Shown piece by piece: positions 1 to 64,000 of a stretch of DNA of 64,000 bases. Every line of letters begins with the position of its first letter. The first letter of the stretch is position 1. The notes under the pieces were generated by a model. That model saw nothing but the letters and a program-made list of their open reading frames with translations. It was not told where the DNA came from and ran no database searches. Position numbers and translations under genes: made by a program. Source of the stretch: Zhaonella formicivorans (lineage in GTDB: Bacteria > Bacillota > DUOV01 > Zhaonellaceae); contig NZ_CP085524.1 of the NCBI RefSeq assembly GCF_004353525.1, positions 1,832,142-1,896,141 of the forward strand, written 5' to 3'.

Positions 1-72
1 ATAGCGCAAGGGGCTGTTTTCAACAGGGTTGAACAAAACCATGGTTTCTCCTAATGTTACGACTTCAGGCAT
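1..72 (-). CDS. 2-keto-3-deoxygluconate kinase-like PfkB sugar kinase (N-terminal fragment)
   Basis: Only the first 24 codons lie in the window; the gene runs off the left edge. The readable start is MPEVVTLGETMVLFNP, which has the hydrophobic first strand and GET motif seen at the N-terminus of PfkB-family kinases such as KDG kinase. The ATG overlaps the end of the upstream KDPG aldolase gene by 8 bp, so the two are probably translationally coupled. A KDG kinase would phosphorylate 2-keto-3-deoxygluconate to KDPG, the substrate of that aldolase. The substrate is inferred from this pairing; the fragment alone would fit other PfkB sugar kinases. Confidence 0.6.
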   Translation of the reverse strand, partial: MPEVVTLGETMVLFNPVENSPLRY

Positions 73-724
73 TTATTCCCCCCCTTTTGGCCCTCGCCTC
101 TTGTATTTGGGTGAAAAATTTTTTTGCCTTTAACGTTATGGCTTCATAATCACCTGCTGTCAAAGCTTTCTTGTCCACTAGTTCGCTGCCCACTCCTAAG
201 GCGGCGCTGCCGGCTTCGATAAATTGGCCGGCATTGTTTAGCGTTACTCCGCCAACAGCCATTATTTCCACCGGAGCAAGCGGCGCTAATGCCGAAGCTA
301 TAGTTTCTGCGCCTAAAGTGGCCGCTGGAAAAACTTTTACCATCTCTGCTCCCGCCTTCCAAGCTTCCACAAACTCGGAAGGTGAGAAGACTCCCGGAAT
401 TACAGGTATGCCGGCACTATATCCAAGTTCAATTATTTGTGGGTCCAAATGGGGGCATAACATAAAACGTGCTCCGGCTTGAATCGCAATTTTTGCTGTT
501 TCAACATCTAATACAGTCCCCGCGCCGACCATAATCTCAGTTTCAGGTAACTTACTTAAATACCGGATCATTTCTTCCGCCCCCGGAGTGTTAAAGGTTA
601 CCTCCAGTACCCTAACTCCTCCGGCAGCCAGGCTTTGCACAGTATGCTTTATGGAGTCAATATTAATACCCCTGATAATTGCTACTAAACCAGTATCCTT
701 AATAATATCAAGAACCTTTTGCAT
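65..724 (-). CDS. eda: 2-dehydro-3-deoxyphosphogluconate (KDPG) aldolase
   Basis: The 219-residue product is the usual length for a class I KDPG/KHG aldolase. It would split KDPG into pyruvate and glyceraldehyde 3-phosphate in the cytoplasm. Visible family signatures are the N-terminal VLEVTFNTPGA segment with the catalytic Glu, the GAGTVLD phosphate/substrate motif, and MVKVFPAATLG near residue 130, where the Lys forms the Schiff base. GGVTLNNAGQFIEAG and GVGSELV form the C-terminal phosphate site. It is the penultimate gene seen in the sigma-54-driven operon and overlaps the kinase gene that follows. KDPG and 4-hydroxy-2-oxoglutarate aldolase activities cannot be separated from sequence alone. 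Confidence 0.9.
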   Translation of the reverse strand: MQKVLDIIKDTGLVAIIRGINIDSIKHTVQSLAAGGVRVLEVTFNTPGAEEMIRYLSKLPETEIMVGAGTVLDVETAKIAIQAGARFMLCPHLDPQIIELGYSAGIPVIPGVFSPSEFVEAWKAGAEMVKVFPAATLGAETIASALAPLAPVEIMAVGGVTLNNAGQFIEAGSAALGVGSELVDKKALTAGDYEAITLKAKKFFTQIQEARAKRGGINA

Positions 725-730
725 ATTCTT

Positions 731-1702
731 CTACTCCCGGGGAAGTTCCTCAGCGAAAAGCTTCCCATTATCCATTATTATTTTGCTGTCTATTTTTACT
801 GTAGGGTTTAAGATAATGCCGTCTACATGAAAATCCACTTCGACATTGCCTCCAAAGGTATGGTTGGCCCCCAGGGCAACATGAACTGTACCCAGCACTT
901 TTTCATCTTCCAGGATGTTGCCTGAGAGCTGCGCTTTGTCATTGGTCCCAATGCCAAACTCTCCAATGTTCCTGGCAGCAACAGGCTTTTGCTTCAACAT
1001 TCTTTCCAACGATTCTTTGCCCTGGCCCCCGGAAACGACTTTCTGAACGTAACCATCTTTCACCTCTAAGACCAGTGGCTCTTTTAACAGACCCACGCCG
1101 GCCAAGGAACCGTCAAAAACCAGTATTCCTTGAGCCGTACCTTCAACAGGGGCTATAAATGCTTCTCCAGCCGGCAGGTTGCTGCTCATTCCGGGTTTGT
1201 CCAAGATACCCGTATCCAGCTCGGCTGTCCGGCCTGCAATGGAAAACGTCAAATCTGTTCCTGCCGGGCTGGTGATTTGTACAAAATTACCTTTGGATAA
1301 AAATTCCCCATATAATTTTGTTCGTTTTGCAATCCCATGGTAGTCGGCGGCCATGGCTCTCAGAAAAAGCTCCATTGTGATCGTGGGCATGCTGGCTACC
1401 CGGGCCCCTTTGGCACATGCATTTTTTCGAGCATTGGTATGACTTAGGGATTTGTCAGTAGGCATTACGATCACATCACTGGCCGCCATGGCTGCTGCTA
1501 CAGGTGACGGCGGCTCTTCACCATGATTTTGCCTGGGCTTGAATTTTATAAATGCAGGCTCAGCCCCTAATTTCTCCGCTGCCTGGTATAAAGCCAGAGC
1601 CACCTGGCAGTCTGTCCGGTCTGATACTACCAGTGCCTTTTCGCCTTTTGAAATTTTTAAACACCCACTCAACGCCTTTTCTGCCGCTTCCAAGACCTGC
1701 AT
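731..1702 (-). CDS. M29-family metallo-aminopeptidase (leucyl aminopeptidase/AmpT-like)
   Basis: A 323-residue protein resembling peptidase family M29 (thermophilic aminopeptidases). Expected metal ligands are visible in order: Glu in LPAGEAFIAPVEG, Glu in NIGEFGIGTN, His in GTVHVALGANHTFGG and the His-x-Asp pair in DFHVDGII. It is somewhat shorter than characterised M29 enzymes (about 410 residues), and the N-terminal Rossmann-like part looks reduced. A GGGAGA site lies 5 nt before the ATG. It sits between the MoaD-like gene and eda in a tight same-strand array, so it is probably co-transcribed. Its role here is unclear; hydrolysis of an amide or peptide intermediate is one possibility. Confidence 0.75.
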   Translation of the reverse strand: MQVLEAAEKALSGCLKISKGEKALVVSDRTDCQVALALYQAAEKLGAEPAFIKFKPRQNHGEEPPSPVAAAMAASDVIVMPTDKSLSHTNARKNACAKGARVASMPTITMELFLRAMAADYHGIAKRTKLYGEFLSKGNFVQITSPAGTDLTFSIAGRTAELDTGILDKPGMSSNLPAGEAFIAPVEGTAQGILVFDGSLAGVGLLKEPLVLEVKDGYVQKVVSGGQGKESLERMLKQKPVAARNIGEFGIGTNDKAQLSGNILEDEKVLGTVHVALGANHTFGGNVEVDFHVDGIILNPTVKIDSKIIMDNGKLFAEELPRE

Positions 1703-1714
1703 TGTACTCTCCCT

Positions 1715-1978
1715 TTAACCTCCAGCCAACAACGGCATGATGGTGATTGTTCCATCTTCCTGCAATGTTGTCTGGTAGCCGTCTAAATACCGTATATTTT
1801 TGCCGTTTAAAATCACCAGTTTAGCGTTAAAAAACTGTTCCATTTTCTCCCCTTGCAAGCCAGATAGAAACTCCAGCACCTTGCTAACTGGAGTATGCTC
1901 ATCCAATTCCAGTTCTGCCGGCGCATTAACTAAGTGTTGTTCCACCCCTGCCAAGTATTTGAAAACAATTTTAATCAC
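1715..1978 (-). CDS. MoaD/ThiS-family sulfur carrier protein
   Basis: A small ubiquitin-fold protein (87-90 residues) ending in LLAGG. The C-terminal Gly-Gly is what MoaD and ThiS proteins use for adenylation and thiocarboxylation. Because the same operon encodes an aldehyde:ferredoxin oxidoreductase, a role in pyranopterin (tungstopterin) synthesis is more likely than thiamin synthesis; this is inference from context. The start is uncertain: GTG codons occur at 1987, 1984 and 1978, and the AAAGGGG site at 1988-1994 is best spaced for 1978, which is used here. Confidence 0.8.
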   Translation of the reverse strand: MIKIVFKYLAGVEQHLVNAPAELELDEHTPVSKVLEFLSGLQGEKMEQFFNAKLVILNGKNIRYLDGYQTTLQEDGTITIMPLLAGG

Positions 1979-2000
1979 CTGCACCACCCCTTTGATGGAA

Positions 2001-3128
2001 CTATTTCTTATTAAGTTCCTCCAACGGCTGGTATACTAATTCGGGAAAACCATAACGGGCAGGGCTGAAAGCTTCTTGCCCGATGTCTGAGGTTGCACTG
2101 GCGCGCAGCCGGGGATGGCAGGGCATGCCCACTAAATTCATAACCATTCCCTCTTTAATCTCAACACTCATGATACCCCTGCCATCTTCAGTCAGCATGC
2201 AGACCATATCCGGGAACAAGACTTTCAACTCTCCGTCCACCCAAAGGGCCATTGTTTCATTTTTGATTACTAATTTGGCTTGGTGTCCCTCAAACAGACC
2301 TTGTCCCTGCAGTTCCACCACTGTCAAATAGAAACCCCCACGGTCTTCCCCGGACACTTTTACTACTTGTCCTTTTAAGAAGTGGATTCCATTGGAATAC
2401 TCAATAAATGCTTTAACCGGGTCCTGGCCTTTTTCTCGGGCCTTAATAACGATCTTGCCTATTTCCATTGCTTTGGTAATAGTTTTGGGCACCACCGCAC
2501 GCTTGAGCTCGGCACCGCTCATGGGGTAATGGACATTACCTCCTAACCCTCCGCCATTTGTTACCATCCAACGACCAATCTGGTCAGGAAAAATGGAATT
2601 GGCACTTTCTGTAACAATAATTGTATTCCCCTTATGGTCTGCCAGCGGCATAGGGGTAAGGGATATGCCGTGACCGATGAAACTAGTCATCTGTGTCTCA
2701 GGGGCACACCGTCCCAGGGCATCACCGTTAATTACAGTAATGCCTGTCCTGGCTGCTACAGCAAACATCACAGGGGTGTTTAATCCTCCTACTTCAAAAG
2801 GCACGATATGGCTCACTTTTCTGTTATAAAGCCGCTCCAAACATTTCAAAGCTTCAACTATTTCGAAACGCTCGTCCCAGCCTTTTAACAGCTCTTCCAT
2901 ACTCATGCTTTCCAGAGTTTTAACTGAACCCATTATGCCTCCCGAAGTTATGAGGGCGTCATCTGCCACATCCTCCGGGTCCACGATTTTGTACTCTTTA
3001 CCCGCTTCCAAATCCTTTTTCATAATTGCCCTGCCCCATTCCGGGTTTCCCCCGCCTCCGGTGCCCAAAATGGCAAGGCCTTCCATCAAAGGGTCTACAT
3101 CTTCCATTTTTATAATGTATTCAGCCAC
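2001..3128 (-). CDS. DUF917 family protein (second copy of the operon)
   Basis: About 375 residues of the DUF917 family, which usually accompanies hydantoinase/oxoprolinase (HyuA-like) genes. Recognisable parts are the N-terminal GTGGGGNPEWG glycine-rich loop, VGGLNTPVMFAVAA, INGDALGRCAPETQMTSF in the middle and MPCHPRLR near the C-terminus. A second member lies at 9462-10592; both carry the GGGG loop and the D-A-G/M-G-R...Q-M-T-S-F signature, so they are paralogues. No catalytic activity is established for the family. The start is placed at GTG 3128, preceded by GGAGG at 3135-3139; an ATG 21 nt upstream has no such site. Confidence 0.85.
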   Translation of the reverse strand: MAEYIIKMEDVDPLMEGLAILGTGGGGNPEWGRAIMKKDLEAGKEYKIVDPEDVADDALITSGGIMGSVKTLESMSMEELLKGWDERFEIVEALKCLERLYNRKVSHIVPFEVGGLNTPVMFAVAARTGITVINGDALGRCAPETQMTSFIGHGISLTPMPLADHKGNTIIVTESANSIFPDQIGRWMVTNGGGLGGNVHYPMSGAELKRAVVPKTITKAMEIGKIVIKAREKGQDPVKAFIEYSNGIHFLKGQVVKVSGEDRGGFYLTVVELQGQGLFEGHQAKLVIKNETMALWVDGELKVLFPDMVCMLTEDGRGIMSVEIKEGMVMNLVGMPCHPRLRASATSDIGQEAFSPARYGFPELVYQPLEELNKK

Positions 3129-3179
3129 TTTTACTCCTCCGTTTAACAAGTTGTCAACTTAAACTGGATTTTGCTGCTC

Positions 3180-5087
3180 CTACGGCAAGCGGTTCATTTT
3201 TTTTAGTTCAACAGCCACATTTTCCAGCCCTAAGGCCTTTAATGTTTCTTCTTTAGGCCAGCTGGTTGCCTTATCCCAGTTATGCAGCTCATAATATTCG
3301 TCAAGCATCCTGTCCAGCTTATCCTTTGTTAAGATTGCGCCCTCGCCTTTTCTTTCAGGTAATTCTTCATGCATCAGTCGGTAAGGCGCAGTATCCAATT
3401 CTCTGGTAGCACCTTCCCGGACATTGAAACATTTTTCCAATGTCACGATGCGGCGGCCTGCTTCCATCAACTCTTCTTCGCTCATGTCTATCCCAAAAGC
3501 CGCTGAGTAAAGCTTTGCCATTCTTTCCGGGGTAACACCATATAAAGCTGTGGAACTGAAGGCACAAAAACCTAAACAGTCTGTTGCCGCGTAGCAGTCC
3601 TCGTGCCAACGGACAATTTCCGCTCTTTTTTCAATAAGGTAAGGATTTGCATATTTTTCATCGCCGGTAATTTCTTTAATTACCGCCCGTGCTTCAGGGC
3701 TTAAGCCGAATTCAGCATAACATTCAGTGTGGAGGTGGTCCGCACCCCTTGGGTTTACAGCAAAAGCCAGCGCATATGCGTTTGAGGAGCGCGTCTCAAC
3801 CCGCGACTGTTCCAGGCCTTTTACTTCAATTGCCCATTTCCAGGAATCTTGGCCTATTTTTTCGGCAGCTTTTTTAACACCCTCCGCCAGTACAGCGCCT
3901 AATCCTTCCCGGTAGGCAATTTGTCGGGTCAGCTGGACTACGGCCTCCCCATTGCCCCAGGACAAATCCATCCCTGCTTCTTCTTTGCTGATTACACCTT
4001 TTTCAAAACATTCCATGGCCCACTGAATGACCGCACCAACGGAAATAGTATCCATACCCAGGATATTGCACAGCTCGTTTGCCTTGAGCACTGCTTCAAC
4101 TTCGTCTACACCACATCCAGCACCTAAAGCACTGAGGGTTTCATATTCCGGACCACCGGCGTAGGAGCCCGTGTACTTGCCTGCAGTAACCTCGTTATAG
4201 CGATGACAGCTAATCACACAGCCATTGCAGCCTACTTTCCTTTTTAATAGCCCCGAGTCTTCCAAGTAATTGCCGCTAAGCTTCTCAGCACCTTCAAAAT
4301 GGCCTCTTTGGAAATTTTTTGTCGGGTAGGCCTTTATTTCGTTCACCGGAAGTGTGCTGCCTGAAGTTCCGAAGCGGTGCAGCCCGGCGGCTCCCGAATC
4401 GTTATAAACTGCTTCCCTGGTTTCAACTGCCACTTTTCCGAACTCTTCCGGACGGGCGTATTTTATGGCGCCGGAACCTTTTACTGCTACCGCCTTTAAA
4501 TTTTTGGAACCCATGACCGCACCGGCCCCGCCCCTGGCCGCGGCATTGTAGATGGAACACATAATGGCGGCCATTTTAACCAGATTTTCGCCGGCAGGTC
4601 CAATGCAAGCTACCTGCAAATCAGGGATATTCTCTTTGGACTTTAATGTCTCAGTTGTTTCCCGGACATCCTTGCCCCATAGATCCGAAGCATCTTTGAT
4701 TTCTACACGACTGTCTTTGATCAGAATATATACCGGTTTTGGACTTTTCCCATAGACCACCAGGTGATCAAACCCGGCAAAACGCAGTTCAGCACCCCAG
4801 TGGCCTCCTACGTTTGTTTTTAAATACAACCCGGTTGCAGGGCTCTTACAGGTGACGGTGGTCCTGCCGCTGCATGGTGCAGGCGTACCGCTTAAAGCCC
4901 CTGCTCCAAAGATCAATACATTATCTTCGCCCAAAGGATCAATACCTGGCTTGACATTATCCCAAAGGAGCTTTGCATTAATTCCCCTGGAACCGAGAAA
5001 AGCCTTCGATATTTTTTCCTGAATAGTCTCTGTCAAGATTTCACCTGTTGTTAAATTGACATGCAATATTTTCAATTGGTAGGACAC
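3180..5087 (-). CDS. aor: Aldehyde:ferredoxin oxidoreductase (tungsten/molybdopterin enzyme)
   Basis: About 635 residues, the expected length for AOR-family enzymes that oxidise aldehydes to acids (or reduce acids) with ferredoxin. N-terminal segments such as LGSRGINAKLLWD and the NVGGHWGAELRFAGFDHLVVYG stretch fit the pterin-binding domain. The [4Fe-4S] ligands are GCNGCVISC plus a fourth Cys in DCLGFCAFSS near residue 530. The start is set at GTG 5087, preceded by GAGGGAGG; reading farther upstream would overlap the ferredoxin gene in an implausible frame. A dedicated ferredoxin subunit lies directly upstream and a MoaD-like protein downstream, so the complex and part of its cofactor supply appear co-transcribed. 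The aldehyde substrate is unknown. Confidence 0.92.
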   Translation of the reverse strand: MSYQLKILHVNLTTGEILTETIQEKISKAFLGSRGINAKLLWDNVKPGIDPLGEDNVLIFGAGALSGTPAPCSGRTTVTCKSPATGLYLKTNVGGHWGAELRFAGFDHLVVYGKSPKPVYILIKDSRVEIKDASDLWGKDVRETTETLKSKENIPDLQVACIGPAGENLVKMAAIMCSIYNAAARGGAGAVMGSKNLKAVAVKGSGAIKYARPEEFGKVAVETREAVYNDSGAAGLHRFGTSGSTLPVNEIKAYPTKNFQRGHFEGAEKLSGNYLEDSGLLKRKVGCNGCVISCHRYNEVTAGKYTGSYAGGPEYETLSALGAGCGVDEVEAVLKANELCNILGMDTISVGAVIQWAMECFEKGVISKEEAGMDLSWGNGEAVVQLTRQIAYREGLGAVLAEGVKKAAEKIGQDSWKWAIEVKGLEQSRVETRSSNAYALAFAVNPRGADHLHTECYAEFGLSPEARAVIKEITGDEKYANPYLIEKRAEIVRWHEDCYAATDCLGFCAFSSTALYGVTPERMAKLYSAAFGIDMSEEELMEAGRRIVTLEKCFNVREGATRELDTAPYRLMHEELPERKGEGAILTKDKLDRMLDEYYELHNWDKATSWPKEETLKALGLENVAVELKKMNRLP

Positions 5088-5103
5088 CGGTTTCCCTCCC
5101 TCA

Positions 5104-5523
5104 TTATTGGCTATTTGACGCCAGTTCGAGACAGCCCGGAAGCTTGCAGGCTTGAATACAAGCCGGGTCCCCTCCGCAGAGGTCGCACTTGGCCGCCACA
5201 TTTTTGCTTGCTAAGAAAAACATTGCGCCATATGGGCAGGCATCGACACAAGCCTGACACCCAATACATTCTTCTTCCAGAACTATTAGAACACCATTTT
5301 TTTCATTTTCTACAATAGCACCAACAGGACATGCTTTTTGGCAGTGGGCTTCCTCACACTGATGGCATACTACAGGGAAACATTCTTCAACAGGCTCATT
5401 TTTCTTAATCTTTAATCGGGCCAAACTGTACCCCGATTCTCCCTCATGGGCAAAAGAGCAAGCCAGCATACACGCTTTACACCCGGTACAGTTGGCTGCA
5501 TTTACAGAAATAAACTTGCTCAT
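5104..5523 (-). CDS. 4Fe-4S ferredoxin, electron-transfer subunit of AOR
   Basis: A 139-residue polyferredoxin of the HycB/DMSO-reductase iron-sulfur subunit type. Cys clusters are visible as CTGCKACMLAC, CHQCEEAHCQKACP, CIGCQACVDACP and CDLCGGDPACIQAC, enough for up to four [4Fe-4S] centres. It is 16 nt upstream of the AOR start and separated by 112 nt from the flavodoxin-like gene before it, so it most likely forms a two-subunit enzyme with AOR and passes electrons to or from ferredoxin or the flavoprotein. Confidence 0.9.
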   Translation of the reverse strand: MSKFISVNAANCTGCKACMLACSFAHEGESGYSLARLKIKKNEPVEECFPVVCHQCEEAHCQKACPVGAIVENEKNGVLIVLEEECIGCQACVDACPYGAMFFLASKNVAAKCDLCGGDPACIQACKLPGCLELASNSQ

Positions 5524-5635
5524 TTTTTCCCTCCTTTGAATATCAAGCTTTATTGAGCACTAATGTTCAAAGATGATTTAAACCCTTAACTGACATGTCA
5601 TTAAATTCTAAGTAAGTTTCGACAATTGAAACAAA

Positions 5636-6376
5636 TTATTCAGAGACAGCAAGACGTTCTAACAAGGGAATATATACAGGGTCTTTTTTCAAGTATTCAG
5701 ATTGTACACGGGCTCCTGCTTTAAGCAGTCCCGCCAATTCCACAGCCCTTTTGGCCAAAGCGCGGCTGGCTTTTACAGCCACTAACGCATCAAACTTATT
5801 TTCCGCAACCTGTTTTTTAATTGCGTTCCGGTCAATGTCGTTATAAGTCCAACCGCCGGCGCCAATATAGGCTTCCCACATATCTCCTGTTACCGGCACA
5901 CATCCCATAATTAATGCATGGTTGATCAGATCGGTGATTGTATGTTCTTGCCCTGAGAAAACGTGGGCCCCTTGCGCTATTGCCCCAATGACTTTCAGAC
6001 TTTTTGGCAGGGTAACCGCTTCAGGCGAAAAGTTTTTGGAGTATCTGCCAAACAGACTGTTTCCTAACCGGTCTAAAGCCGCTTTTAATTGGGCAGGAAT
6101 ACCCATGTGATAAACCGGTACGGAGTAAAGGACTACATCGGCTTCAATCCATTTTTCAACAAACTCGTTAAAGTCATCTTTGATAATGCAGACCCCGCCA
6201 TTATCAGCGCATTTTTGGCACATGACACAGGGAGCCAGTTTTTTGCCCCTTACCGAGTAATAGTCGGTAAAAACTTCAAATTGCGGTATACTTTTGGCAG
6301 CTTCCAATGCTTCTTCAAGTAAATACTTGCTGTTTCCATCCCTGGGACTGCCGCAAATTCCTAAAACTTTTAACAA
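5636..6376 (-). CDS. NADPH-dependent FMN reductase / flavodoxin-like flavoprotein
   Basis: A 246-residue protein of the multimeric flavodoxin/FMN-reductase family. ICGSPRDGNSKYLLEEAL at the N-terminus is the phosphate-binding loop for FMN. CVMCQKC followed by GVCIIKDDF is the Cys motif typical of the iron-sulfur flavoprotein-like subgroup. SVPVYHMGIPAQLKAALDR completes the flavin site. Likely role: cytoplasmic electron transfer between ferredoxin/AOR and another acceptor (inference from position). The ATG has an AGGAGG-like site (AAAGGAGGC) about 7 nt upstream. Confidence 0.82.
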   Translation of the reverse strand: MLKVLGICGSPRDGNSKYLLEEALEAAKSIPQFEVFTDYYSVRGKKLAPCVMCQKCADNGGVCIIKDDFNEFVEKWIEADVVLYSVPVYHMGIPAQLKAALDRLGNSLFGRYSKNFSPEAVTLPKSLKVIGAIAQGAHVFSGQEHTITDLINHALIMGCVPVTGDMWEAYIGAGGWTYNDIDRNAIKKQVAENKFDALVAVKASRALAKRAVELAGLLKAGARVQSEYLKKDPVYIPLLERLAVSE

Positions 6377-6414
6377 TGAATTTGCCTCCTTTAATTCAAA
6401 TTACAAAAAATAAT

Positions 6415-6512
6415 CCTCAGCCCCCAGTCCCTAGTCCCCAGTTTTTAGCCGAAATTACTGGTGACTGGCAACTGGTGACTTGACTGGCGACTGATGACTG
6501 AGGATTAACAGA
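6415..6512. repeat. Low-complexity intergenic repeat (CTGGTGACTGGC-type)
   Basis: Short degenerate units such as CCCCAGTCCCTAGTCCCCAGT and ACTGGTGACTGGCAACTGG are iterated between the aminotransferase and flavodoxin genes. The style (imperfect 7-11 nt units built on GACTGG/CTAGTC) resembles the repeats at 32205, 55065, 61610 and 63820 of this window. It has no coding potential and looks like a genome-wide dispersed intergenic repeat. Confidence 0.5.
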
Positions 6513-6561
6513 AGCGCGTACAACTGAAAGCCAGAGGCTAAGCAGAAGGTACTCTAGTACA

Positions 6562-7737
6562 TCAGCTTAAACCATATTCTTGACGAACAAACTTGTCGAT
6601 CCTCTCTACTGCTTTCTTAATGTTGTCCTCAGAATTAGCAAAGGAGAACCTTAAGTAACCCTCACCCGCCTGACCAAATCCAGAACCGGGTACGGTAACA
6701 ACCCTAGCTTTAGTTAAAAGGTCCATAGCAACTTCTTCTGAACTTCTGCCAAGTTGTTTAATGTTAGCAAAAAGGTAGAAAGTACCTTTTGGCAGCTTAC
6801 AGGAAAAGCCCGGGACCTGTTGTAGTCCTTCCACCAATAGCTTCCTGCGCCGGTCGTAGCTGTTTATCATTTCCTGCACCTGCTCTCGTGAACTTTGCAG
6901 GGCTGTTATTGCTGCCTTTTGGGAAATGGAAGGGGCGCAAGCTACAATGCTTTCCTGCAGTTTAACCATCGGCTTTTGAATTTCAGATGGAACTACCGCA
7001 TAACCTACGCGCCAACCAGTCATAGCGTAAGTCTTGGAAAAGCTGTTAATAATGACAGTCCGCTCTTTCATTCCGGGAAGGCTTGCAATGCTTACATGTT
7101 TTGTCCCGTCATAAACAATGCGGTCATACACCTCATCAGAGATCACCAGCAAATCATACTTGCGTACCAGTTCTGCTATATCTTCCAAATTCTCCCGGCT
7201 CATCACTGCGCCCGTTGGGTTGCAGGGTGAATTTATTAAAATAGCTTTAGTCCTGGCTGTGATTTTTCTTTCAATTTCTTCTGCTTTGAGATTAAAATCA
7301 TCATCTTCATAAACCGGAACCGTAACCGGCTGTCCCCCGGCAAGCAGACAATGAGAGACATAATTGGACCATAAAGGTTCCTGTACAATGATTTCGTCTC
7401 CTGGGTTTATTACAGCCAGCATACTTAAGGAAAGCGCTCCCATGGCGCCGATAGTAACTATCACTTCGTTCTCCGGATCAACGAACTGGTTGATTAGTTC
7501 CTCCGTCTCTTTTGCTATCAGCTTCCTCAACTCAATGTATCCGGCGTTGTGGGTGTAGTGGGTTGCCCCTGCTTTAGCACCGAGCATTGATTCTTCGATT
7601 ATATGTCCGGGTGTTGTAAAATCCGGTTCGCCTATTCCCAGGTTCACAACATCTTCCATACCCTGGGCAATGTTGAACATTTTACGTATGCTGGAAGCCG
7701 GTATTCCTGCTGCCCTTTCTGAAACAAACTTGTGCAA
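6562..7737 (-). CDS. Class I/II pyridoxal-phosphate aminotransferase (aspartate/aromatic type)
   Basis: About 391 residues, typical for fold-type I aminotransferases of the AspC/AraT group that transfer an amino group from an amino acid to a 2-oxo acid. Signatures: NLGIGEPDFTTP, INSPCNPTGAVMS (PLP/substrate), ISDEVYDRIVYD, and SFSKTYAMTGWRVGY, whose Lys binds PLP and whose Arg contributes to phosphate binding. RFSFANSEDNI near the C-terminus holds the carboxylate-binding Arg. The start is assigned to TTG 7737, which has GAGGTGAT a few bases upstream; an ATG 60 nt upstream lacks a ribosome binding site. Third gene of the sigma-54 operon. Substrate not predictable. Confidence 0.88.
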   Translation of the reverse strand: MHKFVSERAAGIPASSIRKMFNIAQGMEDVVNLGIGEPDFTTPGHIIEESMLGAKAGATHYTHNAGYIELRKLIAKETEELINQFVDPENEVIVTIGAMGALSLSMLAVINPGDEIIVQEPLWSNYVSHCLLAGGQPVTVPVYEDDDFNLKAEEIERKITARTKAILINSPCNPTGAVMSRENLEDIAELVRKYDLLVISDEVYDRIVYDGTKHVSIASLPGMKERTVIINSFSKTYAMTGWRVGYAVVPSEIQKPMVKLQESIVACAPSISQKAAITALQSSREQVQEMINSYDRRRKLLVEGLQQVPGFSCKLPKGTFYLFANIKQLGRSSEEVAMDLLTKARVVTVPGSGFGQAGEGYLRFSFANSEDNIKKAVERIDKFVRQEYGLS

Positions 7738-7816
7738 AATTATCACCTCTTTAGGAAGTCTCTGAAAAGCATCCAATCGCTTTAACCTAATCTCCAAAAA
7801 TTTTGCTCATAACTCT

Positions 7817-7830
7817 TTCTCAAATGAGAA
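7817..7830. promoter_or_regulatory. TTCTCA-TGAGAA palindrome between hyuA-like and aminotransferase genes
   Basis: TTCTCA at 7817-7822 and TGAGAA at 7825-7830 form a 6-bp inverted repeat with a 2-nt spacer. The same half-sites recur beside the sigma-54 activator gene (10749-10778 and 12189-12238). The surrounding GCAGGAAA-TTCTCAT block is also shared with the site upstream of the activator. Probably a binding site of the same regulator; no -24/-12 promoter is visible between it and the aminotransferase start. Confidence 0.4.
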
Positions 7831-7877
7831 TTTTCCTGCTTTTAGGACATACTTTTCATGTGTAAAATAATAGCAAG

Positions 7878-9449
7878 TTATTCAACCTCTGCTAAGTATC
7901 CAATTGCTTTAACCTTTATTCTAACAGCTCTTTGGGGCATATATGGCAACGGTACTTCCTCCACGTCGACCACCTTGACTGAACCGGGATCAGCTCCGGC
8001 GGAAACTGCTTTTTTTAAAGCTTGCTTTTGGGTCTGCTCCAACGCTTCTTCCCTTTTTACATCGCCCAGCGCCCATATCCTATCAACCTCGGCGCTAACT
8101 TGAGCTATTGCAGCGCCTAAAGCATTAGCATACTGATAATATCTTGGGCGAATTACCTCTACATCTCCGATTTTGTTCGGGAGAAGCAAACTGCCTCCGC
8201 CTACCACTACTATGGGGATTGGCCCCGGGCGTATCTTAATTTTCTCAACTGCCATTTCCACATCGAGCAATATCTTGTGCAGAACTTTTTCTCCAAATTT
8301 TGTATCGACATTCCGCAGGTTAGATAAATCAGCCCCGGGGTAACCCACATTATCTTGCCTGCAAGCTAAAAAAGCATCTGTAACGGTAAAAGTTGCTCCT
8401 CCCCAGGCCAGTCCATCGGTAGTTAATTTGTAACCTAAACTCCTGGGCCCGATTTTTAACACACCATCAACTTCTTCAACCACAGAGCCGCCACCAATAG
8501 CTAAAGAAATCAAATCAGGCATGCGAAAATTGGTTTTGACTTCCCCGAGCTCGACCGGATCCGCCGATTCTCTGGGAAAGCCATTAATCATAACTCCTAT
8601 ATCCGTTGAAGTGCCGCCAACATCCACCACTATGCAGTTAGTAAGACCACTTAAAAAGGCAGCTCCTCTTAAACTATTGCTTGGCCCGGAACAAATAGTA
8701 AGTACAGGAAACTTCTTGGCATATTCCAAGCTCATCAGGGTGCCGTCGTTCTGACTGAAAAATGTTTTTGCCTCTATACCCCGCAATCTTAACGCTTCTT
8801 CTAAACCATTAGCTGCTTCCGCCGCAACTTTGCTTATCGCAGCGTTAAGGGCCGCAGAGTTTTCCCTCTCCAACAGGCCTATACTTCCGACCTCATGGGA
8901 CAAAGTAATAGGGAAAGCAGGACCGAAAATTTTTTGGGCTAGCTGTTTCACCCTGATTTCCTGCTCGTAGGATACCGGGGAAAAAATAGAACTTACCGCC
9001 AGTGCCTCTATTCCTTTTCTTTTAAAGTCATATAATACTTCGCTAATCTCTTCGGGGTTCACAGGACTTATTAAGGTACCATCATACTCCACCCCGCCGT
9101 TAACAATAGCCCAGTTATTGCCCACAGCATTTTTTAGTTCTTCAGGCCATGTATATAAGGGCTCTACTGCCAAACCGGCAGGGGCGCCCAACCTTAAAAT
9201 CCCTATTTTAGCTAAATGACGGCTTTCCAAAATTGCATTTCGACACTGAGTTGTTCCCATCATCAGGTACTTTATTTCTTGCGGGTTTACCCCCGAGGAA
9301 CTCAGCACCCGGTCCAACGCTCTGTAGATGCTTTCTCCTACATTTTTAGTGGTAGGAACTTTTTCCGCTCCTAAAACTCTACATTTATGATCGACAATAA
9401 CTGCGTCAGTGTTAGTCCCGCCTACATCAACACCAATTTTAAGGGCCAA
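7878..9449 (-). CDS. Hydantoinase/oxoprolinase family protein (short HyuA-like)
   Basis: About 523 residues with the ASKHA-fold signatures of the HyuA/5-oxoprolinase N-terminal family: IGVDVGGTNTDAVIVD at the N-terminus, GTTQCRNAI, SHEVGSIGLLERENSAALNA, CSGPSNSLRGAAFLSG and VVDVGGTSTDIGV. Full-length HyuA proteins are about 690 residues; this shorter form is the type usually found with DUF917 proteins. Such enzymes use ATP to open or close cyclic amides, but the substrate of this subgroup is not established. The start is placed at TTG 9449, 4 nt after AGGAGGTGAG; a GTG at 9458 lies inside that site. It is 12 nt downstream of the DUF917 gene. Confidence 0.85.
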   Translation of the reverse strand: MALKIGVDVGGTNTDAVIVDHKCRVLGAEKVPTTKNVGESIYRALDRVLSSSGVNPQEIKYLMMGTTQCRNAILESRHLAKIGILRLGAPAGLAVEPLYTWPEELKNAVGNNWAIVNGGVEYDGTLISPVNPEEISEVLYDFKRKGIEALAVSSIFSPVSYEQEIRVKQLAQKIFGPAFPITLSHEVGSIGLLERENSAALNAAISKVAAEAANGLEEALRLRGIEAKTFFSQNDGTLMSLEYAKKFPVLTICSGPSNSLRGAAFLSGLTNCIVVDVGGTSTDIGVMINGFPRESADPVELGEVKTNFRMPDLISLAIGGGSVVEEVDGVLKIGPRSLGYKLTTDGLAWGGATFTVTDAFLACRQDNVGYPGADLSNLRNVDTKFGEKVLHKILLDVEMAVEKIKIRPGPIPIVVVGGGSLLLPNKIGDVEVIRPRYYQYANALGAAIAQVSAEVDRIWALGDVKREEALEQTQKQALKKAVSAGADPGSVKVVDVEEVPLPYMPQRAVRIKVKAIGYLAEVE

Positions 9450-9461
9450 AACTCTCACCTC

Positions 9462-10592
9462 CTAACTGGCAAATTCAGGGGCGGTGTTGTAATAAGCGCT
9501 GTGTAAGATTTCTAATGGGACATAATCCAGCTCGTACCCGAAACATTTAGGTCCCCAGATATTTAAAGCTGCTTCAGTCCGCATGATTTCGGGCGTTGGA
9601 ATTCCAAGCACCACTACCCGGTAGCCATACCGCAATTTTGTAGTGGGGAGGGGTATACCTGTAACTTCATCAAAAAACATAATAATGTCCGGTACAGTGG
9701 CTACTACTTTGCCGTCTATATAAGCAATTAAATTTTCATTTTGAAAACAAACTTCTAACGTCTGGCCACTGAAAGATTGAAACCCTTGCACACGAGTTTT
9801 GCCCTGCATAAACCCATTTACTACATTTCTTTTGATATCAGTAATCTTTCCGCTGAATAATTTAATTGCCCTACCATAAACAGAATTACTGGTGGTCTCT
9901 ATAATGGCCTCAATGACATCTTGCTTGTTTTCCCGAGCCTCCCTGATTGCCCTTCCTAAACGCAAAGAAAAAGAAAGCGTATTAGGAATTGAAGCTTCCT
10001 TCAGTTCTTTTCCCGTCAAAGAGTATCCGGCGAAATAAGCTACACCGCCATACTCTACAGAAATGCTCCGGCATAACTTTTCCAGGAAGTAATTATCTTT
10101 TGTTTCCAGGACACAGCAATCGCTTTTTTCGTTAGTCATCACCATGGGACTACCTTTCAAACCGTAAATATGAAAGGACGTCATTTGCTGCTCGGGAAAA
10201 GCCCGGCCCATAGCATCTGCATCTATTACAGGTAAACCGGCCTGGGCGGCAACTACAAAAGGTACCGTCGAGTTAAAGCCACCGCATTCCGTGGTCATGA
10301 CGCCATATGCCTTTTTCCCCAGATACTCCTCTAGCTTTTTCACAGACGCATAAGCCTCGTTACCCCTCGGGATCTTTTCCAGCAAAATAGTATCGGCGCC
10401 AATAATTGCAGTAGAAATCACCAGGGCATCATCGGGAACCTCAAGAGGATGAATTAATGAAATAGGTCCATATTTCCCAATGGCTTTTTTAGCCATCAGC
10501 AGCCCTAGATAGGGGTCACCGCCTCCTCCAGCCCCTAGTACAGCTGCACCCCATAATAAATCTTCAATTTCTTGCTCGCCGATCCTAATCAT
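9462..10592 (-). CDS. DUF917 family protein (first gene of the sigma-54 operon)
   Basis: A 376-residue DUF917 member with LGAGGGGDPYLG at the N-terminus, ECGGFNSTVPFVVAAQAG and IDADAMGRAFPEQQMTSF. It shares the overall plan of the protein at 2001-3128 but is clearly diverged, so the operon carries two paralogues that may act as a heteromer or at two steps. The ATG at 10592 follows AGAGGAGG with proper spacing; an upstream in-frame ATG at 10616 sits at the predicted transcription start and is unlikely. It is the first gene after the -24/-12 promoter at 10627-10641. Confidence 0.85.
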   Translation of the reverse strand: MIRIGEQEIEDLLWGAAVLGAGGGGDPYLGLLMAKKAIGKYGPISLIHPLEVPDDALVISTAIIGADTILLEKIPRGNEAYASVKKLEEYLGKKAYGVMTTECGGFNSTVPFVVAAQAGLPVIDADAMGRAFPEQQMTSFHIYGLKGSPMVMTNEKSDCCVLETKDNYFLEKLCRSISVEYGGVAYFAGYSLTGKELKEASIPNTLSFSLRLGRAIREARENKQDVIEAIIETTSNSVYGRAIKLFSGKITDIKRNVVNGFMQGKTRVQGFQSFSGQTLEVCFQNENLIAYIDGKVVATVPDIIMFFDEVTGIPLPTTKLRYGYRVVVLGIPTPEIMRTEAALNIWGPKCFGYELDYVPLEILHSAYYNTAPEFAS

Positions 10593-10626
10593 TTTGTTCC
10601 TCCTCTGATTTTGCACTTTTCATATA

Positions 10627-10641
10627 GCAAAAACCGTGCCA
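10627..10641 (-). promoter_or_regulatory. Sigma-54 (-24/-12) promoter of the DUF917-hyuA-AOR operon
   Basis: On the minus strand the sequence reads TGGCACGGTTTTTGC, matching the RpoN consensus TGGCACG-N4-TTGC at every conserved base, including the GG and GC doublets 10 nt apart. Transcription would start near 10615, about 23 nt before the ATG at 10592. A sigma-54-dependent activator gene lies immediately upstream on the same strand, separated by an intrinsic terminator. Confidence 0.88.
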
Positions 10642-10651
10642 TAATGGATAA

Positions 10652-10679
10652 GAAAAACAAAAAAGGGCTGAAAAAGCCC
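10652..10679 (-). terminator. Rho-independent terminator of the sigma-54 activator gene
   Basis: On the minus strand GGGCT-TTTTC-AGCCC (10679 down to 10665) is followed by a T-rich run to 10652. It lies between the activator stop codon and the -24/-12 promoter, so it insulates the operon from read-through and makes it dependent on its own promoter. Confidence 0.7.
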
Positions 10680-10748
10680 GGATGACCTACAATTACTAAT
10701 ATTTGAAAAATCACCGGTTAGAATTTTTTTGCAAGCTAATGTAAACTT

Positions 10749-10778
10749 TTCTCATGAACTTTTCTCATGTTGTGAGAA
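10749..10778. promoter_or_regulatory. Putative enhancer (UAS) for the sigma-54 activator
   Basis: Two TTCTCA half-sites (10749-10754, 10762-10767) and one TGAGAA (10773-10778) form a direct repeat plus an inverted repeat with a 5-nt spacer. The block lies about 110-135 bp upstream of the -24 element, a normal distance for a bacterial enhancer-binding protein, and overlaps the last codons of the activator gene. Binding is inferred from position and from recurrence of the motif upstream of the activator gene itself. Confidence 0.5.
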
Positions 10779-12143
10779 ATTTATTTTTTGTAGCTTGCGG
10801 TATAAAGTAGCCAAACTTATACCCAAGGCGTTTGCAGCTTTCTTCTTCCCCTCTGTACTCCAACCAAATTCATTTAAAGCAGCTATTATTTTGTCGCTTT
10901 CGCCGCAGCTCTCTTTCAGCCTATCAGCAGTTTTATTCTCTTTGCTTTGTCTGCTCTCCAACGAATAGCTAGAATAGTGGCAATTCTGCAAATAAAAGGG
11001 CAGACTACATTTTTTTATTAGTTCTCCCGGCTGCATATTTACCATATATTCTACAACATTCTCCAATTCCCTCACGTTCCCGGGCCAATGATAGTTAAAT
11101 AAACTGTTCAACACCTCGGCGGAAAGCCTTTTGGCAGGCTTACCCCTGAGGATAGTGTATTTTTTCAAGAAATGTTCCAGCAGCAGGTAGATGTCTTCTT
11201 TTCGCTCTCGTAACGGCGGAATATAAATCGGAATTACATTTAAACGGTAGAATAAATCCTCCCTGAATTTACCTGCTTCCATTAATTTTTCTAAATCTTG
11301 GTGTGTAGCTGCAATAACTCGGACATTTACTTTTACAGTGTTTAGGCCACCCACCCTTTCAAATTCCCGGTCCTGCAATACTCTAAGCAGTTTCACTTGC
11401 AGATTTAACGGCATATCCCCTACTTCATCCAGAAAGAGAGTTCCCCCGTTTGCCAGCTCAAATTTTCCTTTTTTACCACCCTTTAATGCCCCGGTAAAGG
11501 CCCCTTGCTCATATCCAAACAACTCACTTTCCAACAAATTTTCTGGGATAGCTGCACAATTGACAGCTACAAAGGGCTCTTTTTTGCGGTTGCTGGCAAA
11601 ATGAATAGCCCTGGCAAAAAGTTCTTTTCCAGTCCCGGTTTCACCTCGCAAAAATACCGTGGAATCGCTGCAGCAGACATTTTTGGCCAGCTGTTTTACT
11701 TTTTCTAAGCCTGTACTTGTGCCAATAATACTGGCAAAGGTAACCTTATTAGCTTCAAAAGCTTGCTGCCCATTGTATTTCTCACGCCCAGCATGTCTAA
11801 TAAACAAAACATAACCAATAGTTTGACCGACAGCAATCAGCTGTTGAGCAAAAAATTCCAGCCCGAAATATTTGTCAATAGTTATTGGGTTACTTCTAAT
11901 TCCTTCTGATAATTTACTTTCATTTGCCGCCTCTTGAATCACTTTTAAAGGTATAGATAATATTTCTTCAATATCTTCTTCAAGCATTTCTTGAACACAT
12001 AACCCAAGCAATTGCTCAGTACTCCGGTTAACAAACAAAATTTTACCCTGAAGATTAATTATCAAAATTGCCTGCTCAGTGGAGAGCAATACATCAGTGA
12101 GTGGATTTTGAGTTAAAACCATTTTGGCCAAATCATTTGACAA
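10752..12143 (-). CDS. Sigma-54-dependent transcriptional activator (PAS-AAA+-Fis)
   Basis: 463 residues in the classical three-domain layout. An N-terminal PAS-like sensor covers roughly residues 15-115 ([20 protein letters not shown]). The AAA+ domain carries Walker A GETGTGKE at 167-174, the sigma-54 contact loop GAFTGA at 214-219, Walker [11 protein letters not shown] and the arginine-finger region [15 protein letters not shown] Fis-type helix-turn-helix occupies the last 40 residues ([19 protein letters not shown]). No receiver domain is present, so the signal is probably a small molecule sensed by the PAS domain. It most likely activates the adjacent -24/-12 promoter and possibly itself through the TTCTCA sites on both sides. 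Confidence 0.93.
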
Positions 12144-12368
12144 AACTATCCCTCCCGGATGTTCAGTTGCAGGTAGGAAAATAAACGATTCTCATTTCTC
12201 GCAATTCTCATCAAATTATAATTCTTTTTAAATGAGAAATTTCCTGCTTATAAATCTTTCTGTGCAAATTTATGTTGAACTCCAACGTAAAATAATGGAA
12301 TATTTTTTGCCTTTAATCTGAATTTGGCAAATTCTTTTGGCCTATATGAAAATCGTTCTCTCCCCCCC
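12144..12368. other. Intergenic region upstream of the activator gene with TTCTCA sites
   Basis: AT-rich region holding TTCTCA at 12189 and 12205 and TGAGAA at 12233, matching the putative enhancer half-sites near 10760. The pattern suggests autoregulation of the activator. I see no convincing -24/-12 element and no gene here. The right side ends at the trp terminator. Confidence 0.4.
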
Positions 12369-12402
12369 AAAAAAAAACTGTTGACCTCACTAGTGTCAAC
12401 AG
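12369..12402 (-). terminator. Rho-independent terminator of the trp operon
   Basis: On the minus strand CTGTTGAC (12402-12395) pairs with GTCAACAG (12385-12378) around a short loop and is followed by nine T residues. It lies about 60 nt downstream of trpA. Confidence 0.85.
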
Positions 12403-12459
12403 CCTGCAATGCTTCGCAGTTTCAATTTTTTAAGTTTCAACAAGCAATTCTTCCATACT

Positions 12460-13242
12460 TTAAAGTTCCTGGCGTAAATTTTGCACCAACCGCACAGCCG
12501 CCTCCAGGCCTTCTTCATGCAGAGTTCTCACGACAGCACTCCCTACAATAATGCCGTCGCATAAGGGAGCCAACAACCTGGCCTGATTGGAGGTGCTAAT
12601 GCCAAAACCTACTGCTAGAGGCAACTCCGTGGCAGCCCTTACGCTTTCCAGGTATTCCTTAATTCCAGGTGGCAAACCCTCCCTGGCCCCGGTTACTCCG
12701 GTCAGAGAAACACAATAGATAAAACCACTGGCTGCAGATGCTATCTTCGTTAGCCTTTCCTTTGTAGTGTTTGGCGCTACAAGGGGGATAGCAGCCAAAC
12801 CCTTTTTATCTAATTCAGCTCTAATAGGTGCACTTTCTTCCCAGGGTAAATCAGGAATAATCAGTCCATCCCCGCCTGCTGCATTAAGATCGTCAGTTAA
12901 TCTTTCCGGGCCGTATTGTAAAAGCGGATTGTAGTAACTCATTAGCACCAGGGGGACCTGCACCTGGGCCCGCAAATCCTTTACCAGGTCCAGTATCTTC
13001 ACCAAGTTTGTCCCGGAAACCAGGGCCCGCTGGCTGGCAGCCTGGATAACGGGGCCGTCTGCCACCGGGTCAGAAAAAGGCACCCCTAATTCTATAATAT
13101 CTGCCCCTGCTGCCGCCAGTTCCTTGACAGCTGCTGCCGTAATGTCCAGTGAGGGATCCCCGGCGCAGAGGTAAACAATCAGACATCTACGCCCCTCTTC
13201 CTTTCTTTTGGCAAAAGCTGCTCTTAGCCTACGAACACCCAT
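12460..13242 (-). CDS. trpA: Tryptophan synthase alpha subunit
   Basis: 260 residues, normal for TrpA, which cleaves indole-3-glycerol phosphate to indole and glyceraldehyde 3-phosphate in the alpha2beta2 complex. The catalytic Glu lies in [17 protein letters not shown], together with the Asp of FSDP; the phosphate-binding loops are in [10 protein letters not shown] and VGFGIST...GIIVGSAVV. The start used is ATG 13242 ([13 protein letters not shown]), preceded by a GAGAGGTG site; a longer frame reaching 13317 would run inside trpB. The gene overlaps the 3' end of trpB by 14 nt, as is common for this pair. Confidence 0.96.
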
Positions 13243-14443
13243 AATCCGCACCTCTCCCTTGAAGAATAGCCGCCACTTGCTGCACATCTTTGTCCCCGCG
13301 ACCGGAAAGATTGACAACCATTACTTCATCACGTGGCAACTGAGGAGCCATTTTTACGGCTAAAGCAACCGCATGGGCACTTTCCAGGGCCGGTATGATG
13401 CCTTCTGTTTGACTTAGTAATTGAAAAGCCTCTAAAGCTTCTCGATCGGTAATACCGCTGTAGTTCACCCTACCGCTGTCTTTCAGGTAGCTGTGTTCAG
13501 GGCCAACTGCCGGGTGATCAAGCCCCGCGGAGACCGAATAAGCCACCTGGACTTGGCCATCTTCGTTTTGCAAAAGATAACTATAAGCACCTTGCAGTAC
13601 CCCGGGCCGCCCGGCTGTTAACGAAGCGGCATGCTGCATAGTATTCAACCCCAGTCCGGCTGCTTCAGCCCCCCACATTTTTACCTCCTGATCATCTATG
13701 AAAGGATAAAAAAGCCCTATGGCATTGCTGCCGCCTCCCACACAAGCGATGAGGTGATCAGGCATTCGTCCGGCTGCCGCCAGTATTTGCTGCCGTACTT
13801 CCCGTCCGATAACGGACTGAAAATCTCTTACCATCATGGGGTAAGGATGGGGTCCAACTACTGAACCCAGGAGGTAATAGGTTGTGCTGACGTTGCTAAC
13901 CCAATCCCGCAGGGCCTCATTTATAGCATCCTTTAAGGTGGCGCTGCCGCCAGCTACCGGGTTTACCCGGGCTCCCAACAATTCCATACGAAACACATTG
14001 AGGGCCTGGCGCCTGGTATCTTCTGCTCCCATATAAATTTCACATTCTATGCCCAGCAGCGCCGCTACAGTAGCTGTTGCAACTCCGTGTTGGCCGGCTC
14101 CCGTTTCGGCTATCAAACGTTGTTTACCCATGCGCCGGGCTAGTAAAGCCTGGCCAAGGACGTTATTCAGCTTATGGGATCCGGTGTGGTTTAAATCTTC
14201 ACGTTTAAAATAGATCCGGGCGCCGCCAAGGTACTTGGTAAGATTGGCTGCGTAATACAAAGGTGTTGGCCGACCGGCGTAATGTTCCAGGTAATAATCT
14301 AAATCCCTTCGAAAGGTATCATCATGTCTGGCCTCTTGGTAAGCCTGCTCCAACTCTTCCAGGGCTGGCATGAGGGTTTCAGGTACAAAACGCCCGCCGT
14401 AGGCACCAAAATAACCCCGGTCATCTGGTAGACTCATATACAT
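13229..14443 (-). CDS. trpB: Tryptophan synthase beta subunit
   Basis: 404 residues, typical of TrpB1, the PLP enzyme condensing indole with serine. [19 protein letters not shown] is the canonical N-terminus, HTGSHKLNN contains the PLP-binding Lys, [17 protein letters not shown] carries the substrate carboxylate loop with the catalytic Glu, and GGGSNAIG binds the PLP phosphate. AGAGGAGA precedes the ATG. A gap of 117 nt separates it from trpF, while trpA overlaps its end. Confidence 0.97.
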
Positions 14444-14560
14444 ATTCTCCTCTCACCATCTTCATACTCTGAAAATAGCTCGCTTCCAGGTATTTCAATC
14501 CCATACTGGTAAAGTTAGGGTATCGATCAGGGTCCATTGTCAACTAATAAGGTCCCGTAT

Positions 14561-15235
14561 TTATAATTGCGCCGCGTGTTTCATAAATTGGTTGACCTTT
14601 TCGGGGTCTTTCCTGCCCGGTGTTTCCTCCACACCGGTTAGTACATCTACGGCGTAAGGTTTGCATTCTGCGATGATTTGGCAAATGTTAGCCGGATTGA
14701 GCCCGCCCGCCAAAACTAATGGCAGAGAGACCGCTTCACTTATTTCCTTAAATACTCCCCGGTCCACCTGAATTCCCGTACCTCCCGGTCGGACGGCTGT
14801 ATAGGAGTCAACCAGGATTGCCGCAATTTTGGTTTCGGAAAGCGCCTTAGCAGCAGCTACAGGATTAGCAATTTCAAAGTCACACTTTCCTTCATTGTTT
14901 ACCCGCAAAGCCTTTATGGCCTTTATCCCCATCCGGTCCAACCGGCAGGCAATTTCTTTGACATCGGCCAATGTTTCCTTATAGTGGAGCTGTACAATGT
15001 CAGGGCGGATGGTATTTGCTAACTCAACGATTTTCTCAGGCGGGCCTCCGGTTACCACAACGGAGTTTACAAAAGGAGGCACTTTATTAATGAGGTCCCG
15101 GGCCTTGCTTGGGGTTAAATTCCACGGTACAGGGACGGGGTAATCTACCACAAAGCCTACCGCATGGACTCCAGCCCTTACGCATAAATCCACATCGGCA
15201 GGGTCCATTAGACCACAAATCTTTACCCTTGTCAT
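14561..15235 (-). CDS. trpF: Phosphoribosylanthranilate isomerase
   Basis: 224 residues with TrpF hallmarks: KICGLMDPADVDLCVRAGVHAVGF at the N-terminus (catalytic Cys), VQLHYKE, and ILVDSYT with the catalytic Asp. LAGGLNPANICQII and VDVLTGVEETPGRKD form the phosphate-binding end. It converts phosphoribosylanthranilate to CdRP. It begins 5 nt after the trpC stop codon, so it is in the same transcript. Confidence 0.95.
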   Translation of the reverse strand: MTRVKICGLMDPADVDLCVRAGVHAVGFVVDYPVPVPWNLTPSKARDLINKVPPFVNSVVVTGGPPEKIVELANTIRPDIVQLHYKETLADVKEIACRLDRMGIKAIKALRVNNEGKCDFEIANPVAAAKALSETKIAAILVDSYTAVRPGGTGIQVDRGVFKEISEAVSLPLVLAGGLNPANICQIIAECKPYAVDVLTGVEETPGRKDPEKVNQFMKHAAQL

Positions 15236-15240
15236 TAGTG

Positions 15241-15948
15241 TTACCCCGGGAATTGGGTTAGCACCCGGTACATCCGTACGGGATCGGGGGCCTGAAGGAT
15301 AGCCGTCCCCACCAGTACAGCATGAGCACCGGCAGCTATTGCCCGCTGCGCATCTTCAGGGGATTGGATTGAGCTTTCACTCACGATAAATACCCCTGGC
15401 CGGACAATTTTAACTAAGCTCTCTGTGATAGTTACGTCTCCGTTATCCCTTTCCAGATCCAGAATATTGCGGTTGTTAATACCTACAATTGTAACCCCCA
15501 GCTCATTGGCTAATTTTATTTCAGACTCGTTGTGGGCTTCTACCAACGGCTCAAGGCCTAAAGCCAGCGCTGCCTCAAAAAGCATTTGCAGTTTTGGTGG
15601 TTCCATGATGGAGGCGATTAGGAGGACAGCACTGGCTCCCATATCCTTGCTTTCTTTCAATTGTTCCTCTCTGGTAATAAAATCCTTACGCAAGATAGGC
15701 AATGAGGTTTTTAGGGCGAGCCGTTGCAGCAGTTCGAGAGAACCCCCGAAATGCAGGGGCTCTGTTACCACGGAAAGTACTGCTGCACCCGCATTGGTTA
15801 ACTGTTCTGCTATGGCGATTGGATCACGTCCCTTAAGCAGGTCGCCTTCTTTAGGCGACCTGCACTTGATGTCAGGGATTACAGGAATTTTATTCTGCTC
15901 TTGCTGATTCTTTAGCGCAGCGGAAAATTTTTTGTCAACTGCACACAT
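15241..15948 (-). CDS. trpC: Indole-3-glycerol-phosphate synthase (short, divergent)
   Basis: A TIM-barrel enzyme closing the indole ring from CdRP. It is about 235-242 residues, shorter than the usual 255-270, because the N-terminal helical extension is reduced. The catalytic Lys-containing strand reads PDIKCRSP instead of the usual AEIKxxSPS, so the usual Glu is replaced by Asp while the Lys is kept. Other active-site positions look intact: LRKDFI, EAHNESE, GINNRN and SESSIQ, then AVLVGTAIL. The start is ambiguous: GTG at 15969 has no clear ribosome binding site, whereas ATG 15948 follows AAGAGTGAG; the latter is used. Confidence 0.88.
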   Translation of the reverse strand: MCAVDKKFSAALKNQQEQNKIPVIPDIKCRSPKEGDLLKGRDPIAIAEQLTNAGAAVLSVVTEPLHFGGSLELLQRLALKTSLPILRKDFITREEQLKESKDMGASAVLLIASIMEPPKLQMLFEAALALGLEPLVEAHNESEIKLANELGVTIVGINNRNILDLERDNGDVTITESLVKIVRPGVFIVSESSIQSPEDAQRAIAAGAHAVLVGTAILQAPDPVRMYRVLTQFPG

Positions 15949-15972
15949 ATTCTCACTCTTTCCAGGCACCTT

Positions 15973-17004
15973 TTAAGCTGCCGATTTAAACTTTTGAGAA
16001 GCAGTTACCAACTCCGCCAGTTTAGCTTCGGCCGCTCCGCTATCTATGATTTCAGCGGCCAATTGTACACCTTCCGCCAATGAGGAGGCTTTACCTCCTA
16101 CCAACAAAGCACCGGCTGCGTTAAGAATTACTGCATCCCGCCGGGGGCCGCGGTCCTTGCCGGTAAAGATATCTAAGATAAAGCGGGCGTTTTGTTCCGG
16201 TGTTCCCGTAGCTATATCTGCAAGGGTGCAGCGTGAAAGGCCAAAATCCTCGGGTGATATTTCATAGGATTTAATGCTGCCATTATGAATTTCATTAATC
16301 CTGGTCTTACCCAAGAGGGATATTTCATCTAAACCATCCAGGCCGTGAACAATCAGTCCATGCTTATAACCTAACGCCAAGGCTACCTCAGAAACTACAT
16401 CCAGTAGCTCAGGTGTATAAACACCTAAGATATGCCGGTTGGCCATGGCGGGGTTGATCAAAGGTCCAATTATGGTGTAGAAGATAGTCTTTATACCCAA
16501 GGCTTGTTCCGGGGGAAGTACTTTATGCATTACTGGGTGGAAGAGAGGTGCATAGATAAAACCGATGCCCACTTGTTCAATAAGCTTCTCCACTGCGCCG
16601 GGGGAAAGGTTAATTTCAACGCCCAGGGCCTCTAATACGTCGGCACTTCCGGAAAGGCTGGAGATAGAGCGGCTGCCATGTTTTGCCACCGGTATGCCGG
16701 CAGCAGCAGCAACAAAGGCTACAGCGGTGGAGATGTTAAATGTGCTTAGTCCTCCGCCGGTACCGCAAGTATCGATGAGTTCCCCTTTGACTTTGGGATT
16801 GATCCGTTCACAGTTATCACGCATTGCGCGGGCAATAGCGGTAATCTCCGTAATAGTAGGTCCCTTCATTAAGAGGGAAACCAGAAATCCTGCTATCTGT
16901 ACATCGCTAAATTCCCCTCGTTTAATGGCCGGAATTATCTGAAAAGCTTCGTCTTCTGTAAGGTTTTCTCTTGCGGTTAACTTCTTTAAAATATCTTTTA
17001 CCAA
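15973..17004 (-). CDS. trpD: Anthranilate phosphoribosyltransferase
   Basis: 343 residues. DTCGTGGGLSTFNIST is the PRPP-binding GTGG motif; KHGSRSISSLSGSADVLEALG binds anthranilate and pyrophosphate; GLDEIS appears in the C-terminal half. The start codon is TTG at 17004 with AAGGAG 8 nt upstream. It is the first gene of a trpDCFBA operon; trpE and trpG are not in the window, so anthranilate synthase must be encoded elsewhere. The leader upstream carries TRAP-type triplets and a terminator. Confidence 0.95.
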   Translation of the reverse strand: MVKDILKKLTARENLTEDEAFQIIPAIKRGEFSDVQIAGFLVSLLMKGPTITEITAIARAMRDNCERINPKVKGELIDTCGTGGGLSTFNISTAVAFVAAAAGIPVAKHGSRSISSLSGSADVLEALGVEINLSPGAVEKLIEQVGIGFIYAPLFHPVMHKVLPPEQALGIKTIFYTIIGPLINPAMANRHILGVYTPELLDVVSEVALALGYKHGLIVHGLDGLDEISLLGKTRINEIHNGSIKSYEISPEDFGLSRCTLADIATGTPEQNARFILDIFTGKDRGPRRDAVILNAAGALLVGGKASSLAEGVQLAAEIIDSGAAEAKLAELVTASQKFKSAA

Positions 17005-17047
17005 TTTTCTCGCTCCTTTTTAAAATACACAAATACTTAATATAGAT

Positions 17048-17104
17048 CTCAGTTTTCCTCTACTATGCTTAACTCATCTCAACTGCTCACCCCAGCTCAC
17101 CCTA
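17048..17104 (-). promoter_or_regulatory. Second GAG/TAG triplet cluster near trpD start (TRAP-type site)
   Basis: On the minus strand TAG (17104) and GAG triplets starting at 17098, 17088, 17080, 17075, with AAG 17070, TAG 17065, GAG 17060 and GAG 17050, lie about 45-100 nt upstream of the trpD start. Several spacers are 2-3 nt as needed for TRAP, others are 5-7 nt, so this site is weaker than the one at 17192-17237. It could act on trpD translation. Confidence 0.45.
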
Positions 17105-17138
17105 TATTGTGTGTTTTAATTGAGTCAAGAAAAATAGG

Positions 17139-17172
17139 ATAAAAATAAAACCAGAGCTCAAGTAAGCCCTGG
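17139..17172 (-). terminator. Attenuator terminator in the trp leader
   Basis: On the minus strand CCAGGGC (17172-17166) pairs with GCTCTGG (17157-17151), one G-U wobble, 8-nt loop, followed by TTTTATTTTTA. It lies between the TRAP-type triplet cluster and the trpD start and is a plausible attenuator. Confidence 0.75.
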
Positions 17173-17191
17173 TGTAATACCTTTAACCAAG

Positions 17192-17237
17192 CTCAACTTA
17201 AAGCTAACCTCTCACTCAACTCAACTCTTCTCAACTC
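17192..17237 (-). promoter_or_regulatory. TRAP-type (G/U)AG triplet repeat in trp leader RNA
   Basis: On the minus strand GAG triplets start at 17237, 17232, 17227, 17222 and 17217, exactly 5 nt apart (2-nt spacers), then GAG 17213, TAG 17206, AAG 17199 and GAG 17194. In Bacillus, the 11-mer TRAP protein binds (G/U)AG triplets with 2-3 nt spacers when tryptophan is abundant and lets the terminator form. Position just 5' of the terminator at 17139-17172 fits that model. The mtrB gene itself is not in the window. Confidence 0.72.
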
Positions 17238-17259
17238 AATTACTATTAAGTTTTAAACT

Positions 17260-17288
17260 ATTATACTGCCATATTTATACCCTGTCAA
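17260..17288 (-). promoter_or_regulatory. Consensus sigma-A promoter of the trp operon
   Basis: On the minus strand TTGACA (17288-17283), 17-nt spacer, TATAAT (17265-17260): a perfect -35/-10 pair. The start site would be near 17253, about 15 nt before the first TRAP triplet, giving a leader of roughly 250 nt. Confidence 0.9.
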
Positions 17289-17461
17289 TAAGTTGTCAGA
17301 GGTTTTGCAGTCGGTAATTGGAATTTATTGGTCTAAGTTCCATCTCTTTAAGAAAGTGGTATAATTATTTTAGAAAAGGGGATGTTTCCGTCCCGCCTAC
17401 ATGATTTGTCGTAGGCTTCAAAATCCTTTTTATTCAACTTCTAAAGGAGTGAGTGTTTCCC

Positions 17462-18100
17462 ATGGAAGAAATGCTTAACCAAATACTAACTGAACTTAAG
17501 TTAGTGAAAACAGACATTGAGTCAATGAAGTCAGACATTGTATCTATGAAATCAGACATTGGAGAGCTAAAGCAAGGGCAGGCAAAACTCGAACAAGGAC
17601 AGGCAAAACTCGAGCAAAGACAGGCAAAACTCGAGCAAGGACAGGCAAAACTCGAGCAAGGACAGGCAAAACTCGAACAAGGACAGGCAAAACTCGAACA
17701 AGGACAGGCAAAACTCGAACAAGGACAGGCAAAACTCGAGCAAGGACAGGCAAAACTCGAGCAAGGACAGGCAAAACTCGAGCAAGGACAGGCAAAACTC
17801 GAGCAAGGACAGGCAAAACTCGAGCAAGGACAGGCAAAACTCGAGCAAGGACAGGCAAAACTCGAGCAAGGACAGGCAAAACTCGAGCAAGGACAGGCAA
17901 AACTCGAGCAAGGACAGCAAGACATTGTAAGCCGCTTAGATAAAATAGAAGCCAAGCTCGACGATATTGAAACTAAAAATGCCAACAACCATGTAGTTCT
18001 TCTTACAGAAATTAAAAATATTCAAAAAGACTTGAACGCCATAGAAATCATAACCGGCAAAAACATGCAGGATATCGCCCACCTGAAAGCAATCAAGTAA
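17462..18100 (+). CDS. Coiled-coil protein with LEQGQAK heptad repeats, function unknown
   Basis: About 212 residues. Short N-terminal heptad-like region (MLNQILTELKLVKTDIESMK), then sixteen nearly identical LEQGQAK heptads plus one degenerate copy, then a C-terminal region (LDKIEAKLDDIETK...LNAIEIITGKNMQDIAHLK). The whole chain should form a long parallel coiled coil; there is no signal peptide or membrane segment. The heptads are encoded by a 21-bp tandem repeat, so length probably varies between strains. The ATG at 17462 is used; a GTG at 17453 is also possible, since the AGGAG site is 12 nt from the former and 3 nt from the latter. No function can be assigned. Confidence 0.75.
   Translation: MEEMLNQILTELKLVKTDIESMKSDIVSMKSDIGELKQGQAKLEQGQAKLEQRQAKLEQGQAKLEQGQAKLEQGQAKLEQGQAKLEQGQAKLEQGQAKLEQGQAKLEQGQAKLEQGQAKLEQGQAKLEQGQAKLEQGQAKLEQGQAKLEQGQQDIVSRLDKIEAKLDDIETKNANNHVVLLTEIKNIQKDLNAIEIITGKNMQDIAHLKAIK
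17567..17920 (+). repeat. 21-bp tandem repeat inside the coiled-coil gene
   Basis: The unit CTCGAGCAAGGACAGGCAAA(A) recurs in frame every 21 nt from 17588 to 17903 (sixteen starts), preceded by one degenerate unit at 17567. Differences are few (gaa/gag for Glu, one AGA for GGA giving LEQRQAK), which indicates recent expansion by slippage or unequal recombination. Confidence 0.95.
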
Positions 18101-18264
18101 ATATAGTACTAACGGTTTTTGGCTTTCAAAGCCTTTTTATTTCAACCCGCGACCGAACAATTGTCCGCATGTTTCCATTGAGGGTGGAGCCATAAATATA
18201 TTAAGTAAGCTCTAAAAAATAGTAAACAAATGCGGTACCTCTGATCCTTTTCAGCAGGAAAGAA

Positions 18265-18297
18265 AAAACCGCTATCCCTTGAGAATAGTGGTTTTTC
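18265..18297. terminator. Bidirectional terminator next to the tRNA-Val gene
   Basis: AAAAACCGCTAT pairs with ATAGTGGTTTTT around a 9-nt loop (one G-U pair), giving A/T runs on both sides. It can end the minus-strand tRNA transcript and possibly the plus-strand coiled-coil gene. Confidence 0.8.
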
Positions 18298-18298
18298 C

Positions 18299-18373
18299 TG
18301 GTGGGCACGGCAGGGATTGAACCTGCGACCTCTTGAATGTGAGTCAAGCGCTCTCCCACTGAGCTACGCGCCC
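18299..18373 (-). tRNA. tRNA-Val (CAC)
   Basis: Complete cloverleaf on the minus strand: acceptor GGGCGCG/CGTGCCC, D arm TAGCTCAGTGGGAGAGC, anticodon stem CTTGA-CTCACAT-TCAAG with anticodon CAC, T arm GCAGGTTCAATCCCTGC, and encoded CCA at 18299-18301. Confidence 0.93.
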
Positions 18374-18390
18374 GTATTGAAATTTAAATC

Positions 18391-18466
18391 TGGTGGACGT
18401 GAAGGGACTTGAACCCTCGACCTTCTGAATGCGAACCAGATGCTCTCCCAGCTGAGCTACACGCCC
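18391..18466 (-). tRNA. tRNA-Ala (CGC)
   Basis: Cloverleaf on the minus strand with acceptor GGGCGTG/CACGTCC, which contains the G3-U70 wobble pair that identifies alanine tRNA. Anticodon loop TTCGCAT gives anticodon CGC, T arm GAGGGTTCAAGTCCCTT, and CCA is encoded at 18391-18393. It lies 17 nt upstream of tRNA-Val, so the two are probably one transcript. Confidence 0.92.
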
Positions 18467-18662
18467 ATCTTAGCATGTCGTCCAAAAATAGTCAGTGATT
18501 AGCCCTTAGTAGTTAGTAAAAGCATGCTCAAATAATAATCTTATTAGCATCCTGACTAATTAAATTATATTCATAATGATTTTGACAGTCAAGCCAGCAG
18601 GGTCAGGCAGCTTTATTTTTTCAAAGCTAACCTGACCCGCACTATAAATCGACCTTCAAATA

Positions 18663-20072
18663 CTAACCGATTTTAGCCATAAACTTCTGCAGTTCCTTGT
18701 CTACATCGTCCGGCAGCGCAGGTGGTTCATAGTTTTGCAGAGTTTCCTTCCAGAGCTGGTTTGCTACTTGCATCGACTGCAGAGCACCGTTTTGATCCCA
18801 AATATCGTAGGAAACGCGATTACTCAGTGTAGCCGGGTAAAATTCGCTTCTAAAGTGAGCAAAGGTGTGGTCCTTGTCAAGGTAGTGTCCAGCCGGGCCA
18901 ACCATTTTAATGACGTCTGATGCCAAGGTGTCCTGATTTACGTTAATGCCTTTTCTGATCCTTTTTACCATGCCGCAGATTTCATCGTCTACAATAAATT
19001 TCTCATAGGAGATGCAGTTGTAAGATTCAAGGATGCCGGCTGCATGCAGCACAAAATTTATGCCGCTCACATGGGCCATTAATAAATTCATCATCGACTC
19101 ATACCCAGCCTGGGTGTCAGGCAGCTTAGAGTCGGTAATTGCTCCGCCTCCCCTGCAGGGGAGGTTGTAAAACCGGGCAAGCTGGGCAGAAGCATTGGCC
19201 AAAATTGCCATTTCCGGTGAACCAATGCTTAAAGCAGCATTGCGCATTTCCGTTATTGTTGAAGCAGAGCCATAAACTACAGGTGTCCCTTCCCGGATCA
19301 ACTGGGCCAGGACAATCCCTGCCAACACCTCGGCATTTTGTACCACCAGGGTACCTGCCAGCGTGGCCGGGGAGGTGGAGCCGGCCATAGCCAGCGAAGT
19401 GATTACCGCAGCTTGTCCGGCTTTGGCATATTCCATTAATGCCCCGAGCATTCTGTCATCATAAATCAATGGAGTAACGGAATTGATCAAACTAATTAAG
19501 GCCGGCTTTTTGGACAGGTCTTGTCCTCCAAATAAAATAGACGCCATTTCAACGCTGTCTTTTGCATTTTTAGCACCGGAAGCACTGCCCATAAAACACT
19601 TATCGGTGTTTTTGATGCAGGCATAGAGCATTTTAGTAGGACGTAATTCCAACGGTACATCGTTAGGCTCAACCAAAATCCCACCTGTTATGTCCAGGTT
19701 TTTGCTCGCCCCGGCCAGCTTGGTAAAGTTTTCATAATCCTCCATGGTGCCTTTCCGTCTGCCCTTATCCAGATCAGTTACAAAAGGTGCACCGTAACCT
19801 GGGCTGAAGACCAAGTTATCGCCACCAATGGTCAAGTTGTTCTCAGGATTGCGGGCGTAAAGGGTAAATTGGCTGGGGGCTTTTTTAATTTGTTCCTCAA
19901 CCAATTGCCTGGGGAAAAATACCCGCACCCCCTCTGCTTTGGCACCACCTCTGGTGAGCACGTCTATAGCTGCTTGGGCCCTAAACTCCACCCCCGTATG
20001 CTCCAGGATATCCAGCGTGGCCTCGTGAATTTGTTCCAGCTGCTGCTCTGTCAGGAAACCATATTTTTGCAA
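18663..20072 (-). CDS. mtgB: MttB-family methyltransferase, non-pyrrolysine (probable glycine betaine:corrinoid methyltransferase)
   Basis: 469 residues of the trimethylamine methyltransferase (MttB) family. Archaeal and some bacterial MttB proteins carry an in-frame UAG for pyrrolysine; this gene reads through without one, placing it in the non-Pyl branch. A characterised member of that branch, MtgB of Desulfitobacterium, demethylates glycine betaine to dimethylglycine. Recognisable segments include LDILEHTGVEF near the N-terminus, FSPGYGAPFVTDLDKGRRK and GSASTITEMRNAALSIGSPE. It lies upstream of no other gene but is close to a corrinoid protein gene, a PocR-type regulator and a BCCT transporter, all consistent with betaine use. 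The start is TTG 20072 with AGGAGGTG 7 nt before it. Exact substrate is inferred. Confidence 0.85.
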   Translation of the reverse strand: MQKYGFLTEQQLEQIHEATLDILEHTGVEFRAQAAIDVLTRGGAKAEGVRVFFPRQLVEEQIKKAPSQFTLYARNPENNLTIGGDNLVFSPGYGAPFVTDLDKGRRKGTMEDYENFTKLAGASKNLDITGGILVEPNDVPLELRPTKMLYACIKNTDKCFMGSASGAKNAKDSVEMASILFGGQDLSKKPALISLINSVTPLIYDDRMLGALMEYAKAGQAAVITSLAMAGSTSPATLAGTLVVQNAEVLAGIVLAQLIREGTPVVYGSASTITEMRNAALSIGSPEMAILANASAQLARFYNLPCRGGGAITDSKLPDTQAGYESMMNLLMAHVSGINFVLHAAGILESYNCISYEKFIVDDEICGMVKRIRKGINVNQDTLASDVIKMVGPAGHYLDKDHTFAHFRSEFYPATLSNRVSYDIWDQNGALQSMQVANQLWKETLQNYEPPALPDDVDKELQKFMAKIG

Positions 20073-20488
20073 AACAACGCACCTCCTAAATTTTTACTTT
20101 AATTATTTTTTATGTACTTAGTGCATGTTTTAAAAGCACTGAATAAGTGTATCCTTTGATCCAACCGTATATAACTAGTCCAATGCATTCTGCTTTGCTT
20201 TGGAATTTTTGTAGTTTTTTAGTGATATTATTAGTATTCAAAATTTTATTTTAATTTCCTCTATTTGATCTTGCTTTTTAAGTAAGGATCTTGCTAAATT
20301 CAATCAAGTTTTACCGGTCGCATGTGATAATTTTGTCGCAATATTTTTATGCCCGTGAAGAAAATGCTTAATCCATAAATTTGCACAAGTTAATTATCTC
20401 CTAACAAAAGAGGACTGAGTTTATATAAATACCCAGCCCTCTTACCACTTTCCATTGACCACTGAATTTTATTAAATTCAGCGGTTAC
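20073..20488. other. Intergenic region between corrinoid protein and methyltransferase genes
   Basis: About 415 nt, AT-rich. It holds a hairpin just after the corrinoid gene (20408-20445) and presumably a separate promoter for the methyltransferase, but no clear sigma-A or -24/-12 consensus is visible. No ORF or RNA gene was recognised. Confidence 0.4.
20408..20445 (-). terminator. Probable terminator after the corrinoid protein gene
   Basis: On the minus strand AAGAGGGCTG pairs imperfectly with CAGTCCTCTT and is followed by TTTGTTAGG. It is positioned about 45 nt downstream of the corrinoid gene, which implies the methyltransferase gene has its own promoter or is reached by read-through. 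Confidence 0.55.
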
Positions 20489-21118
20489 TTATACCAGCAT
20501 TTTGATTAAGTTAACTGCATCATAAGCGCAACCTGCATAACCATCAGCTCCTATTTCCAAAGCATAATCATTAGTTACGGGACTACCGCCTACTATCACC
20601 TTTACCTTATCCCTCAGGCAGTGTGCATGCAAAGCTTGAATTGTTTCGGCCAAGGCGGGCATAGTCATTGTTAAAAGGGCTGACATGCCCAGTATATCGG
20701 GCTCATATTCCTTCACCGCCTGCACAAAAGTCTCAGGGGAAATGTCAATGCCTAAATCAATAACCTCCATTCCCGCCGCTTGTAAGCTCATTATTACCAA
20801 CCGCTTTCCTATATCGTGCAGATCACCGGCCACAGTCCCTATTACCACCCGGGGCTTTAAAACTTGGGAGCTACTTTTAAAAAACGGCTCCAAAGCGTAC
20901 AGCCCTGCTTGCATTGCCCTGGAAGCCATAAGTACATCGGGTATGTAGAGCCGGTTTTGCTTAAATTTTTCTCCAATAATTTCCATTGCGGGCAACATGA
21001 CGGAATCCACTACTTCTGTTGGCGATAACCCCAGTTGCACTGCCACTTCCACCAGCGTTTTTACTTCTGAAGCTTTTCCCTCAAGTAAAGCGTTGGTTAT
21101 TTCATGCTTGATCTGCAT
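20489..21118 (-). CDS. mtgC: Corrinoid (B12-binding) methyl-carrier protein, MttC/MtgC-type
   Basis: 209 residues with the two-domain layout of methyltransferase corrinoid proteins: an N-terminal helical cap (to about residue 85) and a Rossmann-like B12 domain. The cobalamin motif DxHxxG is GDLHDIG near residue 103, followed by MSALLTMTM, GGSPVTNDYALEIGADGYA at the C-terminal side. It would accept the methyl group from the adjacent MttB-family enzyme and donate it to tetrahydrofolate through a partner methyltransferase not found in this window. The ATG has GGAGG upstream. Confidence 0.93.
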   Translation of the reverse strand: MQIKHEITNALLEGKASEVKTLVEVAVQLGLSPTEVVDSVMLPAMEIIGEKFKQNRLYIPDVLMASRAMQAGLYALEPFFKSSSQVLKPRVVIGTVAGDLHDIGKRLVIMSLQAAGMEVIDLGIDISPETFVQAVKEYEPDILGMSALLTMTMPALAETIQALHAHCLRDKVKVIVGGSPVTNDYALEIGADGYAGCAYDAVNLIKMLV

Positions 21119-21148
21119 GCAAAAGGACCTCCTGTACGGCGGTATATT

Positions 21149-22447
21149 TTATTGTTTAACAACAGTCTGCCGATATTGTAGCGGTGTTAAGCCTTCCCTG
21201 CTCCTGAACAGTTTGCTGAAATAACTGGTATTATTAAAACCGGTACTTGAGGCTATTTCCTGTACCGTTTTTAGGGAATTTTCCAACAGCTTTTTAGCTT
21301 CTTCCATCCTTACCTTAGTTAAATATTCAACTATTGTATAGCCTGTTTCTTCTTTAAATAAATGGCTAAGGTAGTAAGGGCTTAGATGCACTGTCCTGGC
21401 AATATCATCCAACTTTAAATTAAGATGGTAGTTTGCATGTAAATAATCCACAACCTGCTTGACCACCTGGGACTGACTGTCTTGATACCCTCTGCCGGAC
21501 TTGATGTACTGCTCGATGATGGCAGGAAACCATGGCAGGATTTGATCGGGAGAGCTCAAGGCAGCAAGCTCCCGGGTGTAAAAGTGGTTGAGCTCCAACA
21601 GCTCCTTCTCTTCGCCGCCTTTCTCCATCAATGTCCTGGAGATAATCACCAGCAACTCCATGAGGCGTGTTTTTAACAACTCGAAGTTTCCTTCATACTG
21701 TTTCAGGCAATCAGTAAGTATGCCTTGCAAGGCGGCCAACACTTGGGGAATATCTCCCATTTTAATTTTTGCCAGCAATTCCTTTTCTTTTTTAAGCGAG
21801 TAAAAAGAAAGAGGGCCGGCATTCTGCTTCTTCAAAGCATTTTCCAGTATTTTCCTGGCCTTTATTTCCGCCCGCAACAACATATCCTGCTGTTCCAGCT
21901 GCTTTTGCTGGTTCATGCCAATGATGCTGGTCTTGACAATGTGATTGGCCATAATAAACAGCAAGTCGGCAGCCGCTTGCACCTTTTTCCCTGAAATTAC
22001 CGGGAGCTTTTGAGCTGCAGCAATCAATTGAGCCAGCTCGATATCATAATGCTTAATCATCATACTCAGTTCTATCCAGAAGAAATCCTCCGGTTCCCAC
22101 ATTAACACTTGGCCGCAAATAATAGTGCCCAAGTGGCAACCTTGAAACAAAATAGGTGCAGCCCATTCAATCAGCCCGGCAGGGCAGCGAAAAATGTAGG
22201 GCTCACTAATGGAAGCGGCTAATTTTCCAGCTCTGGCATAAGCCTCACTACACCTCATCTTCATTTTTGGGTCTTTGCGAATGATTTTACAAAAGCTGCA
22301 TGACTCCAAGGGATGTTTTCCTGAAACCAATGGATTACCTTCCAAATCAACTATAAATGCGTTTAAATCAGTGGAGGAATTAAATATTTCCAGAACCTTC
22401 AGCAATACATCCCGGTCGGCCAACTCCAAAAGCCTTATTTTATCCAT
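21149..22447 (-). CDS. PocR-domain AraC-family transcriptional regulator
   Basis: About 432 residues. The N-terminal PocR sensory domain (residues about 5-165) shows its conserved Cys pattern: CSFCKIIRKDP, MRCSEAYARAG, RCPAGLIEWAAPI, GTIICGQVL. The C-terminal 100 residues are an AraC-type double helix-turn-helix (LDDIARTVHLSPYYLSHLFKEE and VQEIASSTGFNNTSYFSKLF). PocR domains sense small C-compound ligands such as propanediol or methylated amines. It lies 30 nt upstream of the corrinoid gene and divergent from fixC, so it probably controls both directions of the betaine demethylation locus. The start is set at ATG 22447; a longer frame from 22468 is less well supported. Confidence 0.9.
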   Translation of the reverse strand: MDKIRLLELADRDVLLKVLEIFNSSTDLNAFIVDLEGNPLVSGKHPLESCSFCKIIRKDPKMKMRCSEAYARAGKLAASISEPYIFRCPAGLIEWAAPILFQGCHLGTIICGQVLMWEPEDFFWIELSMMIKHYDIELAQLIAAAQKLPVISGKKVQAAADLLFIMANHIVKTSIIGMNQQKQLEQQDMLLRAEIKARKILENALKKQNAGPLSFYSLKKEKELLAKIKMGDIPQVLAALQGILTDCLKQYEGNFELLKTRLMELLVIISRTLMEKGGEEKELLELNHFYTRELAALSSPDQILPWFPAIIEQYIKSGRGYQDSQSQVVKQVVDYLHANYHLNLKLDDIARTVHLSPYYLSHLFKEETGYTIVEYLTKVRMEEAKKLLENSLKTVQEIASSTGFNNTSYFSKLFRSREGLTPLQYRQTVVKQ

Positions 22448-22609
22448 CAACCCACCTGCCTGGATCAAGCAATACTTCCTAACTATTTATTATTTTTCGA
22501 ACTATTCGACGTGAAACAACAAATTCCTTTTACCATTCATCCCTGAATAAATCTGTTAGTTCTGGTGAAATTAAGTGAAGAACTGTTGCTAAAAATATGG
22601 AGGGCAATA

Positions 22610-23920
22610 ATGACTGACTCATATGATGCCATTGTGGTCGGCGCAGGTCCGGCGGGTAGTTCCGCCGCATATATAATGGCCCAGGCTGGCCTGGAGGTTT
22701 CCCTGCTGGAACGGGGCGAATATCCGGGATGCAAGAACGTCTATGGAGGCACAATCTACCGTGAACCAACGGAGGAAATTATACCTGCTTTTTGGCATGA
22801 AGCTCCGTTGGAGCGCCCCGTTGTTTCCGATGAGTTGTGGCTTGCCGGGCAGGATTCTGCCGTGAAAGTGGGTTTTAGCGGGCTGCGTTTTGCCAAAGAA
22901 CCATATAATAAATTTACCGCCCTACGCGCTAAATTTGACCGCTGGCTGGCAAACAAAGCGGCGGAGGCCGGCGCGGAGGTGCGTACCAAAGCCCTGGTGC
23001 GCCACCTGTTATATGAAAAATCTCTCGTGGGGAAAAATAAAAAAGTATTAGGCGTACAGCTGGACTCGGGGGAAGAACTGCGCGCCAATGTGGTAATCTT
23101 GGCTGAAGGTGTAAATGCTTTTCTCACCAAGGAAGCAGGTCTACGCTCCAAAACTCCTGCCCATACCATGACTTTGTATGTCCGGGAAATCTTGCATCTT
23201 CCTGCCGAAAAAATTGAGGAACGTTTTAACCTGGAAAAAGGAGAAGGGGCCATTATCGGCATCATCGGTTACCCCACTGCCGGGGCAGTAGGTAAAGCCG
23301 GCCTGTATACTAATAAAGACTCTATTTCACTAATTGCTGGAGCTTATCTGGATCAGATGGTGGAAAAAGGTCTGAGCCCCTACGAAATGCTGTGGCGGAC
23401 TAAGACCCACCCCCTGGTAAAAAGGCTTCTGGAGGGGGCAGAAAGTATTGAGTACCAGTCCCACATGATCCCAAAGGGCGGCTATGCTTTTATTCCCAAA
23501 CTCTATTTCAGCGGCCTGTTAGTCATCGGCGATGCCGCTATGATGATCAGCGGTCGGCGTGGCACCGACCTGGCCATGTTAACAGGAAAATATGCGGCTG
23601 AAACAGTGATCTTAGCCAAAGCCAAAGGGGATTTTACCGGGAAGATGCTGGCCACATACGCTCACAAGTTAAACAGCACATTCTTCATGAAAGATATCAA
23701 AACAGGGAAAAATTCCCTCGATTATTATAAAAAGCATCAGGACAGCGATTACCTTCTAGCCAGCACCGCCAACGAACTGGCCTACCAGTTTTTTACGGTG
23801 GATATGCTGTCCGATAAGGAGCGGCAGGAAAAAATGATTGGAACTGTGTTGGCCAAACAACTTCCGTTTAAAACTGCAGTGGACTTATACGAAGCCTACA
23901 AAAACTGGGAGGTATTTTAG
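22610..23920 (+). CDS. fixC: FixC-like flavoprotein (electron-transfer flavoprotein:quinone oxidoreductase family)
   Basis: 436 residues with an N-terminal FAD dinucleotide fold (AIVVGAGPAGSSAAYIMAQAG, then LLERGEYPG), FDRWLANKAAEAGAEV, an ILAEGVNA strand and the C-terminal FAD motif VIGDAAMMISG. FixC and FixX together form the ETF:quinone oxidoreductase-like partner of FixAB; no etfAB/fixAB genes are nearby. The ATG at 22610 has GGAGG 6 nt upstream, so the longer frame from 22565 is unlikely. Position opposite the PocR regulator and upstream of fixX suggests it handles electrons of the methyl-oxidation or betaine pathway (inference). Confidence 0.9.
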   Translation: MTDSYDAIVVGAGPAGSSAAYIMAQAGLEVSLLERGEYPGCKNVYGGTIYREPTEEIIPAFWHEAPLERPVVSDELWLAGQDSAVKVGFSGLRFAKEPYNKFTALRAKFDRWLANKAAEAGAEVRTKALVRHLLYEKSLVGKNKKVLGVQLDSGEELRANVVILAEGVNAFLTKEAGLRSKTPAHTMTLYVREILHLPAEKIEERFNLEKGEGAIIGIIGYPTAGAVGKAGLYTNKDSISLIAGAYLDQMVEKGLSPYEMLWRTKTHPLVKRLLEGAESIEYQSHMIPKGGYAFIPKLYFSGLLVIGDAAMMISGRRGTDLAMLTGKYAAETVILAKAKGDFTGKMLATYAHKLNSTFFMKDIKTGKNSLDYYKKHQDSDYLLASTANELAYQFFTVDMLSDKERQEKMIGTVLAKQLPFKTAVDLYEAYKNWEVF

Positions 23921-24213
23921 TGCCAATGCAAAAGTTTCACGGCGATCCCCTTGCCTTGACCGATTTAGAAGCAGATGTCATCTCCCATATTGCGCTGAAA
24001 AACGAAAGAAAATGCCAGCAAGAATGTACAAATAAACCCTGCACCTACATCTGCCCGTCGGAAGTTTATAATTGGAATTTTAATGCCAATAAAGTGGCCA
24101 TCGATTATAAAAGATGCATCGAATGCGGGGCCTGTGTTTTGGCTTGTCCGCAGGAAAACATTATTTGGGTTTACCCCCGGGCAGGTTATGGTGTCACTTA
24201 CCACCATGGCTGA
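23920..24213 (+). CDS. fixX: FixX-like ferredoxin
   Basis: 97 residues with Cys motifs CQQECTNKPCTYICP and CIECGACVLACP, as in FixX-type ferredoxin-like proteins that accompany FixC. The GTG start overlaps the fixC stop codon (TAG) and has GGAGG 7 nt upstream, so translation is coupled. It probably forms one complex with FixC. Confidence 0.9.
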   Translation: MPMQKFHGDPLALTDLEADVISHIALKNERKCQQECTNKPCTYICPSEVYNWNFNANKVAIDYKRCIECGACVLACPQENIIWVYPRAGYGVTYHHG

Positions 24214-24228
24214 AGGAGGTGTAAGCAA

Positions 24229-24540
24229 TTGCCCGACTGGAAAAACATTTTTGCAGCCCCTGCTGTAAAGCTTTTAAAAAATGAAGCTGTGCCCGGAACA
24301 AAATTCAATGAAGCAGCCTTGCACGTGGGGGGGCTGCTCTGCTTTCTTTGAAGTAACAGGGTAAAAAAGTCCCTGCTAGGCGTGACAGGGGTCAAAAGCG
24401 TAACATGTGAACAAAAAAGCGATATATTTTTGGTTGAATACGATCCGGAAAAAACGGGAGTAAAAGAGTTGGAGCAAACGATTTTAAAAGTTGCCTTGGC
24501 CAAGGGAGCGCGAAAAATGTTGAGTAAAGTTAAAAATTAA
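24229..24540 (+). CDS. Candidate selenoprotein with heavy-metal-associated (HMA) domain, CxxU motif
   Basis: A 103-residue frame that is open only if the in-frame TGA at 24349-24351 is read as an amino acid. It follows fixX by 15 nt and has AAGGAGG upstream of a TTG start. Around the TGA the protein reads GGLLCFL-U-SNRVKKSLLGV, then TGVKSVTCEQKSDIFLVEYDP. This aligns with the HMA/CopZ fold pattern GMTCxxC...V...L...GV..V.V........V.YDP, with the TGA exactly at the second Cys of CxxC. A hairpin with CCCTG/CAGGG arms and a 10-nt loop containing GG begins about 20 nt after the TGA, a possible bacterial SECIS. The organism clearly makes selenoproteins. Alternative: a pseudogene with a Cys-to-stop mutation. 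Confidence 0.6.
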
Positions 24541-24558
24541 ATGCGTCTGGTTGGTTGT

Positions 24559-24590
24559 ATGGTCTGAAACAATGCCCCAGACCATTTTTC
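24559..24590 (+). terminator. Terminator of the fixC-fixX-HMA operon
   Basis: ATGGTCTG (24559-24566) pairs with CAGACCAT (24578-24585), followed by a TTTTTC run. It directly follows the HMA frame, which supports that frame being the last gene of the operon. Confidence 0.85.
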
Positions 24591-24868
24591 TCACTTATTA
24601 ACATACTGCGACAAGATTTTTATATATATTGACTTCGTATAAATTCAAGATGGCAAGATCCTTGTAAAAATAGCAAGATTTACTTACAGGGAATTTTAAA
24701 ATTTTTTTGAATAATAGCATTAAAATGTTTCTATAATTCCAATGAAATACGCATTGTATTTTTCTTTTAGCCGAAAGGAGGATGACTATCGTTCTGAAAC
24801 TCGTAACTTAACGTTTTGAAACTGTAGCCAAACTTTACACTAAAGGTTTGAAAGGGGTAGCTTCATTG
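24591..24868. other. Intergenic region upstream of the first BCCT gene
   Basis: AT-rich region of about 280 nt. A TATAAT-like box at about 24731 has no well-spaced -35. AAAGGAGG at 24775 is followed directly by an ATG opening a 9-codon frame (MTIVLKLVT), spaced too closely to be convincing as a gene. Nothing else recognised. Confidence 0.3.
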
Positions 24869-26353
24869 ATGACGAAAGGTACTGGTTCCACAAATCCCAC
24901 TGTACTTTATGTTTCAGCAGTCATTGTTTTGTTTTTCGTAATATCCGGCATGTTTCTTCCCGAGCAAATGGGCAAGGTGGTGAACACCGTTTTCGCTTTT
25001 CTGACAACTAATCTGGGATGGCTTTATTTGTTATCTGTCGGCATTTTCATCGCGGTCGCTTTCGGAATTGCGCTCAGCCGCTATGGACAGATTAAGCTGG
25101 GGAAGGATGACGACAAACCTGAGTTCACCAACTTCCAGTGGTTCGCCATGCTGTTCGGCGGCGGCATGGGTATCGGCCTTGTCTTTTGGTCGATCGCCGA
25201 ACCCATGATGCATTACCTATCTCCCCCCGTTGGAACGGGCGGTACCCCAGAAGCTATGCGCACAGCTATGCGAATTGTGTTTTTCCACTGGGGCATTCAT
25301 GCCTGGGTCATCTTTGCAATCGGGGGTCTGGCCCTGGCATATTTCCAATTCCGTAAAGGGCTGCCTTTTTTGATCAGTTCCGCTTTCTACCCGTTGATTG
25401 GCGACAGGATCTACGGTCCTATCGGCAAAGCCATTGACATCCTGTCAGTGTTTGCCACCGTATTTGGCGTTGCCACCAGTCTGGGGCTTGGTTCCAGTCA
25501 GATTGCCACGGGTTTGGAATATGTCTGGGGAATTAAAGCGACACCTGTTTCCATTTCTATAATCATCGCGGTAATTACTATTCTGTTCACCCTTGCCACC
25601 GTCTCCGGGCTCCACAGCGCCATGCAAGCCGCTGCCAATATCAAAGTCTGGCTTTCAGTTGTCTTCATGGCTTTCATCTTCCTTTTCGGCGGAACGGTCT
25701 TCATCCTGAATAACTTCACAGATGCCCTCGGTGCATACTTCCAGAACTTCATCGGTCAGACCTTGTGGATGGGCAATACGGACTGGTTAAAGGGTTGGAC
25801 CATATTCTACTGGGCATGGTGGATTGCGTGGGCTCCCTTCGTTGGACAATTTGTAGCCCGTGTTTCCAAAGGGCGTACCATTCGGGAATTCGTATTGGCC
25901 GTAACTTTACTGCCGGTCGGGTTCTCCTTCATCTGGTTAGCCATATACGGCGGCGCGGCTTTTAACTTGGACAAATTGTCCAATGGTGCCATCCAGGCGG
26001 CCGTTAATGCGGACTACACCACAGCCCTATTCGTAACCCTGAAGCAAATGCCAATGTATTCAATTACCGCCCCCTTGGCAATTGTCTTAATTGTTGCCTC
26101 TTTTATCGGAGCTGCCAACTCCGCAACCTATGTTTTGGCCATGCTGACTTCAGGCGGTAACATGGATCCTAGTGAAAAACTGCGGGGCTTCTGGGGCATA
26201 ACACAAGGCTTTTTAACTATCATGCTGATTCTGGTCGGCGGTACTGCAGCATTGAAGGCCTTGCAAACTGCTTCCATTGCCGCAGCCTTTCCATTCATGC
26301 TGATCATGTTGGTAATGTGTTACAGTATTTATAAAGCCCTACGGGAAGATTAG
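24869..26353 (+). CDS. BCCT-family betaine/carnitine/choline transporter (demethylation locus)
   Basis: 494 residues, twelve predicted membrane segments. BCCT signatures: GGGMGIGLVFWSIAEPMMHY, FFHWGIHAW, FYWAWWIAWAPFVGQFVARVSKGRTIREF with the Trp-rich substrate box in TM8, and SANSATYVL-type segment FIGAANSATYVLAML. It would import glycine betaine or a related quaternary amine. A second, diverged BCCT gene lies in the betaine reductase operon (36158-37675). ATG 24869 is preferred over the TTG at 24848 because AAAGGGG lies upstream of it. It follows the fixCX operon after a terminator, so it has its own promoter. Confidence 0.93.
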   Translation: MTKGTGSTNPTVLYVSAVIVLFFVISGMFLPEQMGKVVNTVFAFLTTNLGWLYLLSVGIFIAVAFGIALSRYGQIKLGKDDDKPEFTNFQWFAMLFGGGMGIGLVFWSIAEPMMHYLSPPVGTGGTPEAMRTAMRIVFFHWGIHAWVIFAIGGLALAYFQFRKGLPFLISSAFYPLIGDRIYGPIGKAIDILSVFATVFGVATSLGLGSSQIATGLEYVWGIKATPVSISIIIAVITILFTLATVSGLHSAMQAAANIKVWLSVVFMAFIFLFGGTVFILNNFTDALGAYFQNFIGQTLWMGNTDWLKGWTIFYWAWWIAWAPFVGQFVARVSKGRTIREFVLAVTLLPVGFSFIWLAIYGGAAFNLDKLSNGAIQAAVNADYTTALFVTLKQMPMYSITAPLAIVLIVASFIGAANSATYVLAMLTSGGNMDPSEKLRGFWGITQGFLTIMLILVGGTAALKALQTASIAAAFPFMLIMLVMCYSIYKALRED

Positions 26354-26374
26354 TAAGTTAAAAATGGTTAAAGA

Positions 26375-26397
26375 GGGTTGAATATAAGATTCAGCCC
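26375..26397 (+). terminator. Probable terminator after the BCCT gene
   Basis: GGGTTGAAT pairs with ATTCAGCCC around a 5-nt loop (one wobble). It is followed by a pyrimidine-rich but not uniform T stretch. Confidence 0.5.
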
Positions 26398-26471
26398 CCA
26401 TCTTTCTTATGGCCCTAATTAGGTTGGCAGCGACTTTTTAGGAAATGTTCTCAATCTGGCTAGGGCCTTTT

Positions 26472-27443
26472 TTAGCTCCGGAGTCTGGTAAATTCCACAT
26501 CGCCAGGAATAGTGCCTTGGAAACCCTGCATGTAAAACCCGATATCCACCCCGAATAATTGTATATAGCGTTTGACCGTTCCATTGGCCAACAGCTCCTT
26601 TCGTTTTGGTGTGGCTTGGAATCCGTGGCCGAGAACGAAAAGTTCCGGCTTTTTTTTATTTAATAATAAGCCACGCTTGATCATTTCAAAAACACCAAGG
26701 TCAATGGCATCCAGCGACAACCCGATAAAATAGAGGCGCTCGGCCTGGATAATCAGTTTTATGGCCGCAAGCCAACAATTTTCCAGAGGTGTGTCTTTAT
26801 GCCGGGGTAAAACGGTAGGACCTACCAGCAGGGGACTGAGTTTTGTTTCCCCGCAGGTTTGGCAATTCATTTTTTCCCAGTCTTTAAAGTCGTAACCCGT
26901 AACGTTTAGTTGAGTACAAGCTTCGCACCATGCCCAATTTACCGAACCGTGGAGCTTGACCAGCGGAAAACCGTGCTGTATGGTTCCAGTAAAACCATAA
27001 TTTAAAGCCCAACCTTTTTCACATTCCAATACATAATCAAGGGCCGTGTCCCAGTTTAAAGTCAGCACTGCATCTTGTCCCATATTCAGTTCCCGGGCAA
27101 AGCGCCGGTAGATGTCCACGGAGCCGGCATAATCGGCTTTTGCGGTATCTTTGGCAAACAACCTGCAAATACTCAAGTTCAATTCCCGGCGCAATGTCCT
27201 CAAATCTTCTTGAGTGAAACTCCCCAGCCTATGATCTTGAAACAGGGCATAATCAACCACAGAATAAATGTCATCCAGCCTTGGCAAAAACGCGCCGTGG
27301 GCAAGTTGACTATTAACTGCAAAGAGCTCCCTCATAAAACGGGCCACACCTGGTTTTTCGGCAATATAGCCGGAGAGTTCCTTAAGAGCCGGTATGCCCC
27401 CTGCCTTGGAAGCCCCTGCTCCCAAAATAAACAGTCGCTGCAA
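26472..27443 (-). CDS. SIR2-like domain protein with zinc ribbon, function unknown
   Basis: 323 residues. FILGAGASKAGGIP at the N-terminus is the NAD-binding loop of SIR2-like proteins, and VLTLNWDTALDYVLE corresponds to the T-N-x-D motif. VKLHGSVNWAWCEAC contains the conserved His, and CEAC...CQTCG (about residues 176-205) forms a four-Cys zinc site. This resembles the SIR2_2 group that includes NAD-hydrolysing immune effectors, but there is no second effector, membrane or nucleotidyltransferase domain, and no defence gene next to it. It stands alone between the BCCT and rubredoxin genes. A deacylase or NADase role cannot be decided from sequence. Confidence 0.7.
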   Translation of the reverse strand: MQRLFILGAGASKAGGIPALKELSGYIAEKPGVARFMRELFAVNSQLAHGAFLPRLDDIYSVVDYALFQDHRLGSFTQEDLRTLRRELNLSICRLFAKDTAKADYAGSVDIYRRFARELNMGQDAVLTLNWDTALDYVLECEKGWALNYGFTGTIQHGFPLVKLHGSVNWAWCEACTQLNVTGYDFKDWEKMNCQTCGETKLSPLLVGPTVLPRHKDTPLENCWLAAIKLIIQAERLYFIGLSLDAIDLGVFEMIKRGLLLNKKKPELFVLGHGFQATPKRKELLANGTVKRYIQLFGVDIGFYMQGFQGTIPGDVEFTRLRS

Positions 27444-27694
27444 AATTTCACTCCTTCACCCGTAAAAGCTCACGGTTCCATTTTAAGCATTTGCCCACCA
27501 GAATATTCGTCGCTATTGAAGCAAATAGATTATTTGGAAGTGTGCATAATTAGCAAAATATAGATTATGTTAATAGAGTACCTCAATGCGAGGGTCGCCA
27601 TAATCATAATTATTATAAAAATTTTACTGTCCAAAGGTTGGCAAATAGTATACAATTTGTCCACGTACAACATTTTTGAATTGGGGGTATTTAG

Positions 27695-27853
27695 ATGGAA
27701 AAATGGAAATGTACAGTTTGCGGTTATGTTTACGACCCGGAAAAAGGGGACCCTGATAATGGCGTTAAGCCAGGCACCCCTTTTGAAGAGCTGCCGGAAG
27801 ATTGGGTTTGCCCGGATTGCGGTGTAGAGAAAGATATGTTTGAGAAGATATAG
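27695..27853 (+). CDS. Rubredoxin
   Basis: A 52-residue protein starting [15 protein letters not shown] and containing the second CPDCG motif: the two CxxCG pairs bind a single iron. Length and spacing are exactly those of classical rubredoxins from anaerobes. It serves in cytoplasmic electron transfer, often to oxygen- or peroxide-reducing enzymes. The gene stands alone and ends at a bidirectional terminator. Confidence 0.96.
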
Positions 27854-27856
27854 TTT

Positions 27857-27882
27857 AAGGCCAGCTAACGCTGGCCTTTACA
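27857..27882. terminator. Bidirectional terminator between rubredoxin and comER-like genes
   Basis: AAGGCCAGC-TAAC-GCTGGCCTT is a perfect 9-bp stem with a 4-nt loop between convergent genes. It overlaps the last codons of the comER-like gene. Confidence 0.75.
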
Positions 27883-28717
27883 CTGTTATTTTCCCCGGTT
27901 TAAAGTGCTCCATTACTTTGGCAGTAACCGCATTTTCTTTGGCGGCTGTCACCTGGAATACTTTTTCCACCGTTTCAGGCAAAATGCACTTCAATACTTT
28001 AATCCCTTCCTCAGTGCAGCCGCCAGGCGTAGCCACCTCGCCTACCAGTTCGTCAAAAGTTATGTTCCGCTCTTTGAGCAGTAACGCAGTTCCCAGCATA
28101 GTCTCTTTAGCCATCTCCACCGCCAGTTCTCTTTCAATGCCATGCTGCATAGCCTCATTAGCCAGAGAGCCAACCATGTATGCCATAAAAGCCGGACCGC
28201 AGCTGGTTATATCGCCGCACAGCCGGAAATGTTCTTCCGGCACCGTAAAGGTTTTGCCGATGTGATCAAGAAGCGCAATTAATTCATTCTTTTCCTCTTC
28301 CGCTACCTGCCGGCCAAAAGCTGCTAAAGTAACGCCGTGCCCCGTGCTTTGCGTAACACTGGGGTAAATGCGCACGATTCCGCCCTCCAGCAGCCTGTCC
28401 AATTCTTTTAAAGGGGGAGAAAGCAATGTTGAGATGAAAAGTTTGCCCTTTGGAACCTTGGTGCCGATTTCCTGCAAAAGGGCCGGCAGATCCAACGGTT
28501 TCACGCAGATAAAAAGCCAATCAGCCTGCTCTGCCACTTCCTTGCTGCTTTTAGCTAAATTAATCCCAGGAAACTCCGTCTTAAACTTCTGCGCTTTCTC
28601 CGCAGAGCGGTTAAAGATGTACACGCTGTCAGGGGAAACAGCCTTTTTATTTATGAAGCCCCTGATGAGCATTCCACCCAAGCGCCCGGTGCCAATGATG
28701 CCTATCCTTTTCGCCAT
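27878..28717 (-). CDS. Pyrroline-5-carboxylate reductase family protein, ComER-like
   Basis: 279 residues with an N-terminal Rossmann motif (IGIIGTGRLGGMLI) and the dimerisation domain of the ProC family (CGDITSCGPAFMAYM and VATPGGCTEEGIKVL). FICVKPLDLPALL and VRIYPSVTQSTGHGVTLAAFG resemble Bacillus ComER more than housekeeping ProC, so a role other than proline synthesis is possible. Cytoplasmic, NAD(P)H-dependent. Monocistronic, convergent with rubredoxin. Confidence 0.8.
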   Translation of the reverse strand: MAKRIGIIGTGRLGGMLIRGFINKKAVSPDSVYIFNRSAEKAQKFKTEFPGINLAKSSKEVAEQADWLFICVKPLDLPALLQEIGTKVPKGKLFISTLLSPPLKELDRLLEGGIVRIYPSVTQSTGHGVTLAAFGRQVAEEEKNELIALLDHIGKTFTVPEEHFRLCGDITSCGPAFMAYMVGSLANEAMQHGIERELAVEMAKETMLGTALLLKERNITFDELVGEVATPGGCTEEGIKVLKCILPETVEKVFQVTAAKENAVTAKVMEHFKPGKITV

Positions 28718-29126
28718 AAAAACCCTCCCTCTATAATCTTCCCTCTATAATCTTTAATTTTCTTTGAAAATCTCGCTTAATCTTAGATTTTCATTTGTAC
28801 AAAGTCAATCCTCTTGGACAATATGCCTATTTTTGTATATATCTGGATTAACAAGTGTATACCGACAGAATATGCGTCTTTTAAACGTATTTCGGCCATG
28901 TAATCCACTTGTTCTCCGGTGGCAAACCTCCCATGTCTCACAGGGTCTGTGCCCCTAAATTCCTTCGTACTGCCTGCCCATGAGGTGGATGTCAGCCTTG
29001 CTCCTTTGCTGGGTCAAATGCCCTTATGGATAAATTTCAACCTGACTATTCCGGCTCGCTTTGTCAATGAACGTAATCTTTAATTAAGCAAGGTTTTTTT
29101 ACATTTCCAGCACCGCTTGATTGCTT
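28718..29126. other. Intergenic region left of the IS110 element
   Basis: About 400 nt with no supported gene. An exact direct repeat of 14 nt (CTTCCCTCTATAAT type) occurs at about 28726-28751 upstream of the comER-like gene. The rest is unstructured to my reading. Confidence 0.35.
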
Positions 29127-29213
29127 GTTACATTGCAGGAGTTTGACTGTCAAGGGGCCGCGATAGCGGCGACGCAGTCTTTACCCTTGACTGGCAAACG
29201 GATGAAATGTAAC
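29127..29213 (-). ncRNA. Structured segment downstream of the IS110 transposase (possible guide RNA)
   Basis: GTTACATT (29127-29134) pairs with AATGTAAC (29206-29213), and GTTTGACTGTCAAGGG (29141-29156) pairs almost perfectly with CCCTTGACTGGCAAAC (29184-29199), around a GC-rich loop. In IS110/IS1111 elements a bridge or seek RNA is encoded in a non-coding end. The position and fold fit, but the internal guide loops cannot be verified here. Confidence 0.4.
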
Positions 29214-29235
29214 ATTGTCAGTTGCGGTGCGCTTT

Positions 29236-30519
29236 TTAGGCGGCTTCCTGTAATTCTTGCCTTCTTATATCACTCATCATTTTTTGTGGGTCATAAGCTA
29301 CGCCTTTTCTCAGTAAGGTGTAAAATATCCTTATGAGCTTACAGCATAAGAGTACTAGCGACTGTTTCTTTTTGAGCGGGTTCTGTGGCCTTGTTGTGTA
29401 GTACTGGTGTAGTTCTTTAAATTCGTTGTTCTTAGCCACTATGGGCATAATCCCTTGAAATAACAACGATCTTAGCCTTTTTCGCCCTCGTTTGCTAATA
29501 GTTGTTTGGCCCTTATGCTTTCCTGAGCTATTTTCTTTCAGGCTTAGTCCCGCCAGCTTCTGTACCTGCTTTGGATGTTCAAACCTTGTAATATCCCCTA
29601 CTTCAGCTATAAACCCTGCTGCTGCTATGAGGCCTACTCCCTTGATTTTTAGCATTTCTTCAATACCGGGAATCTGCATGGCTAATTCTTCTATTAGAGC
29701 CATTGTCCTTTCATATTGCCTCTGCAGCATTTCATATTCTTCTAGTAGTGTGGCAAGTTCATTTTGAGCTGCTCTTAATCCTTCTCGTACTCCTACTGAT
29801 ATCTTTGCTGCCTCAACTAGTTGGCTGGCTCGTCTAACTCCAACAGCTCTGCTGATTTCTTTTCTCCAGCTGGCAACTATGCCTTCGACGCCTTTTTCAA
29901 GTACTTTATCCGGTGTTGGAAACTCTTTTAGCGTTACTATTGCTGCTTTGCCTTCCCAATCCCCAAAGACTCTGTTGAACTCCGGGAAATATATGCTTAT
30001 CCAGCGTTTAACTCTGTTTCGGATGCTGTTAAGCTGCTTCACTAATCTTAAGCGGGTTTCCATTGCATTTCGTAAATCGCTGTAAATTCCTTCGGGAATG
30101 TACGGTTCCATGTATCGACCGTCTTTTACCAGCATGGCAATGGTTTTTGGGTCCTTTCGGTCATTTTTGGTCGGATTATTATCATCCAATTCTTTGCTTC
30201 GCTTTACGTGAAACGGATTCACTAGTACTATTTTCAGCTGGTGATCCTTAAGATGCTGGGCAAAGGTAAACCAATAGTGTCCCGTAGGCTCCATCCCAAC
30301 CATTACCTGCTGCTTCTGCTGTTGTTTTGCCACACTTTTTACCCACTCAGAAAATGTCTTGAAGCCGTTGTTGTCATTATTGAATTTTAGTAGCTTAGCT
30401 AGTTCTACGCCTCTGTAATCGAAAGCTCTGGCGTAATTTGTCTCGCTAGCTACATCTACACCAATGATTAAAGTCTTTTCTGTTATTTGCAAAATTCTTG
30501 AGTTCTGGTTATACTTCAT
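29236..30519 (-). CDS. IS110-family transposase
   Basis: 427 residues. The N-terminal DEDD RuvC-like domain (IIGVDVASETNYARAF, then GMEPTGHYWF and KNDRKDPKTIAML) and the C-terminal Transposase_20 domain with its Ser region (IPGIEEMLKIKGVGLIAAAGFIAEVGDITRF and LAGLSLKENSSGK) are both complete, so the protein is probably active. The ATG has GAGGAGG upstream, and that site is buried in an inverted repeat. It is inserted between the comER-like gene and the first grdD. Confidence 0.95.
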   Translation of the reverse strand: MKYNQNSRILQITEKTLIIGVDVASETNYARAFDYRGVELAKLLKFNNDNNGFKTFSEWVKSVAKQQQKQQVMVGMEPTGHYWFTFAQHLKDHQLKIVLVNPFHVKRSKELDDNNPTKNDRKDPKTIAMLVKDGRYMEPYIPEGIYSDLRNAMETRLRLVKQLNSIRNRVKRWISIYFPEFNRVFGDWEGKAAIVTLKEFPTPDKVLEKGVEGIVASWRKEISRAVGVRRASQLVEAAKISVGVREGLRAAQNELATLLEEYEMLQRQYERTMALIEELAMQIPGIEEMLKIKGVGLIAAAGFIAEVGDITRFEHPKQVQKLAGLSLKENSSGKHKGQTTISKRGRKRLRSLLFQGIMPIVAKNNEFKELHQYYTTRPQNPLKKKQSLVLLCCKLIRIFYTLLRKGVAYDPQKMMSDIRRQELQEAA

Positions 30520-30523
30520 ATTG

Positions 30524-30596
30524 AGTACCTCCTCTGTTATTTAAGGGTCGCTAGTTAATCGACACCTCGACACCTCGTATGTTAACAGGAGGTACT
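30524..30596 (-). repeat. Hairpin that can hide the IS110 transposase ribosome binding site
   Basis: AGTACCTCCTCTGTTA (30524-30539) and TAACAGGAGGTACT (30583-30596) are complementary apart from a 2-nt bulge. On the minus strand the arm next to the ATG contains the AGGAGG site, so folding would block translation in transcripts entering from outside. The loop holds a tandem CGACACCT repeat. Confidence 0.65.
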
Positions 30597-31016
30597 TCTT
30601 TTTTCAAAGCTCATTTTAATTCATTACAGGAATGCTCCTTCAGGTATTTAGTTCGCCCATTAAACGTGCACGAGCGTATAATCTTATTTATACCCGAACA
30701 GGTCTGTTTTTTCCTGCAGAAGTTCCACAAAAAATTTTGGGGTCATAAAAGGAAAAAGCCAGCAAAACGCTGGCCTCAGACCGTCGACAAACTATTATTA
30801 GCCCGCATGTATTATGGAGCGGGACTGGTTTCCTCTAGGCTGGCAGCGGTGCTGCCGGTAACGGCGTAGGAGCTTATAAATTGGGGACATTCCTCAGCAA
30901 AAGCAAACAACATGCATAAGAGGTGTGTCCCCTGCCCGCTGCTCGAAATAATACAGGCGGGCTTTGTCTATAAGCTGAGCCGGCAAAATGCCGGCCTATA
31001 ATTATTAGCAAAATAA
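30597..31016. other. Intergenic region between the IS110 element and the first grd operon
   Basis: About 420 nt without a supported gene. It contains short hairpins: GCCAGC-AAAAC-GCTGGC near 30758 and GCCGGC-AAAAT-GCCGGC near 30980, and a 29-nt palindrome at 30995-31023. No ORF or RNA family recognised. Confidence 0.4.
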
Positions 31017-31023
31017 TTATAGG
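30995..31023 (-). terminator. Palindrome over the grdD stop codon of operon 1
   Basis: CCTATAATTATT and AATAATTATAGG form a perfect 12-bp inverted repeat with a 5-nt loop that includes the grdD stop codon (31017-31019). It may terminate or stabilise the 3' end of the betaine reductase transcript. There is no T run afterwards. Confidence 0.4.
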
Positions 31024-32186
31024 AATTGAGCCTCTTTCAAAAGCTCAACAGCCTTCTCCTTGTCCTCGGGAGCAACCATGACGATTGGCCCGGTGCAGCC
31101 CATGCCGCTGGTGGCGTAGATGTTGTTCTTCCACAGCACCTGCACCGCATCTTCCAGCTGCAGGATCTCTATCCCCGGGATCTCGGCGGTAACCGGTTTC
31201 TCCGGCGGAGGAGTTACTGCGCCGCCGGCTTCTGCTTTCTTGGCGGCATTTGCCGGGCACTCAAAGGAGCTGATGATGCTCTCCCAGCCTGCTTTTTTTG
31301 CTGCGGCAAATTCCGCGTTTGCTTTCTCCAGGAGTTTTCCTTTGGCTGCATCACCCGCATAGCGGATTGCCCCGGCTACTACGGGTGCCCCCGAAGCCCG
31401 GGACAGGATGCAGATAATCCGGTCGTAGTTTTCCCCTACTCCGGGCCCGTAGCCGTAGCCCAGTGCTTCGTAGTTGCCTCCGCTGGTGTAGGCAGAGAAC
31501 ATCTTCATCAGCACGTTTCCGGTCAGGCTGTCGGTAACCATTACATCTGGCACTCCCAATAGCAGGTCGTTCCCTCGCATCACTACGCCGCCGTCGCTTC
31601 TGGCCGACTCGGTAAAGTTGATGGGGTAGCCGTTTTCCTGTAGTTTTTTTAGGGCCCTTTCCACCTGCCGGGCGCCCTCGATATTTAAAATGCCAACGGT
31701 TGGGTTGGCCTTGCCGCAGGCTTTGGCGGCAGCTATGCCGTAGAGGGTGTTCTTCAGCATGGCTGTTACCCGTTCGGTGGCAGAGGTGCCGGTGGTGGTG
31801 GCTAAAAACATTTCTTTGCCTTTCCCGGGTGTGATTACTCTGCCTACGGTGGATACTCCGATGGGGAAGCTGTAGTGCATTGTTACTGCGGCATCTAAAC
31901 TGCCTTCGCTGAGCATTTTATCCATAATGGCGTGGGCTTCTTTTTCATCCTGGGCTTGTACCAGCTCTAAACGGGTCTTGACGCCGCTGCCGATGACCAC
32001 CACTTCCAGGTCGGGGTTTTGTCCCTGGGCCAGCTCGGCGCCGTAGACAAGTTCTTTGGGACCGTGCTCGCTGCCCAGGATGGTTAAGCCTACCCTCACT
32101 TTTCTTCCGAAGGTCCCTGTCTCCAGGGCATTGGCAATTTCTTCGAATATCTCGCTGATGGTGTTGCGCATAATTTTACTGTCCAC
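31017..32186 (-). CDS. grdD: Glycine/sarcosine/betaine reductase component C, alpha subunit (operon 1)
   Basis: About 389 residues of the PlsX-like GrdD family. With GrdC it takes the carboxymethyl-selenoether from selenoprotein A and releases acetyl phosphate. The catalytic Cys is in ATSGMGCTGPIVM near residue 364; GILNIEGARQVERAL and GYGPGVGENYDRIICIL are typical. The start is likely GTG 32186, 8 nt after GGGAGG; a GTG at 32195 lies inside that site. It differs from the other two copies at the extreme C-terminus (EAQFL instead of EAGYL) and by Ile for Met near the N-terminus; otherwise the three are nearly identical. Confidence 0.95.
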   Translation of the reverse strand: MDSKIMRNTISEIFEEIANALETGTFGRKVRVGLTILGSEHGPKELVYGAELAQGQNPDLEVVVIGSGVKTRLELVQAQDEKEAHAIMDKMLSEGSLDAAVTMHYSFPIGVSTVGRVITPGKGKEMFLATTTGTSATERVTAMLKNTLYGIAAAKACGKANPTVGILNIEGARQVERALKKLQENGYPINFTESARSDGGVVMRGNDLLLGVPDVMVTDSLTGNVLMKMFSAYTSGGNYEALGYGYGPGVGENYDRIICILSRASGAPVVAGAIRYAGDAAKGKLLEKANAEFAAAKKAGWESIISSFECPANAAKKAEAGGAVTPPPEKPVTAEIPGIEILQLEDAVQVLWKNNIYATSGMGCTGPIVMVAPEDKEKAVELLKEAQFL

Positions 32187-32202
32187 TTTTTTCACCTCCC
32201 GA

Positions 32203-32243
32203 TTAGCTATCAGCCGTCAGCTGTCAGCTATCAGCACTCATTT
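32203..32243. repeat. TAGCTATCAGCCGTCAGCTG low-complexity repeat
   Basis: Iterated imperfect AGCTGTCAGCTATCAGC units between grdC and grdD of operon 1. The homologous gaps in operons 2 (about 42497-42520) and 3 (about 55064-55099) carry different numbers of units, so the array varies even though the flanking genes are almost identical. The same units occur at 63920-63955. Confidence 0.65.
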
Positions 32244-32288
32244 CTTTCATGGCTGGAGAATTAGGTTAACCTTTATGCGAAAATCAGG

Positions 32289-33827
32289 TTATTCTGCTTT
32301 CAAGGTATTGGCAAAGCTCCGCATCGCTTCGGCAATCATCTTCCTGACTTCTTCTTTATCAAACCCACTTTCCACTTTGCCGGAGTTCTTCTCCATGATG
32401 AAGGATACTCCGTCAAAGAGGTTGGTGAGTCTTCCCAAGAAAAGGCTGCCTTTGCCGATGATCATGGCTCTTTTGATTTTGCCTTCCAGGATCAGGTCCC
32501 GGGCAAAGCCGATGTAGGGTACTCCTGAAGGAATATGGCCCTGGGTCGGTGCAAAGCCCGGCATGCCGAACTCATTAACCACTTTCTCCAGGTCGGCCCG
32601 GTCAAATTCCCCTCTTTTTACTCCCAACGCAGCTATCATTTTGTAGTTGGCTTTGGGCACGTCCCCGGCTCCGGCCGGTTCTGTAATTTCGGGGTTCTGC
32701 ATTTCTACGGAGAACCGGTCGATTTCAGATAGTTTTATTCCTGCTTTGTCCAAGGGGTCGGTTACGATGGCCTGCATTACTGCCTGGGGTGAGGCGCCGG
32801 AACCGATCTTATGGCGCCCTACCATGTCGGTGCGGATTACGGGGCTTACGCCGTCGTTTTCACTGATGTGTACGGCAAAGGCGCCCAGCATGTCTTCTAA
32901 TACCGGCATTTCTTTTTTTACATGGTCTTTGGAGTTCATGCCAAGCTTGGCAGAGGCTCCACCGGCCACTACTACTATGTTCTTGTACACTCCGGCCTGG
33001 GCTAATGCTGCTGCTTCCACCAGGGCGTGGGCAGGTCCTGCGCAGAAACCGCGGGTGTCGGAGCCGGTGGCGTTAACGCAGCCGCACACTTCGCCGATGG
33101 ACTTGGCAAAGTTGCCGCCGCCCCTTTGGTTCATGTCGCCGCAGGCTTCTTCGGAGCATTCGATGATGTAGTCTATGTCTTCGGCTTTTAAATCCGTCTT
33201 TGCTAATAACAGTTTTAAGGCAAATACAGCCGATGCTTTGCTGACCAGGTTTTCAAACATTACATGCTCGGTTAAGGCCTGGTCGAACTCATGGGCTTTT
33301 TTCACGCAGCCCACCAGTTTCCCCCCCAAGTACATGGGTTCTGCCAGGTGGTCGGCTACCAGTTTCTCCAAATCTTTGGCTTGGGCTGGGTTCTTATCTA
33401 ATTTGGCTAAGTCTTTTAAGTCTCCTAAGACAGGATGGGCGGAGAGTTTTGCTTTTACTCCCGCCTGGAAGCCTTCTTCCAAAAGCACCAGGTCAAAGGC
33501 GTCTACTGCTTTCATTAAGCCGTAGAATTCGTCTTCCGGCATGATTTCCCCGTATTTGCCGTCCCTGCCCCCATTATTTACCGGGTTTTGGTACCAGGGC
33601 CGGGGGATGTTATTCAGTTCTTCAGGCAGCATGTTGCCGATGTAGACTTGGTTTGGGGCATATTTCACTGCTTCGTCAAAGCTCCTTAAGGCCCCGGGCA
33701 GTTTCTGCAGATGCTCTGAGTCCGGGTTCTTGCGCCGTTCGCTGGTCTGGGTGGTCCCCTGGTGAATCACCATATCGGGTGCTTGAATAAGTGCATAGCT
33801 GGCCCCTCTCACAACGGGATAGTTCAT
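32289..33827 (-). CDS. grdC: Glycine/sarcosine/betaine reductase component C, beta subunit (operon 1)
   Basis: 512 residues of the GrdC family, related to ketoacyl-ACP synthase III/thiolases. With GrdD it forms protein C. The segment GGGNFAKSIGEVCGCVN followed by DTRGFCAGPAHALVEAAA contains the likely active Cys. The start is ATG 33827 (MNYPVVRGASYALIQ) following GGAGGTGA; an upstream in-frame ATG overlaps that site. The predicted protein is identical to the copy of operon 2. Confidence 0.95.
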   Translation of the reverse strand: MNYPVVRGASYALIQAPDMVIHQGTTQTSERRKNPDSEHLQKLPGALRSFDEAVKYAPNQVYIGNMLPEELNNIPRPWYQNPVNNGGRDGKYGEIMPEDEFYGLMKAVDAFDLVLLEEGFQAGVKAKLSAHPVLGDLKDLAKLDKNPAQAKDLEKLVADHLAEPMYLGGKLVGCVKKAHEFDQALTEHVMFENLVSKASAVFALKLLLAKTDLKAEDIDYIIECSEEACGDMNQRGGGNFAKSIGEVCGCVNATGSDTRGFCAGPAHALVEAAALAQAGVYKNIVVVAGGASAKLGMNSKDHVKKEMPVLEDMLGAFAVHISENDGVSPVIRTDMVGRHKIGSGASPQAVMQAIVTDPLDKAGIKLSEIDRFSVEMQNPEITEPAGAGDVPKANYKMIAALGVKRGEFDRADLEKVVNEFGMPGFAPTQGHIPSGVPYIGFARDLILEGKIKRAMIIGKGSLFLGRLTNLFDGVSFIMEKNSGKVESGFDKEEVRKMIAEAMRSFANTLKAE

Positions 33828-33889
33828 CCTGTTCACCTCCATTAGTCACAATTAAGCACCGGCGTTTATCCGGCGCTTAGTTCTATTGC

Positions 33890-34342
33890 TTAAATATTTA
33901 TCCACGATAGGTGCTTACTGCTTTTGATGATGGCATCAACATCCAGCACCATTTCCATCATGCTGACTTGATCTTCGTAGACTTGAGCGTCAACTTCATC
34001 TTTTAATTCAAAAATATGGTAAGCTTTGAGTCCCAACGAGACTCCTGCTAATGGACCCGCAAAAGTGGGATCGCCTTGGGATACGGTTTCGGCGGCGAGA
34101 CCAGCAGCTTCAGCTTCTGCTCCCCCTAAAACAACGATTAAATCCTCTTTACCGTATTTCTCCGCAAGTTCTTTAATGCGAGCCTGATTTTCCAGGTCCA
34201 TTGCGCCGGCGGCAGTTCAGACAAAGCATTCTGTAGTCGAGAACACTACTTCAGCGCCGGCAGACTTGACGCACTCTTCGATAGCCGGACCGGGCACGCC
34301 GTCACGGTCACCGAGAATGGCAACTTTTTTGCCTTTCAGCAT
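33890..34342 (-). CDS. grdA: Glycine/sarcosine/betaine reductase selenoprotein A, frameshifted C-terminus (operon 1)
   Basis: Selenoprotein A carries the carboxymethyl group as a selenoether. The gene reads through a TGA at 34217-34219 in the context [16 protein letters not shown], at residue 42. The start is ATG 34342 with AAAGGAG upstream. Compared with the copies at 44179 and 58104, a one-base insertion and a substitution near 33920 change the last codons: the copies end [11 protein letters not shown], this one [14 protein letters not shown] and is three residues longer. The core is intact, so it may still work; an assembly error is also possible. Confidence 0.9.
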
Positions 34343-34405
34343 TTCTTTTGCTCCTTTCTAGGTTTAGTGTTTATTAGTTAGTTTAGCTGTTACAGCTGAA
34401 ACTTT

Positions 34406-34723
34406 TTATTCCAAGAGTTCCTTAAGCTTAGTCTCCACTTCTTCCATAGTAAAGTCTTTACTGAATTCGGCTACTTTTTCTCCACCTTTATAGAAAGCTA
34501 TGGTTGGAAGACCTAAAACCTTTTGACTAATCGCTAGTCTCTTGTTTGCAGCGGAGTCGAGCTTACAGAACTTGGCTTTGCCTTCGTATTTGGCGGCCAA
34601 AGCCTCAACTTCCGGCATCAGGGCCTGGCAGGGCTCACATTTTGGGCTCCAGAAATCAACCATCACCAGCCCTTCGGCTTGCAATACTTCTGCTTCGAAG
34701 TTCTCCTTGTCAACAATGTTCAA
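34406..34723 (-). CDS. trxA: Thioredoxin of the reductase system (operon 1)
   Basis: 105 residues with active site WSPKCEPC instead of WCGPC; grd-linked thioredoxins commonly have such altered motifs. The remaining fold is typical (LGLPTIAFYKGGEKV with cis-Pro). It reduces the selenide-sulfide of protein A. Translation starts at TTG 34723 after AAAGGAGGTGA. Protein identical to the operon 2 copy. Confidence 0.95.
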   Translation of the reverse strand: MNIVDKENFEAEVLQAEGLVMVDFWSPKCEPCQALMPEVEALAAKYEGKAKFCKLDSAANKRLAISQKVLGLPTIAFYKGGEKVAEFSKDFTMEEVETKLKELLE

Positions 34724-34782
34724 CTAGCTCACCTCCTTTACGAGGATAAGTAGCTATGCATCCCACTCGACCTATGGGAAAA

Positions 34783-36003
34783 TTATTTGCCGGCTGCAAT
34801 TTGTTTTTTTACTTCTTCGGCGCTAAAGTCACCGCAGAGTTTAGCAACCGCTTGGCCACCCTCGAAGAATACTACTGCAGGAATGGAGGTTACACCATAA
34901 CGCTTGGCAACCCTTTGGTTTCTGTAGGTATCTATCTTAACCAGCTTAACGCTGTCTCCCAATTCGGCGGCAGTCTGTTCCAGCAACCCTACGGCTGCAA
35001 TGCTGGCCTCGTTTTGGGGCGCCCAGAACGCTACCATCACCGGCTTGTCAGCGTTTAATACCTGTTCCTTGAAGCCTTCTTCTTCGGCCAGGTACTTCTC
35101 GGCTGCTACGGCGGCTACAGCGCCGTCGGCTGCAGCTGTGATGACCTGCCTCAAGTATTTGACTCTGGCATCTCCTACAGCATAGACGCCGGGTACTGAC
35201 GTTTCCATCTGCTCATTAGTGATAATATACCCTTTTTCGTCAAGTTCTACTTTGCCCCGGAGGAATCCGGTTTTGGGAACGGTGCCTACGAAGAAGAAGA
35301 CTCCGTTGGTTTCCATTTCCGTCAGTTCTCCGGTTTTGATGTTTTTGATTACTACAGACTCAACAATGCCGTCTCCTTTGATTTCCTCCAACACAGAGCT
35401 CCAGACCCATTCAATTTTCGGGTTGGCAAAAGCTTTCTCGGCGCTCACCTTATTGCAGTCCAGGATGCCTTCGTCATGGATTACGATGATGGTAACCTTG
35501 TTGGCAAACTTGGTGAGATACATTGCTTCTTCGATAGCGGCATCGCCGTTGCCGACCACTACCACATCCAGGTCTTCAAAGAAATCGGCGTCACAGGTGG
35601 CGCAGTAGGAAACGCCCTTACCTCTTAAAGCCCGCTCCCCTTTGATATTTAAGCTTCTCGGTTCGGCGCCGGGAGCCAGGATTACTGTTTTGGCCAGGTA
35701 TTCTTTACCGCTCTTTGTTTTAACAACCTTAATTTCTCCTTCAAGCTCCAAATCAACGACTTCTTCTTTGAGGATTTCGGTACCGAAACTTTTTGCATGT
35801 TCGGCCATTGCTTTCATTAAGCCGGGGCCGGTTGTGCCCCTGGAAAAGCCGGGATAATTCTCCATCTCCTGTGTTGTTGCCGCCTGACCTCCCGGTCTGG
35901 CTTTTTCCAATATAACAGTTTTCAGCCGTGCCCTGGAACCGTAGATGCCTGCGGCAAGGCCGGCAGGACCACCGCCCACTACTACAATATCAAATACCTC
36001 CAT
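34783..36003 (-). CDS. trxB: Thioredoxin reductase with C-terminal degenerate thioredoxin domain (operon 1)
   Basis: 406 residues. The first 310 are a low-molecular-weight thioredoxin reductase: FAD motif VVVGGGPAGLAAGIYG, NADPH motif VVVGNGDAAIEEAM, redox site CATC in VSYCATCDADFF, and the C-terminal FAD motif GVYAVGDARV. An extra domain of about 95 residues has a thioredoxin fold (VMVAFWAPQNEAS, YGVTSIPAVVFFEGG) but lacks the CxxC. It probably docks the partner thioredoxin. Electrons flow NADPH to TrxB to TrxA to protein A. It shares KLCGDFSAEE with the operon 3 copy, whereas operon 2 has KLSGDFTAEE. Confidence 0.93.
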   Translation of the reverse strand: MEVFDIVVVGGGPAGLAAGIYGSRARLKTVILEKARPGGQAATTQEMENYPGFSRGTTGPGLMKAMAEHAKSFGTEILKEEVVDLELEGEIKVVKTKSGKEYLAKTVILAPGAEPRSLNIKGERALRGKGVSYCATCDADFFEDLDVVVVGNGDAAIEEAMYLTKFANKVTIIVIHDEGILDCNKVSAEKAFANPKIEWVWSSVLEEIKGDGIVESVVIKNIKTGELTEMETNGVFFFVGTVPKTGFLRGKVELDEKGYIITNEQMETSVPGVYAVGDARVKYLRQVITAAADGAVAAVAAEKYLAEEEGFKEQVLNADKPVMVAFWAPQNEASIAAVGLLEQTAAELGDSVKLVKIDTYRNQRVAKRYGVTSIPAVVFFEGGQAVAKLCGDFSAEEVKKQIAAGK

Positions 36004-36157
36004 TAACTCACTCCTCTCCCTAAAGATAGTTATTGAAAAACTATTTGTATTTAAGTAAAGTACTAGCTAAATACATTATGCCATAACTTAATAAGTAATA
36101 ATTTGTTATTTTGAGGTTTTTAAAAAGTAATTATAATATTATCTTGTGATCATAGCT

Positions 36158-37675
36158 CTATGCCACTTTTGAGCCTTTTTCCTTACTTATTGTACTTTCT
36201 TCTTCCACAAGGGCTTTGTATAGTGACAGGCAAGCCAAAACCATGATGATAGCAAAAGGAAATGCAGCAGCAATTGACGCAGTTTGTAACGACTTTAGCC
36301 CCCCGCTTAAAAGCAACACTACTGCCAATAGGGATTGAGTAACCCCCCAGACCAGCTTCCTGCCACTACTGGGGTTTAGATCCCCTTTGGAGGACATCAT
36401 TCCTAAAACAAAGGTTGCCGAATTAGCAGAAGTAATAAAAAATGTAAAGACTAAAAATATCGCAGTAACAGATAATACACTTCCTAAAGGGTAATGACTA
36501 AATACTTTAAAAAAGGCCGTGGATACATCACTAATAGCTTCTTGTCCTACTGCAATACCAGAGAACTCCAGGTTGATGCCTGCTGTACCAAATATAGCAA
36601 ACCAAAGTACGCTGGCCAAAGTTGGGACCAATAGCACGCCAAATACAAATTCTCTTATAGTCCTTCCCTTGGAAATACGAGCAATAAATGTCCCCACAAA
36701 GGGTCCCCAAGCAATCCACCAGGCCCAGTAGAAGAGTGTCCATCCTCCCAGCCAGCTGGAATCACCGAAAGGTTCCATATGAACACTATCTCTGACAATG
36801 GAGCTCAGATAGTCACCGATACCGCTCACTATAACTTGAACAATTTTAGTTGTCGGGCCAACTATAGCAGCAAGGATCATTAATCCAACAGCTACCATGA
36901 GATTAAGATCAGATACCTTCTTGATGCCTTTGTCTATGCCTATAACAGCGGTACTGATAAAAATAACGCTAGTAATTAAAATAATGATGACTTGTGTAAT
37001 AGCATTATATGGTAAACCAAATAAATAGCTAAGACCTCCGTTGATCTGCAACGTGCCAAGCCCCAAAGAAGTAGCAATGCCGGCAACAGTAGCAAAAATA
37101 GCTAAAATGTCAATAGCCTTTCCCACGGGGCCGTTCACCCTGACTTCGCCTAGAAGGGGGATAAAAACACTGCTGATTAAGCCTGGAGCTTTTTTTCTAA
37201 ACTGAAAATAGGCCAGAGCCAACCCCAAAATGCTATAAGCAGCCCAGGGATGAATTCCCCAGTGAAAGAAGGATATTCTAATGGCCAGTGCCGCAGCTTC
37301 CGGGGTTTGGGGATTACCAACAGGCGGCTGCATGAAATGGGTTAGTGGCTCGGCTACCCCGTAAAACATTAGACCAATCCCCATTCCTGCGCTAAAAAGC
37401 ATAGCAAACCATGAAGCATAACTATATTCCGGCTTGGAATCCGTTTCACCCAACTTAATTTTGCCGAATTTGCTGCAAGCCAATAATATGGCAAAAACAA
37501 CAAAGAAAGCCATGGAAAGCAAATACATCCAGCCAAACTTATCAATTATAAAATTAAAAATTCCGCTTGCCACTGTCTTGAAGTTCCCCGGGGCAAATAA
37601 GCCCCAGAGAACAATGCAAATAGTAATTCCCCAAGCAGTAGGGTACACGGCATTAAAGCTCTTAGCTTTTACCAT
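36158..37675 (-). CDS. BCCT-family betaine transporter (betaine reductase operon)
   Basis: 505 residues, twelve membrane segments. BCCT motifs: SAGMGIGLMFYGVAEPLTHF, FFHWGIHPWAAYS, LFYWAWWIAWGPFVGTFIARISKGRTIREF and FITSANSATFVLGMM. It imports glycine betaine or a related compound. Its position between grdH and trxB is the main reason for assigning operon 1 to betaine. CAGGAGATG precedes the ATG. Diverged from the BCCT gene at 24869. Confidence 0.94.
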   Translation of the reverse strand: MVKAKSFNAVYPTAWGITICIVLWGLFAPGNFKTVASGIFNFIIDKFGWMYLLSMAFFVVFAILLACSKFGKIKLGETDSKPEYSYASWFAMLFSAGMGIGLMFYGVAEPLTHFMQPPVGNPQTPEAAALAIRISFFHWGIHPWAAYSILGLALAYFQFRKKAPGLISSVFIPLLGEVRVNGPVGKAIDILAIFATVAGIATSLGLGTLQINGGLSYLFGLPYNAITQVIIILITSVIFISTAVIGIDKGIKKVSDLNLMVAVGLMILAAIVGPTTKIVQVIVSGIGDYLSSIVRDSVHMEPFGDSSWLGGWTLFYWAWWIAWGPFVGTFIARISKGRTIREFVFGVLLVPTLASVLWFAIFGTAGINLEFSGIAVGQEAISDVSTAFFKVFSHYPLGSVLSVTAIFLVFTFFITSANSATFVLGMMSSKGDLNPSSGRKLVWGVTQSLLAVVLLLSGGLKSLQTASIAAAFPFAIIMVLACLSLYKALVEEESTISKEKGSKVA

Positions 37676-37701
37676 TCGATCATCTCCTGTCTGACATTTA
37701 G

Positions 37702-39018
37702 CTATATTTTAACAGGAAAAACTGTTTGATCTTCAATATCTGTAGCTAGTGCTTGGATAGCAACACCTACCCGATGGTAACGGAGCTTCCATTGCTCTGC
37801 TTTTAAAGTATTAGGATCGCCCAATGGATAAGGAATAGAGATAGTTGGAACTATTCTGTTGGCGCCAACAGTTTTGGCAATGGGTATCAGATTACACATC
37901 TGCACAATTGTAATACCTTTTTTCTCAATTTCTTTTGTAATCGTTGCACCGCAACGAGTACAAGTCCCTCAGGTAGAAGTTAGAATTACTGCTTGCACTC
38001 CTGATGCCAGAAGATCCTCAGCGATTTCTCTACCCATGCGTGCCGCTTCTCCCTGCGTGGTACCCGTCCCTACAGTTGCATAGAAATAGTCATGGATTTT
38101 TCCAATCATACCTTCTGCCTCATATTTACGCACTGCATCTAGAGGTAACACACGGTTAGGGTCTTCATTTGCTGCTGCAGGGTCATAGCCGGCGTGGATT
38201 GTCTTATAGTCACCAGCAGGTAAGCTTTCTAAATGAGCAATATTATATTTACCCCATTTAGTTGCTGAAGCTGATTGAATACGATCCGGGTTATCAGAAG
38301 GAACTATACCACCAGATGTTACCAGAGCTACAGTCACTTTACTCAAATCTTTAATGGCAGGGGCAATGGGAACTTTGTCAGTTTTAGGGATAGGCATCTC
38401 TGTTTGATAAGGCTCATTACGCAGTTTCTTGAGCAGCATGTCCATTGCTCTGTCAGCAGCTGTTACCGGAGTAGCTAACCAAACTTGATGCCTAATTCCC
38501 CTTGGAAAATATCCCTCTTCACTGGCCGAAAGAAGGGTTTCTCCCCGTGCTATTTTATCAGCCAATGCTGCCATTTTGGCTAAATCTTCCCGCATTTGGG
38601 CTGCACTTTTCCCGCCCGGAAAAATATAGGCATCTTTTTTGAACATGCTTACACCAGGGTTTTCTTCATTCATTGAGGTAATGACGGGTATACCAAATTT
38701 CTCCTGAACTGCCTTACACACCAGACCGCAGGCATTGCCATATCTGCCGGCTAAAAAAGCAGGTCCCGCAAAGAAAATGTCAAATTCCTTATCTTCTAAA
38801 AAGCCAAGAATCATTTTAAGTGCTTCCTCTTCATTGGAGCCCATGTAGTTATCACCACATATTATGGTATGTGTAATTTCTACTTCCTTCAAGGCTGCAT
38901 TTAAACCTATAGCAGGTCCAACCAACCCTTCCCTGATTTCAGGTTCAAAATCAGCCTTTTCCTCACCGCCAATTTGACCGAAAAACTGGTTGATATAATG
39001 AATGGCCTTTTTCATCAC
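37702..39018 (-). CDS. grdH: Betaine reductase selenoprotein B component (GrdH-type)
   Basis: 438 residues when the TGA at 37969-37971 is read as selenocysteine (residue 350). The motif is LTST-U-GTCTRCGAT, the UxxCxxC site of B-type selenoproteins that bind the substrate amine. Just after the TGA the RNA can form CGTTGC-GGT-GCAACG, a plausible SECIS with its loop 18 nt from the UGA; the same hairpin is kept in the two paralogues. It is the most divergent of the three B proteins (NACGLVCKAVQE, MNEENPGVSMFKK). Specificity for betaine rests on the BCCT neighbour and divergence from grdB. The first codon is GTG 39018, with ATG 39015 also possible. Confidence 0.9.
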
Positions 39019-39032
39019 TAACCTACCCTCCT

Positions 39033-40340
39033 CTAGTATTCGACAACTGTTTTTACACTAAACCCAACAATACCGTCCGAGCAAAACATAGCATTGTTTT
39101 CCATGATCAGCGAACCATCTTCTTTTAAGCAGCCTTCCCAGCCTCCGGAAAAGCCATCCCGTGCCAATGACTCCAATTCACCAATGATTTTAGGCATTGG
39201 GGGCAGTTCGATAAGCTCGGATACGTTACCGGTGGAGACAATGGCGTTGGCTTTCTCAGAAAGAGCAACTAAGGGCTGGGACTTGCCATCCCGTCCAGTA
39301 CACTCGTTGGTAATTCCAACAACTTTAATGCCCGCATTCTCAAGTTCAACAATGCATTGGATAAAATCGGCGTCAGGGTTGCCATAACCTTCCTCAGCCA
39401 CGATGGCCCCCTCAGCGCCAAGACTGCTGGCAAGCTGCCGGACAAAAATTGCGGAACGATTCTTTTCCACTAAGTTAACATTCAGATTTGATAAAATTAC
39501 ACCTAAGAAGTTAATTGTCTTACCGTGTTCAGAGTAAAGTTTTTTAATCGTAGGATTGTTGACATGTTCGTAGGTAGATATCTTGGAAGAACAGGGCATA
39601 AAACTTCCTGAAATAATTGCTCCATCTAATAACTCGTTGGGATGCATAAATGTAGGGACCATATGGTTGGTATCCCAGCCGTATACTAAAGCATTATAAC
39701 CTTCTTCTTCCATTTGTGATTGCAGTTGCAATACATAAACAACTCCAGGCAAGCTTTGAACTTCAGGAGAACGTTTTGTAATTGGAGGGAGTTCATAGGT
39801 TTGTATTTCTTCAGGTTCTTGGTCGGCTACACATTTTCCAATATATTCAGCCAGCCGCATACCAGCCCATCTTAAGGCATGGTTTTTTTTCTGCTGCTCA
39901 TACCTTTCAAATTCCTCATCAGTATCAGCAACGAGGCAGATGTTATTAAGTTTAGAATATATGGTATGTTTTGCCCCTGGGCCGCTCATATCAATCAGAC
40001 CGTCCTGGAAACCTCCCCAATGCTTGCCAACAACCAGCACGCAGCTTCCTTTCAATGCATGCGTCCGTCCGCTGCCAGCTAAAGAAAGATCATTCGTCAC
40101 TCCAGGGAACATTAAGCCCCCAGATACTTTGCATCGTGGTTCAATAGCTTCCTTTACCGGCACTATCCTAACCGGATCCCCGGGCTTAGCTAATACCAAG
40201 TCGGCTTCGGTAATATGTTCATCTTCCATGACAACATCTAAAGCTTCCTGTTTATTAATCGTCAATACCCCGTTGGCGTAAAAAGTCTTATCTCCAAAGC
40301 AAACCTCTTTGACAAAAAAATTGCCAATTTCCAGTTTCAT
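39033..40340 (-). CDS. grdI: Betaine reductase B component proprotein (GrdI-type)
   Basis: 435 residues of the GrdE/G/I family, whose members are cleaved in front of a Cys that becomes a pyruvoyl group binding the substrate. Typical parts are FQDGLIDMSGPGAKHT, GSCVLVVGKHW and GAIVAEEGYGNPDADF. The usual Asn-Cys cleavage pair (SGNC in the other two paralogues, Cys242) is missing; this protein has SGSFMPCSSK, with the next Cys at residue 250. ATG 40340 follows AAAGGAGC. It is the first gene of operon 1 and lies opposite the TetR gene. Confidence 0.88.
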   Translation of the reverse strand: MKLEIGNFFVKEVCFGDKTFYANGVLTINKQEALDVVMEDEHITEADLVLAKPGDPVRIVPVKEAIEPRCKVSGGLMFPGVTNDLSLAGSGRTHALKGSCVLVVGKHWGGFQDGLIDMSGPGAKHTIYSKLNNICLVADTDEEFERYEQQKKNHALRWAGMRLAEYIGKCVADQEPEEIQTYELPPITKRSPEVQSLPGVVYVLQLQSQMEEEGYNALVYGWDTNHMVPTFMHPNELLDGAIISGSFMPCSSKISTYEHVNNPTIKKLYSEHGKTINFLGVILSNLNVNLVEKNRSAIFVRQLASSLGAEGAIVAEEGYGNPDADFIQCIVELENAGIKVVGITNECTGRDGKSQPLVALSEKANAIVSTGNVSELIELPPMPKIIGELESLARDGFSGGWEGCLKEDGSLIMENNAMFCSDGIVGFSVKTVVEY

Positions 40341-40453
40341 AATTACGCTCCTTTCTTTATGCTTTTTTGCACGAGAATAAGCAGATTTTTTTGTGTAATA
40401 ATCCTCCTCCTATAAAGAAATTTAATGTGTAGAGCCTTTGTGAAAAAATTCTC

Positions 40454-40516
40454 CTATGCATATTTTATAATAAACATGTTTATTTTGTAAACATGTTTAT
40501 TATAAAATATGCATAG
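40454..40516. promoter_or_regulatory. 63-bp perfect palindrome with twin TAAACATGTTTA operators (TetR site)
   Basis: Two 29-nt arms are exact reverse complements around a 5-nt spacer (TTTTG). Each arm contains the 12-bp palindrome TAAACATGTTTA, so two operators lie 5 nt apart. On the minus strand TTTACA and TATAAA with a 16-nt spacer within the palindrome could be the grdI promoter, which a bound repressor would cover. It lies between grdI (start 40340) and the tetR gene (start 40598). Confidence 0.85.
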
Positions 40517-40597
40517 ATTCTTGTATTGTTGTAGCCTTAGTAAGCCTATGGTAAGATAGATAAGTAGTCCTACTGTAATTCGAGTTGGTGATTAATT

Positions 40598-41254
40598 TTG
40601 GATAAAAAAGAGCTACAGCGCAGAAGAATGATGAAATACTTTATTGACGCAGCAGCTCAAATTATAGCAGAAGAGGGAATTGAAGGAGTTACTATTAGAA
40701 AAGTGGCTGATCTGGCAGGGTATAATGTGGCCACGGTATATAATTATTTTTCTAATCTCGAACACTTAATTTTTTTTGCAGCCATGAGGTTTACCAGAGA
40801 ATATGTATGTAGTCTACCCGATTACATTAAAACAACTTCAAATGCCCTAGAAAAATATCTTCGTATCTGGGAGTGCTTTTGTCATTATTCATTTAGCAAA
40901 CCACTGATTTATCATGCAATTTTTTTTACTAAACTCAATAATTCCTTGGCAGATTCAATGCAAGAGTATTATCAACTTTATCCCCAGGAACTGAAACAAC
41001 AACCGGAAGAACTGCTCCCTATGCTGTTGCAGCAAAATATCTATGAACGCACAAAAACCATTCTTGCTGCCTGTGCTACTGAAGGTTTTATATCCTGGGA
41101 AGCCCTTCCTGAAATAAATGAAATGACACTGCTAATCTATCAAGGAATGCTTTCCAGGATAATCAATAAGCAAGTAAATTACACTTTAGATGAAGCCGTA
41201 AAGCGGACAATGCAATATATAAAAAGGATTATTTTAGCATATCAAGCAATATAA
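40598..41254 (+). CDS. TetR-family transcriptional regulator
   Basis: 218 residues. The N-terminal helix-turn-helix domain shows FIDAAAQIIAEEGIEGVTIRKVADLAGYNVATVYNYFSNLEHL, typical of TetR; the C-terminal ligand-binding domain is not similar to a known subgroup. The gene starts with TTG 40598. It is divergent from grdI and separated from it by the 63-bp palindrome, which is probably its operator, so it is a candidate repressor of the betaine reductase operon and of itself. The ligand could be betaine or a metabolite. Confidence 0.88.
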   Translation: MDKKELQRRRMMKYFIDAAAQIIAEEGIEGVTIRKVADLAGYNVATVYNYFSNLEHLIFFAAMRFTREYVCSLPDYIKTTSNALEKYLRIWECFCHYSFSKPLIYHAIFFTKLNNSLADSMQEYYQLYPQELKQQPEELLPMLLQQNIYERTKTILAACATEGFISWEALPEINEMTLLIYQGMLSRIINKQVNYTLDEAVKRTMQYIKRIILAYQAI

Positions 41255-41256
41255 AA

Positions 41257-41293
41257 AAGAGCCGTACATTAGCTATAGTAATATACGGCTCTC
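41257..41293. terminator. Bidirectional terminator between tetR and grdD of operon 2
   Basis: AGAGCCGTA pairs with TACGGCTCT around a 17-nt loop. On the minus strand it is followed by TTTTTTATAT, so it can end operon 2; it also follows tetR. Confidence 0.75.
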
Positions 41294-41311
41294 TGCAACG
41301 GTTTTAATATT

Positions 41312-42481
41312 TTACAAATACCCTGCCTCTTTCAAAAGCTCAACAGCCTTCTCCTTGTCCTCGGGAGCAACCATGACGATTGGTCCGGTGCAGCCCATGC
41401 CGCTGGTGGCGTAGATGTTGTTCTTCCACAGCACCTGCACCGCATCTTCCAGCTGCAGGATCTCTATCCCCGGGATCTCGGCGGTAACCGGTTTCTCCGG
41501 CGGAGGAGTTACTGCGCCGCCGGCTTCTGCTTTCTTGGCGGCATTTGCCGGGCACTCAAAGGAGCTGATGATGCTCTCCCAGCCTGCTTTTTTTGCTGCG
41601 GCAAATTCCGCGTTTGCTTTCTCCAGGAGTTTTCCTTTGGCTGCATCACCCGCATAGCGGATTGCTCCGGCTACTACGGGTGCCCCCGAAGCCCGGGACA
41701 GGATGCAGATAATCCGGTCGTAGTTTTCCCCTACTCCGGGCCCGTAACCGTAGCCCAGTGCTTCGTAGTTGCCTCCGCTGGTGTAGGCGGAGAACATCTT
41801 CATCAGCACGTTTCCGGTCAGGCTGTCGGTAACCATTACATCTGGCACTCCCAATAGCAGGTCGTTCCCTCGCATCACTACGCCGCCGTCGCTTCTGGCC
41901 GACTCGGTAAAGTTGATGGGGTAGCCGTTTTCCTGTAGTTTTTTTAGGGCCCTTTCCACCTGCCGGGCGCCCTCGATATTTAAAATGCCAACGGTTGGGT
42001 TGGCCTTGCCGCAGGCTTTGGCGGCAGCTATGCCGTAGAGGGTGTTCTTCAGCATGGCTGTTACCCGTTCGGTGGCAGAGGTGCCGGTGGTGGTGGCTAA
42101 AAACATTTCTTTGCCTTTCCCGGGTGTGATTACTCTGCCTACGGTGGATACTCCGATGGGGAAGCTGTAGTGCATTGTTACTGCGGCATCTAAACTGCCT
42201 TCGCTGAGCATTTTATCCATAATGGCATGGGCTTCTTTTTCATCCTGGGCTTGTACCAGCTCTAAACGGGTCTTGACGCCGCTGCCGATGACCACCACTT
42301 CCAGGTCGGGGTTTTGTCCCTGGGCCAGCTCGGCGCCGTAGACAAGTTCTTTGGGACCGTGCTCGCTGCCCAGGATGGTTAAGCCTACCCTCACTTTTCT
42401 TCCGAAGGTCCCTGTCTCCAGGGCATTGGCCATTTCTTCGAATATCTCGCTGATGGTGTTGCGCATAATTTTACTGTCCAC
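41312..42481 (-). CDS. grdD: Reductase component C, alpha subunit (operon 2)
   Basis: Second copy of GrdD, near-identical to the copies at 31017 and 53876, with catalytic Cys in GMGCTGPI and C-terminus EAGYL. GTG 42481 is preferred, 8 nt after GGGAGG. It closes operon 2 and ends 18 nt before the hairpin shared with tetR. Differences from the operon 3 copy are limited to two residues that I can see (PDV for PDI, ANAA for ANAV). Confidence 0.95.
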   Translation of the reverse strand: MDSKIMRNTISEIFEEMANALETGTFGRKVRVGLTILGSEHGPKELVYGAELAQGQNPDLEVVVIGSGVKTRLELVQAQDEKEAHAIMDKMLSEGSLDAAVTMHYSFPIGVSTVGRVITPGKGKEMFLATTTGTSATERVTAMLKNTLYGIAAAKACGKANPTVGILNIEGARQVERALKKLQENGYPINFTESARSDGGVVMRGNDLLLGVPDVMVTDSLTGNVLMKMFSAYTSGGNYEALGYGYGPGVGENYDRIICILSRASGAPVVAGAIRYAGDAAKGKLLEKANAEFAAAKKAGWESIISSFECPANAAKKAEAGGAVTPPPEKPVTAEIPGIEILQLEDAVQVLWKNNIYATSGMGCTGPIVMVAPEDKEKAVELLKEAGYL

Positions 42482-42569
42482 TTTTTTCACCTCCCGATTA
42501 GCTGTCAGCTATCAGCACTCATTTCTTTCATGGCTGGAGAATTAGGTTAACCTTTATGCGAAAATCAGG

Positions 42570-44108
42570 TTATTCTGCTTTCAAGGTATTGGCAAAGCTC
42601 CGCATCGCTTCGGCAATCATCTTCCTGACTTCTTCTTTATCAAACCCACTTTCCACTTTGCCGGAGTTCTTCTCCATGATGAAGGATACTCCGTCAAAGA
42701 GGTTGGTGAGTCTTCCCAAGAAAAGGCTGCCTTTGCCGATGATCATGGCTCTTTTGATTTTGCCTTCCAGGATCAGGTCCCGGGCAAAGCCGATGTAGGG
42801 TACTCCTGAAGGAATATGGCCCTGGGTCGGTGCAAAGCCCGGCATGCCGAACTCATTAACCACTTTCTCCAGGTCGGCCCGGTCAAATTCCCCTCTTTTT
42901 ACTCCCAACGCAGCTATCATTTTGTAGTTGGCTTTGGGCACGTCCCCGGCTCCGGCCGGTTCTGTAATTTCGGGGTTCTGCATTTCTACGGAGAACCGGT
43001 CGATTTCAGATAGTTTTATTCCTGCTTTGTCCAAGGGGTCGGTTACGATGGCCTGCATTACTGCCTGGGGTGAGGCGCCGGAACCGATCTTATGGCGCCC
43101 TACCATGTCGGTGCGGATTACGGGGCTTACGCCGTCGTTTTCACTGATGTGTACGGCAAAGGCGCCCAGCATGTCTTCTAATACCGGCATTTCTTTTTTT
43201 ACATGGTCTTTGGAGTTCATGCCAAGCTTGGCAGAGGCTCCACCGGCCACTACTACTATGTTCTTGTACACTCCGGCCTGGGCTAATGCTGCTGCTTCCA
43301 CCAGGGCGTGGGCAGGTCCTGCGCAGAAACCGCGGGTGTCGGAGCCGGTGGCGTTAACGCAGCCGCACACTTCGCCGATGGACTTGGCAAAGTTGCCGCC
43401 GCCCCTTTGGTTCATGTCGCCGCAGGCTTCTTCGGAGCATTCGATGATGTAGTCTATGTCTTCGGCTTTTAAATCCGTCTTTGCTAATAACAGTTTTAAG
43501 GCAAATACAGCCGATGCTTTGCTGACCAGGTTTTCAAACATTACATGCTCGGTTAAGGCCTGGTCGAACTCATGGGCTTTTTTCACGCAGCCCACCAGTT
43601 TCCCCCCCAAGTACATGGGTTCTGCCAGGTGGTCGGCTACCAGTTTCTCCAAATCTTTGGCTTGGGCTGGGTTCTTATCTAATTTGGCTAAGTCTTTTAA
43701 GTCTCCTAAGACAGGATGGGCGGAGAGTTTTGCTTTTACTCCCGCCTGGAAGCCTTCTTCCAAAAGCACCAGGTCAAAGGCGTCTACTGCTTTCATTAAG
43801 CCGTAGAATTCGTCTTCCGGCATGATTTCCCCGTATTTGCCGTCCCTGCCCCCATTATTTACCGGGTTTTGGTACCAGGGCCGGGGGATGTTATTCAGTT
43901 CTTCAGGCAGCATGTTGCCGATGTAGACTTGGTTTGGGGCATATTTCACTGCTTCGTCAAAGCTCCTTAAGGCCCCGGGCAGTTTCTGCAGATGCTCTGA
44001 GTCCGGGTTCTTGCGCCGTTCGCTGGTCTGGGTGGTCCCCTGGTGAATCACCATATCGGGTGCTTGAATAAGTGCATAGCTGGCCCCTCTCACAACGGGA
44101 TAGTTCAT
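42570..44108 (-). CDS. grdC: Reductase component C, beta subunit (operon 2)
   Basis: 512 residues, same protein sequence as the operon 1 GrdC as far as I can compare, including the DTRGFCAGPAHAL active-site segment. The start is ATG 44108 after GGAGGTGA. The intergenic DNA on both sides is also shared with operon 1, so the duplication or conversion tract covers grdA, grdC and grdD with their spacers. Confidence 0.95.
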   Translation of the reverse strand: MNYPVVRGASYALIQAPDMVIHQGTTQTSERRKNPDSEHLQKLPGALRSFDEAVKYAPNQVYIGNMLPEELNNIPRPWYQNPVNNGGRDGKYGEIMPEDEFYGLMKAVDAFDLVLLEEGFQAGVKAKLSAHPVLGDLKDLAKLDKNPAQAKDLEKLVADHLAEPMYLGGKLVGCVKKAHEFDQALTEHVMFENLVSKASAVFALKLLLAKTDLKAEDIDYIIECSEEACGDMNQRGGGNFAKSIGEVCGCVNATGSDTRGFCAGPAHALVEAAALAQAGVYKNIVVVAGGASAKLGMNSKDHVKKEMPVLEDMLGAFAVHISENDGVSPVIRTDMVGRHKIGSGASPQAVMQAIVTDPLDKAGIKLSEIDRFSVEMQNPEITEPAGAGDVPKANYKMIAALGVKRGEFDRADLEKVVNEFGMPGFAPTQGHIPSGVPYIGFARDLILEGKIKRAMIIGKGSLFLGRLTNLFDGVSFIMEKNSGKVESGFDKEEVRKMIAEAMRSFANTLKAE

Positions 44109-44178
44109 CCTGTTCACCTCCATTAGTCACAATTAAGCACCGGCGTTTATCCGGCGCTTAGTTCTATTGCTTAAATAT

Positions 44179-44622
44179 TTATCCACGATAGGTGCTTACT
44201 TCTTTGATGATGGCATCAACATCCAGCACCATTTCCATCATGCTGACTTGATCTTCGTAGACTTGAGCGTCAACTTCATCTTTTAATTCAAAAATATGGT
44301 AAGCTTTGAGTCCCAACGAGACTCCTGCTAATGGACCCGCAAAAGTGGGATCGCCTTGGGATACGGTTTCGGCGGCGAGACCAGCAGCTTCAGCTTCTGC
44401 TCCCCCTAAAACAACGATTAAATCCTCTTTACCGTATTTCTCCGCAAGTTCTTTAATGCGAGCCTGATTTTCCAGGTCCATTGCGCCGGCGGCAGTTCAG
44501 ACAAAGCATTCTGTAGTCGAGAACACTACTTCAGCGCCGGCAGACTTGACGCACTCTTCGATAGCCGGACCGGGCACGCCGTCACGGTCACCGAGAATGG
44601 CAACTTTTTTGCCTTTCAGCAT
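44179..44622 (-). CDS. grdA: Reductase selenoprotein A (operon 2)
   Basis: 147 residues with selenocysteine at residue 42, encoded by TGA 44497-44499, in the standard [15 protein letters not shown] context. The start is ATG 44622 with AAAGGAG upstream and the N-terminus [15 protein letters not shown], like operon 1. The C-terminus is the intact KEVSTYRG form, like operon 3, so it serves as the reference for the frameshift in operon 1. Confidence 0.95.
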
Positions 44623-44685
44623 TTCTTTTGCTCCTTTCTAGGTTTAGTGTTTATTAGTTAGTTTAGCTGTTACAGCTGAAACTTT

Positions 44686-45003
44686 TTATTCCAAGAGTTC
44701 CTTAAGCTTAGTCTCCACTTCTTCCATAGTAAAGTCTTTACTGAATTCGGCTACTTTTTCTCCACCTTTATAGAAAGCTATGGTTGGAAGACCTAAAACC
44801 TTTTGACTAATCGCTAGTCTCTTGTTTGCAGCGGAGTCGAGCTTACAGAACTTGGCTTTGCCTTCGTATTTGGCGGCCAAAGCCTCAACTTCCGGCATCA
44901 GGGCCTGGCAGGGCTCACATTTTGGGCTCCAGAAATCAACCATCACCAGCCCTTCGGCTTGCAATACTTCTGCTTCGAAGTTCTCCTTGTCAACAATGTT
45001 CAA
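44686..45003 (-). CDS. trxA: Thioredoxin of the reductase system (operon 2)
   Basis: Second trxA copy, identical protein to operon 1, with WSPKCEPC active site and TTG start after AAAGGAGGTGA. Electron donor to selenoprotein A. Confidence 0.95.
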   Translation of the reverse strand: MNIVDKENFEAEVLQAEGLVMVDFWSPKCEPCQALMPEVEALAAKYEGKAKFCKLDSAANKRLAISQKVLGLPTIAFYKGGEKVAEFSKDFTMEEVETKLKELLE

Positions 45004-45062
45004 CTAGCTCACCTCCTTTACGAGGATAAGTAGCTATGCATCCCACTCGACCTATGGGAAAA

Positions 45063-46280
45063 TTATTTGCCGGCTGCAATTTGTTTTTTTACTTCTTCGG
45101 CAGTAAAGTCGCCGGAAAGCTTAGCAACCGCTTGGCCGCCCTCGAAGAATACTACTGCAGGAATGGAGGTTACACCATAACGCTTGGCAACCCTTTGGTT
45201 TCTGTAGGTATCTATCTTAACCAGCTTAACGCTGTCTCCCAATTCGGCGGCAGTCTGTTCCAGCAACCCTACGGCTGCAATGCTGGCCTCGTTTTGGGGC
45301 GCCCAGAACGCTACCATCACCGGCTTATCAGCGTTTAATACCTGTTCCTTGAAGCCTTCTTCTTCGGCCAGGTACTTCTCGGCTGCTACGGCTGCTACAG
45401 CGCCGTCGGCTGCAGCTGTGATGACCTGCCTCAAGTATTTGACTCTGGCATCTCCTACAGCATAGACGCCGGGTACTGACGTTTCCATCTGCTCATTAGT
45501 GATAATATACCCTTTTTCGTCAAGTTCTACTTTGCCCCGGAGGAATCCGGTTTTGGGAACGGTGCCTACGAAGAAGAAGACTCCGTTGGTTTCCATTTCC
45601 GTCAGTTCTCCGGTTTTGATGTTTTTGATTACTACAGACTCAACAATGCCGTCTCCTTTGATTTCCTCCAACACAGAGCTCCAGACCCATTCAATTTTCG
45701 GGTTGGCAAAAGCTTTCTCGGCGCTCACCTTATTGCAGTCCAGGATGCCTTCGTCATGGATTACGATGATGGTAACCTTGTTGGCAAACTTGGTGAGATA
45801 CATTGCTTCTTCGATAGCGGCATCGCCGTTGCCGACCACTACCACATCCAGGTCTTCAAAAAAATCGGCGTCACAGGTGGCGCAGTAGGAAACGCCCTTA
45901 CCTCTTAAAGCCCGCTCCCCTTTGATATTTAAGCTTCTCGGTTCGGCGCCTGGTGCCAGGATTACTGTTTTGGCCAGGTATTCTTTTCCGCTCTTTGTTT
46001 TAACAACCTTAATTTCTCCTTCAAGCTCCAAATCAACGACTTCTTCTTTGAGGATTTCGGTACCGAAACTTTTTGCATGTTCGGCCATCGCTTTCATTAA
46101 GCCGGGGCCGGTTGTGCCCCGGGAAAAGCCGGGATAATTCTCCATCTCCTGTGTTGTTGCCGCCTGACCACCAGGTCTGGCTTTTTCCAATATGACAGTC
46201 TTCAGCCGTGCCCTGGAGCCGTAGATGCCTGCGGCAAGGCCCGCCGGTCCTCCGCCCACCACTACAATATCATATGACAT
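45063..46280 (-). CDS. trxB: Thioredoxin reductase with C-terminal degenerate thioredoxin domain (operon 2)
   Basis: About 405 residues, same layout as the operon 1 copy: FAD/NADPH domains with CATC, then a thioredoxin-like domain without CxxC (FWAPQNEAS). The N-terminus is MSYDIVVVGGG instead of MEVFDIVVVGGG, and the end reads KLSGDFTAEE, so the Cys present in copies 1 and 3 is a Ser. The ATG at 46280 has GGGAGTG upstream. The short upstream region differs from operons 1 and 3, marking the edge of the shared tract. Confidence 0.93.
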   Translation of the reverse strand: MSYDIVVVGGGPAGLAAGIYGSRARLKTVILEKARPGGQAATTQEMENYPGFSRGTTGPGLMKAMAEHAKSFGTEILKEEVVDLELEGEIKVVKTKSGKEYLAKTVILAPGAEPRSLNIKGERALRGKGVSYCATCDADFFEDLDVVVVGNGDAAIEEAMYLTKFANKVTIIVIHDEGILDCNKVSAEKAFANPKIEWVWSSVLEEIKGDGIVESVVIKNIKTGELTEMETNGVFFFVGTVPKTGFLRGKVELDEKGYIITNEQMETSVPGVYAVGDARVKYLRQVITAAADGAVAAVAAEKYLAEEEGFKEQVLNADKPVMVAFWAPQNEASIAAVGLLEQTAAELGDSVKLVKIDTYRNQRVAKRYGVTSIPAVVFFEGGQAVAKLSGDFTAEEVKKQIAAGK

Positions 46281-46315
46281 TAAGTTCACTCCCATTGTAG
46301 TTTGCCATTAACAGT

Positions 46316-46343
46316 ACGCCAACCCAGGTAACTGGGTTGGCGT
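46316..46343 (-). promoter_or_regulatory. Perfect 12-bp hairpin between the symporter and trxB genes
   Basis: ACGCCAACCCAG-GTAA-CTGGGTTGGCGT, 12-bp perfect stem with a 4-nt loop, lies between the symporter stop and the trxB start. There is no T run. It could reduce read-through or set an mRNA processing point between the substrate-specific genes and the shared module. No counterpart is visible in operon 1. Confidence 0.6.
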
Positions 46344-46355
46344 AACTGATACTAA

Positions 46356-47783
46356 TCAAACTGATTTGGCTTGCTCCACCGTAACATTTTCTTTGGTCAG
46401 CAGCGAAACTACGATAGTCAAAATTGCAGACACAGCTACGCCCCATAATATACTATAAGTTAAAGATACTATTGAGCCTGCAATCAGTCCTGCCCGAGCT
46501 CCCCAAGGAGTTATTTTGCTGTTCTTTTCACCCATGGTAAACTCCTTGCTGGTTGCTTTCCACAGCAGGCCAACAATCAGGACCGGGACAACACCACCGC
46601 CTGCCATGGTATAAGCTTTGGAGAACATCCCAATAATAGATTCAGCATAAATAGAAAGGAGACTTGCCAATACACCGAGTACAACCGTAGCAATTTTTGT
46701 CCAGCTAACTAATTTTGCATCAGATACCTCTTTAACAAAAGGACTAATTACATCGTTAACAACGATTACTGCAGCGGAATTAAGATATGAATCGGCTGAA
46801 GACATTGCGGCGGCTAAGATGAGGGTAAATACAAAGGCAACAACAACTTTTGGAACATAATGCATCATCAACCATGGCATTGCCATTGCAGGGTCAAGAG
46901 TAGGGTTTAATACCCGGGCTGTCATACCGACAAAAGCAGTCAAACTAACTGCGATTATTACAAAGATCCCACTAATTAACATTGCATTCCTTGCTGTTTT
47001 GGAATCTTTGGCTCCAAAGCACCGCTGCCAGTAGCACTGGGCTGCTAAAACCCCGAAACATCCGGTAATAAAATTTACTAAAATGGTATTAACAGGAACC
47101 TTGCTCAAATTCCATAATTCTGGTCCAGCTGTTGCCACAAGCTTAGTTCCCAACTCGCTCAAACTCCAATGGACAGGTGCCAAAGCGAAGAAATAGAAAA
47201 TAGCGCCAAAGATTACTACAATAAGTCCTTGGATAAAATCAGTCCAGACTACTGAAACTATTCCACCCATAAAAGTGTATATAATAAACATTGCGTTAAA
47301 CAATAAGATAATAGGTAAAGCATTAATCCCTGTAAATTGCTCAAAAATATAGCCTAATCCTTTGGCCTGGCCGCCCAGCCAAGCCATCATTATTCCCAGG
47401 GTCAAAATTCCTACAATTGCTTTTGAAAATTTGTCCCTGTGCAGTAAATCATACATCATATCTGAAAGAGTGTTGTAGGTGAATCTACCCGCTAAACCTG
47501 CAAATAGAAGTGCAAAAATTATTTTAGAACCTTGTTCACCAATAATAAAGGGAATATGGCTTATACCCCTGGTAAAACCGTGGGTGGCATGACCAATAAA
47601 ATTACCGGCTCCCATGATGGTTGCGATATCACTAAATACGATAAGAAAAAGTGGTAAAGATCCACCAGCAATTGCGTACATTGAAAAACTGCTGGCTGCA
47701 GTATCTTTAACCCTGTAAGATATGTACATGAAAATGCAGCAAAATACAATCGTAATTGTCCATATTATAGCAGCAAGTGACAT
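46356..47783 (-). CDS. Sodium:solute symporter (SSS family)
   Basis: 475 residues, about thirteen membrane segments. SSS features: FSDIATIMGAGNFIGHATHGF in the first helices, GGIVSVVWTDFIQGLIVVI, and AAAMSSADSYLNSAAVIVVNDV, the Na+ site region of the family (as in PutP/OpuE). It would import the substrate of operon 2 with sodium. The family transports proline, pantothenate, sugars and others, so the substrate is not predictable. It replaces the BCCT gene found at the corresponding place in operon 1. Confidence 0.9.
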   Translation of the reverse strand: MSLAAIIWTITIVFCCIFMYISYRVKDTAASSFSMYAIAGGSLPLFLIVFSDIATIMGAGNFIGHATHGFTRGISHIPFIIGEQGSKIIFALLFAGLAGRFTYNTLSDMMYDLLHRDKFSKAIVGILTLGIMMAWLGGQAKGLGYIFEQFTGINALPIILLFNAMFIIYTFMGGIVSVVWTDFIQGLIVVIFGAIFYFFALAPVHWSLSELGTKLVATAGPELWNLSKVPVNTILVNFITGCFGVLAAQCYWQRCFGAKDSKTARNAMLISGIFVIIAVSLTAFVGMTARVLNPTLDPAMAMPWLMMHYVPKVVVAFVFTLILAAAMSSADSYLNSAAVIVVNDVISPFVKEVSDAKLVSWTKIATVVLGVLASLLSIYAESIIGMFSKAYTMAGGGVVPVLIVGLLWKATSKEFTMGEKNSKITPWGARAGLIAGSIVSLTYSILWGVAVSAILTIVVSLLTKENVTVEQAKSV

Positions 47784-47795
47784 AGACTCGCCTCC

Positions 47796-48785
47796 TTACG
47801 CTAACTTAAATTTTTTGTAATCAGGAACAACTATGCTCGTCATTTTTCGGTAGACTACAGCTGCTATGGCAATATCCAAGCAACCCATCCCGATGAGGCT
47901 AGCTACTATACGCTCGTCTTTGTCTTTCCTTCCAATTACTTTCCCACAAATTACTTCTCCAATTTCACCCACTATGTCCTCTTTTTTCAACCTCCCTTCC
48001 AGGAAATATTTTAGAAATTCGCCGCGGTGCAAATTTTGTTCCAAATGGTCTACGTACAATTTATCGGCCTTGAAAATTAGGTTTTCATCCAGCTCTTGGT
48101 AAGAGCCTTTAGATGAAACAAACGCACCTGGCTTAACCCATTCTGCTTTAACTAAAGCCTCATCGGCAGTGGTTACTGTAACTATAACGTCAGCATCCTT
48201 AACCGCTTCTTCATTAGTTTTACATACTTTAACGGGAACAGAAGTTTTTTGCCCGATCTCTCTGGCAAATTTTTCACAAGCATCCGCACTTATATCGGCG
48301 ACCCTTATCTCTTTTAATTCAAAAGTCTCCAACATGCATAAGGCAGTGGAAATACCCTGCACTCCAGCCCCTATAATAGCAAGTACTTCAGGGTTTACCG
48401 CCAGATATTTAGCGGCTACAGCTGTTTGGGCACCCGTTCTAATGTCTGTTATCCAGTTACCGTCAACCAAAGCCCTTAGTTGCCCTGTCAATGGATCGTT
48501 CAACAGAATTTCTGCCATGATATATGGCAGTCCCAATTTTTTATTGCCTATAAAACCACCCGCCCATTTAATTCCAAGTGTATCAAGCGGCCGTACGTAG
48601 GATGGCATTGAATTGATCCAGTTCGGTAAACCGAGTTCATGCATATTTAGGGTAATCTTTGAAGGCATGATAATCTCGTTTTGTGCATACCAAACATACG
48701 TCTGCTCAACTATATCGATAATATCTTTGATAGAGACGTATTTTTTTACATCTGCTTGGGTCATGATAATAGCTTCGTTCATCAT
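47796..48785 (-). CDS. Ornithine cyclodeaminase/mu-crystallin family protein
   Basis: 329 residues. AIIGAGVQGISTALCML is the NAD(P)-binding Rossmann motif and WITDIRTGAQTAVAAKYLA the family core; PSKITLNMHELG and WINSMPSYV lie in the substrate domain. Members include ornithine cyclodeaminase, alanine dehydrogenase, ketimine and N-methyl amino acid reductases. It begins 21 nt after grdF and so belongs to operon 2, where it may prepare an imine, N-alkylated or cyclic amino acid for the reductase. The exact reaction is unknown. Confidence 0.85.
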   Translation of the reverse strand: MMNEAIIMTQADVKKYVSIKDIIDIVEQTYVWYAQNEIIMPSKITLNMHELGLPNWINSMPSYVRPLDTLGIKWAGGFIGNKKLGLPYIMAEILLNDPLTGQLRALVDGNWITDIRTGAQTAVAAKYLAVNPEVLAIIGAGVQGISTALCMLETFELKEIRVADISADACEKFAREIGQKTSVPVKVCKTNEEAVKDADVIVTVTTADEALVKAEWVKPGAFVSSKGSYQELDENLIFKADKLYVDHLEQNLHRGEFLKYFLEGRLKKEDIVGEIGEVICGKVIGRKDKDERIVASLIGMGCLDIAIAAVVYRKMTSIVVPDYKKFKLA

Positions 48786-48806
48786 AGCTCATCTCCTAAT
48801 CTCAAG

Positions 48807-50111
48807 CTAAAATACAGTTTGTTGATTAATAGAAGTGCCTAAAGCCTGTAAAGCTTTTAACATCATTTTTTTACGTAATTCAAGTTCATCTTCAAAACTC
48901 AAAGCAGGGTTACCTGTTGGATGGGGAATAGCAACAGACGGTAAAATGCGGTTAGCCCCGACTGTTTGCGAAATGGGAACTATTGTGCAGACATGCACTG
49001 CCGGCAGTCCCACTTTTTCAATAGCTTTGACCATCGTTGCACCGCAACGGGTATCAGTCCCTCAGGTAGAGGTTAGTATCACCCCATGTACCCCATTAGC
49101 TAAAAGTTCTTTCCCAATTTCATCACCGAAACGGTTTGCAGATGAAACTGCTGTTGTATTGCCTACTGTTGCATAATAGAAGTCGTACAATTTACCTATT
49201 TTGCCTTCTTTTTCAAGAATTCGCATGGCATCCAACGGAAGGACTCTATCCGGGTCCTCTAGAGCGTAAACTGGATCATATCCACCATGAATTGTTTCAA
49301 ATTCTCCTGCAACTAAATCATCAATACCTTCGATAGAGTATCTGCCAAATTTAGACGCGTTTGCGGATTCAATCCGGTCCGGATTACCTTTAGGTACAAT
49401 TCCTCCGGACGTTACTAAAGCAATTACCGCCTCCTGCATATTTTCGATTGCAGGAGCGGGACTTACCCGATCAAATACAGGCATAGGCAACTCGGTTATA
49501 AATGGTTCGCCTTTTAATTTCTTTAAGAGCATATCAACTCCACGCACTGCTCCTGTCTTTTCTGCCCATACATTAACCCTAATTCCTTGGGGTATATAAC
49601 CTTCTTCTTCAGGAAAACCTATCGGTTCACCTTTAACAATTCTTAAAGCAAAGGTGCTTAATTTAGGAAGTATGTCCCGCATGGCAACTGCCGAATTGCC
49701 AGTTTTTAGGATATATACTTGTTTATGGTACAGCTCCACCCCAGGATTTTCAGGGTACATAGCAGTTATAGCAGGAATTTTCAATCTTTCTTGCACTGCA
49801 TGGCAAATTGCACCACAAGCTATACCATATCTTCCAGCGTTGAAGGCAGGTCCAGCTATTAAACCTTGGGGTTCATAATTTTTAATCATTTCAACTATAT
49901 CTTCTATTGCCTTTTCCGTGTGTTCGGCGAAAAATGTATCACCGCAAATTACAGTTGCTACTATTTCTGCATCTTCACCCAAAAGTTTTTGCAAAGCCAT
50001 TCCTGGTCCAACTACGCCCTCTTTTATTAATGGCGCTTGATCTGCTTTATCCTCCCCTCCAATTTGGCCAAAAAATTGATTAATATAATGTATAAATTTT
50101 ATTTTTGCCAT
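48807..50111 (-). CDS. grdF: Reductase selenoprotein B component (GrdF-like), UxxD variant
   Basis: 434 residues with selenocysteine at residue 350 encoded by TGA 49062-49064. The site reads LTST-U-GTDTRCGAT: the Cys three residues after selenocysteine in grdH and grdB is Asp here. The SECIS-like hairpin CGTTGC-GGT-GCAACG is kept. Overall closer to GrdB (GPGMALQKLL, PAFNAGRYGIACGAICHAVQE, YPENPGVELY) than to GrdH, consistent with sarcosine reductase or a novel substrate. The ATG has GAGGTGTG upstream and follows grdG by 15 nt. Confidence 0.82.
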
Positions 50112-50126
50112 TTTCCCACACCTCGC

Positions 50127-51413
50127 CTATTTAAGTCTGGTAGTTAACCGTTCGTAGCCCAATTCGCAACATGAGCCCATGATACTAGCTATTTCCACTG
50201 TTATACTTCCATCTGGATGCAAGCTTCCACTAAACCCGCCGGTTATGATTTCAACACTTTCCAAGGATCCTATTATTTTTTCCATTGGAGGTAATGTAAC
50301 AAGCTGATTACCGTTTCCATTAGTAATAACTGCATCGGCTTCCGGCGTAACATCTGCCAACCCTTGGGATCTACCGTCGCGGCCAGCATACTCATCGGTA
50401 ATTAAAACTGTCTTAATGCCTGCTTGTTCAAGGTTTTTACAGTTTAACATTAAGTCGGTTTCAGGGTTCCCACCACCTTCTTCAGTGATAATTGCTCCTT
50501 GCGCTCCAATTATCTTAGCCAAATTTTGAGTATAAAAAGCTCCTCGTTTTTTATCTGCCAGCATAGTACTTTCGTTTGTTAAGATAACACCGATAAAACA
50601 CAATTCTTTACCGTGCCTGCGCAGCAGATCCATAATTACAGGGTTATTCTGGTGGTGAATTGTAGCGTTTTTATGACATGGCGCCGCGCAATTTCCGCTG
50701 ACTACCGCTCCATCAAGCACTTCGGTTGGGGAGATCAAAGTTGAAAGAATCCCTTTTACGTTTAAACCGTATACATAAGTGTCATGCATTAGCCCTTGAC
50801 ATTGAATCATATAGACATATGCTACCCGTGGTAAATCAGGATATAGCCGAGCAGCTTCAATAATGGGGTTGTAAGTAAATATTTCTTTTTCATCGGGTTC
50901 AAGATCCTTGGAAGCTTTGCCTAAATAAGCGGCTGCTTTTAGTCCTGCTAATCTGACTGTTGCTTCATGGGTGTGCTTGTCTAAGCCTGGTATCGGTGTA
51001 ATTAACGGTACAACAATGTTCATTTTAGAAAAACTGTTATAATCCGCCCCCGGGCCACTCATATCGATGATTCCTTCTTGAAAATTTACAATCTTACCCG
51101 AGGTAGCTACAGCACAACCTTCTAAAACGTGCGTTAACCCTTCACCTACTGTTTCCAGTCCGCCAATAAAACCTGGAAAAACCTGTCCACTTCCCTTGAC
51201 CTTATATCTTGGTTGCACTATGTCCTTAATCGGAATAATCCGTACCGATTCCCCTGGCCTAGCCAACTCAATATCAACATCTTGAATATTGGTATCCTCC
51301 TTGAGGTACTCTTGCAGCTCTTGTTTGTTTATATAGAGAGTACCTTTGTCTATAAATGTTTTGTCTGCAAATTGTACATCTTTAATTTTGATTTTTCCTA
51401 GCTCTAGTTGCAT
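50127..51413 (-). CDS. grdG: Reductase B component proprotein (GrdG-like)
   Basis: 428 residues. The Asn241-Cys242 pair in SGNCAAPCHKN matches the processing site that generates the pyruvoyl subunit in GrdE. Other family parts: FQEGIIDMSGPGADYN, GAIITEEGGGNPETD and ITDEYAGRDGRSQGLAD. It is the first gene of operon 2 and starts about 30 nt after the predicted sigma-54 transcription start. Sarcosine is the default guess, but the ornithine-cyclodeaminase-like neighbour leaves other substrates open. Confidence 0.85.
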   Translation of the reverse strand: MQLELGKIKIKDVQFADKTFIDKGTLYINKQELQEYLKEDTNIQDVDIELARPGESVRIIPIKDIVQPRYKVKGSGQVFPGFIGGLETVGEGLTHVLEGCAVATSGKIVNFQEGIIDMSGPGADYNSFSKMNIVVPLITPIPGLDKHTHEATVRLAGLKAAAYLGKASKDLEPDEKEIFTYNPIIEAARLYPDLPRVAYVYMIQCQGLMHDTYVYGLNVKGILSTLISPTEVLDGAVVSGNCAAPCHKNATIHHQNNPVIMDLLRRHGKELCFIGVILTNESTMLADKKRGAFYTQNLAKIIGAQGAIITEEGGGNPETDLMLNCKNLEQAGIKTVLITDEYAGRDGRSQGLADVTPEADAVITNGNGNQLVTLPPMEKIIGSLESVEIITGGFSGSLHPDGSITVEIASIMGSCCELGYERLTTRLK

Positions 51414-51453
51414 TTTTTAACTAACCCCCTCTGATATGTTGCCATTTTATAAT

Positions 51454-51468
51454 GCAAGAACAATGCCA
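51454..51468 (-). promoter_or_regulatory. Sigma-54 (-24/-12) promoter of reductase operon 2
   Basis: On the minus strand TGGCATTGTTCTTGC: TGGCA-T and TTGC with the GG and GC doublets 10 nt apart, one mismatch to TGGCAC. It is about 40 nt upstream of the grdG ATG. The sigma-54 activator gene lies upstream on the same strand. Confidence 0.82.
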
Positions 51469-51583
51469 ACTACAAAACTCTATTGTTATTAAGCTTTTTA
51501 ATGTTATATAACGTATTTGTTTTCTAATTTTTAGAAATATAACTATCTAAGAAAAAACTAAAACCAATTAATTATTTACAAAA

Positions 51584-51629
51584 AAACACCTCTAAAATTT
51601 AGATTTATTTCTAAATTTTAGAGGTGTTT
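51584..51629 (-). terminator. Strong hairpin after grdX of operon 2
   Basis: AAACACCTCTAAAATTTAGA and TCTAAATTTTAGAGGTGTTT are perfectly complementary (20 bp, 6-nt loop). On the minus strand it is followed by TTTGTAAATAATT. It separates the activator-grdX transcript from the -24/-12 promoter. Confidence 0.85.
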
Positions 51630-51674
51630 ACATAGTTAATTAATTATTTTTACACTGATAACCTAATTTTTTGA

Positions 51675-52040
51675 TTAGGCGGAAACAAAATTTTTTATAA
51701 AATCTAGATCGATTAACTGAAAATCTTCTAAAGATTTATCATCCCATTGAGGTTTTGGATGGTTGGACATCAAGTCAGCTGTGTATATAATTGTTTTCTC
51801 TATAATTTCTAAGCTTTCTTTATCTGTAGTTTGTCGCTTTGATGAAAGAATTACACTTTTATAGGGGTTTATATCCGGACCTATGCTACCCGTTAGGGGG
51901 TGAGTTAACAACTTGTAGCCTTTCAAAACTTCAATCCTGACTGCTTCAAACAGTTCCAAATTATTTCCGGTAAAAGGCTCAATAAAAGGTAAATTCATAG
52001 CAATTACCATCGGGTTATTTGTTATACACCTAACCAGCAT
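51675..52040 (-). CDS. grdX: GrdX-family protein (operon 2)
   Basis: 121 residues. It aligns along its length with the protein at 61769-62149: NNPMV at the N-terminus, LTHPLTGSIGPDINPYKSVI (NHPLAGSVKPNETPYKSLV in the other) and the C-terminal DFQLIDLDFI. GrdX proteins are encoded beside amino-acid reductase operons; the function is unknown. The ATG follows the activator stop codon directly, with AAGGAGG 11 nt before, so the two genes are coupled. Confidence 0.82.
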   Translation of the reverse strand: MLVRCITNNPMVIAMNLPFIEPFTGNNLELFEAVRIEVLKGYKLLTHPLTGSIGPDINPYKSVILSSKRQTTDKESLEIIEKTIIYTADLMSNHPKPQWDDKSLEDFQLIDLDFIKNFVSA

Positions 52041-53600
52041 TTACCAGGAAACCTCCTTAGATAATTTATACTTTTGAAGTTTATTATATAATGTAGCCAA
52101 AGATATCCCCAATGCATTAGCAATTTTCTTTTTACTTTCATAGCTTGACCCATACTGTGCAATTGCATTTTTAATTATTAACTTTTCTGCTTCTTCCAGT
52201 GGCATAATGATATTGAGCGATTGGTCGATTACGGAAATTCCTTCAATGCTAAGAAATTTTAAATCATTATCTTCAATTATAGATTTTCCTTTGGAATGCA
52301 GTACAGCTCTTTCGAGAACATTTTCCAATTCACGTACATTACCAGGCCAATCATATTTGTACATTATATCAAGTGCTTTTTTACTCAAAGCTATATTATC
52401 TTTTCTTCCTAATTTTCTAGATAATTTTCTTAATAGGAATTCCGCCAAAATTTCAAGATCCGCTTTACGCTCCCTAAGTGGAGGAATCATTATATTCCAC
52501 ACATTCAACCTGTAAAATAAATCCTGTCTGAATGAACCTTCCGCCACCATTGTTCTAAGATTTCTATTAGTAGCAGCGATAATTCGAACATCAAGCGGTA
52601 TTTTAGTTTCACCGCCAACCCGTTGAATTTCCTTTTCTTGAATAGCTCGTAATATTTTAGCCTGCAAAACTAAGTCCATTTCACCGATCTCGTCCAGAAA
52701 AAGAGTTCCTCCGTTAGCTAATTCAAATTTGCCTAACTTTCTTTTATATGCGCCTGTAAACGATCCCTTTTCATGACCAAAAAACTCACTTTCCAGAAGA
52801 TTTTGAGGAATTGCTGAGCAATTGACACTAATAAATGGTCTTTTGGCACGCGCACTTGAGTTATGAATAGCATGCGCAATGACTTCTTTCCCAGTACCTG
52901 TTTCCCCTTGAATCAGAACTGTTATATCGCTTTGAGCTGCAATTTTAGCCATGTCTATTACATTCTGCATAGCAACACTTGAGCCGATCAAATCCTCAAA
53001 AGTATACGTTGCCTTACTTAAATAACCGATTTTTTCTGAAAGGCTTTCTACCATTACCTTACTTTTTCTTAATTGCTCTGTTAAATTAATTATATCCTGG
53101 ATATCTTGAGTAATAGCTATTGCTCCTATCATTTGTCCACAAATTTGGATTGGTGCAGCACTTGAAATTAGCTCCACCGAAGTACCTTTGGGCCGGTTTC
53201 GTAAATTGTTTACTGGTTGACCGGTTTTTAATACGGTGGCTAGGCTTCCATCCGGTGATACCTCAAAAACGCTTTTACCAATTCTTTCATGCTCTTTCAG
53301 ACCTAGCATTTTTAAAAACGCATTATTTACATATCTTATGATCCCTTGATTATCAACTACTTGAACACCTTCTTGAATAGATTTTAAAATTTCTATTAGA
53401 ATTTCCCTGCTTAATAAAGCATTTAATAACTGTTCAGTGTTTTTTTTCTTATAACTCTCTATAAGTTCCTCACATATTCTATGCAGACCGTCTGAGCTGG
53501 AAGAAAATTTGTTAAGTGCAACATTTTTGGGAGGGAAAAAAGTGTCAAAGGTGAAATATGCAGCTAATCCTTGCAATTTGTCTTGTTCGGTACATCCCAT
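52041..53600 (-). CDS. Sigma-54-dependent activator with PAS domain (operon 2 regulator)
   Basis: 519 residues. An N-terminal region of about 70 residues of unknown type ([19 protein letters not shown]), a PAS domain around residues 75-175 ([21 protein letters not shown]), an AAA+ domain with [14 protein letters not shown] in place of the commoner [16 protein letters not shown] and [14 protein letters not shown], and a Fis-type C-terminal HTH ([19 protein letters not shown]). No receiver domain. It precedes grdX and the -24/-12 promoter of operon 2 and is its probable activator. It shares architecture but little N-terminal similarity with the activator at 10752. Confidence 0.93.
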
Positions 53601-53802
53601 ACTTTACTCCTCCCGTTACAATTTTAAATTATATTTTCCTGCAGTCGTGCATAACAAAAATTTATGTTTCAGGCGCATTTCATAAATTAATTTTATCTTC
53701 TACACTTTTTCAGCTTTTCCTTGTGGGTTGATATCTTTAGAATCTCTACCATGCTAATCTTTTGTACTTTTGTAACCTGACTAAGACTTCATAAGTGAGA
53801 AA

Positions 53803-53846
53803 TAAAAAACCTAAGAATAAAGTACTATCTATACTTTACTCTTAGG
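53803..53846 (-). terminator. Rho-independent terminator of the glycine reductase operon
   Basis: On the minus strand CCTAAGAGTAAAGTA pairs with TACTTTATTCTTAGG (15 bp, one mismatch), followed by TTTTTTATTT. It lies about 30 nt after grdD of operon 3. Confidence 0.9.
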
Positions 53847-53875
53847 TTCTGGTTAATTTCTTGTATTAAAAACTT

Positions 53876-55045
53876 CTACAAATACCCTGCCTCTTTCAAA
53901 AGCTCAACAGCCTTCTCCTTGTCCTCGGGAGCAACCATGACGATTGGCCCGGTGCAGCCCATGCCGCTGGTGGCGTAGATGTTGTTCTTCCACAGCACCT
54001 GCACCGCATCTTCCAGCTGCAGGATCTCTATCCCCGGGATCTCGGCGGTAACCGGTTTCTCCGGCGGAGGAGTTACTGCGCCGCCGGCTTCTGCTTTCTT
54101 GACGGCATTTGCCGGGCACTCAAAGGAGCTGATGATGCTCTCCCAGCCTGCTTTTTTTGCTGCGGCAAATTCCGCGTTTGCTTTCTCCAGGAGTTTTCCT
54201 TTGGCTGCATCACCCGCATAGCGGATTGCTCCGGCTACTACGGGTGCCCCCGAAGCCCGGGACAGGATGCAGATAATCCGGTCGTAGTTTTCCCCTACTC
54301 CCGGTCCGTAGCCGTAGCCCAGTGCTTCGTAGTTGCCTCCGCTGGTATAGGCGGAGAACATCTTCATCAGCACGTTTCCGGTCAGGCTGTCGGTAACCAT
54401 TATATCGGGCACTCCCAATAGCAGGTCGTTCCCTCGCATCACTACGCCGCCGTCGCTTCTGGCCGACTCGGTAAAGTTGATGGGGTACCCGTTTTCCTGT
54501 AGTTTTTTTAGGGCCCTTTCCACCTGCCGGGCGCCCTCGATATTTAAAATGCCAACGGTTGGGTTGGCCTTGCCGCAGGCTTTGGCGGCAGCTATGCCGT
54601 AGAGGGTGTTCTTCAGCATGGCTGTTACCCGTTCTGTAGCTGAGGTGCCGGTGGTGGTGGCTAAAAACATTTCTTTGCCTTTGCCGGGTGTGATTACTCT
54701 GCCTACGGTGGATACTCCGATGGGGAAGCTGTAGTGCATTGTTACTGCGGCATCTAAACTGCCTTCGCTGAGCATTTTATCCATTATGGCGTGGGCTTCT
54801 TTTTCATCCTGGGCTTGTACCAGCTCTAAACGGGTCTTGACGCCGCTGCCGATGACCACCACTTCCAGGTCGGGGTTTTGTCCCTGGGCCAGTTCGGCGC
54901 CGTAGACAAGTTCTTTGGGACCGTGCTCGCTGCCCAGGATGGTTAAGCCTACCCTCACTTTTCTTCCGAAGGTCCCTGTCTCCAGGGCATTGGCCATTTC
55001 TTCGAATATCTCGCTGATGGTGTTACGCATAATTTTACTGTCCAC
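53876..55045 (-). CDS. grdD: Glycine reductase component C, alpha subunit (operon 3)
   Basis: Third near-identical GrdD, with GMGCTGPI active-site Cys and C-terminus EAGYL as in operon 2. It differs by PDIMVTDS and ANAVKKAEA. The start GTG 55045 follows GGGAGG by 8 nt. Last gene of the glycine reductase operon, directly before a strong terminator. Confidence 0.95.
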   Translation of the reverse strand: MDSKIMRNTISEIFEEMANALETGTFGRKVRVGLTILGSEHGPKELVYGAELAQGQNPDLEVVVIGSGVKTRLELVQAQDEKEAHAIMDKMLSEGSLDAAVTMHYSFPIGVSTVGRVITPGKGKEMFLATTTGTSATERVTAMLKNTLYGIAAAKACGKANPTVGILNIEGARQVERALKKLQENGYPINFTESARSDGGVVMRGNDLLLGVPDIMVTDSLTGNVLMKMFSAYTSGGNYEALGYGYGPGVGENYDRIICILSRASGAPVVAGAIRYAGDAAKGKLLEKANAEFAAAKKAGWESIISSFECPANAVKKAEAGGAVTPPPEKPVTAEIPGIEILQLEDAVQVLWKNNIYATSGMGCTGPIVMVAPEDKEKAVELLKEAGYL

Positions 55046-55147
55046 TTTTTTCACCTCCCGATTAGCTAGCAGCCGTCAGCTGTCAGCTATCAGCACTCAT
55101 TTCTTTCATGGCTGGAGAATTAGGTTAACCTTTATGCGAAAATCAGG

Positions 55148-56686
55148 TTATTCTGCTTTCAAGGTATTGGCAAAGCTCCGCATCGCTTCGGCAATCATCT
55201 TCCTGACTTCTTCTTTATCGAACCCGCTTTCCACTTTGCCGGAGTTCTTCTCCATGATGAAGGATACTCCGTCAAAGAGGTTGGTGAGTCTTCCCAAGAA
55301 AAGGCTGCCTTTGCCGATGATCATGGCTCTTTTGATTTTGCCTTCCAGGATCAGGTCCCGGGCAAAGCCGATGTAGGGTACTCCTGAAGGAATATGGCCC
55401 TGGGTCGGTGCAAAGCCTGGCATGCCGAACTCATTAACCACTTTTTCCAGGTCGGCCCGGTCAAATTCCCCTCTTTTTACTCCCAACGCAGCTATCATTT
55501 TGTAGTTGGCTTTGGGCACGTCCCCGGCTCCTGCCGGTTCTGTAATTTCGGGGTTCTGCATTTCTACGGAGAACCGGTCGATTTCAGATAGTTTTATTCC
55601 TGCTTTGTCCAAGGGGTCGGTTACGATGGCCTGCATTACTGCCTGGGGTGAGGCGCCGGAACCGATCTTATGGCGCCCTACCATGTCGGTGCGGATTACG
55701 GGGCTTACGCCGTCGTTTTCACTGATGTGTACGGCAAAGGCGCCCAGCATGTCTTCTAATACCGGCATTTCTTTTTTTACATGGTCTTTGGAGTTCATGC
55801 CAAGCTTGGCAGAGGCTCCACCGGCCACTACTACTATGTTCTTGTATACTCCGGCCTGGGCTAATGCTGCTGCTTCCACCAGGGCGTGGGCAGGTCCTGC
55901 GCAGAAACCGCGGGTGTCGGAGCCGGTGGCGTTAACGCAGCCGCACACTTCGCCGATGGACTTGGCAAAGTTGCCGCCGCCCCTTTGGTTCATGTCGCCG
56001 CAGGCTTCTTCGGAGCATTCGATGATGTAGTCTATGTCTTCGGCTTTTAAATCCGTCTTTGCTAATAACAGTTTTAAGGCAAATACAGCCGATGCTTTGC
56101 TGACCAGGTTTTCAAACATTACATGCTCGGTTAAGGCCTGGTCGAACTCATGGGCTTTTTTCACGCAGCCCACCAGTTTCCCCCCCAAGTACATGGGTTC
56201 TGCCAGGTGGTCGGCTACCAGTTTCTCCAAATCTTTAGCTTGGGCTGGGTTCTTATCTAATTTGGCTAAGTCTTTTAAGTCTCCTAAGACAGGATGGGCG
56301 GAGAGTTTTGCTTTTACTCCCGCCTGGAACCCTTCTTCCAATAGCACCAGGTCGAAAGCGTCTACTGCTTTCATTAAGCCGTAGAATTCGTCTTCCGGCA
56401 TGATTTCCCCGTATTTGCCGTCCCTGCCCCCATTATTTACCGGGTTTTGGTACCAGGGCCGGGGGATGTTATTCAGTTCTTCAGGCAGCATGTTGCCGAT
56501 GTAGACTTGGTTTGGGGCATATTTCACTGCTTCTTCAAAGCTCCTTAAGGCCCCGGGCAGTTTCTGCAGATGCTCTGAGTCCGGGTTCTTGCGCCGTTCG
56601 CTGGTCTGGGTGGTCCCCTGGTGGATCACCATATCGGGTGCTTGAATAAGTGCATAGCTGGCCCCTCTCACAACGGGATAGTTCAT
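55148..56686 (-). CDS. grdC: Glycine reductase component C, beta subunit (operon 3)
   Basis: 512 residues, one visible difference from the other copies (SFEEAVKYAP instead of SFDEAVKYAP). The start is ATG 56686 after GGAGGTGA; the upstream DNA then diverges from operons 1 and 2 because grdB, not grdA, lies upstream here. Confidence 0.95.
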   Translation of the reverse strand: MNYPVVRGASYALIQAPDMVIHQGTTQTSERRKNPDSEHLQKLPGALRSFEEAVKYAPNQVYIGNMLPEELNNIPRPWYQNPVNNGGRDGKYGEIMPEDEFYGLMKAVDAFDLVLLEEGFQAGVKAKLSAHPVLGDLKDLAKLDKNPAQAKDLEKLVADHLAEPMYLGGKLVGCVKKAHEFDQALTEHVMFENLVSKASAVFALKLLLAKTDLKAEDIDYIIECSEEACGDMNQRGGGNFAKSIGEVCGCVNATGSDTRGFCAGPAHALVEAAALAQAGVYKNIVVVAGGASAKLGMNSKDHVKKEMPVLEDMLGAFAVHISENDGVSPVIRTDMVGRHKIGSGASPQAVMQAIVTDPLDKAGIKLSEIDRFSVEMQNPEITEPAGAGDVPKANYKMIAALGVKRGEFDRADLEKVVNEFGMPGFAPTQGHIPSGVPYIGFARDLILEGKIKRAMIIGKGSLFLGRLTNLFDGVSFIMEKNSGKVESGFDKEEVRKMIAEAMRSFANTLKAE

Positions 56687-56763
56687 CCTGTTCACCTCCA
56701 AAAATGAGTAAAGTTTTGGGTAATGGGCGTTATACCCATTACCCAATTGAAATCGACACATTA

Positions 56764-58077
56764 TTACTTGTCAAATACTGTTTGACCGTCTACTTCTGTT
56801 TGTAAAGCATCTAATGCTTTTCTGACCAGCTTTCTGCGCAGTTCCTTCTCATCTTCCCTGCTCAAAGCCGGGTTACCAAGCGGGTGAGGAATGGCCACTG
56901 TAGGCACAATCCTGTTGGCACCAACAGTGAGGGAGATGGGAACTACTGTGCACATGTGCACCACAGGTAGGCCTGTACTTTCAATTTCTTTTACCATCGT
57001 TGCACCGCAACGAGTACAGGTTCCTCAGGTGGAGGTCAGAATTACTGCATCAACGTTATGGGCATGCAGGTCTTTGGCAATTTCCGCAGCAAACTTTTTG
57101 GCGTTAGCAACAGAAGTACCGTTACCAACTGTTGCATACCAGTATTCATGGATGGAACCAATTTCACCTGCCTGCTCCATTTCCCGCAAAACGTCGATGG
57201 GCAGTACCCTGTCCAGGTCTTCGTTAGCATATACAGGGTCGTAACCACCGTGGGCAGTTTCGCCGTTTTCGGGAGTGAAATCATTGATGCCTACCAGGCT
57301 GTACTTGCCGTACTTGGAGGCACTGGAAGATTCAATGTGATCAGGGTTGCCTTTGGGTACCGGGCCACCTGAGGAAACAAGGGCAATCTTAGCCTTCTTA
57401 ATATCCTTAATGGCCGCGGCAGGAGCTACCCTGTCGAATACAGGCATAGGATATTCGGTCTTGAATTCCTCGCCTTTTATCTTCTTAACGAGCATTTCAA
57501 CTGCTCTTTTCGAACCTCTTTCCTTGGCAAAGAAATTTTTGCGAATACCGCGAGGAATATAACCTTCTGCGACTGGATCACCGATTTCTTCGCCTTTAAC
57601 AACTTTCAAAGCCAAAGCAGCCATGGGGCCAATTGCCTTTTTCATGCCTACAGCCGAATTGGCAGTCTCAATGATGTAGGCATATTTCTTGTACATATCC
57701 ACACCCGGGTTTTCCGGGTACATACCGGAGACTACAGGGATCCCTAAGTTTTCGCTGACAGCTTTGGCTACAGCACCGCAGGCCACGCCGTAACGCCCGG
57801 CATTAAATGCGGGACCGGCGATAACCAAATCTGGGCTGTATTTCTTAATCATTTCAATTACTTCGGCGCTTGCAGCTTCAATGTTTTCGTTGAAATAGGT
57901 GTCACCGCAGATTACAGTAGCCACAATCTCCGCTTCAGCGCCCAGAGCTTGCTGCAGGGCCATTCCAGGACCAACTACGCCTTCGCGGACTTCCGGCTTG
58001 ACATCAGCCTTTTCTTCGCCACCTATTCCAGCGTAAAACTGGTTGATATAGTGTACAATTTTGTATTTACTCACCAT
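56764..58077 (-). CDS. grdB: Glycine reductase selenoprotein B component
   Basis: 437 residues with selenocysteine at residue 351 encoded by TGA 57025-57027. The site LTST-U-GTCTRCGATMVKEI is the canonical UxxCxxC, and the SECIS-like hairpin follows. The N-terminus KIVHYINQFYAGIGGEEKAD and GPGMALQQALG are typical of glycine-specific GrdB. In the classical gene order grdE-A-B-C-D it lies between grdA and grdC, and the operon is preceded by a glycine riboswitch, which supports glycine as substrate. ATG after AAAGGGGGG. Confidence 0.95.
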
Positions 58078-58103
58078 TGTCCCCCCTTTTTTCGGGTGTA
58101 AAA

Positions 58104-58553
58104 TTATCCACGATAGGTGCTTACTTCTTTGATGATGGCATCAACATCCAGCACCATTTCCATCATGCTGACTTGATCTTCGTAGACTTGGGCGTCAACC
58201 TCATCTTTTAATTCAAAAATATGGTAAGCTTTGAGTCCCAACGAGACTCCTGCTAATGGACCGGCAAAAGTGGGATCGCCTTGGGATACGGTTTCGGCGG
58301 CGAGACCAGCAGCTTCAGCTTCTGCTCCCCCTAAAACAACGATTAAATCCTCTTTACCGTATTTCTCCGCAAGTTCTTTAATGCGAGCCTGATTTTCCAG
58401 GTCCATTGCGCCGGCGGCAGTTCAGACAAAGCATTCTGTAGTCGAGAACACTACTTCAGCGCCGGCAGACTTGACGCACTCTTCGATAGCCGGACCGGGC
58501 ACGCCGTCACGGTCACCGAGAATGGCAACTTTTTTGCCTGCAAGTATGCTCAT
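58104..58553 (-). CDS. grdA: Glycine reductase selenoprotein A (operon 3)
   Basis: 149 residues with selenocysteine at residue 44 (TGA 58422-58424) in [16 protein letters not shown]. The N-terminus is [17 protein letters not shown], two residues longer than in operons 1 and 2, and the C-terminus is the intact [14 protein letters not shown] precedes the ATG. It is the carboxymethyl-selenoether carrier shared by proteins B and C. Confidence 0.96.
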
Positions 58554-58598
58554 GCTATTAACTCCTTTCTTTTATTCTTGGTATAGTGTTATCTAAAC

Positions 58599-59885
58599 TT
58601 AGAATCCTTTTGCTGTGAGATAACCAAAACCGAGCTCGTTTGTAGCTCCGGTTATTACCTGAATTTCAGCGGTAATGCTGCCGTCGGGCTTTAAGCTTCC
58701 GGCAGTACCACCGGCAATGACGTCAGCAACTTCCGGATACCCGATTACAGTTTTCATCGGGGGAAGAGTAATCACTTCGTTAGCGTTTCCGGCAGTAACT
58801 ACTGCGTCACCTAGCGGTGTGGAATCTGCCAGGGACTGGGAAGCACCGTCCTGACCGGCATACTCGTCAGTAATAAGTACAGTCTTAATGCCTTTTTTCT
58901 CGATTTTAGCGCAGTTCATTACCAAGTCGGCATCAGGGTTACCGAAACCTTCTTCGGAAATGATTACAGCATCGGCACCGATAAATTCCACCAGCTTGGC
59001 AGTCATGTTGGAGGAACGCTCTTTGTCCGCCAAGGTAACGTTTTCATTGGTAATTACCACGCCAATGAAGTTGAAGTCTTTGCCATGGCGCTCATAGAGG
59101 TCGTGGATAACAGGGCTGTTCTGGTGTACATAAGTGGGGTTTTTATCGCAGGCGGAAACACAGTTACCGCTGATGATTGCCCCGTCCATAACTTCTGTCG
59201 GGTAAATTAAAGTCGGGATAATTCTCTTGGCATCTACTCCGTATACGTAGGTGTCATGGAGTAAGCCCTGGGTTTGCAGCATGTATACGTAAGCAACCTT
59301 CGGTAAGTCAGGATACTCCTTGACTTGCTCCAGCAAGGGCTTGGTCTCGTATACCTTAATTTCATCAGGTTCCACGCTCTTGCCCGCTTCGCCAAGGTAA
59401 GCCCCTGCTCTCAGGCCCGCCAGTCTCACTACAGCTTCATGTTCGTGCTGGTGTAAGCCCTCAACAGGATCAACCTTGACAACTACGTTATAGGTTTTGG
59501 AGAATGGAGTGTATTCGGCGCCCGGGCCGGACATATCAATAATGCCTTCCTGGAAGCCAACAATTCTTCCGGTGGTAACTACCGCTGCACCTTTTAAAAC
59601 ATGGGTGCGCCCTTCACCGACGGTCTCCACCTTGCTGATAACGCCGGGAAACATGCCGCCGTTGCCTGCCACTTTCACCCTGGGTTCAATAACATCTTTT
59701 ACAGGGATAATCCTTGTTTCTTCACCAGGTTTTGCTAAAAATACTTCCACCGAAGCGATGCGGTCGTCATCGCCGGTTACTTTGACCAGTTCTTCTTTGT
59801 TTACAAAAAGAACTCCATCTTTTACTTCAGTTTTGGGACCAAACTGTACGTCTTTAATAAAAATGTTGCCAATTTCGAGACGCAA
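58599..59885 (-). CDS. grdE: Glycine reductase B component proprotein
   Basis: 428 residues. Asn241-Cys242 in SGNCVSACDKNPTYVHQN is the known processing site (Cys242) that becomes the pyruvoyl group in clostridial GrdE. Other family motifs: FQEGIIDMSGPGAEY, AVIISEEGFGNPDAD and ITDEYAGQDGASQSLAD. The start codon is TTG 59885 after GGAGGTGA. The gene sits between trxA and grdA, the canonical place in glycine reductase operons. Confidence 0.95.
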   Translation of the reverse strand: MRLEIGNIFIKDVQFGPKTEVKDGVLFVNKEELVKVTGDDDRIASVEVFLAKPGEETRIIPVKDVIEPRVKVAGNGGMFPGVISKVETVGEGRTHVLKGAAVVTTGRIVGFQEGIIDMSGPGAEYTPFSKTYNVVVKVDPVEGLHQHEHEAVVRLAGLRAGAYLGEAGKSVEPDEIKVYETKPLLEQVKEYPDLPKVAYVYMLQTQGLLHDTYVYGVDAKRIIPTLIYPTEVMDGAIISGNCVSACDKNPTYVHQNSPVIHDLYERHGKDFNFIGVVITNENVTLADKERSSNMTAKLVEFIGADAVIISEEGFGNPDADLVMNCAKIEKKGIKTVLITDEYAGQDGASQSLADSTPLGDAVVTAGNANEVITLPPMKTVIGYPEVADVIAGGTAGSLKPDGSITAEIQVITGATNELGFGYLTAKGF

Positions 59886-59916
59886 AACCGTTCACCTCCT
59901 TAAATTAATGCTTCTT

Positions 59917-60231
59917 TTAAAGAAGCTCTTTCAACTTGTTTTCCACTTCTTCCATAGTGAAGTCTTTACTGAATTCGGCTACTTTTTCTCCACCTTTATA
60001 GAAAGCTATGGTTGGAAGACCTAAAACCTTTTGACTAATCGCTAGTCTCTTGTTTGCAGCGGAGTCGAGCTTACAGAACTTGGCTTTGCCTTCGTATTTG
60101 GCGGCCAAAGCCTCAACTTCCGGCATCAGGGCCTGGCAGGGCTCACATTTTGGGCTCCAGAAATCAACCATCACCAGCCCTTCGGCTTGCAATACTTCTG
60201 CTTCGAAGTTCTCCTTGTCAACAATGTTCAA
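59917..60231 (-). CDS. trxA: Thioredoxin of the glycine reductase system (operon 3)
   Basis: 104 residues, third copy with WSPKCEPC, differing only at the C-terminus (EEVENKLKELL versus EEVETKLKELLE). This is where similarity with operons 1 and 2 stops at the grdE side. TTG start after AAAGGAGGTGA. Confidence 0.95.
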   Translation of the reverse strand: MNIVDKENFEAEVLQAEGLVMVDFWSPKCEPCQALMPEVEALAAKYEGKAKFCKLDSAANKRLAISQKVLGLPTIAFYKGGEKVAEFSKDFTMEEVENKLKELL

Positions 60232-60290
60232 CTAGCTCACCTCCTTTACGAGGATAAGTAGCTATGCATCCCACTCGACCTATGGGAAAA

Positions 60291-61511
60291 TTATTTGCCG
60301 GCTGCAATTTGTTTTTTTACTTCTTCGGCGCTAAAGTCACCGCAGAGTTTAGCAACCGCTTGGCCACCCTCGAAGAATACTACTGCAGGAATGGAGGTTA
60401 CACCATAACGCTTGGCAACCCTTTGGTTTCTGTAGGTATCTATCTTAACCAGCTTAACGCTGTCTCCCAATTCGGCGGCAGTCTGTTCCAGCAACCCTAC
60501 GGCTGCAATGCTGGCCTCGTTTTGGGGCGCCCAGAACGCTACCATCACCGGCTTGTCAGCGTTTAATACCTGTTCCTTGAAGCCTTCTTCTTCGGCCAGG
60601 TACTTCTCGGCTGCTACGGCGGCTACAGCGCCGTCGGCTGCAGCTGTGATGACCTGCCTCAAGTATTTGACTCTGGCATCTCCTACAGCATAGACGCCGG
60701 GTACTGACGTTTCCATCTGCTCATTAGTGATAATATACCCTTTTTCGTCAAGTTCTACTTTGCCCCGGAGGAATCCGGTTTTGGGAACGGTGCCTACGAA
60801 GAAGAAGACTCCGTTGGTTTCCATTTCCGTCAGTTCTCCGGTTTTGATGTTTTTGATTACTACAGACTCAACAATGCCGTCTCCTTTGATTTCCTCCAAC
60901 ACAGAGCTCCAGACCCATTCAATTTTCGGGTTGGCAAAAGCTTTCTCGGCGCTCACCTTATTGCAGTCCAGGATGCCTTCGTCATGGATTACGATGATGG
61001 TAACCTTGTTGGCAAACTTGGTGAGATACATTGCTTCTTCGATAGCGGCATCGCCGTTGCCGACCACTACCACATCCAGGTCTTCAAAGAAATCGGCGTC
61101 ACAGGTGGCGCAGTAGGAAACGCCCTTACCTCTTAAAGCCCGCTCCCCTTTGATATTTAAGCTTCTCGGTTCGGCGCCGGGAGCCAGGATTACTGTTTTG
61201 GCCAGGTATTCTTTACCGCTCTTTGTTTTAACAACCTTAATTTCTCCTTCAAGCTCCAAATCAACGACTTCTTCTTTGAGGATTTCGGTACCGAAACTTT
61301 TTGCATGTTCGGCCATTGCTTTCATTAAGCCGGGGCCGGTTGTGCCCCTGGAAAAGCCGGGATAATTCTCCATCTCCTGTGTTGTTGCCGCCTGACCTCC
61401 AGGTCTGGCTTTTTCCAATATAACAGTCTTCAGCCGTGCCCTGGAACCGTAGATGCCTGCGGCAAGGCCGGCAGGACCACCGCCCACCACTACAATATCA
61501 AATACCTCTGA
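60291..61511 (-). CDS. trxB: Thioredoxin reductase with C-terminal degenerate thioredoxin domain (operon 3)
   Basis: 406 residues, same as operon 1 from residue 4 on, including KLCGDFSAEE. The start is ATG 61511 (MSEVFDIVVVGGG) after GAGGAG; an in-frame ATG 6 nt upstream and a longer frame from 61547 are less likely. CATC redox site; the C-terminal thioredoxin-like domain lacks CxxC. Confidence 0.93.
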   Translation of the reverse strand, partial: SEVFDIVVVGGGPAGLAAGIYGSRARLKTVILEKARPGGQAATTQEMENYPGFSRGTTGPGLMKAMAEHAKSFGTEILKEEVVDLELEGEIKVVKTKSGKEYLAKTVILAPGAEPRSLNIKGERALRGKGVSYCATCDADFFEDLDVVVVGNGDAAIEEAMYLTKFANKVTIIVIHDEGILDCNKVSAEKAFANPKIEWVWSSVLEEIKGDGIVESVVIKNIKTGELTEMETNGVFFFVGTVPKTGFLRGKVELDEKGYIITNEQMETSVPGVYAVGDARVKYLRQVITAAADGAVAAVAAEKYLAEEEGFKEQVLNADKPVMVAFWAPQNEASIAAVGLLEQTAAELGDSVKLVKIDTYRNQRVAKRYGVTSIPAVVFFEGGQAVAKLCGDFSAEEVKKQIAAGK

Positions 61512-61607
61512 CATCGCCATCTCCTCCTCATCTAATTTTGCAATCAAACTAATATCAACCCTTTTAAATACTCGTTAAATCCTAGCTCAATATTCTTTAA
61601 GTTACAG

Positions 61608-61766
61608 GTTGTTAGTTGTTAGTTATTAAAACTAAAAACCAACAGCTAAAAATTATCACTGTATTTTATAGGATGCAGGTTGGTAATTGTTACTTTAATT
61701 AAACATATTAAGCTGTACCGGGGTTTGTTTTTAACCAATAACCATCAACCAACAACCAACAACTGG
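61608..61766. repeat. GTTGTTAGTT / AACCAACAACC low-complexity inverted repeats
   Basis: Degenerate GTTAGTTGTTAGTTATT units at the left and AACCATCAACCAACAACC units at the right are roughly inverted relative to each other in the gap between trxB and grdX of operon 3. They resemble the other low-complexity intergenic repeats in this window. No coding content. Confidence 0.5.
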
Positions 61767-61768
61767 TC

Positions 61769-62149
61769 TTACACATGCATGTCAAGGGGCAGTTGTTCAA
61801 TAGCTGTTCTAAGCAGGGTCAAGTCAATAAACTGAAAATCTTGAACTACCTGTTCCCCCCATTTCCTCTTTAATTCTGGTAACTTGTCGGTAACTTCAAT
61901 TGCCGACTCAATTAAACGTAGAGAATCATAGTCCAAAGGACCCTTATCACAACTTATTACCAATGACTTGTAAGGGGTTTCGTTTGGCTTAACGCTGCCC
62001 GCCAGTGGGTGATTAATCAGCCTGTGCCCCTGGTGGATAAAATTTCTTGCTTGTAGCAATACGTCCCGCAAAGTACCTTCAAGCTTATTAGTCCCCGGGA
62101 AATCCCGCCAAACCATTGGGTTGTTGCTCAAGATAAAAACTTTTTCCAC
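61769..62149 (-). CDS. grdX: GrdX-family protein (operon 3)
   Basis: 126 residues, paralogue of the protein at 51675. Shared blocks: SNNPMV, NHPLAGSVKPNETPYKSLV and DFQFIDLTLL. It is the first gene behind the glycine riboswitch, so it is co-regulated with glycine reductase. Function unknown. Confidence 0.85.
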   Translation of the reverse strand: MEKVFILSNNPMVWRDFPGTNKLEGTLRDVLLQARNFIHQGHRLINHPLAGSVKPNETPYKSLVISCDKGPLDYDSLRLIESAIEVTDKLPELKRKWGEQVVQDFQFIDLTLLRTAIEQLPLDMHV

Positions 62150-62249
62150 CTAACCACCTCCCGCTTTTAAACATCAACCTGCTAAATAGCCTAGCCCCAA
62201 AAAAGTTAGACCAAACACTGGCGCTTGTGAAAAATGGCACGAGCGTTGT

Positions 62250-62299
62250 ATAAATAAAAACAGAGGTACAACAGCTAAAACCAGCTGCCGTGCCTCTGT
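62250..62299 (-). terminator. Riboswitch expression-platform terminator
   Basis: On the minus strand ACAGAGG...CCTCTGT (62299-62261) with an internal CAGCT/AGCTG stem, followed by TTTTTATTT. It directly follows the second aptamer, so glycine binding probably decides whether it forms. Confidence 0.85.
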
Positions 62300-62475
62300 C
62301 TACTTACCTGAGAGATTAATAGGGCTTAAAGCCTTTTTGCTCCTTCGGTGTCCTGAGACTTTCCAGAGTTGAGTCTAAATACGGTCCTTTGAGCCTGAGA
62401 GTTTCACTCTTGGTCCGGCTTACCAAGGTTTGCTCCTTCGGCGTCCTAATGGGACTCTCCCGCATTTATCATTCT
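62299..62475 (-). promoter_or_regulatory. Tandem glycine riboswitch
   Basis: On the minus strand two aptamers share the gcvT-type signature: GGGAGAG...GACGCCGAAGGAGCAAA...ACTCTCAGGC and, after a short linker, GGAAAGTCTC...GACACCGAAGGAGCAAA...TCTCTCAGG. This two-aptamer arrangement is the cooperative glycine riboswitch. It precedes grdX-trxB-trxA-grdE-A-B-C-D, so glycine should turn on glycine reductase. Confidence 0.95.
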
Positions 62476-62619
62476 CCTGTATTGAATTGACTGCAACATT
62501 ACGAACTGTACATTCTAATTTCGACACATTGTAATTTCACAGTGAAGAGACGCAAAACTCATATTGTATATGTATGCCAACTCATAAATCTTGTGAAAGA
62601 ATTCTCTTTCTTTAAGCTA

Positions 62620-62648
62620 ATTCTATCATTTAGTACTTTCCTTGTAAA
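62620..62648 (-). promoter_or_regulatory. Putative sigma-A promoter of the riboswitch-grd operon
   Basis: On the minus strand TTTACA (62648-62643), 17-nt spacer, TAGAAT (62625-62620). It is about 145 nt upstream of the first aptamer, so the leader would be long; a nearer promoter is not obvious. Confidence 0.5.
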
Positions 62649-62742
62649 GTGTCATTTAACATATTTCGTTGCCTTTAACAGAAGTTTTATTTTTCAGTAT
62701 TTTTTTTATAGTTAGGAGCAATTAAATAAAATTTCTTTATCA

Positions 62743-63345
62743 TTAGTGCTTTTTCCGTACACCTACCCTGTTCTCCGTACCCTTAAAGAGACGCTGAATA
62801 TTGGAGCGATGCCGGTAAATTACAAAAGCCACCAGGCACCAGGAGGCAATTATCAAGATAATGTGCATCTGGAAAGCCCAGGTAAGCACAGCCACAGTAA
62901 TGGCTCCGGCTATAGAAGCTAAGGAAACATACCTGAAAACTGCCAGCGTAATCCCAAACACTAAAGCGCTCAAGATTATAACTTTGGGTGCAAGCACCAA
63001 AAAGACGCCTGCTCCGGTAGCCACTCCTTTGCCCCCTCTAAATCCGGCAAAAAGCGGGTAACAATGCCCCAGGGCGGCTGCCAATCCGGCCAGCATACCC
63101 AAAACCTCATTACCACCCCAGAGACCGATATAGGTTGCCAAGGCTCCTTTCAAAATATCAGCCCCGATTACGGCCAGGCCCGCCTTCCAGCCTAGAACCC
63201 GAAACGCGTTTGTCCCACCCAAGTTGCCGCTGCCATAATTTCTGATATCTTTTCCGCTTACTGCCTTCCCCGCAATCAATGCAAAGGGAATAGAACCAAG
63301 CAAATAGGCCAAGAATAGTGTTCCAACAATTCGCACAACTTTCAC
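62743..63345 (-). CDS. plsY: Acyl-phosphate:glycerol-3-phosphate acyltransferase
   Basis: 200 residues, integral membrane protein with about six helices. PlsY motifs: LLGSIPFALI, GSGNLGGTNAFRVLG, GHCYPLFAGFRGGKGVATG and VFRYVSLASI. It makes lysophosphatidate for membrane lipids. A housekeeping gene; it marks the edge of the amino-acid reductase region. A stretch of about 590 nt separates it from grdX and contains the riboswitch and its promoter. Confidence 0.95.
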   Translation of the reverse strand: MKVVRIVGTLFLAYLLGSIPFALIAGKAVSGKDIRNYGSGNLGGTNAFRVLGWKAGLAVIGADILKGALATYIGLWGGNEVLGMLAGLAAALGHCYPLFAGFRGGKGVATGAGVFLVLAPKVIILSALVFGITLAVFRYVSLASIAGAITVAVLTWAFQMHIILIIASWCLVAFVIYRHRSNIQRLFKGTENRVGVRKKH

Positions 63346-63503
63346 CCTTTAGCATTATTTTGATTAAAAGCGACCTCTAATGTTTGCTTTTTCCCATTAT
63401 TTCTTACCTCCATATATTATAGCATTTCTTAATAATTTTAAAGTCTAAATCGCATATTAATAAGGGAATGTTTGCACACAAGATAGATTTGGGAGGTGCT
63501 GAT

Positions 63504-63788
63504 TTGTCCGGCTTTGTAACAGGGAAATTACCCGTAAGGAGTAAAGGCAGGGAACTTAAAGAACAGTTGCAGAATCTGGGGTATGAGTTCAAAGAAAATA
63601 TGCATCACTATGAGTTCAGCAAAGAAGCAGATCTTGAGGAAATTATCGATGAAATTGCGCCCCTTTGTCAGTCCTTAGGTTGGAACATAGAAAATGAACT
63701 TACTTTAGTCGAAACCCACGGAGACTTAGCCATGCGCAGTATTTTTGACCACGGCAGGATTGTCAGGGAGTTTCAGCGAGGCAGCTAG
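63504..63788 (+). CDS. Small hypothetical protein
   Basis: 94 residues from TTG 63504, which has GGGAGGTG 5 nt upstream; a longer frame from 63468 lacks a site. Charged, soluble, no recognised domain: KGRELKEQLQNLGYEFKENMHHYEF at the N-terminal half and DIA/MRSIFDHGRIVREF at the end. It is divergent from plsY and ends at a strong hairpin, so it is probably a real monocistronic gene. I cannot assign a function. Confidence 0.6.
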   Translation: MSGFVTGKLPVRSKGRELKEQLQNLGYEFKENMHHYEFSKEADLEEIIDEIAPLCQSLGWNIENELTLVETHGDLAMRSIFDHGRIVREFQRGS

Positions 63789-63790
63789 TT

Positions 63791-63819
63791 TCAGCCAAGT
63801 CGCAACTTGGCTGAAACAG
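63791..63819. terminator. Strong hairpin after the small hypothetical gene
   Basis: GTTTCAGCCAAGT-CGCA-ACTTGGCTGAAAC: 13-bp perfect stem with a 4-nt loop right after the stop codon. No T run follows, so it may act as a terminator of weaker type or an RNA stabiliser. Confidence 0.6.
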
Positions 63820-63962
63820 TCATTAGTTATTAGTTATTAGCCTTTATTCTTGGTCTTTAGGCCTTGTTAGTCCCCAACAGTGACCTACGGTTGAGTTCCC
63901 AGTCGCCAGTAACTAGCCCCTGATAGCTGACGGCTGATAGCTGATGGCTGAAAGCTGAAAAC
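63820..63962. repeat. Low-complexity intergenic repeat (GATAGCTGACGGCTGATAGCTG type)
   Basis: TTAGTTATTAGTTATTAG units are followed by GATAGCTGACGGCTGATAGC and related imperfect units. Matching units occur in the grdC-grdD gaps (32205, 42497, 55065), in inverted orientation. Dispersed intergenic repeat without coding content. Confidence 0.55.
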
Positions 63963-64000
63963 TATTAAACACTTTCCCGGAGCAATTTATTGACCAGTTC

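Follow-up and report, generated by a model that had tools for sequence, protein, structure and literature searches.

A putative HMA-fold selenoprotein family with a conserved Cys-Sec motif and recurrent iron-sulfur protein neighbours

In the genome of Zhaonella formicivorans, a short reading frame directly behind a fixX-like gene is interrupted only by one TGA codon, which occupies the second Cys position of the CxxC metal site in a heavy-metal-associated (HMA) domain. Domains of this type usually serve as metal sites. The locus poses two questions: is the TGA decoded as selenocysteine (Sec), and what would a Cys-Sec pair do in this fold? We consider it very likely that the protein, with Sec incorporated, represents a real family of HMA-fold selenoproteins. 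This conclusion rests on comparative sequence evidence only; there are no peptide or 75Se data. The complete reading, in which the selenoprotein acts as a Cys-Sec redox protein linked to ferredoxin or flavin, is given a probability of roughly 0.5. Throughout, "the window" denotes the whole 64,000-nucleotide stretch of DNA that was analyzed, and features of the locus are listed in Table 1.

Table 1. Features of the putative selenoprotein locus (positions within the window)
Feature	Position	Strand	Remarks
fixC-like FAD oxidoreductase gene (ETF-QO/GGR family), likely in the same operon	22610..23920	+	Match to PRK10157 FixC; same order at locus L067
fixX-like ferredoxin gene	23920..24213	+	Pfam Fer4_ETF_QO, E 4e-9; same order at locus L067
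Ribosome binding site AAGGAGGTG	24213..24221	+	Seen in the sequence; 7 nt upstream of TTG; shares last base of fixX stop
Predicted HMA-fold selenoprotein gene	24229..24540	+	103 aa; TTG start, TAA stop; Pfam HMA E 1.6e-9; 16 full-length homologues
CxxU site	24340..24351	+	Cys38 TGC 24340-24342; Sec41 TGA 24349-24351; both columns invariant in 17 sequences
Likely SECIS hairpin CCCTG-CTAGGCGTGA-CAGGG	24371..24390	+	Arms 24371-24375 / 24386-24390; 19 nt past UGA; weak alone, family hairpin at same offset covaries
Intrinsic terminator	24559..24590	+	Perfect 8-bp stem and T-run; dG -9.8, z -3.7

The frame holds 103 codons before its TAA, and the TGA, at codon 41, is the only one in frame. It begins 15 nt after the stop codon of the fixX-like gene (24211-24213) and ends 18 nt before the terminator hairpin. 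The TTG start is supported by homologues, which begin with M-P-x-L at the equivalent position. With Cys substituted for Sec, the protein scored 38.4 bits against the Pfam HMA model (PF00403), compared with a gathering cut-off of 24.8. The FixC-like protein upstream scored 242 bits against PRK10157 FixC, under that model's cut-off of 610. No FixAB partner lies near the fixCX pair: the genome carries a single ETF pair, at the distant position 2.799 Mb, and FixCX here therefore does not belong to a local FixABCX cluster.

One explanation of the TGA is that an HMA gene has decayed through a nonsense mutation, or that the sequence contains an error; the TGA itself, and nothing else, speaks for it. 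Searching 61 relatives with the window protein yielded three full-length homologues (29-33% identity), all of them containing a single in-frame TGA. A profile of these four sequences was used to search 399 genomes of the phylum, of which 17, our own included, carry the gene; these belong to 8 families and 6 classes. Carriers scored 81-153 bits, whereas ordinary HMA domains did not exceed 47 bits, which leaves a clear gap. All 17 homologues contain exactly one in-frame TGA, in the same alignment column and with coding sequence on both sides, and close pairs differ past the TGA chiefly in the third base of codons, a purifying pattern. These observations, with the covarying hairpin described below, all but exclude decay or sequencing error. 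A pseudogene, a sequencing error and a general reassignment of TGA were each rejected on the basis of the 17 one-TGA homologues and of the neighboring fixX, which uses TGA as its stop codon.

Further searches did not enlarge the family. A second draw of genomes from the phylum, centered on G116, returned essentially the same genomes and so provides no independent evidence, and class-level searches around G004, G013, G039, G090, G112 and G125 added none. Two loci from a scan of genome contigs turned out to lie on the G090 and G161 contigs themselves, and are not extra members.

Fourteen alignment columns are invariant in the 17 sequences (P2, N6, P11, V33, G35, L36, C38, U41, R44, V45, L49, Y71, R95 and L98), among them an Arg three residues past Sec. 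The spacing of the pair is CxxU in 13 sequences and CxxxU in 4. Cys occupies the Sec column in none of the 17, and among the roughly 400 genomes of the phylum no Cys version of the family was found at E <= 1e-13; Sec is therefore probably essential to the protein's job. Two lower-scoring Cys-containing candidates, L048 and L049, were rejected: one is the N-terminus of a P-type ATPase, the other an ordinary CxxC HMA protein that lacks the family's extensions. In family f12 and in G004, about 80 additional residues are fused to the N-terminus of the selenoprotein domain (loci L068-L071, L075-L078 and L063); this extension, with the pattern LLPLKA...DKNT..AK...AED.VS.PF, matched nothing in Pfam and reached the cut-off of no NCBIfam model.

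The machinery for Sec is also supported by sequence. SelB exceeded its cut-off in all 17 carriers, compared with 263 of 399 genomes overall; by a simple calculation that ignores relatedness, such a result would arise at random about once in a thousand. tRNA-Sec was detected at 69 bits or more in 16 of the 17, the exception being G236, a genome that is 75% complete. In Z. formicivorans, selB (2634016-2635905) and the gene for tRNA-Sec (2633791-2633883) are side by side near 2.634 Mb, and the window encodes GrdA with its CFVU motif (U at 34217-34219, minus strand). SelB and tRNA-Sec would decode the UGA at codon 41 as Sec, guided by the hairpin about 19 nt downstream, although Sec insertion in the cell is inferred.

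Taken alone, the window's hairpin does not stand out from shuffled sequence (z -0.7 to -0.9) and has a competitor, an alternative CAGGG/CCCTG pairing; support for this copy comes from the family. After the TGA the alignment is gap-free, and columns 19-26 and 30-37 form the hairpin, with a loop that is mostly GGA. At least six of its eight pairs are kept, in the same place, in 15 of 17 homologues. Over the family, 86% of cells are paired, and two-sided changes occur in six of the eight pairs. None of 500 shuffles reached the observed covariation on any measure, and sliding the hairpin partners abolishes the signal. Real genes had a mean hairpin energy of -9.7 kcal/mol, compared with -5.2 +/- 0.6 kcal/mol for synonymous recoding that preserves the protein and local codon usage; therefore, the protein sequence by itself does not account for the hairpin. 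A family hairpin with compensatory changes is as expected of a SECIS element, and on this comparative evidence we regard such a function as likely.

A first-pass annotation, made from the sequence alone, had proposed a new selenoprotein at this locus. Its placement of a single TGA at the second Cys of an HMA CxxC motif is upheld by the frame, the Pfam match and the alignment, and the position that it described, behind fixX with a separate ribosome binding site and a terminator just after, held as well. Its CCCTG/CAGGG hairpin, estimated at about 20 nt past the TGA, is present at 19 nt; this element is not significant alone and is supported through family covariation. The claim that the genome makes selenoproteins is in line with the presence of GrdA, selB and tRNA-Sec. 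The proposal of a new selenoprotein is supported, in that the frame is preserved before and after the TGA in 16 other genomes, and the checks that could have refuted it revealed scattered stops in no homologue and TGC or TGT at the TGA column in none.

HMA homology and the modelled fold are likewise sequence-supported. All 17 members match Pfam HMA at E <= 0.1, and the PDB relatives found by sequence profile are copper ATPases and CopZ. An AlphaFold model based on the 17 sequences (pLDDT 74.7, with poor ends) has the beta-alpha-beta-beta-alpha-beta HMA fold, and its core superposes on CopA (1kqk) at 0.9 A and on MerP (1osd) at 0.8 A (63 columns for MerP). Foldseek E-values for the model were only about 0.002. 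The classic CxxC metal site is absent, with CxxU or CxxxU in its place; the Pfam model does not require CxxC, and the domain assignment stands.

To our knowledge the family lacks a catalogue entry. Of the 119 prokaryotic selenoprotein families in a 2026 review (PMC13188914), none matches; the review's HMA, MerT, CopZ and CxxU entries all fail to fit. No member (0 of 17) reached a curated NCBIfam cut-off, and the lowest E-value between a member and an NCBIfam model was 4.9e-10. The nearest selenoprotein model, matched by all 17, is NF041115 (UxxU_metal_bind, "metal-binding (seleno)protein"), which also describes an HMA-type domain of small size whose metal motif contains Sec. However, that family has UxxU, with two Sec (table in PMC13188914), whereas ours has one Cys and one Sec, with Cys first in all 17 members; the window protein scored 32 bits against a cut-off of 95, and the model's 74 positions leave out the extensions that the new family has at its N- and C-termini. 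NF045683 (MerT/CopZ fusion-like heavy metal transport selenoprotein) and the MerT selenoproteins (PF02411) share the occurrence of a CopZ-like domain in a selenoprotein, but the membrane MerT part is missing from the window protein, whose 103 aa correspond to the CopZ part only (22.5 bits for NF045683, cut-off 375). A selenoprotein P-type ATPase with UxxC (TIGR01525; PMC13188914) similarly has Sec in a CxxC-like motif of a metal-transport protein, but it is a large ATPase with Sec at the first position, whereas in the window protein the domain stands alone and Sec takes the second position. The fold and the site position are shared with CopZ, MerP and the HMA domains of CopA and ATP7B, but these carry CxxC without Sec, and in the new family the residue before the first Cys is Leu or Ile. 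The CxxU motif itself is shared with GrdA of glycine reductase and with NF041239, a CC/Se motif selenoprotein of Moorella thermoacetica (table in PMC13188914). GrdA belongs to a different protein family, and NF041239 was matched by none of the 17 members at E <= 0.1. Literature searches, confined to open-licence papers, found no description of this selenoprotein family. HMA-type selenoproteins (UxxU, UxxC) are already known, and a stand-alone HMA CxxU protein with conserved extensions and ferredoxin neighbours is likely uncatalogued in the libraries searched. It is apparently one more family beyond the 119 listed. Gene callers that stop at TGA would truncate the gene, so the family has probably been missed or mis-called in public genomes.

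The function of the Cys-Sec pair, and its partners, are inferred from neighboring genes. fixC-fixX is directly upstream in two genomes, that of the window and G112, which is of a different family and class. In nine genomes (eight of f12 and one of f54), a 62-residue [4Fe-4S] ferredoxin starts 44-81 nt downstream. Counting either FixX or [4Fe-4S] ferredoxin, the link recurs at 11 of 17 loci and in 3 of 6 classes. The f38 class and G090 have, in place of a ferredoxin, two small glycine-rich proteins on the flanks of the gene. These flanking proteins are glycine-zipper-like and fall into two families (loci L065, L066, L073 and L072), and the three that were tested had no Pfam or NCBIfam match. 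G004 has neither ferredoxin nor glycine-rich neighbours, and the contig of G125 is too short to tell.

In the reading that we favor, a stand-alone HMA domain (a ferredoxin-like fold) with an extra N-terminal strand and C-terminal helix would have had its CxxC changed to C-x(2,3)-U. The Cys-Sec pair would serve as a redox centre, passing from thiol/selenol to selenenylsulfide and exchanging electrons, in either direction, with adjacent iron-sulfur and flavin proteins. The putative partners are FixC-FixX in the window and the [4Fe-4S] ferredoxin in the largest branch. We favor a redox centre because the iron-sulfur partners are of two independent kinds, motif scans showed no metal-export genes nearby, and Cys never takes the place of Sec; the fold favors a metal site. 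Moreover, the C-to-U spacing varies, unlike that of thioredoxin-type centres, and with a ferredoxin link at only 11 loci the role rests on neighbours. Even if the selenoprotein is accepted, then, the arguments for and against the redox role are closely balanced.

A serious rival, to which we assign less weight, is that the protein is a soft-metal chaperone or scavenger, in which the Cys thiolate and Sec selenolate would bind Cu(I), Hg(II) or Cd(II) in the manner of HMA domains; the ferredoxins would be incidental or would keep the site reduced. Metal binding and transfer are inferred. This explanation is supported by HMA homology in all 17 members, by the fold match to MerP and CopA, by the "metal-binding" name of the nearest model, NF041115, and by other metal-linked selenoproteins in the 2026 review (PMC13188914). 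Against it, a motif scan of 3-15 kb around each homologue and of the 64-kb window detected neither the phosphorylation motif of P-type ATPases nor a second HMA motif, and the recurring partners are ferredoxins. In addition, classic HMA metal sites have Thr, Asp or His before the first Cys, whereas C38 is preceded by Leu or Ile in 17 of 17.

It is also conceivable, but unlikely, that the protein is a delivery or assembly factor whose Cys-Sec pair would deliver metal or persulfide/selenide to an enzyme of the iron-sulfur or nickel type; the neighboring ferredoxin would then act either as the client or as the reductant. Iron-sulfur proteins do adjoin the gene, and the invariant Arg three residues after Sec is compatible with such a factor. 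However, no Fe-S assembly, hydrogenase-maturation or nickel genes were recognized by eye near the homologues, and direct support is lacking.

Returning to the redox reading, the first-pass annotation had linked the protein to FixC/FixX and to betaine demethylation, as a redox or metal-trafficking partner. The FixC/FixX link recurs only in G112. A betaine-specific role was set aside; the other loci are in unrelated neighbourhoods and do not conserve it. The metal-chaperone half of the proposal is unsupported by the neighbourhoods, which point to ferredoxins. A bolder version, which we hold tentatively and would not bet on, is that an HMA metal site was converted to a Sec-dependent redox carrier, the dedicated partner of a ferredoxin or FixCX pair. 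This inferred scheme, if true, would constitute a new iron-sulfur-to-selenol electron link in anaerobic bacteria. The recurring neighbours provide a testable case for an HMA fold in electron transfer rather than in metal trafficking.

Other features of the window were observed incidentally. Its glycine reductase cluster contains three near-identical grdC-grdD pairs (31017-34260, 41312-44123 and 53876-56761), accompanied by three similar thioredoxin reductases (at 34783, 45063 and 60291); GrdA is located by the first pair. Adjoining this cluster is a transposase-like ORF (29236-30519) that by eye resembles the IS110 family. An ORF at 26472-27443, with the start LFILGAGASKAGGIPAL, appears SIR2-type by eye only and is possibly a defence gene. 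Finally, a 215-aa ORF (17453-18100) consists largely of a tandem heptad, GQAKLEQ, in more than a dozen copies, and likely forms a coiled coil.
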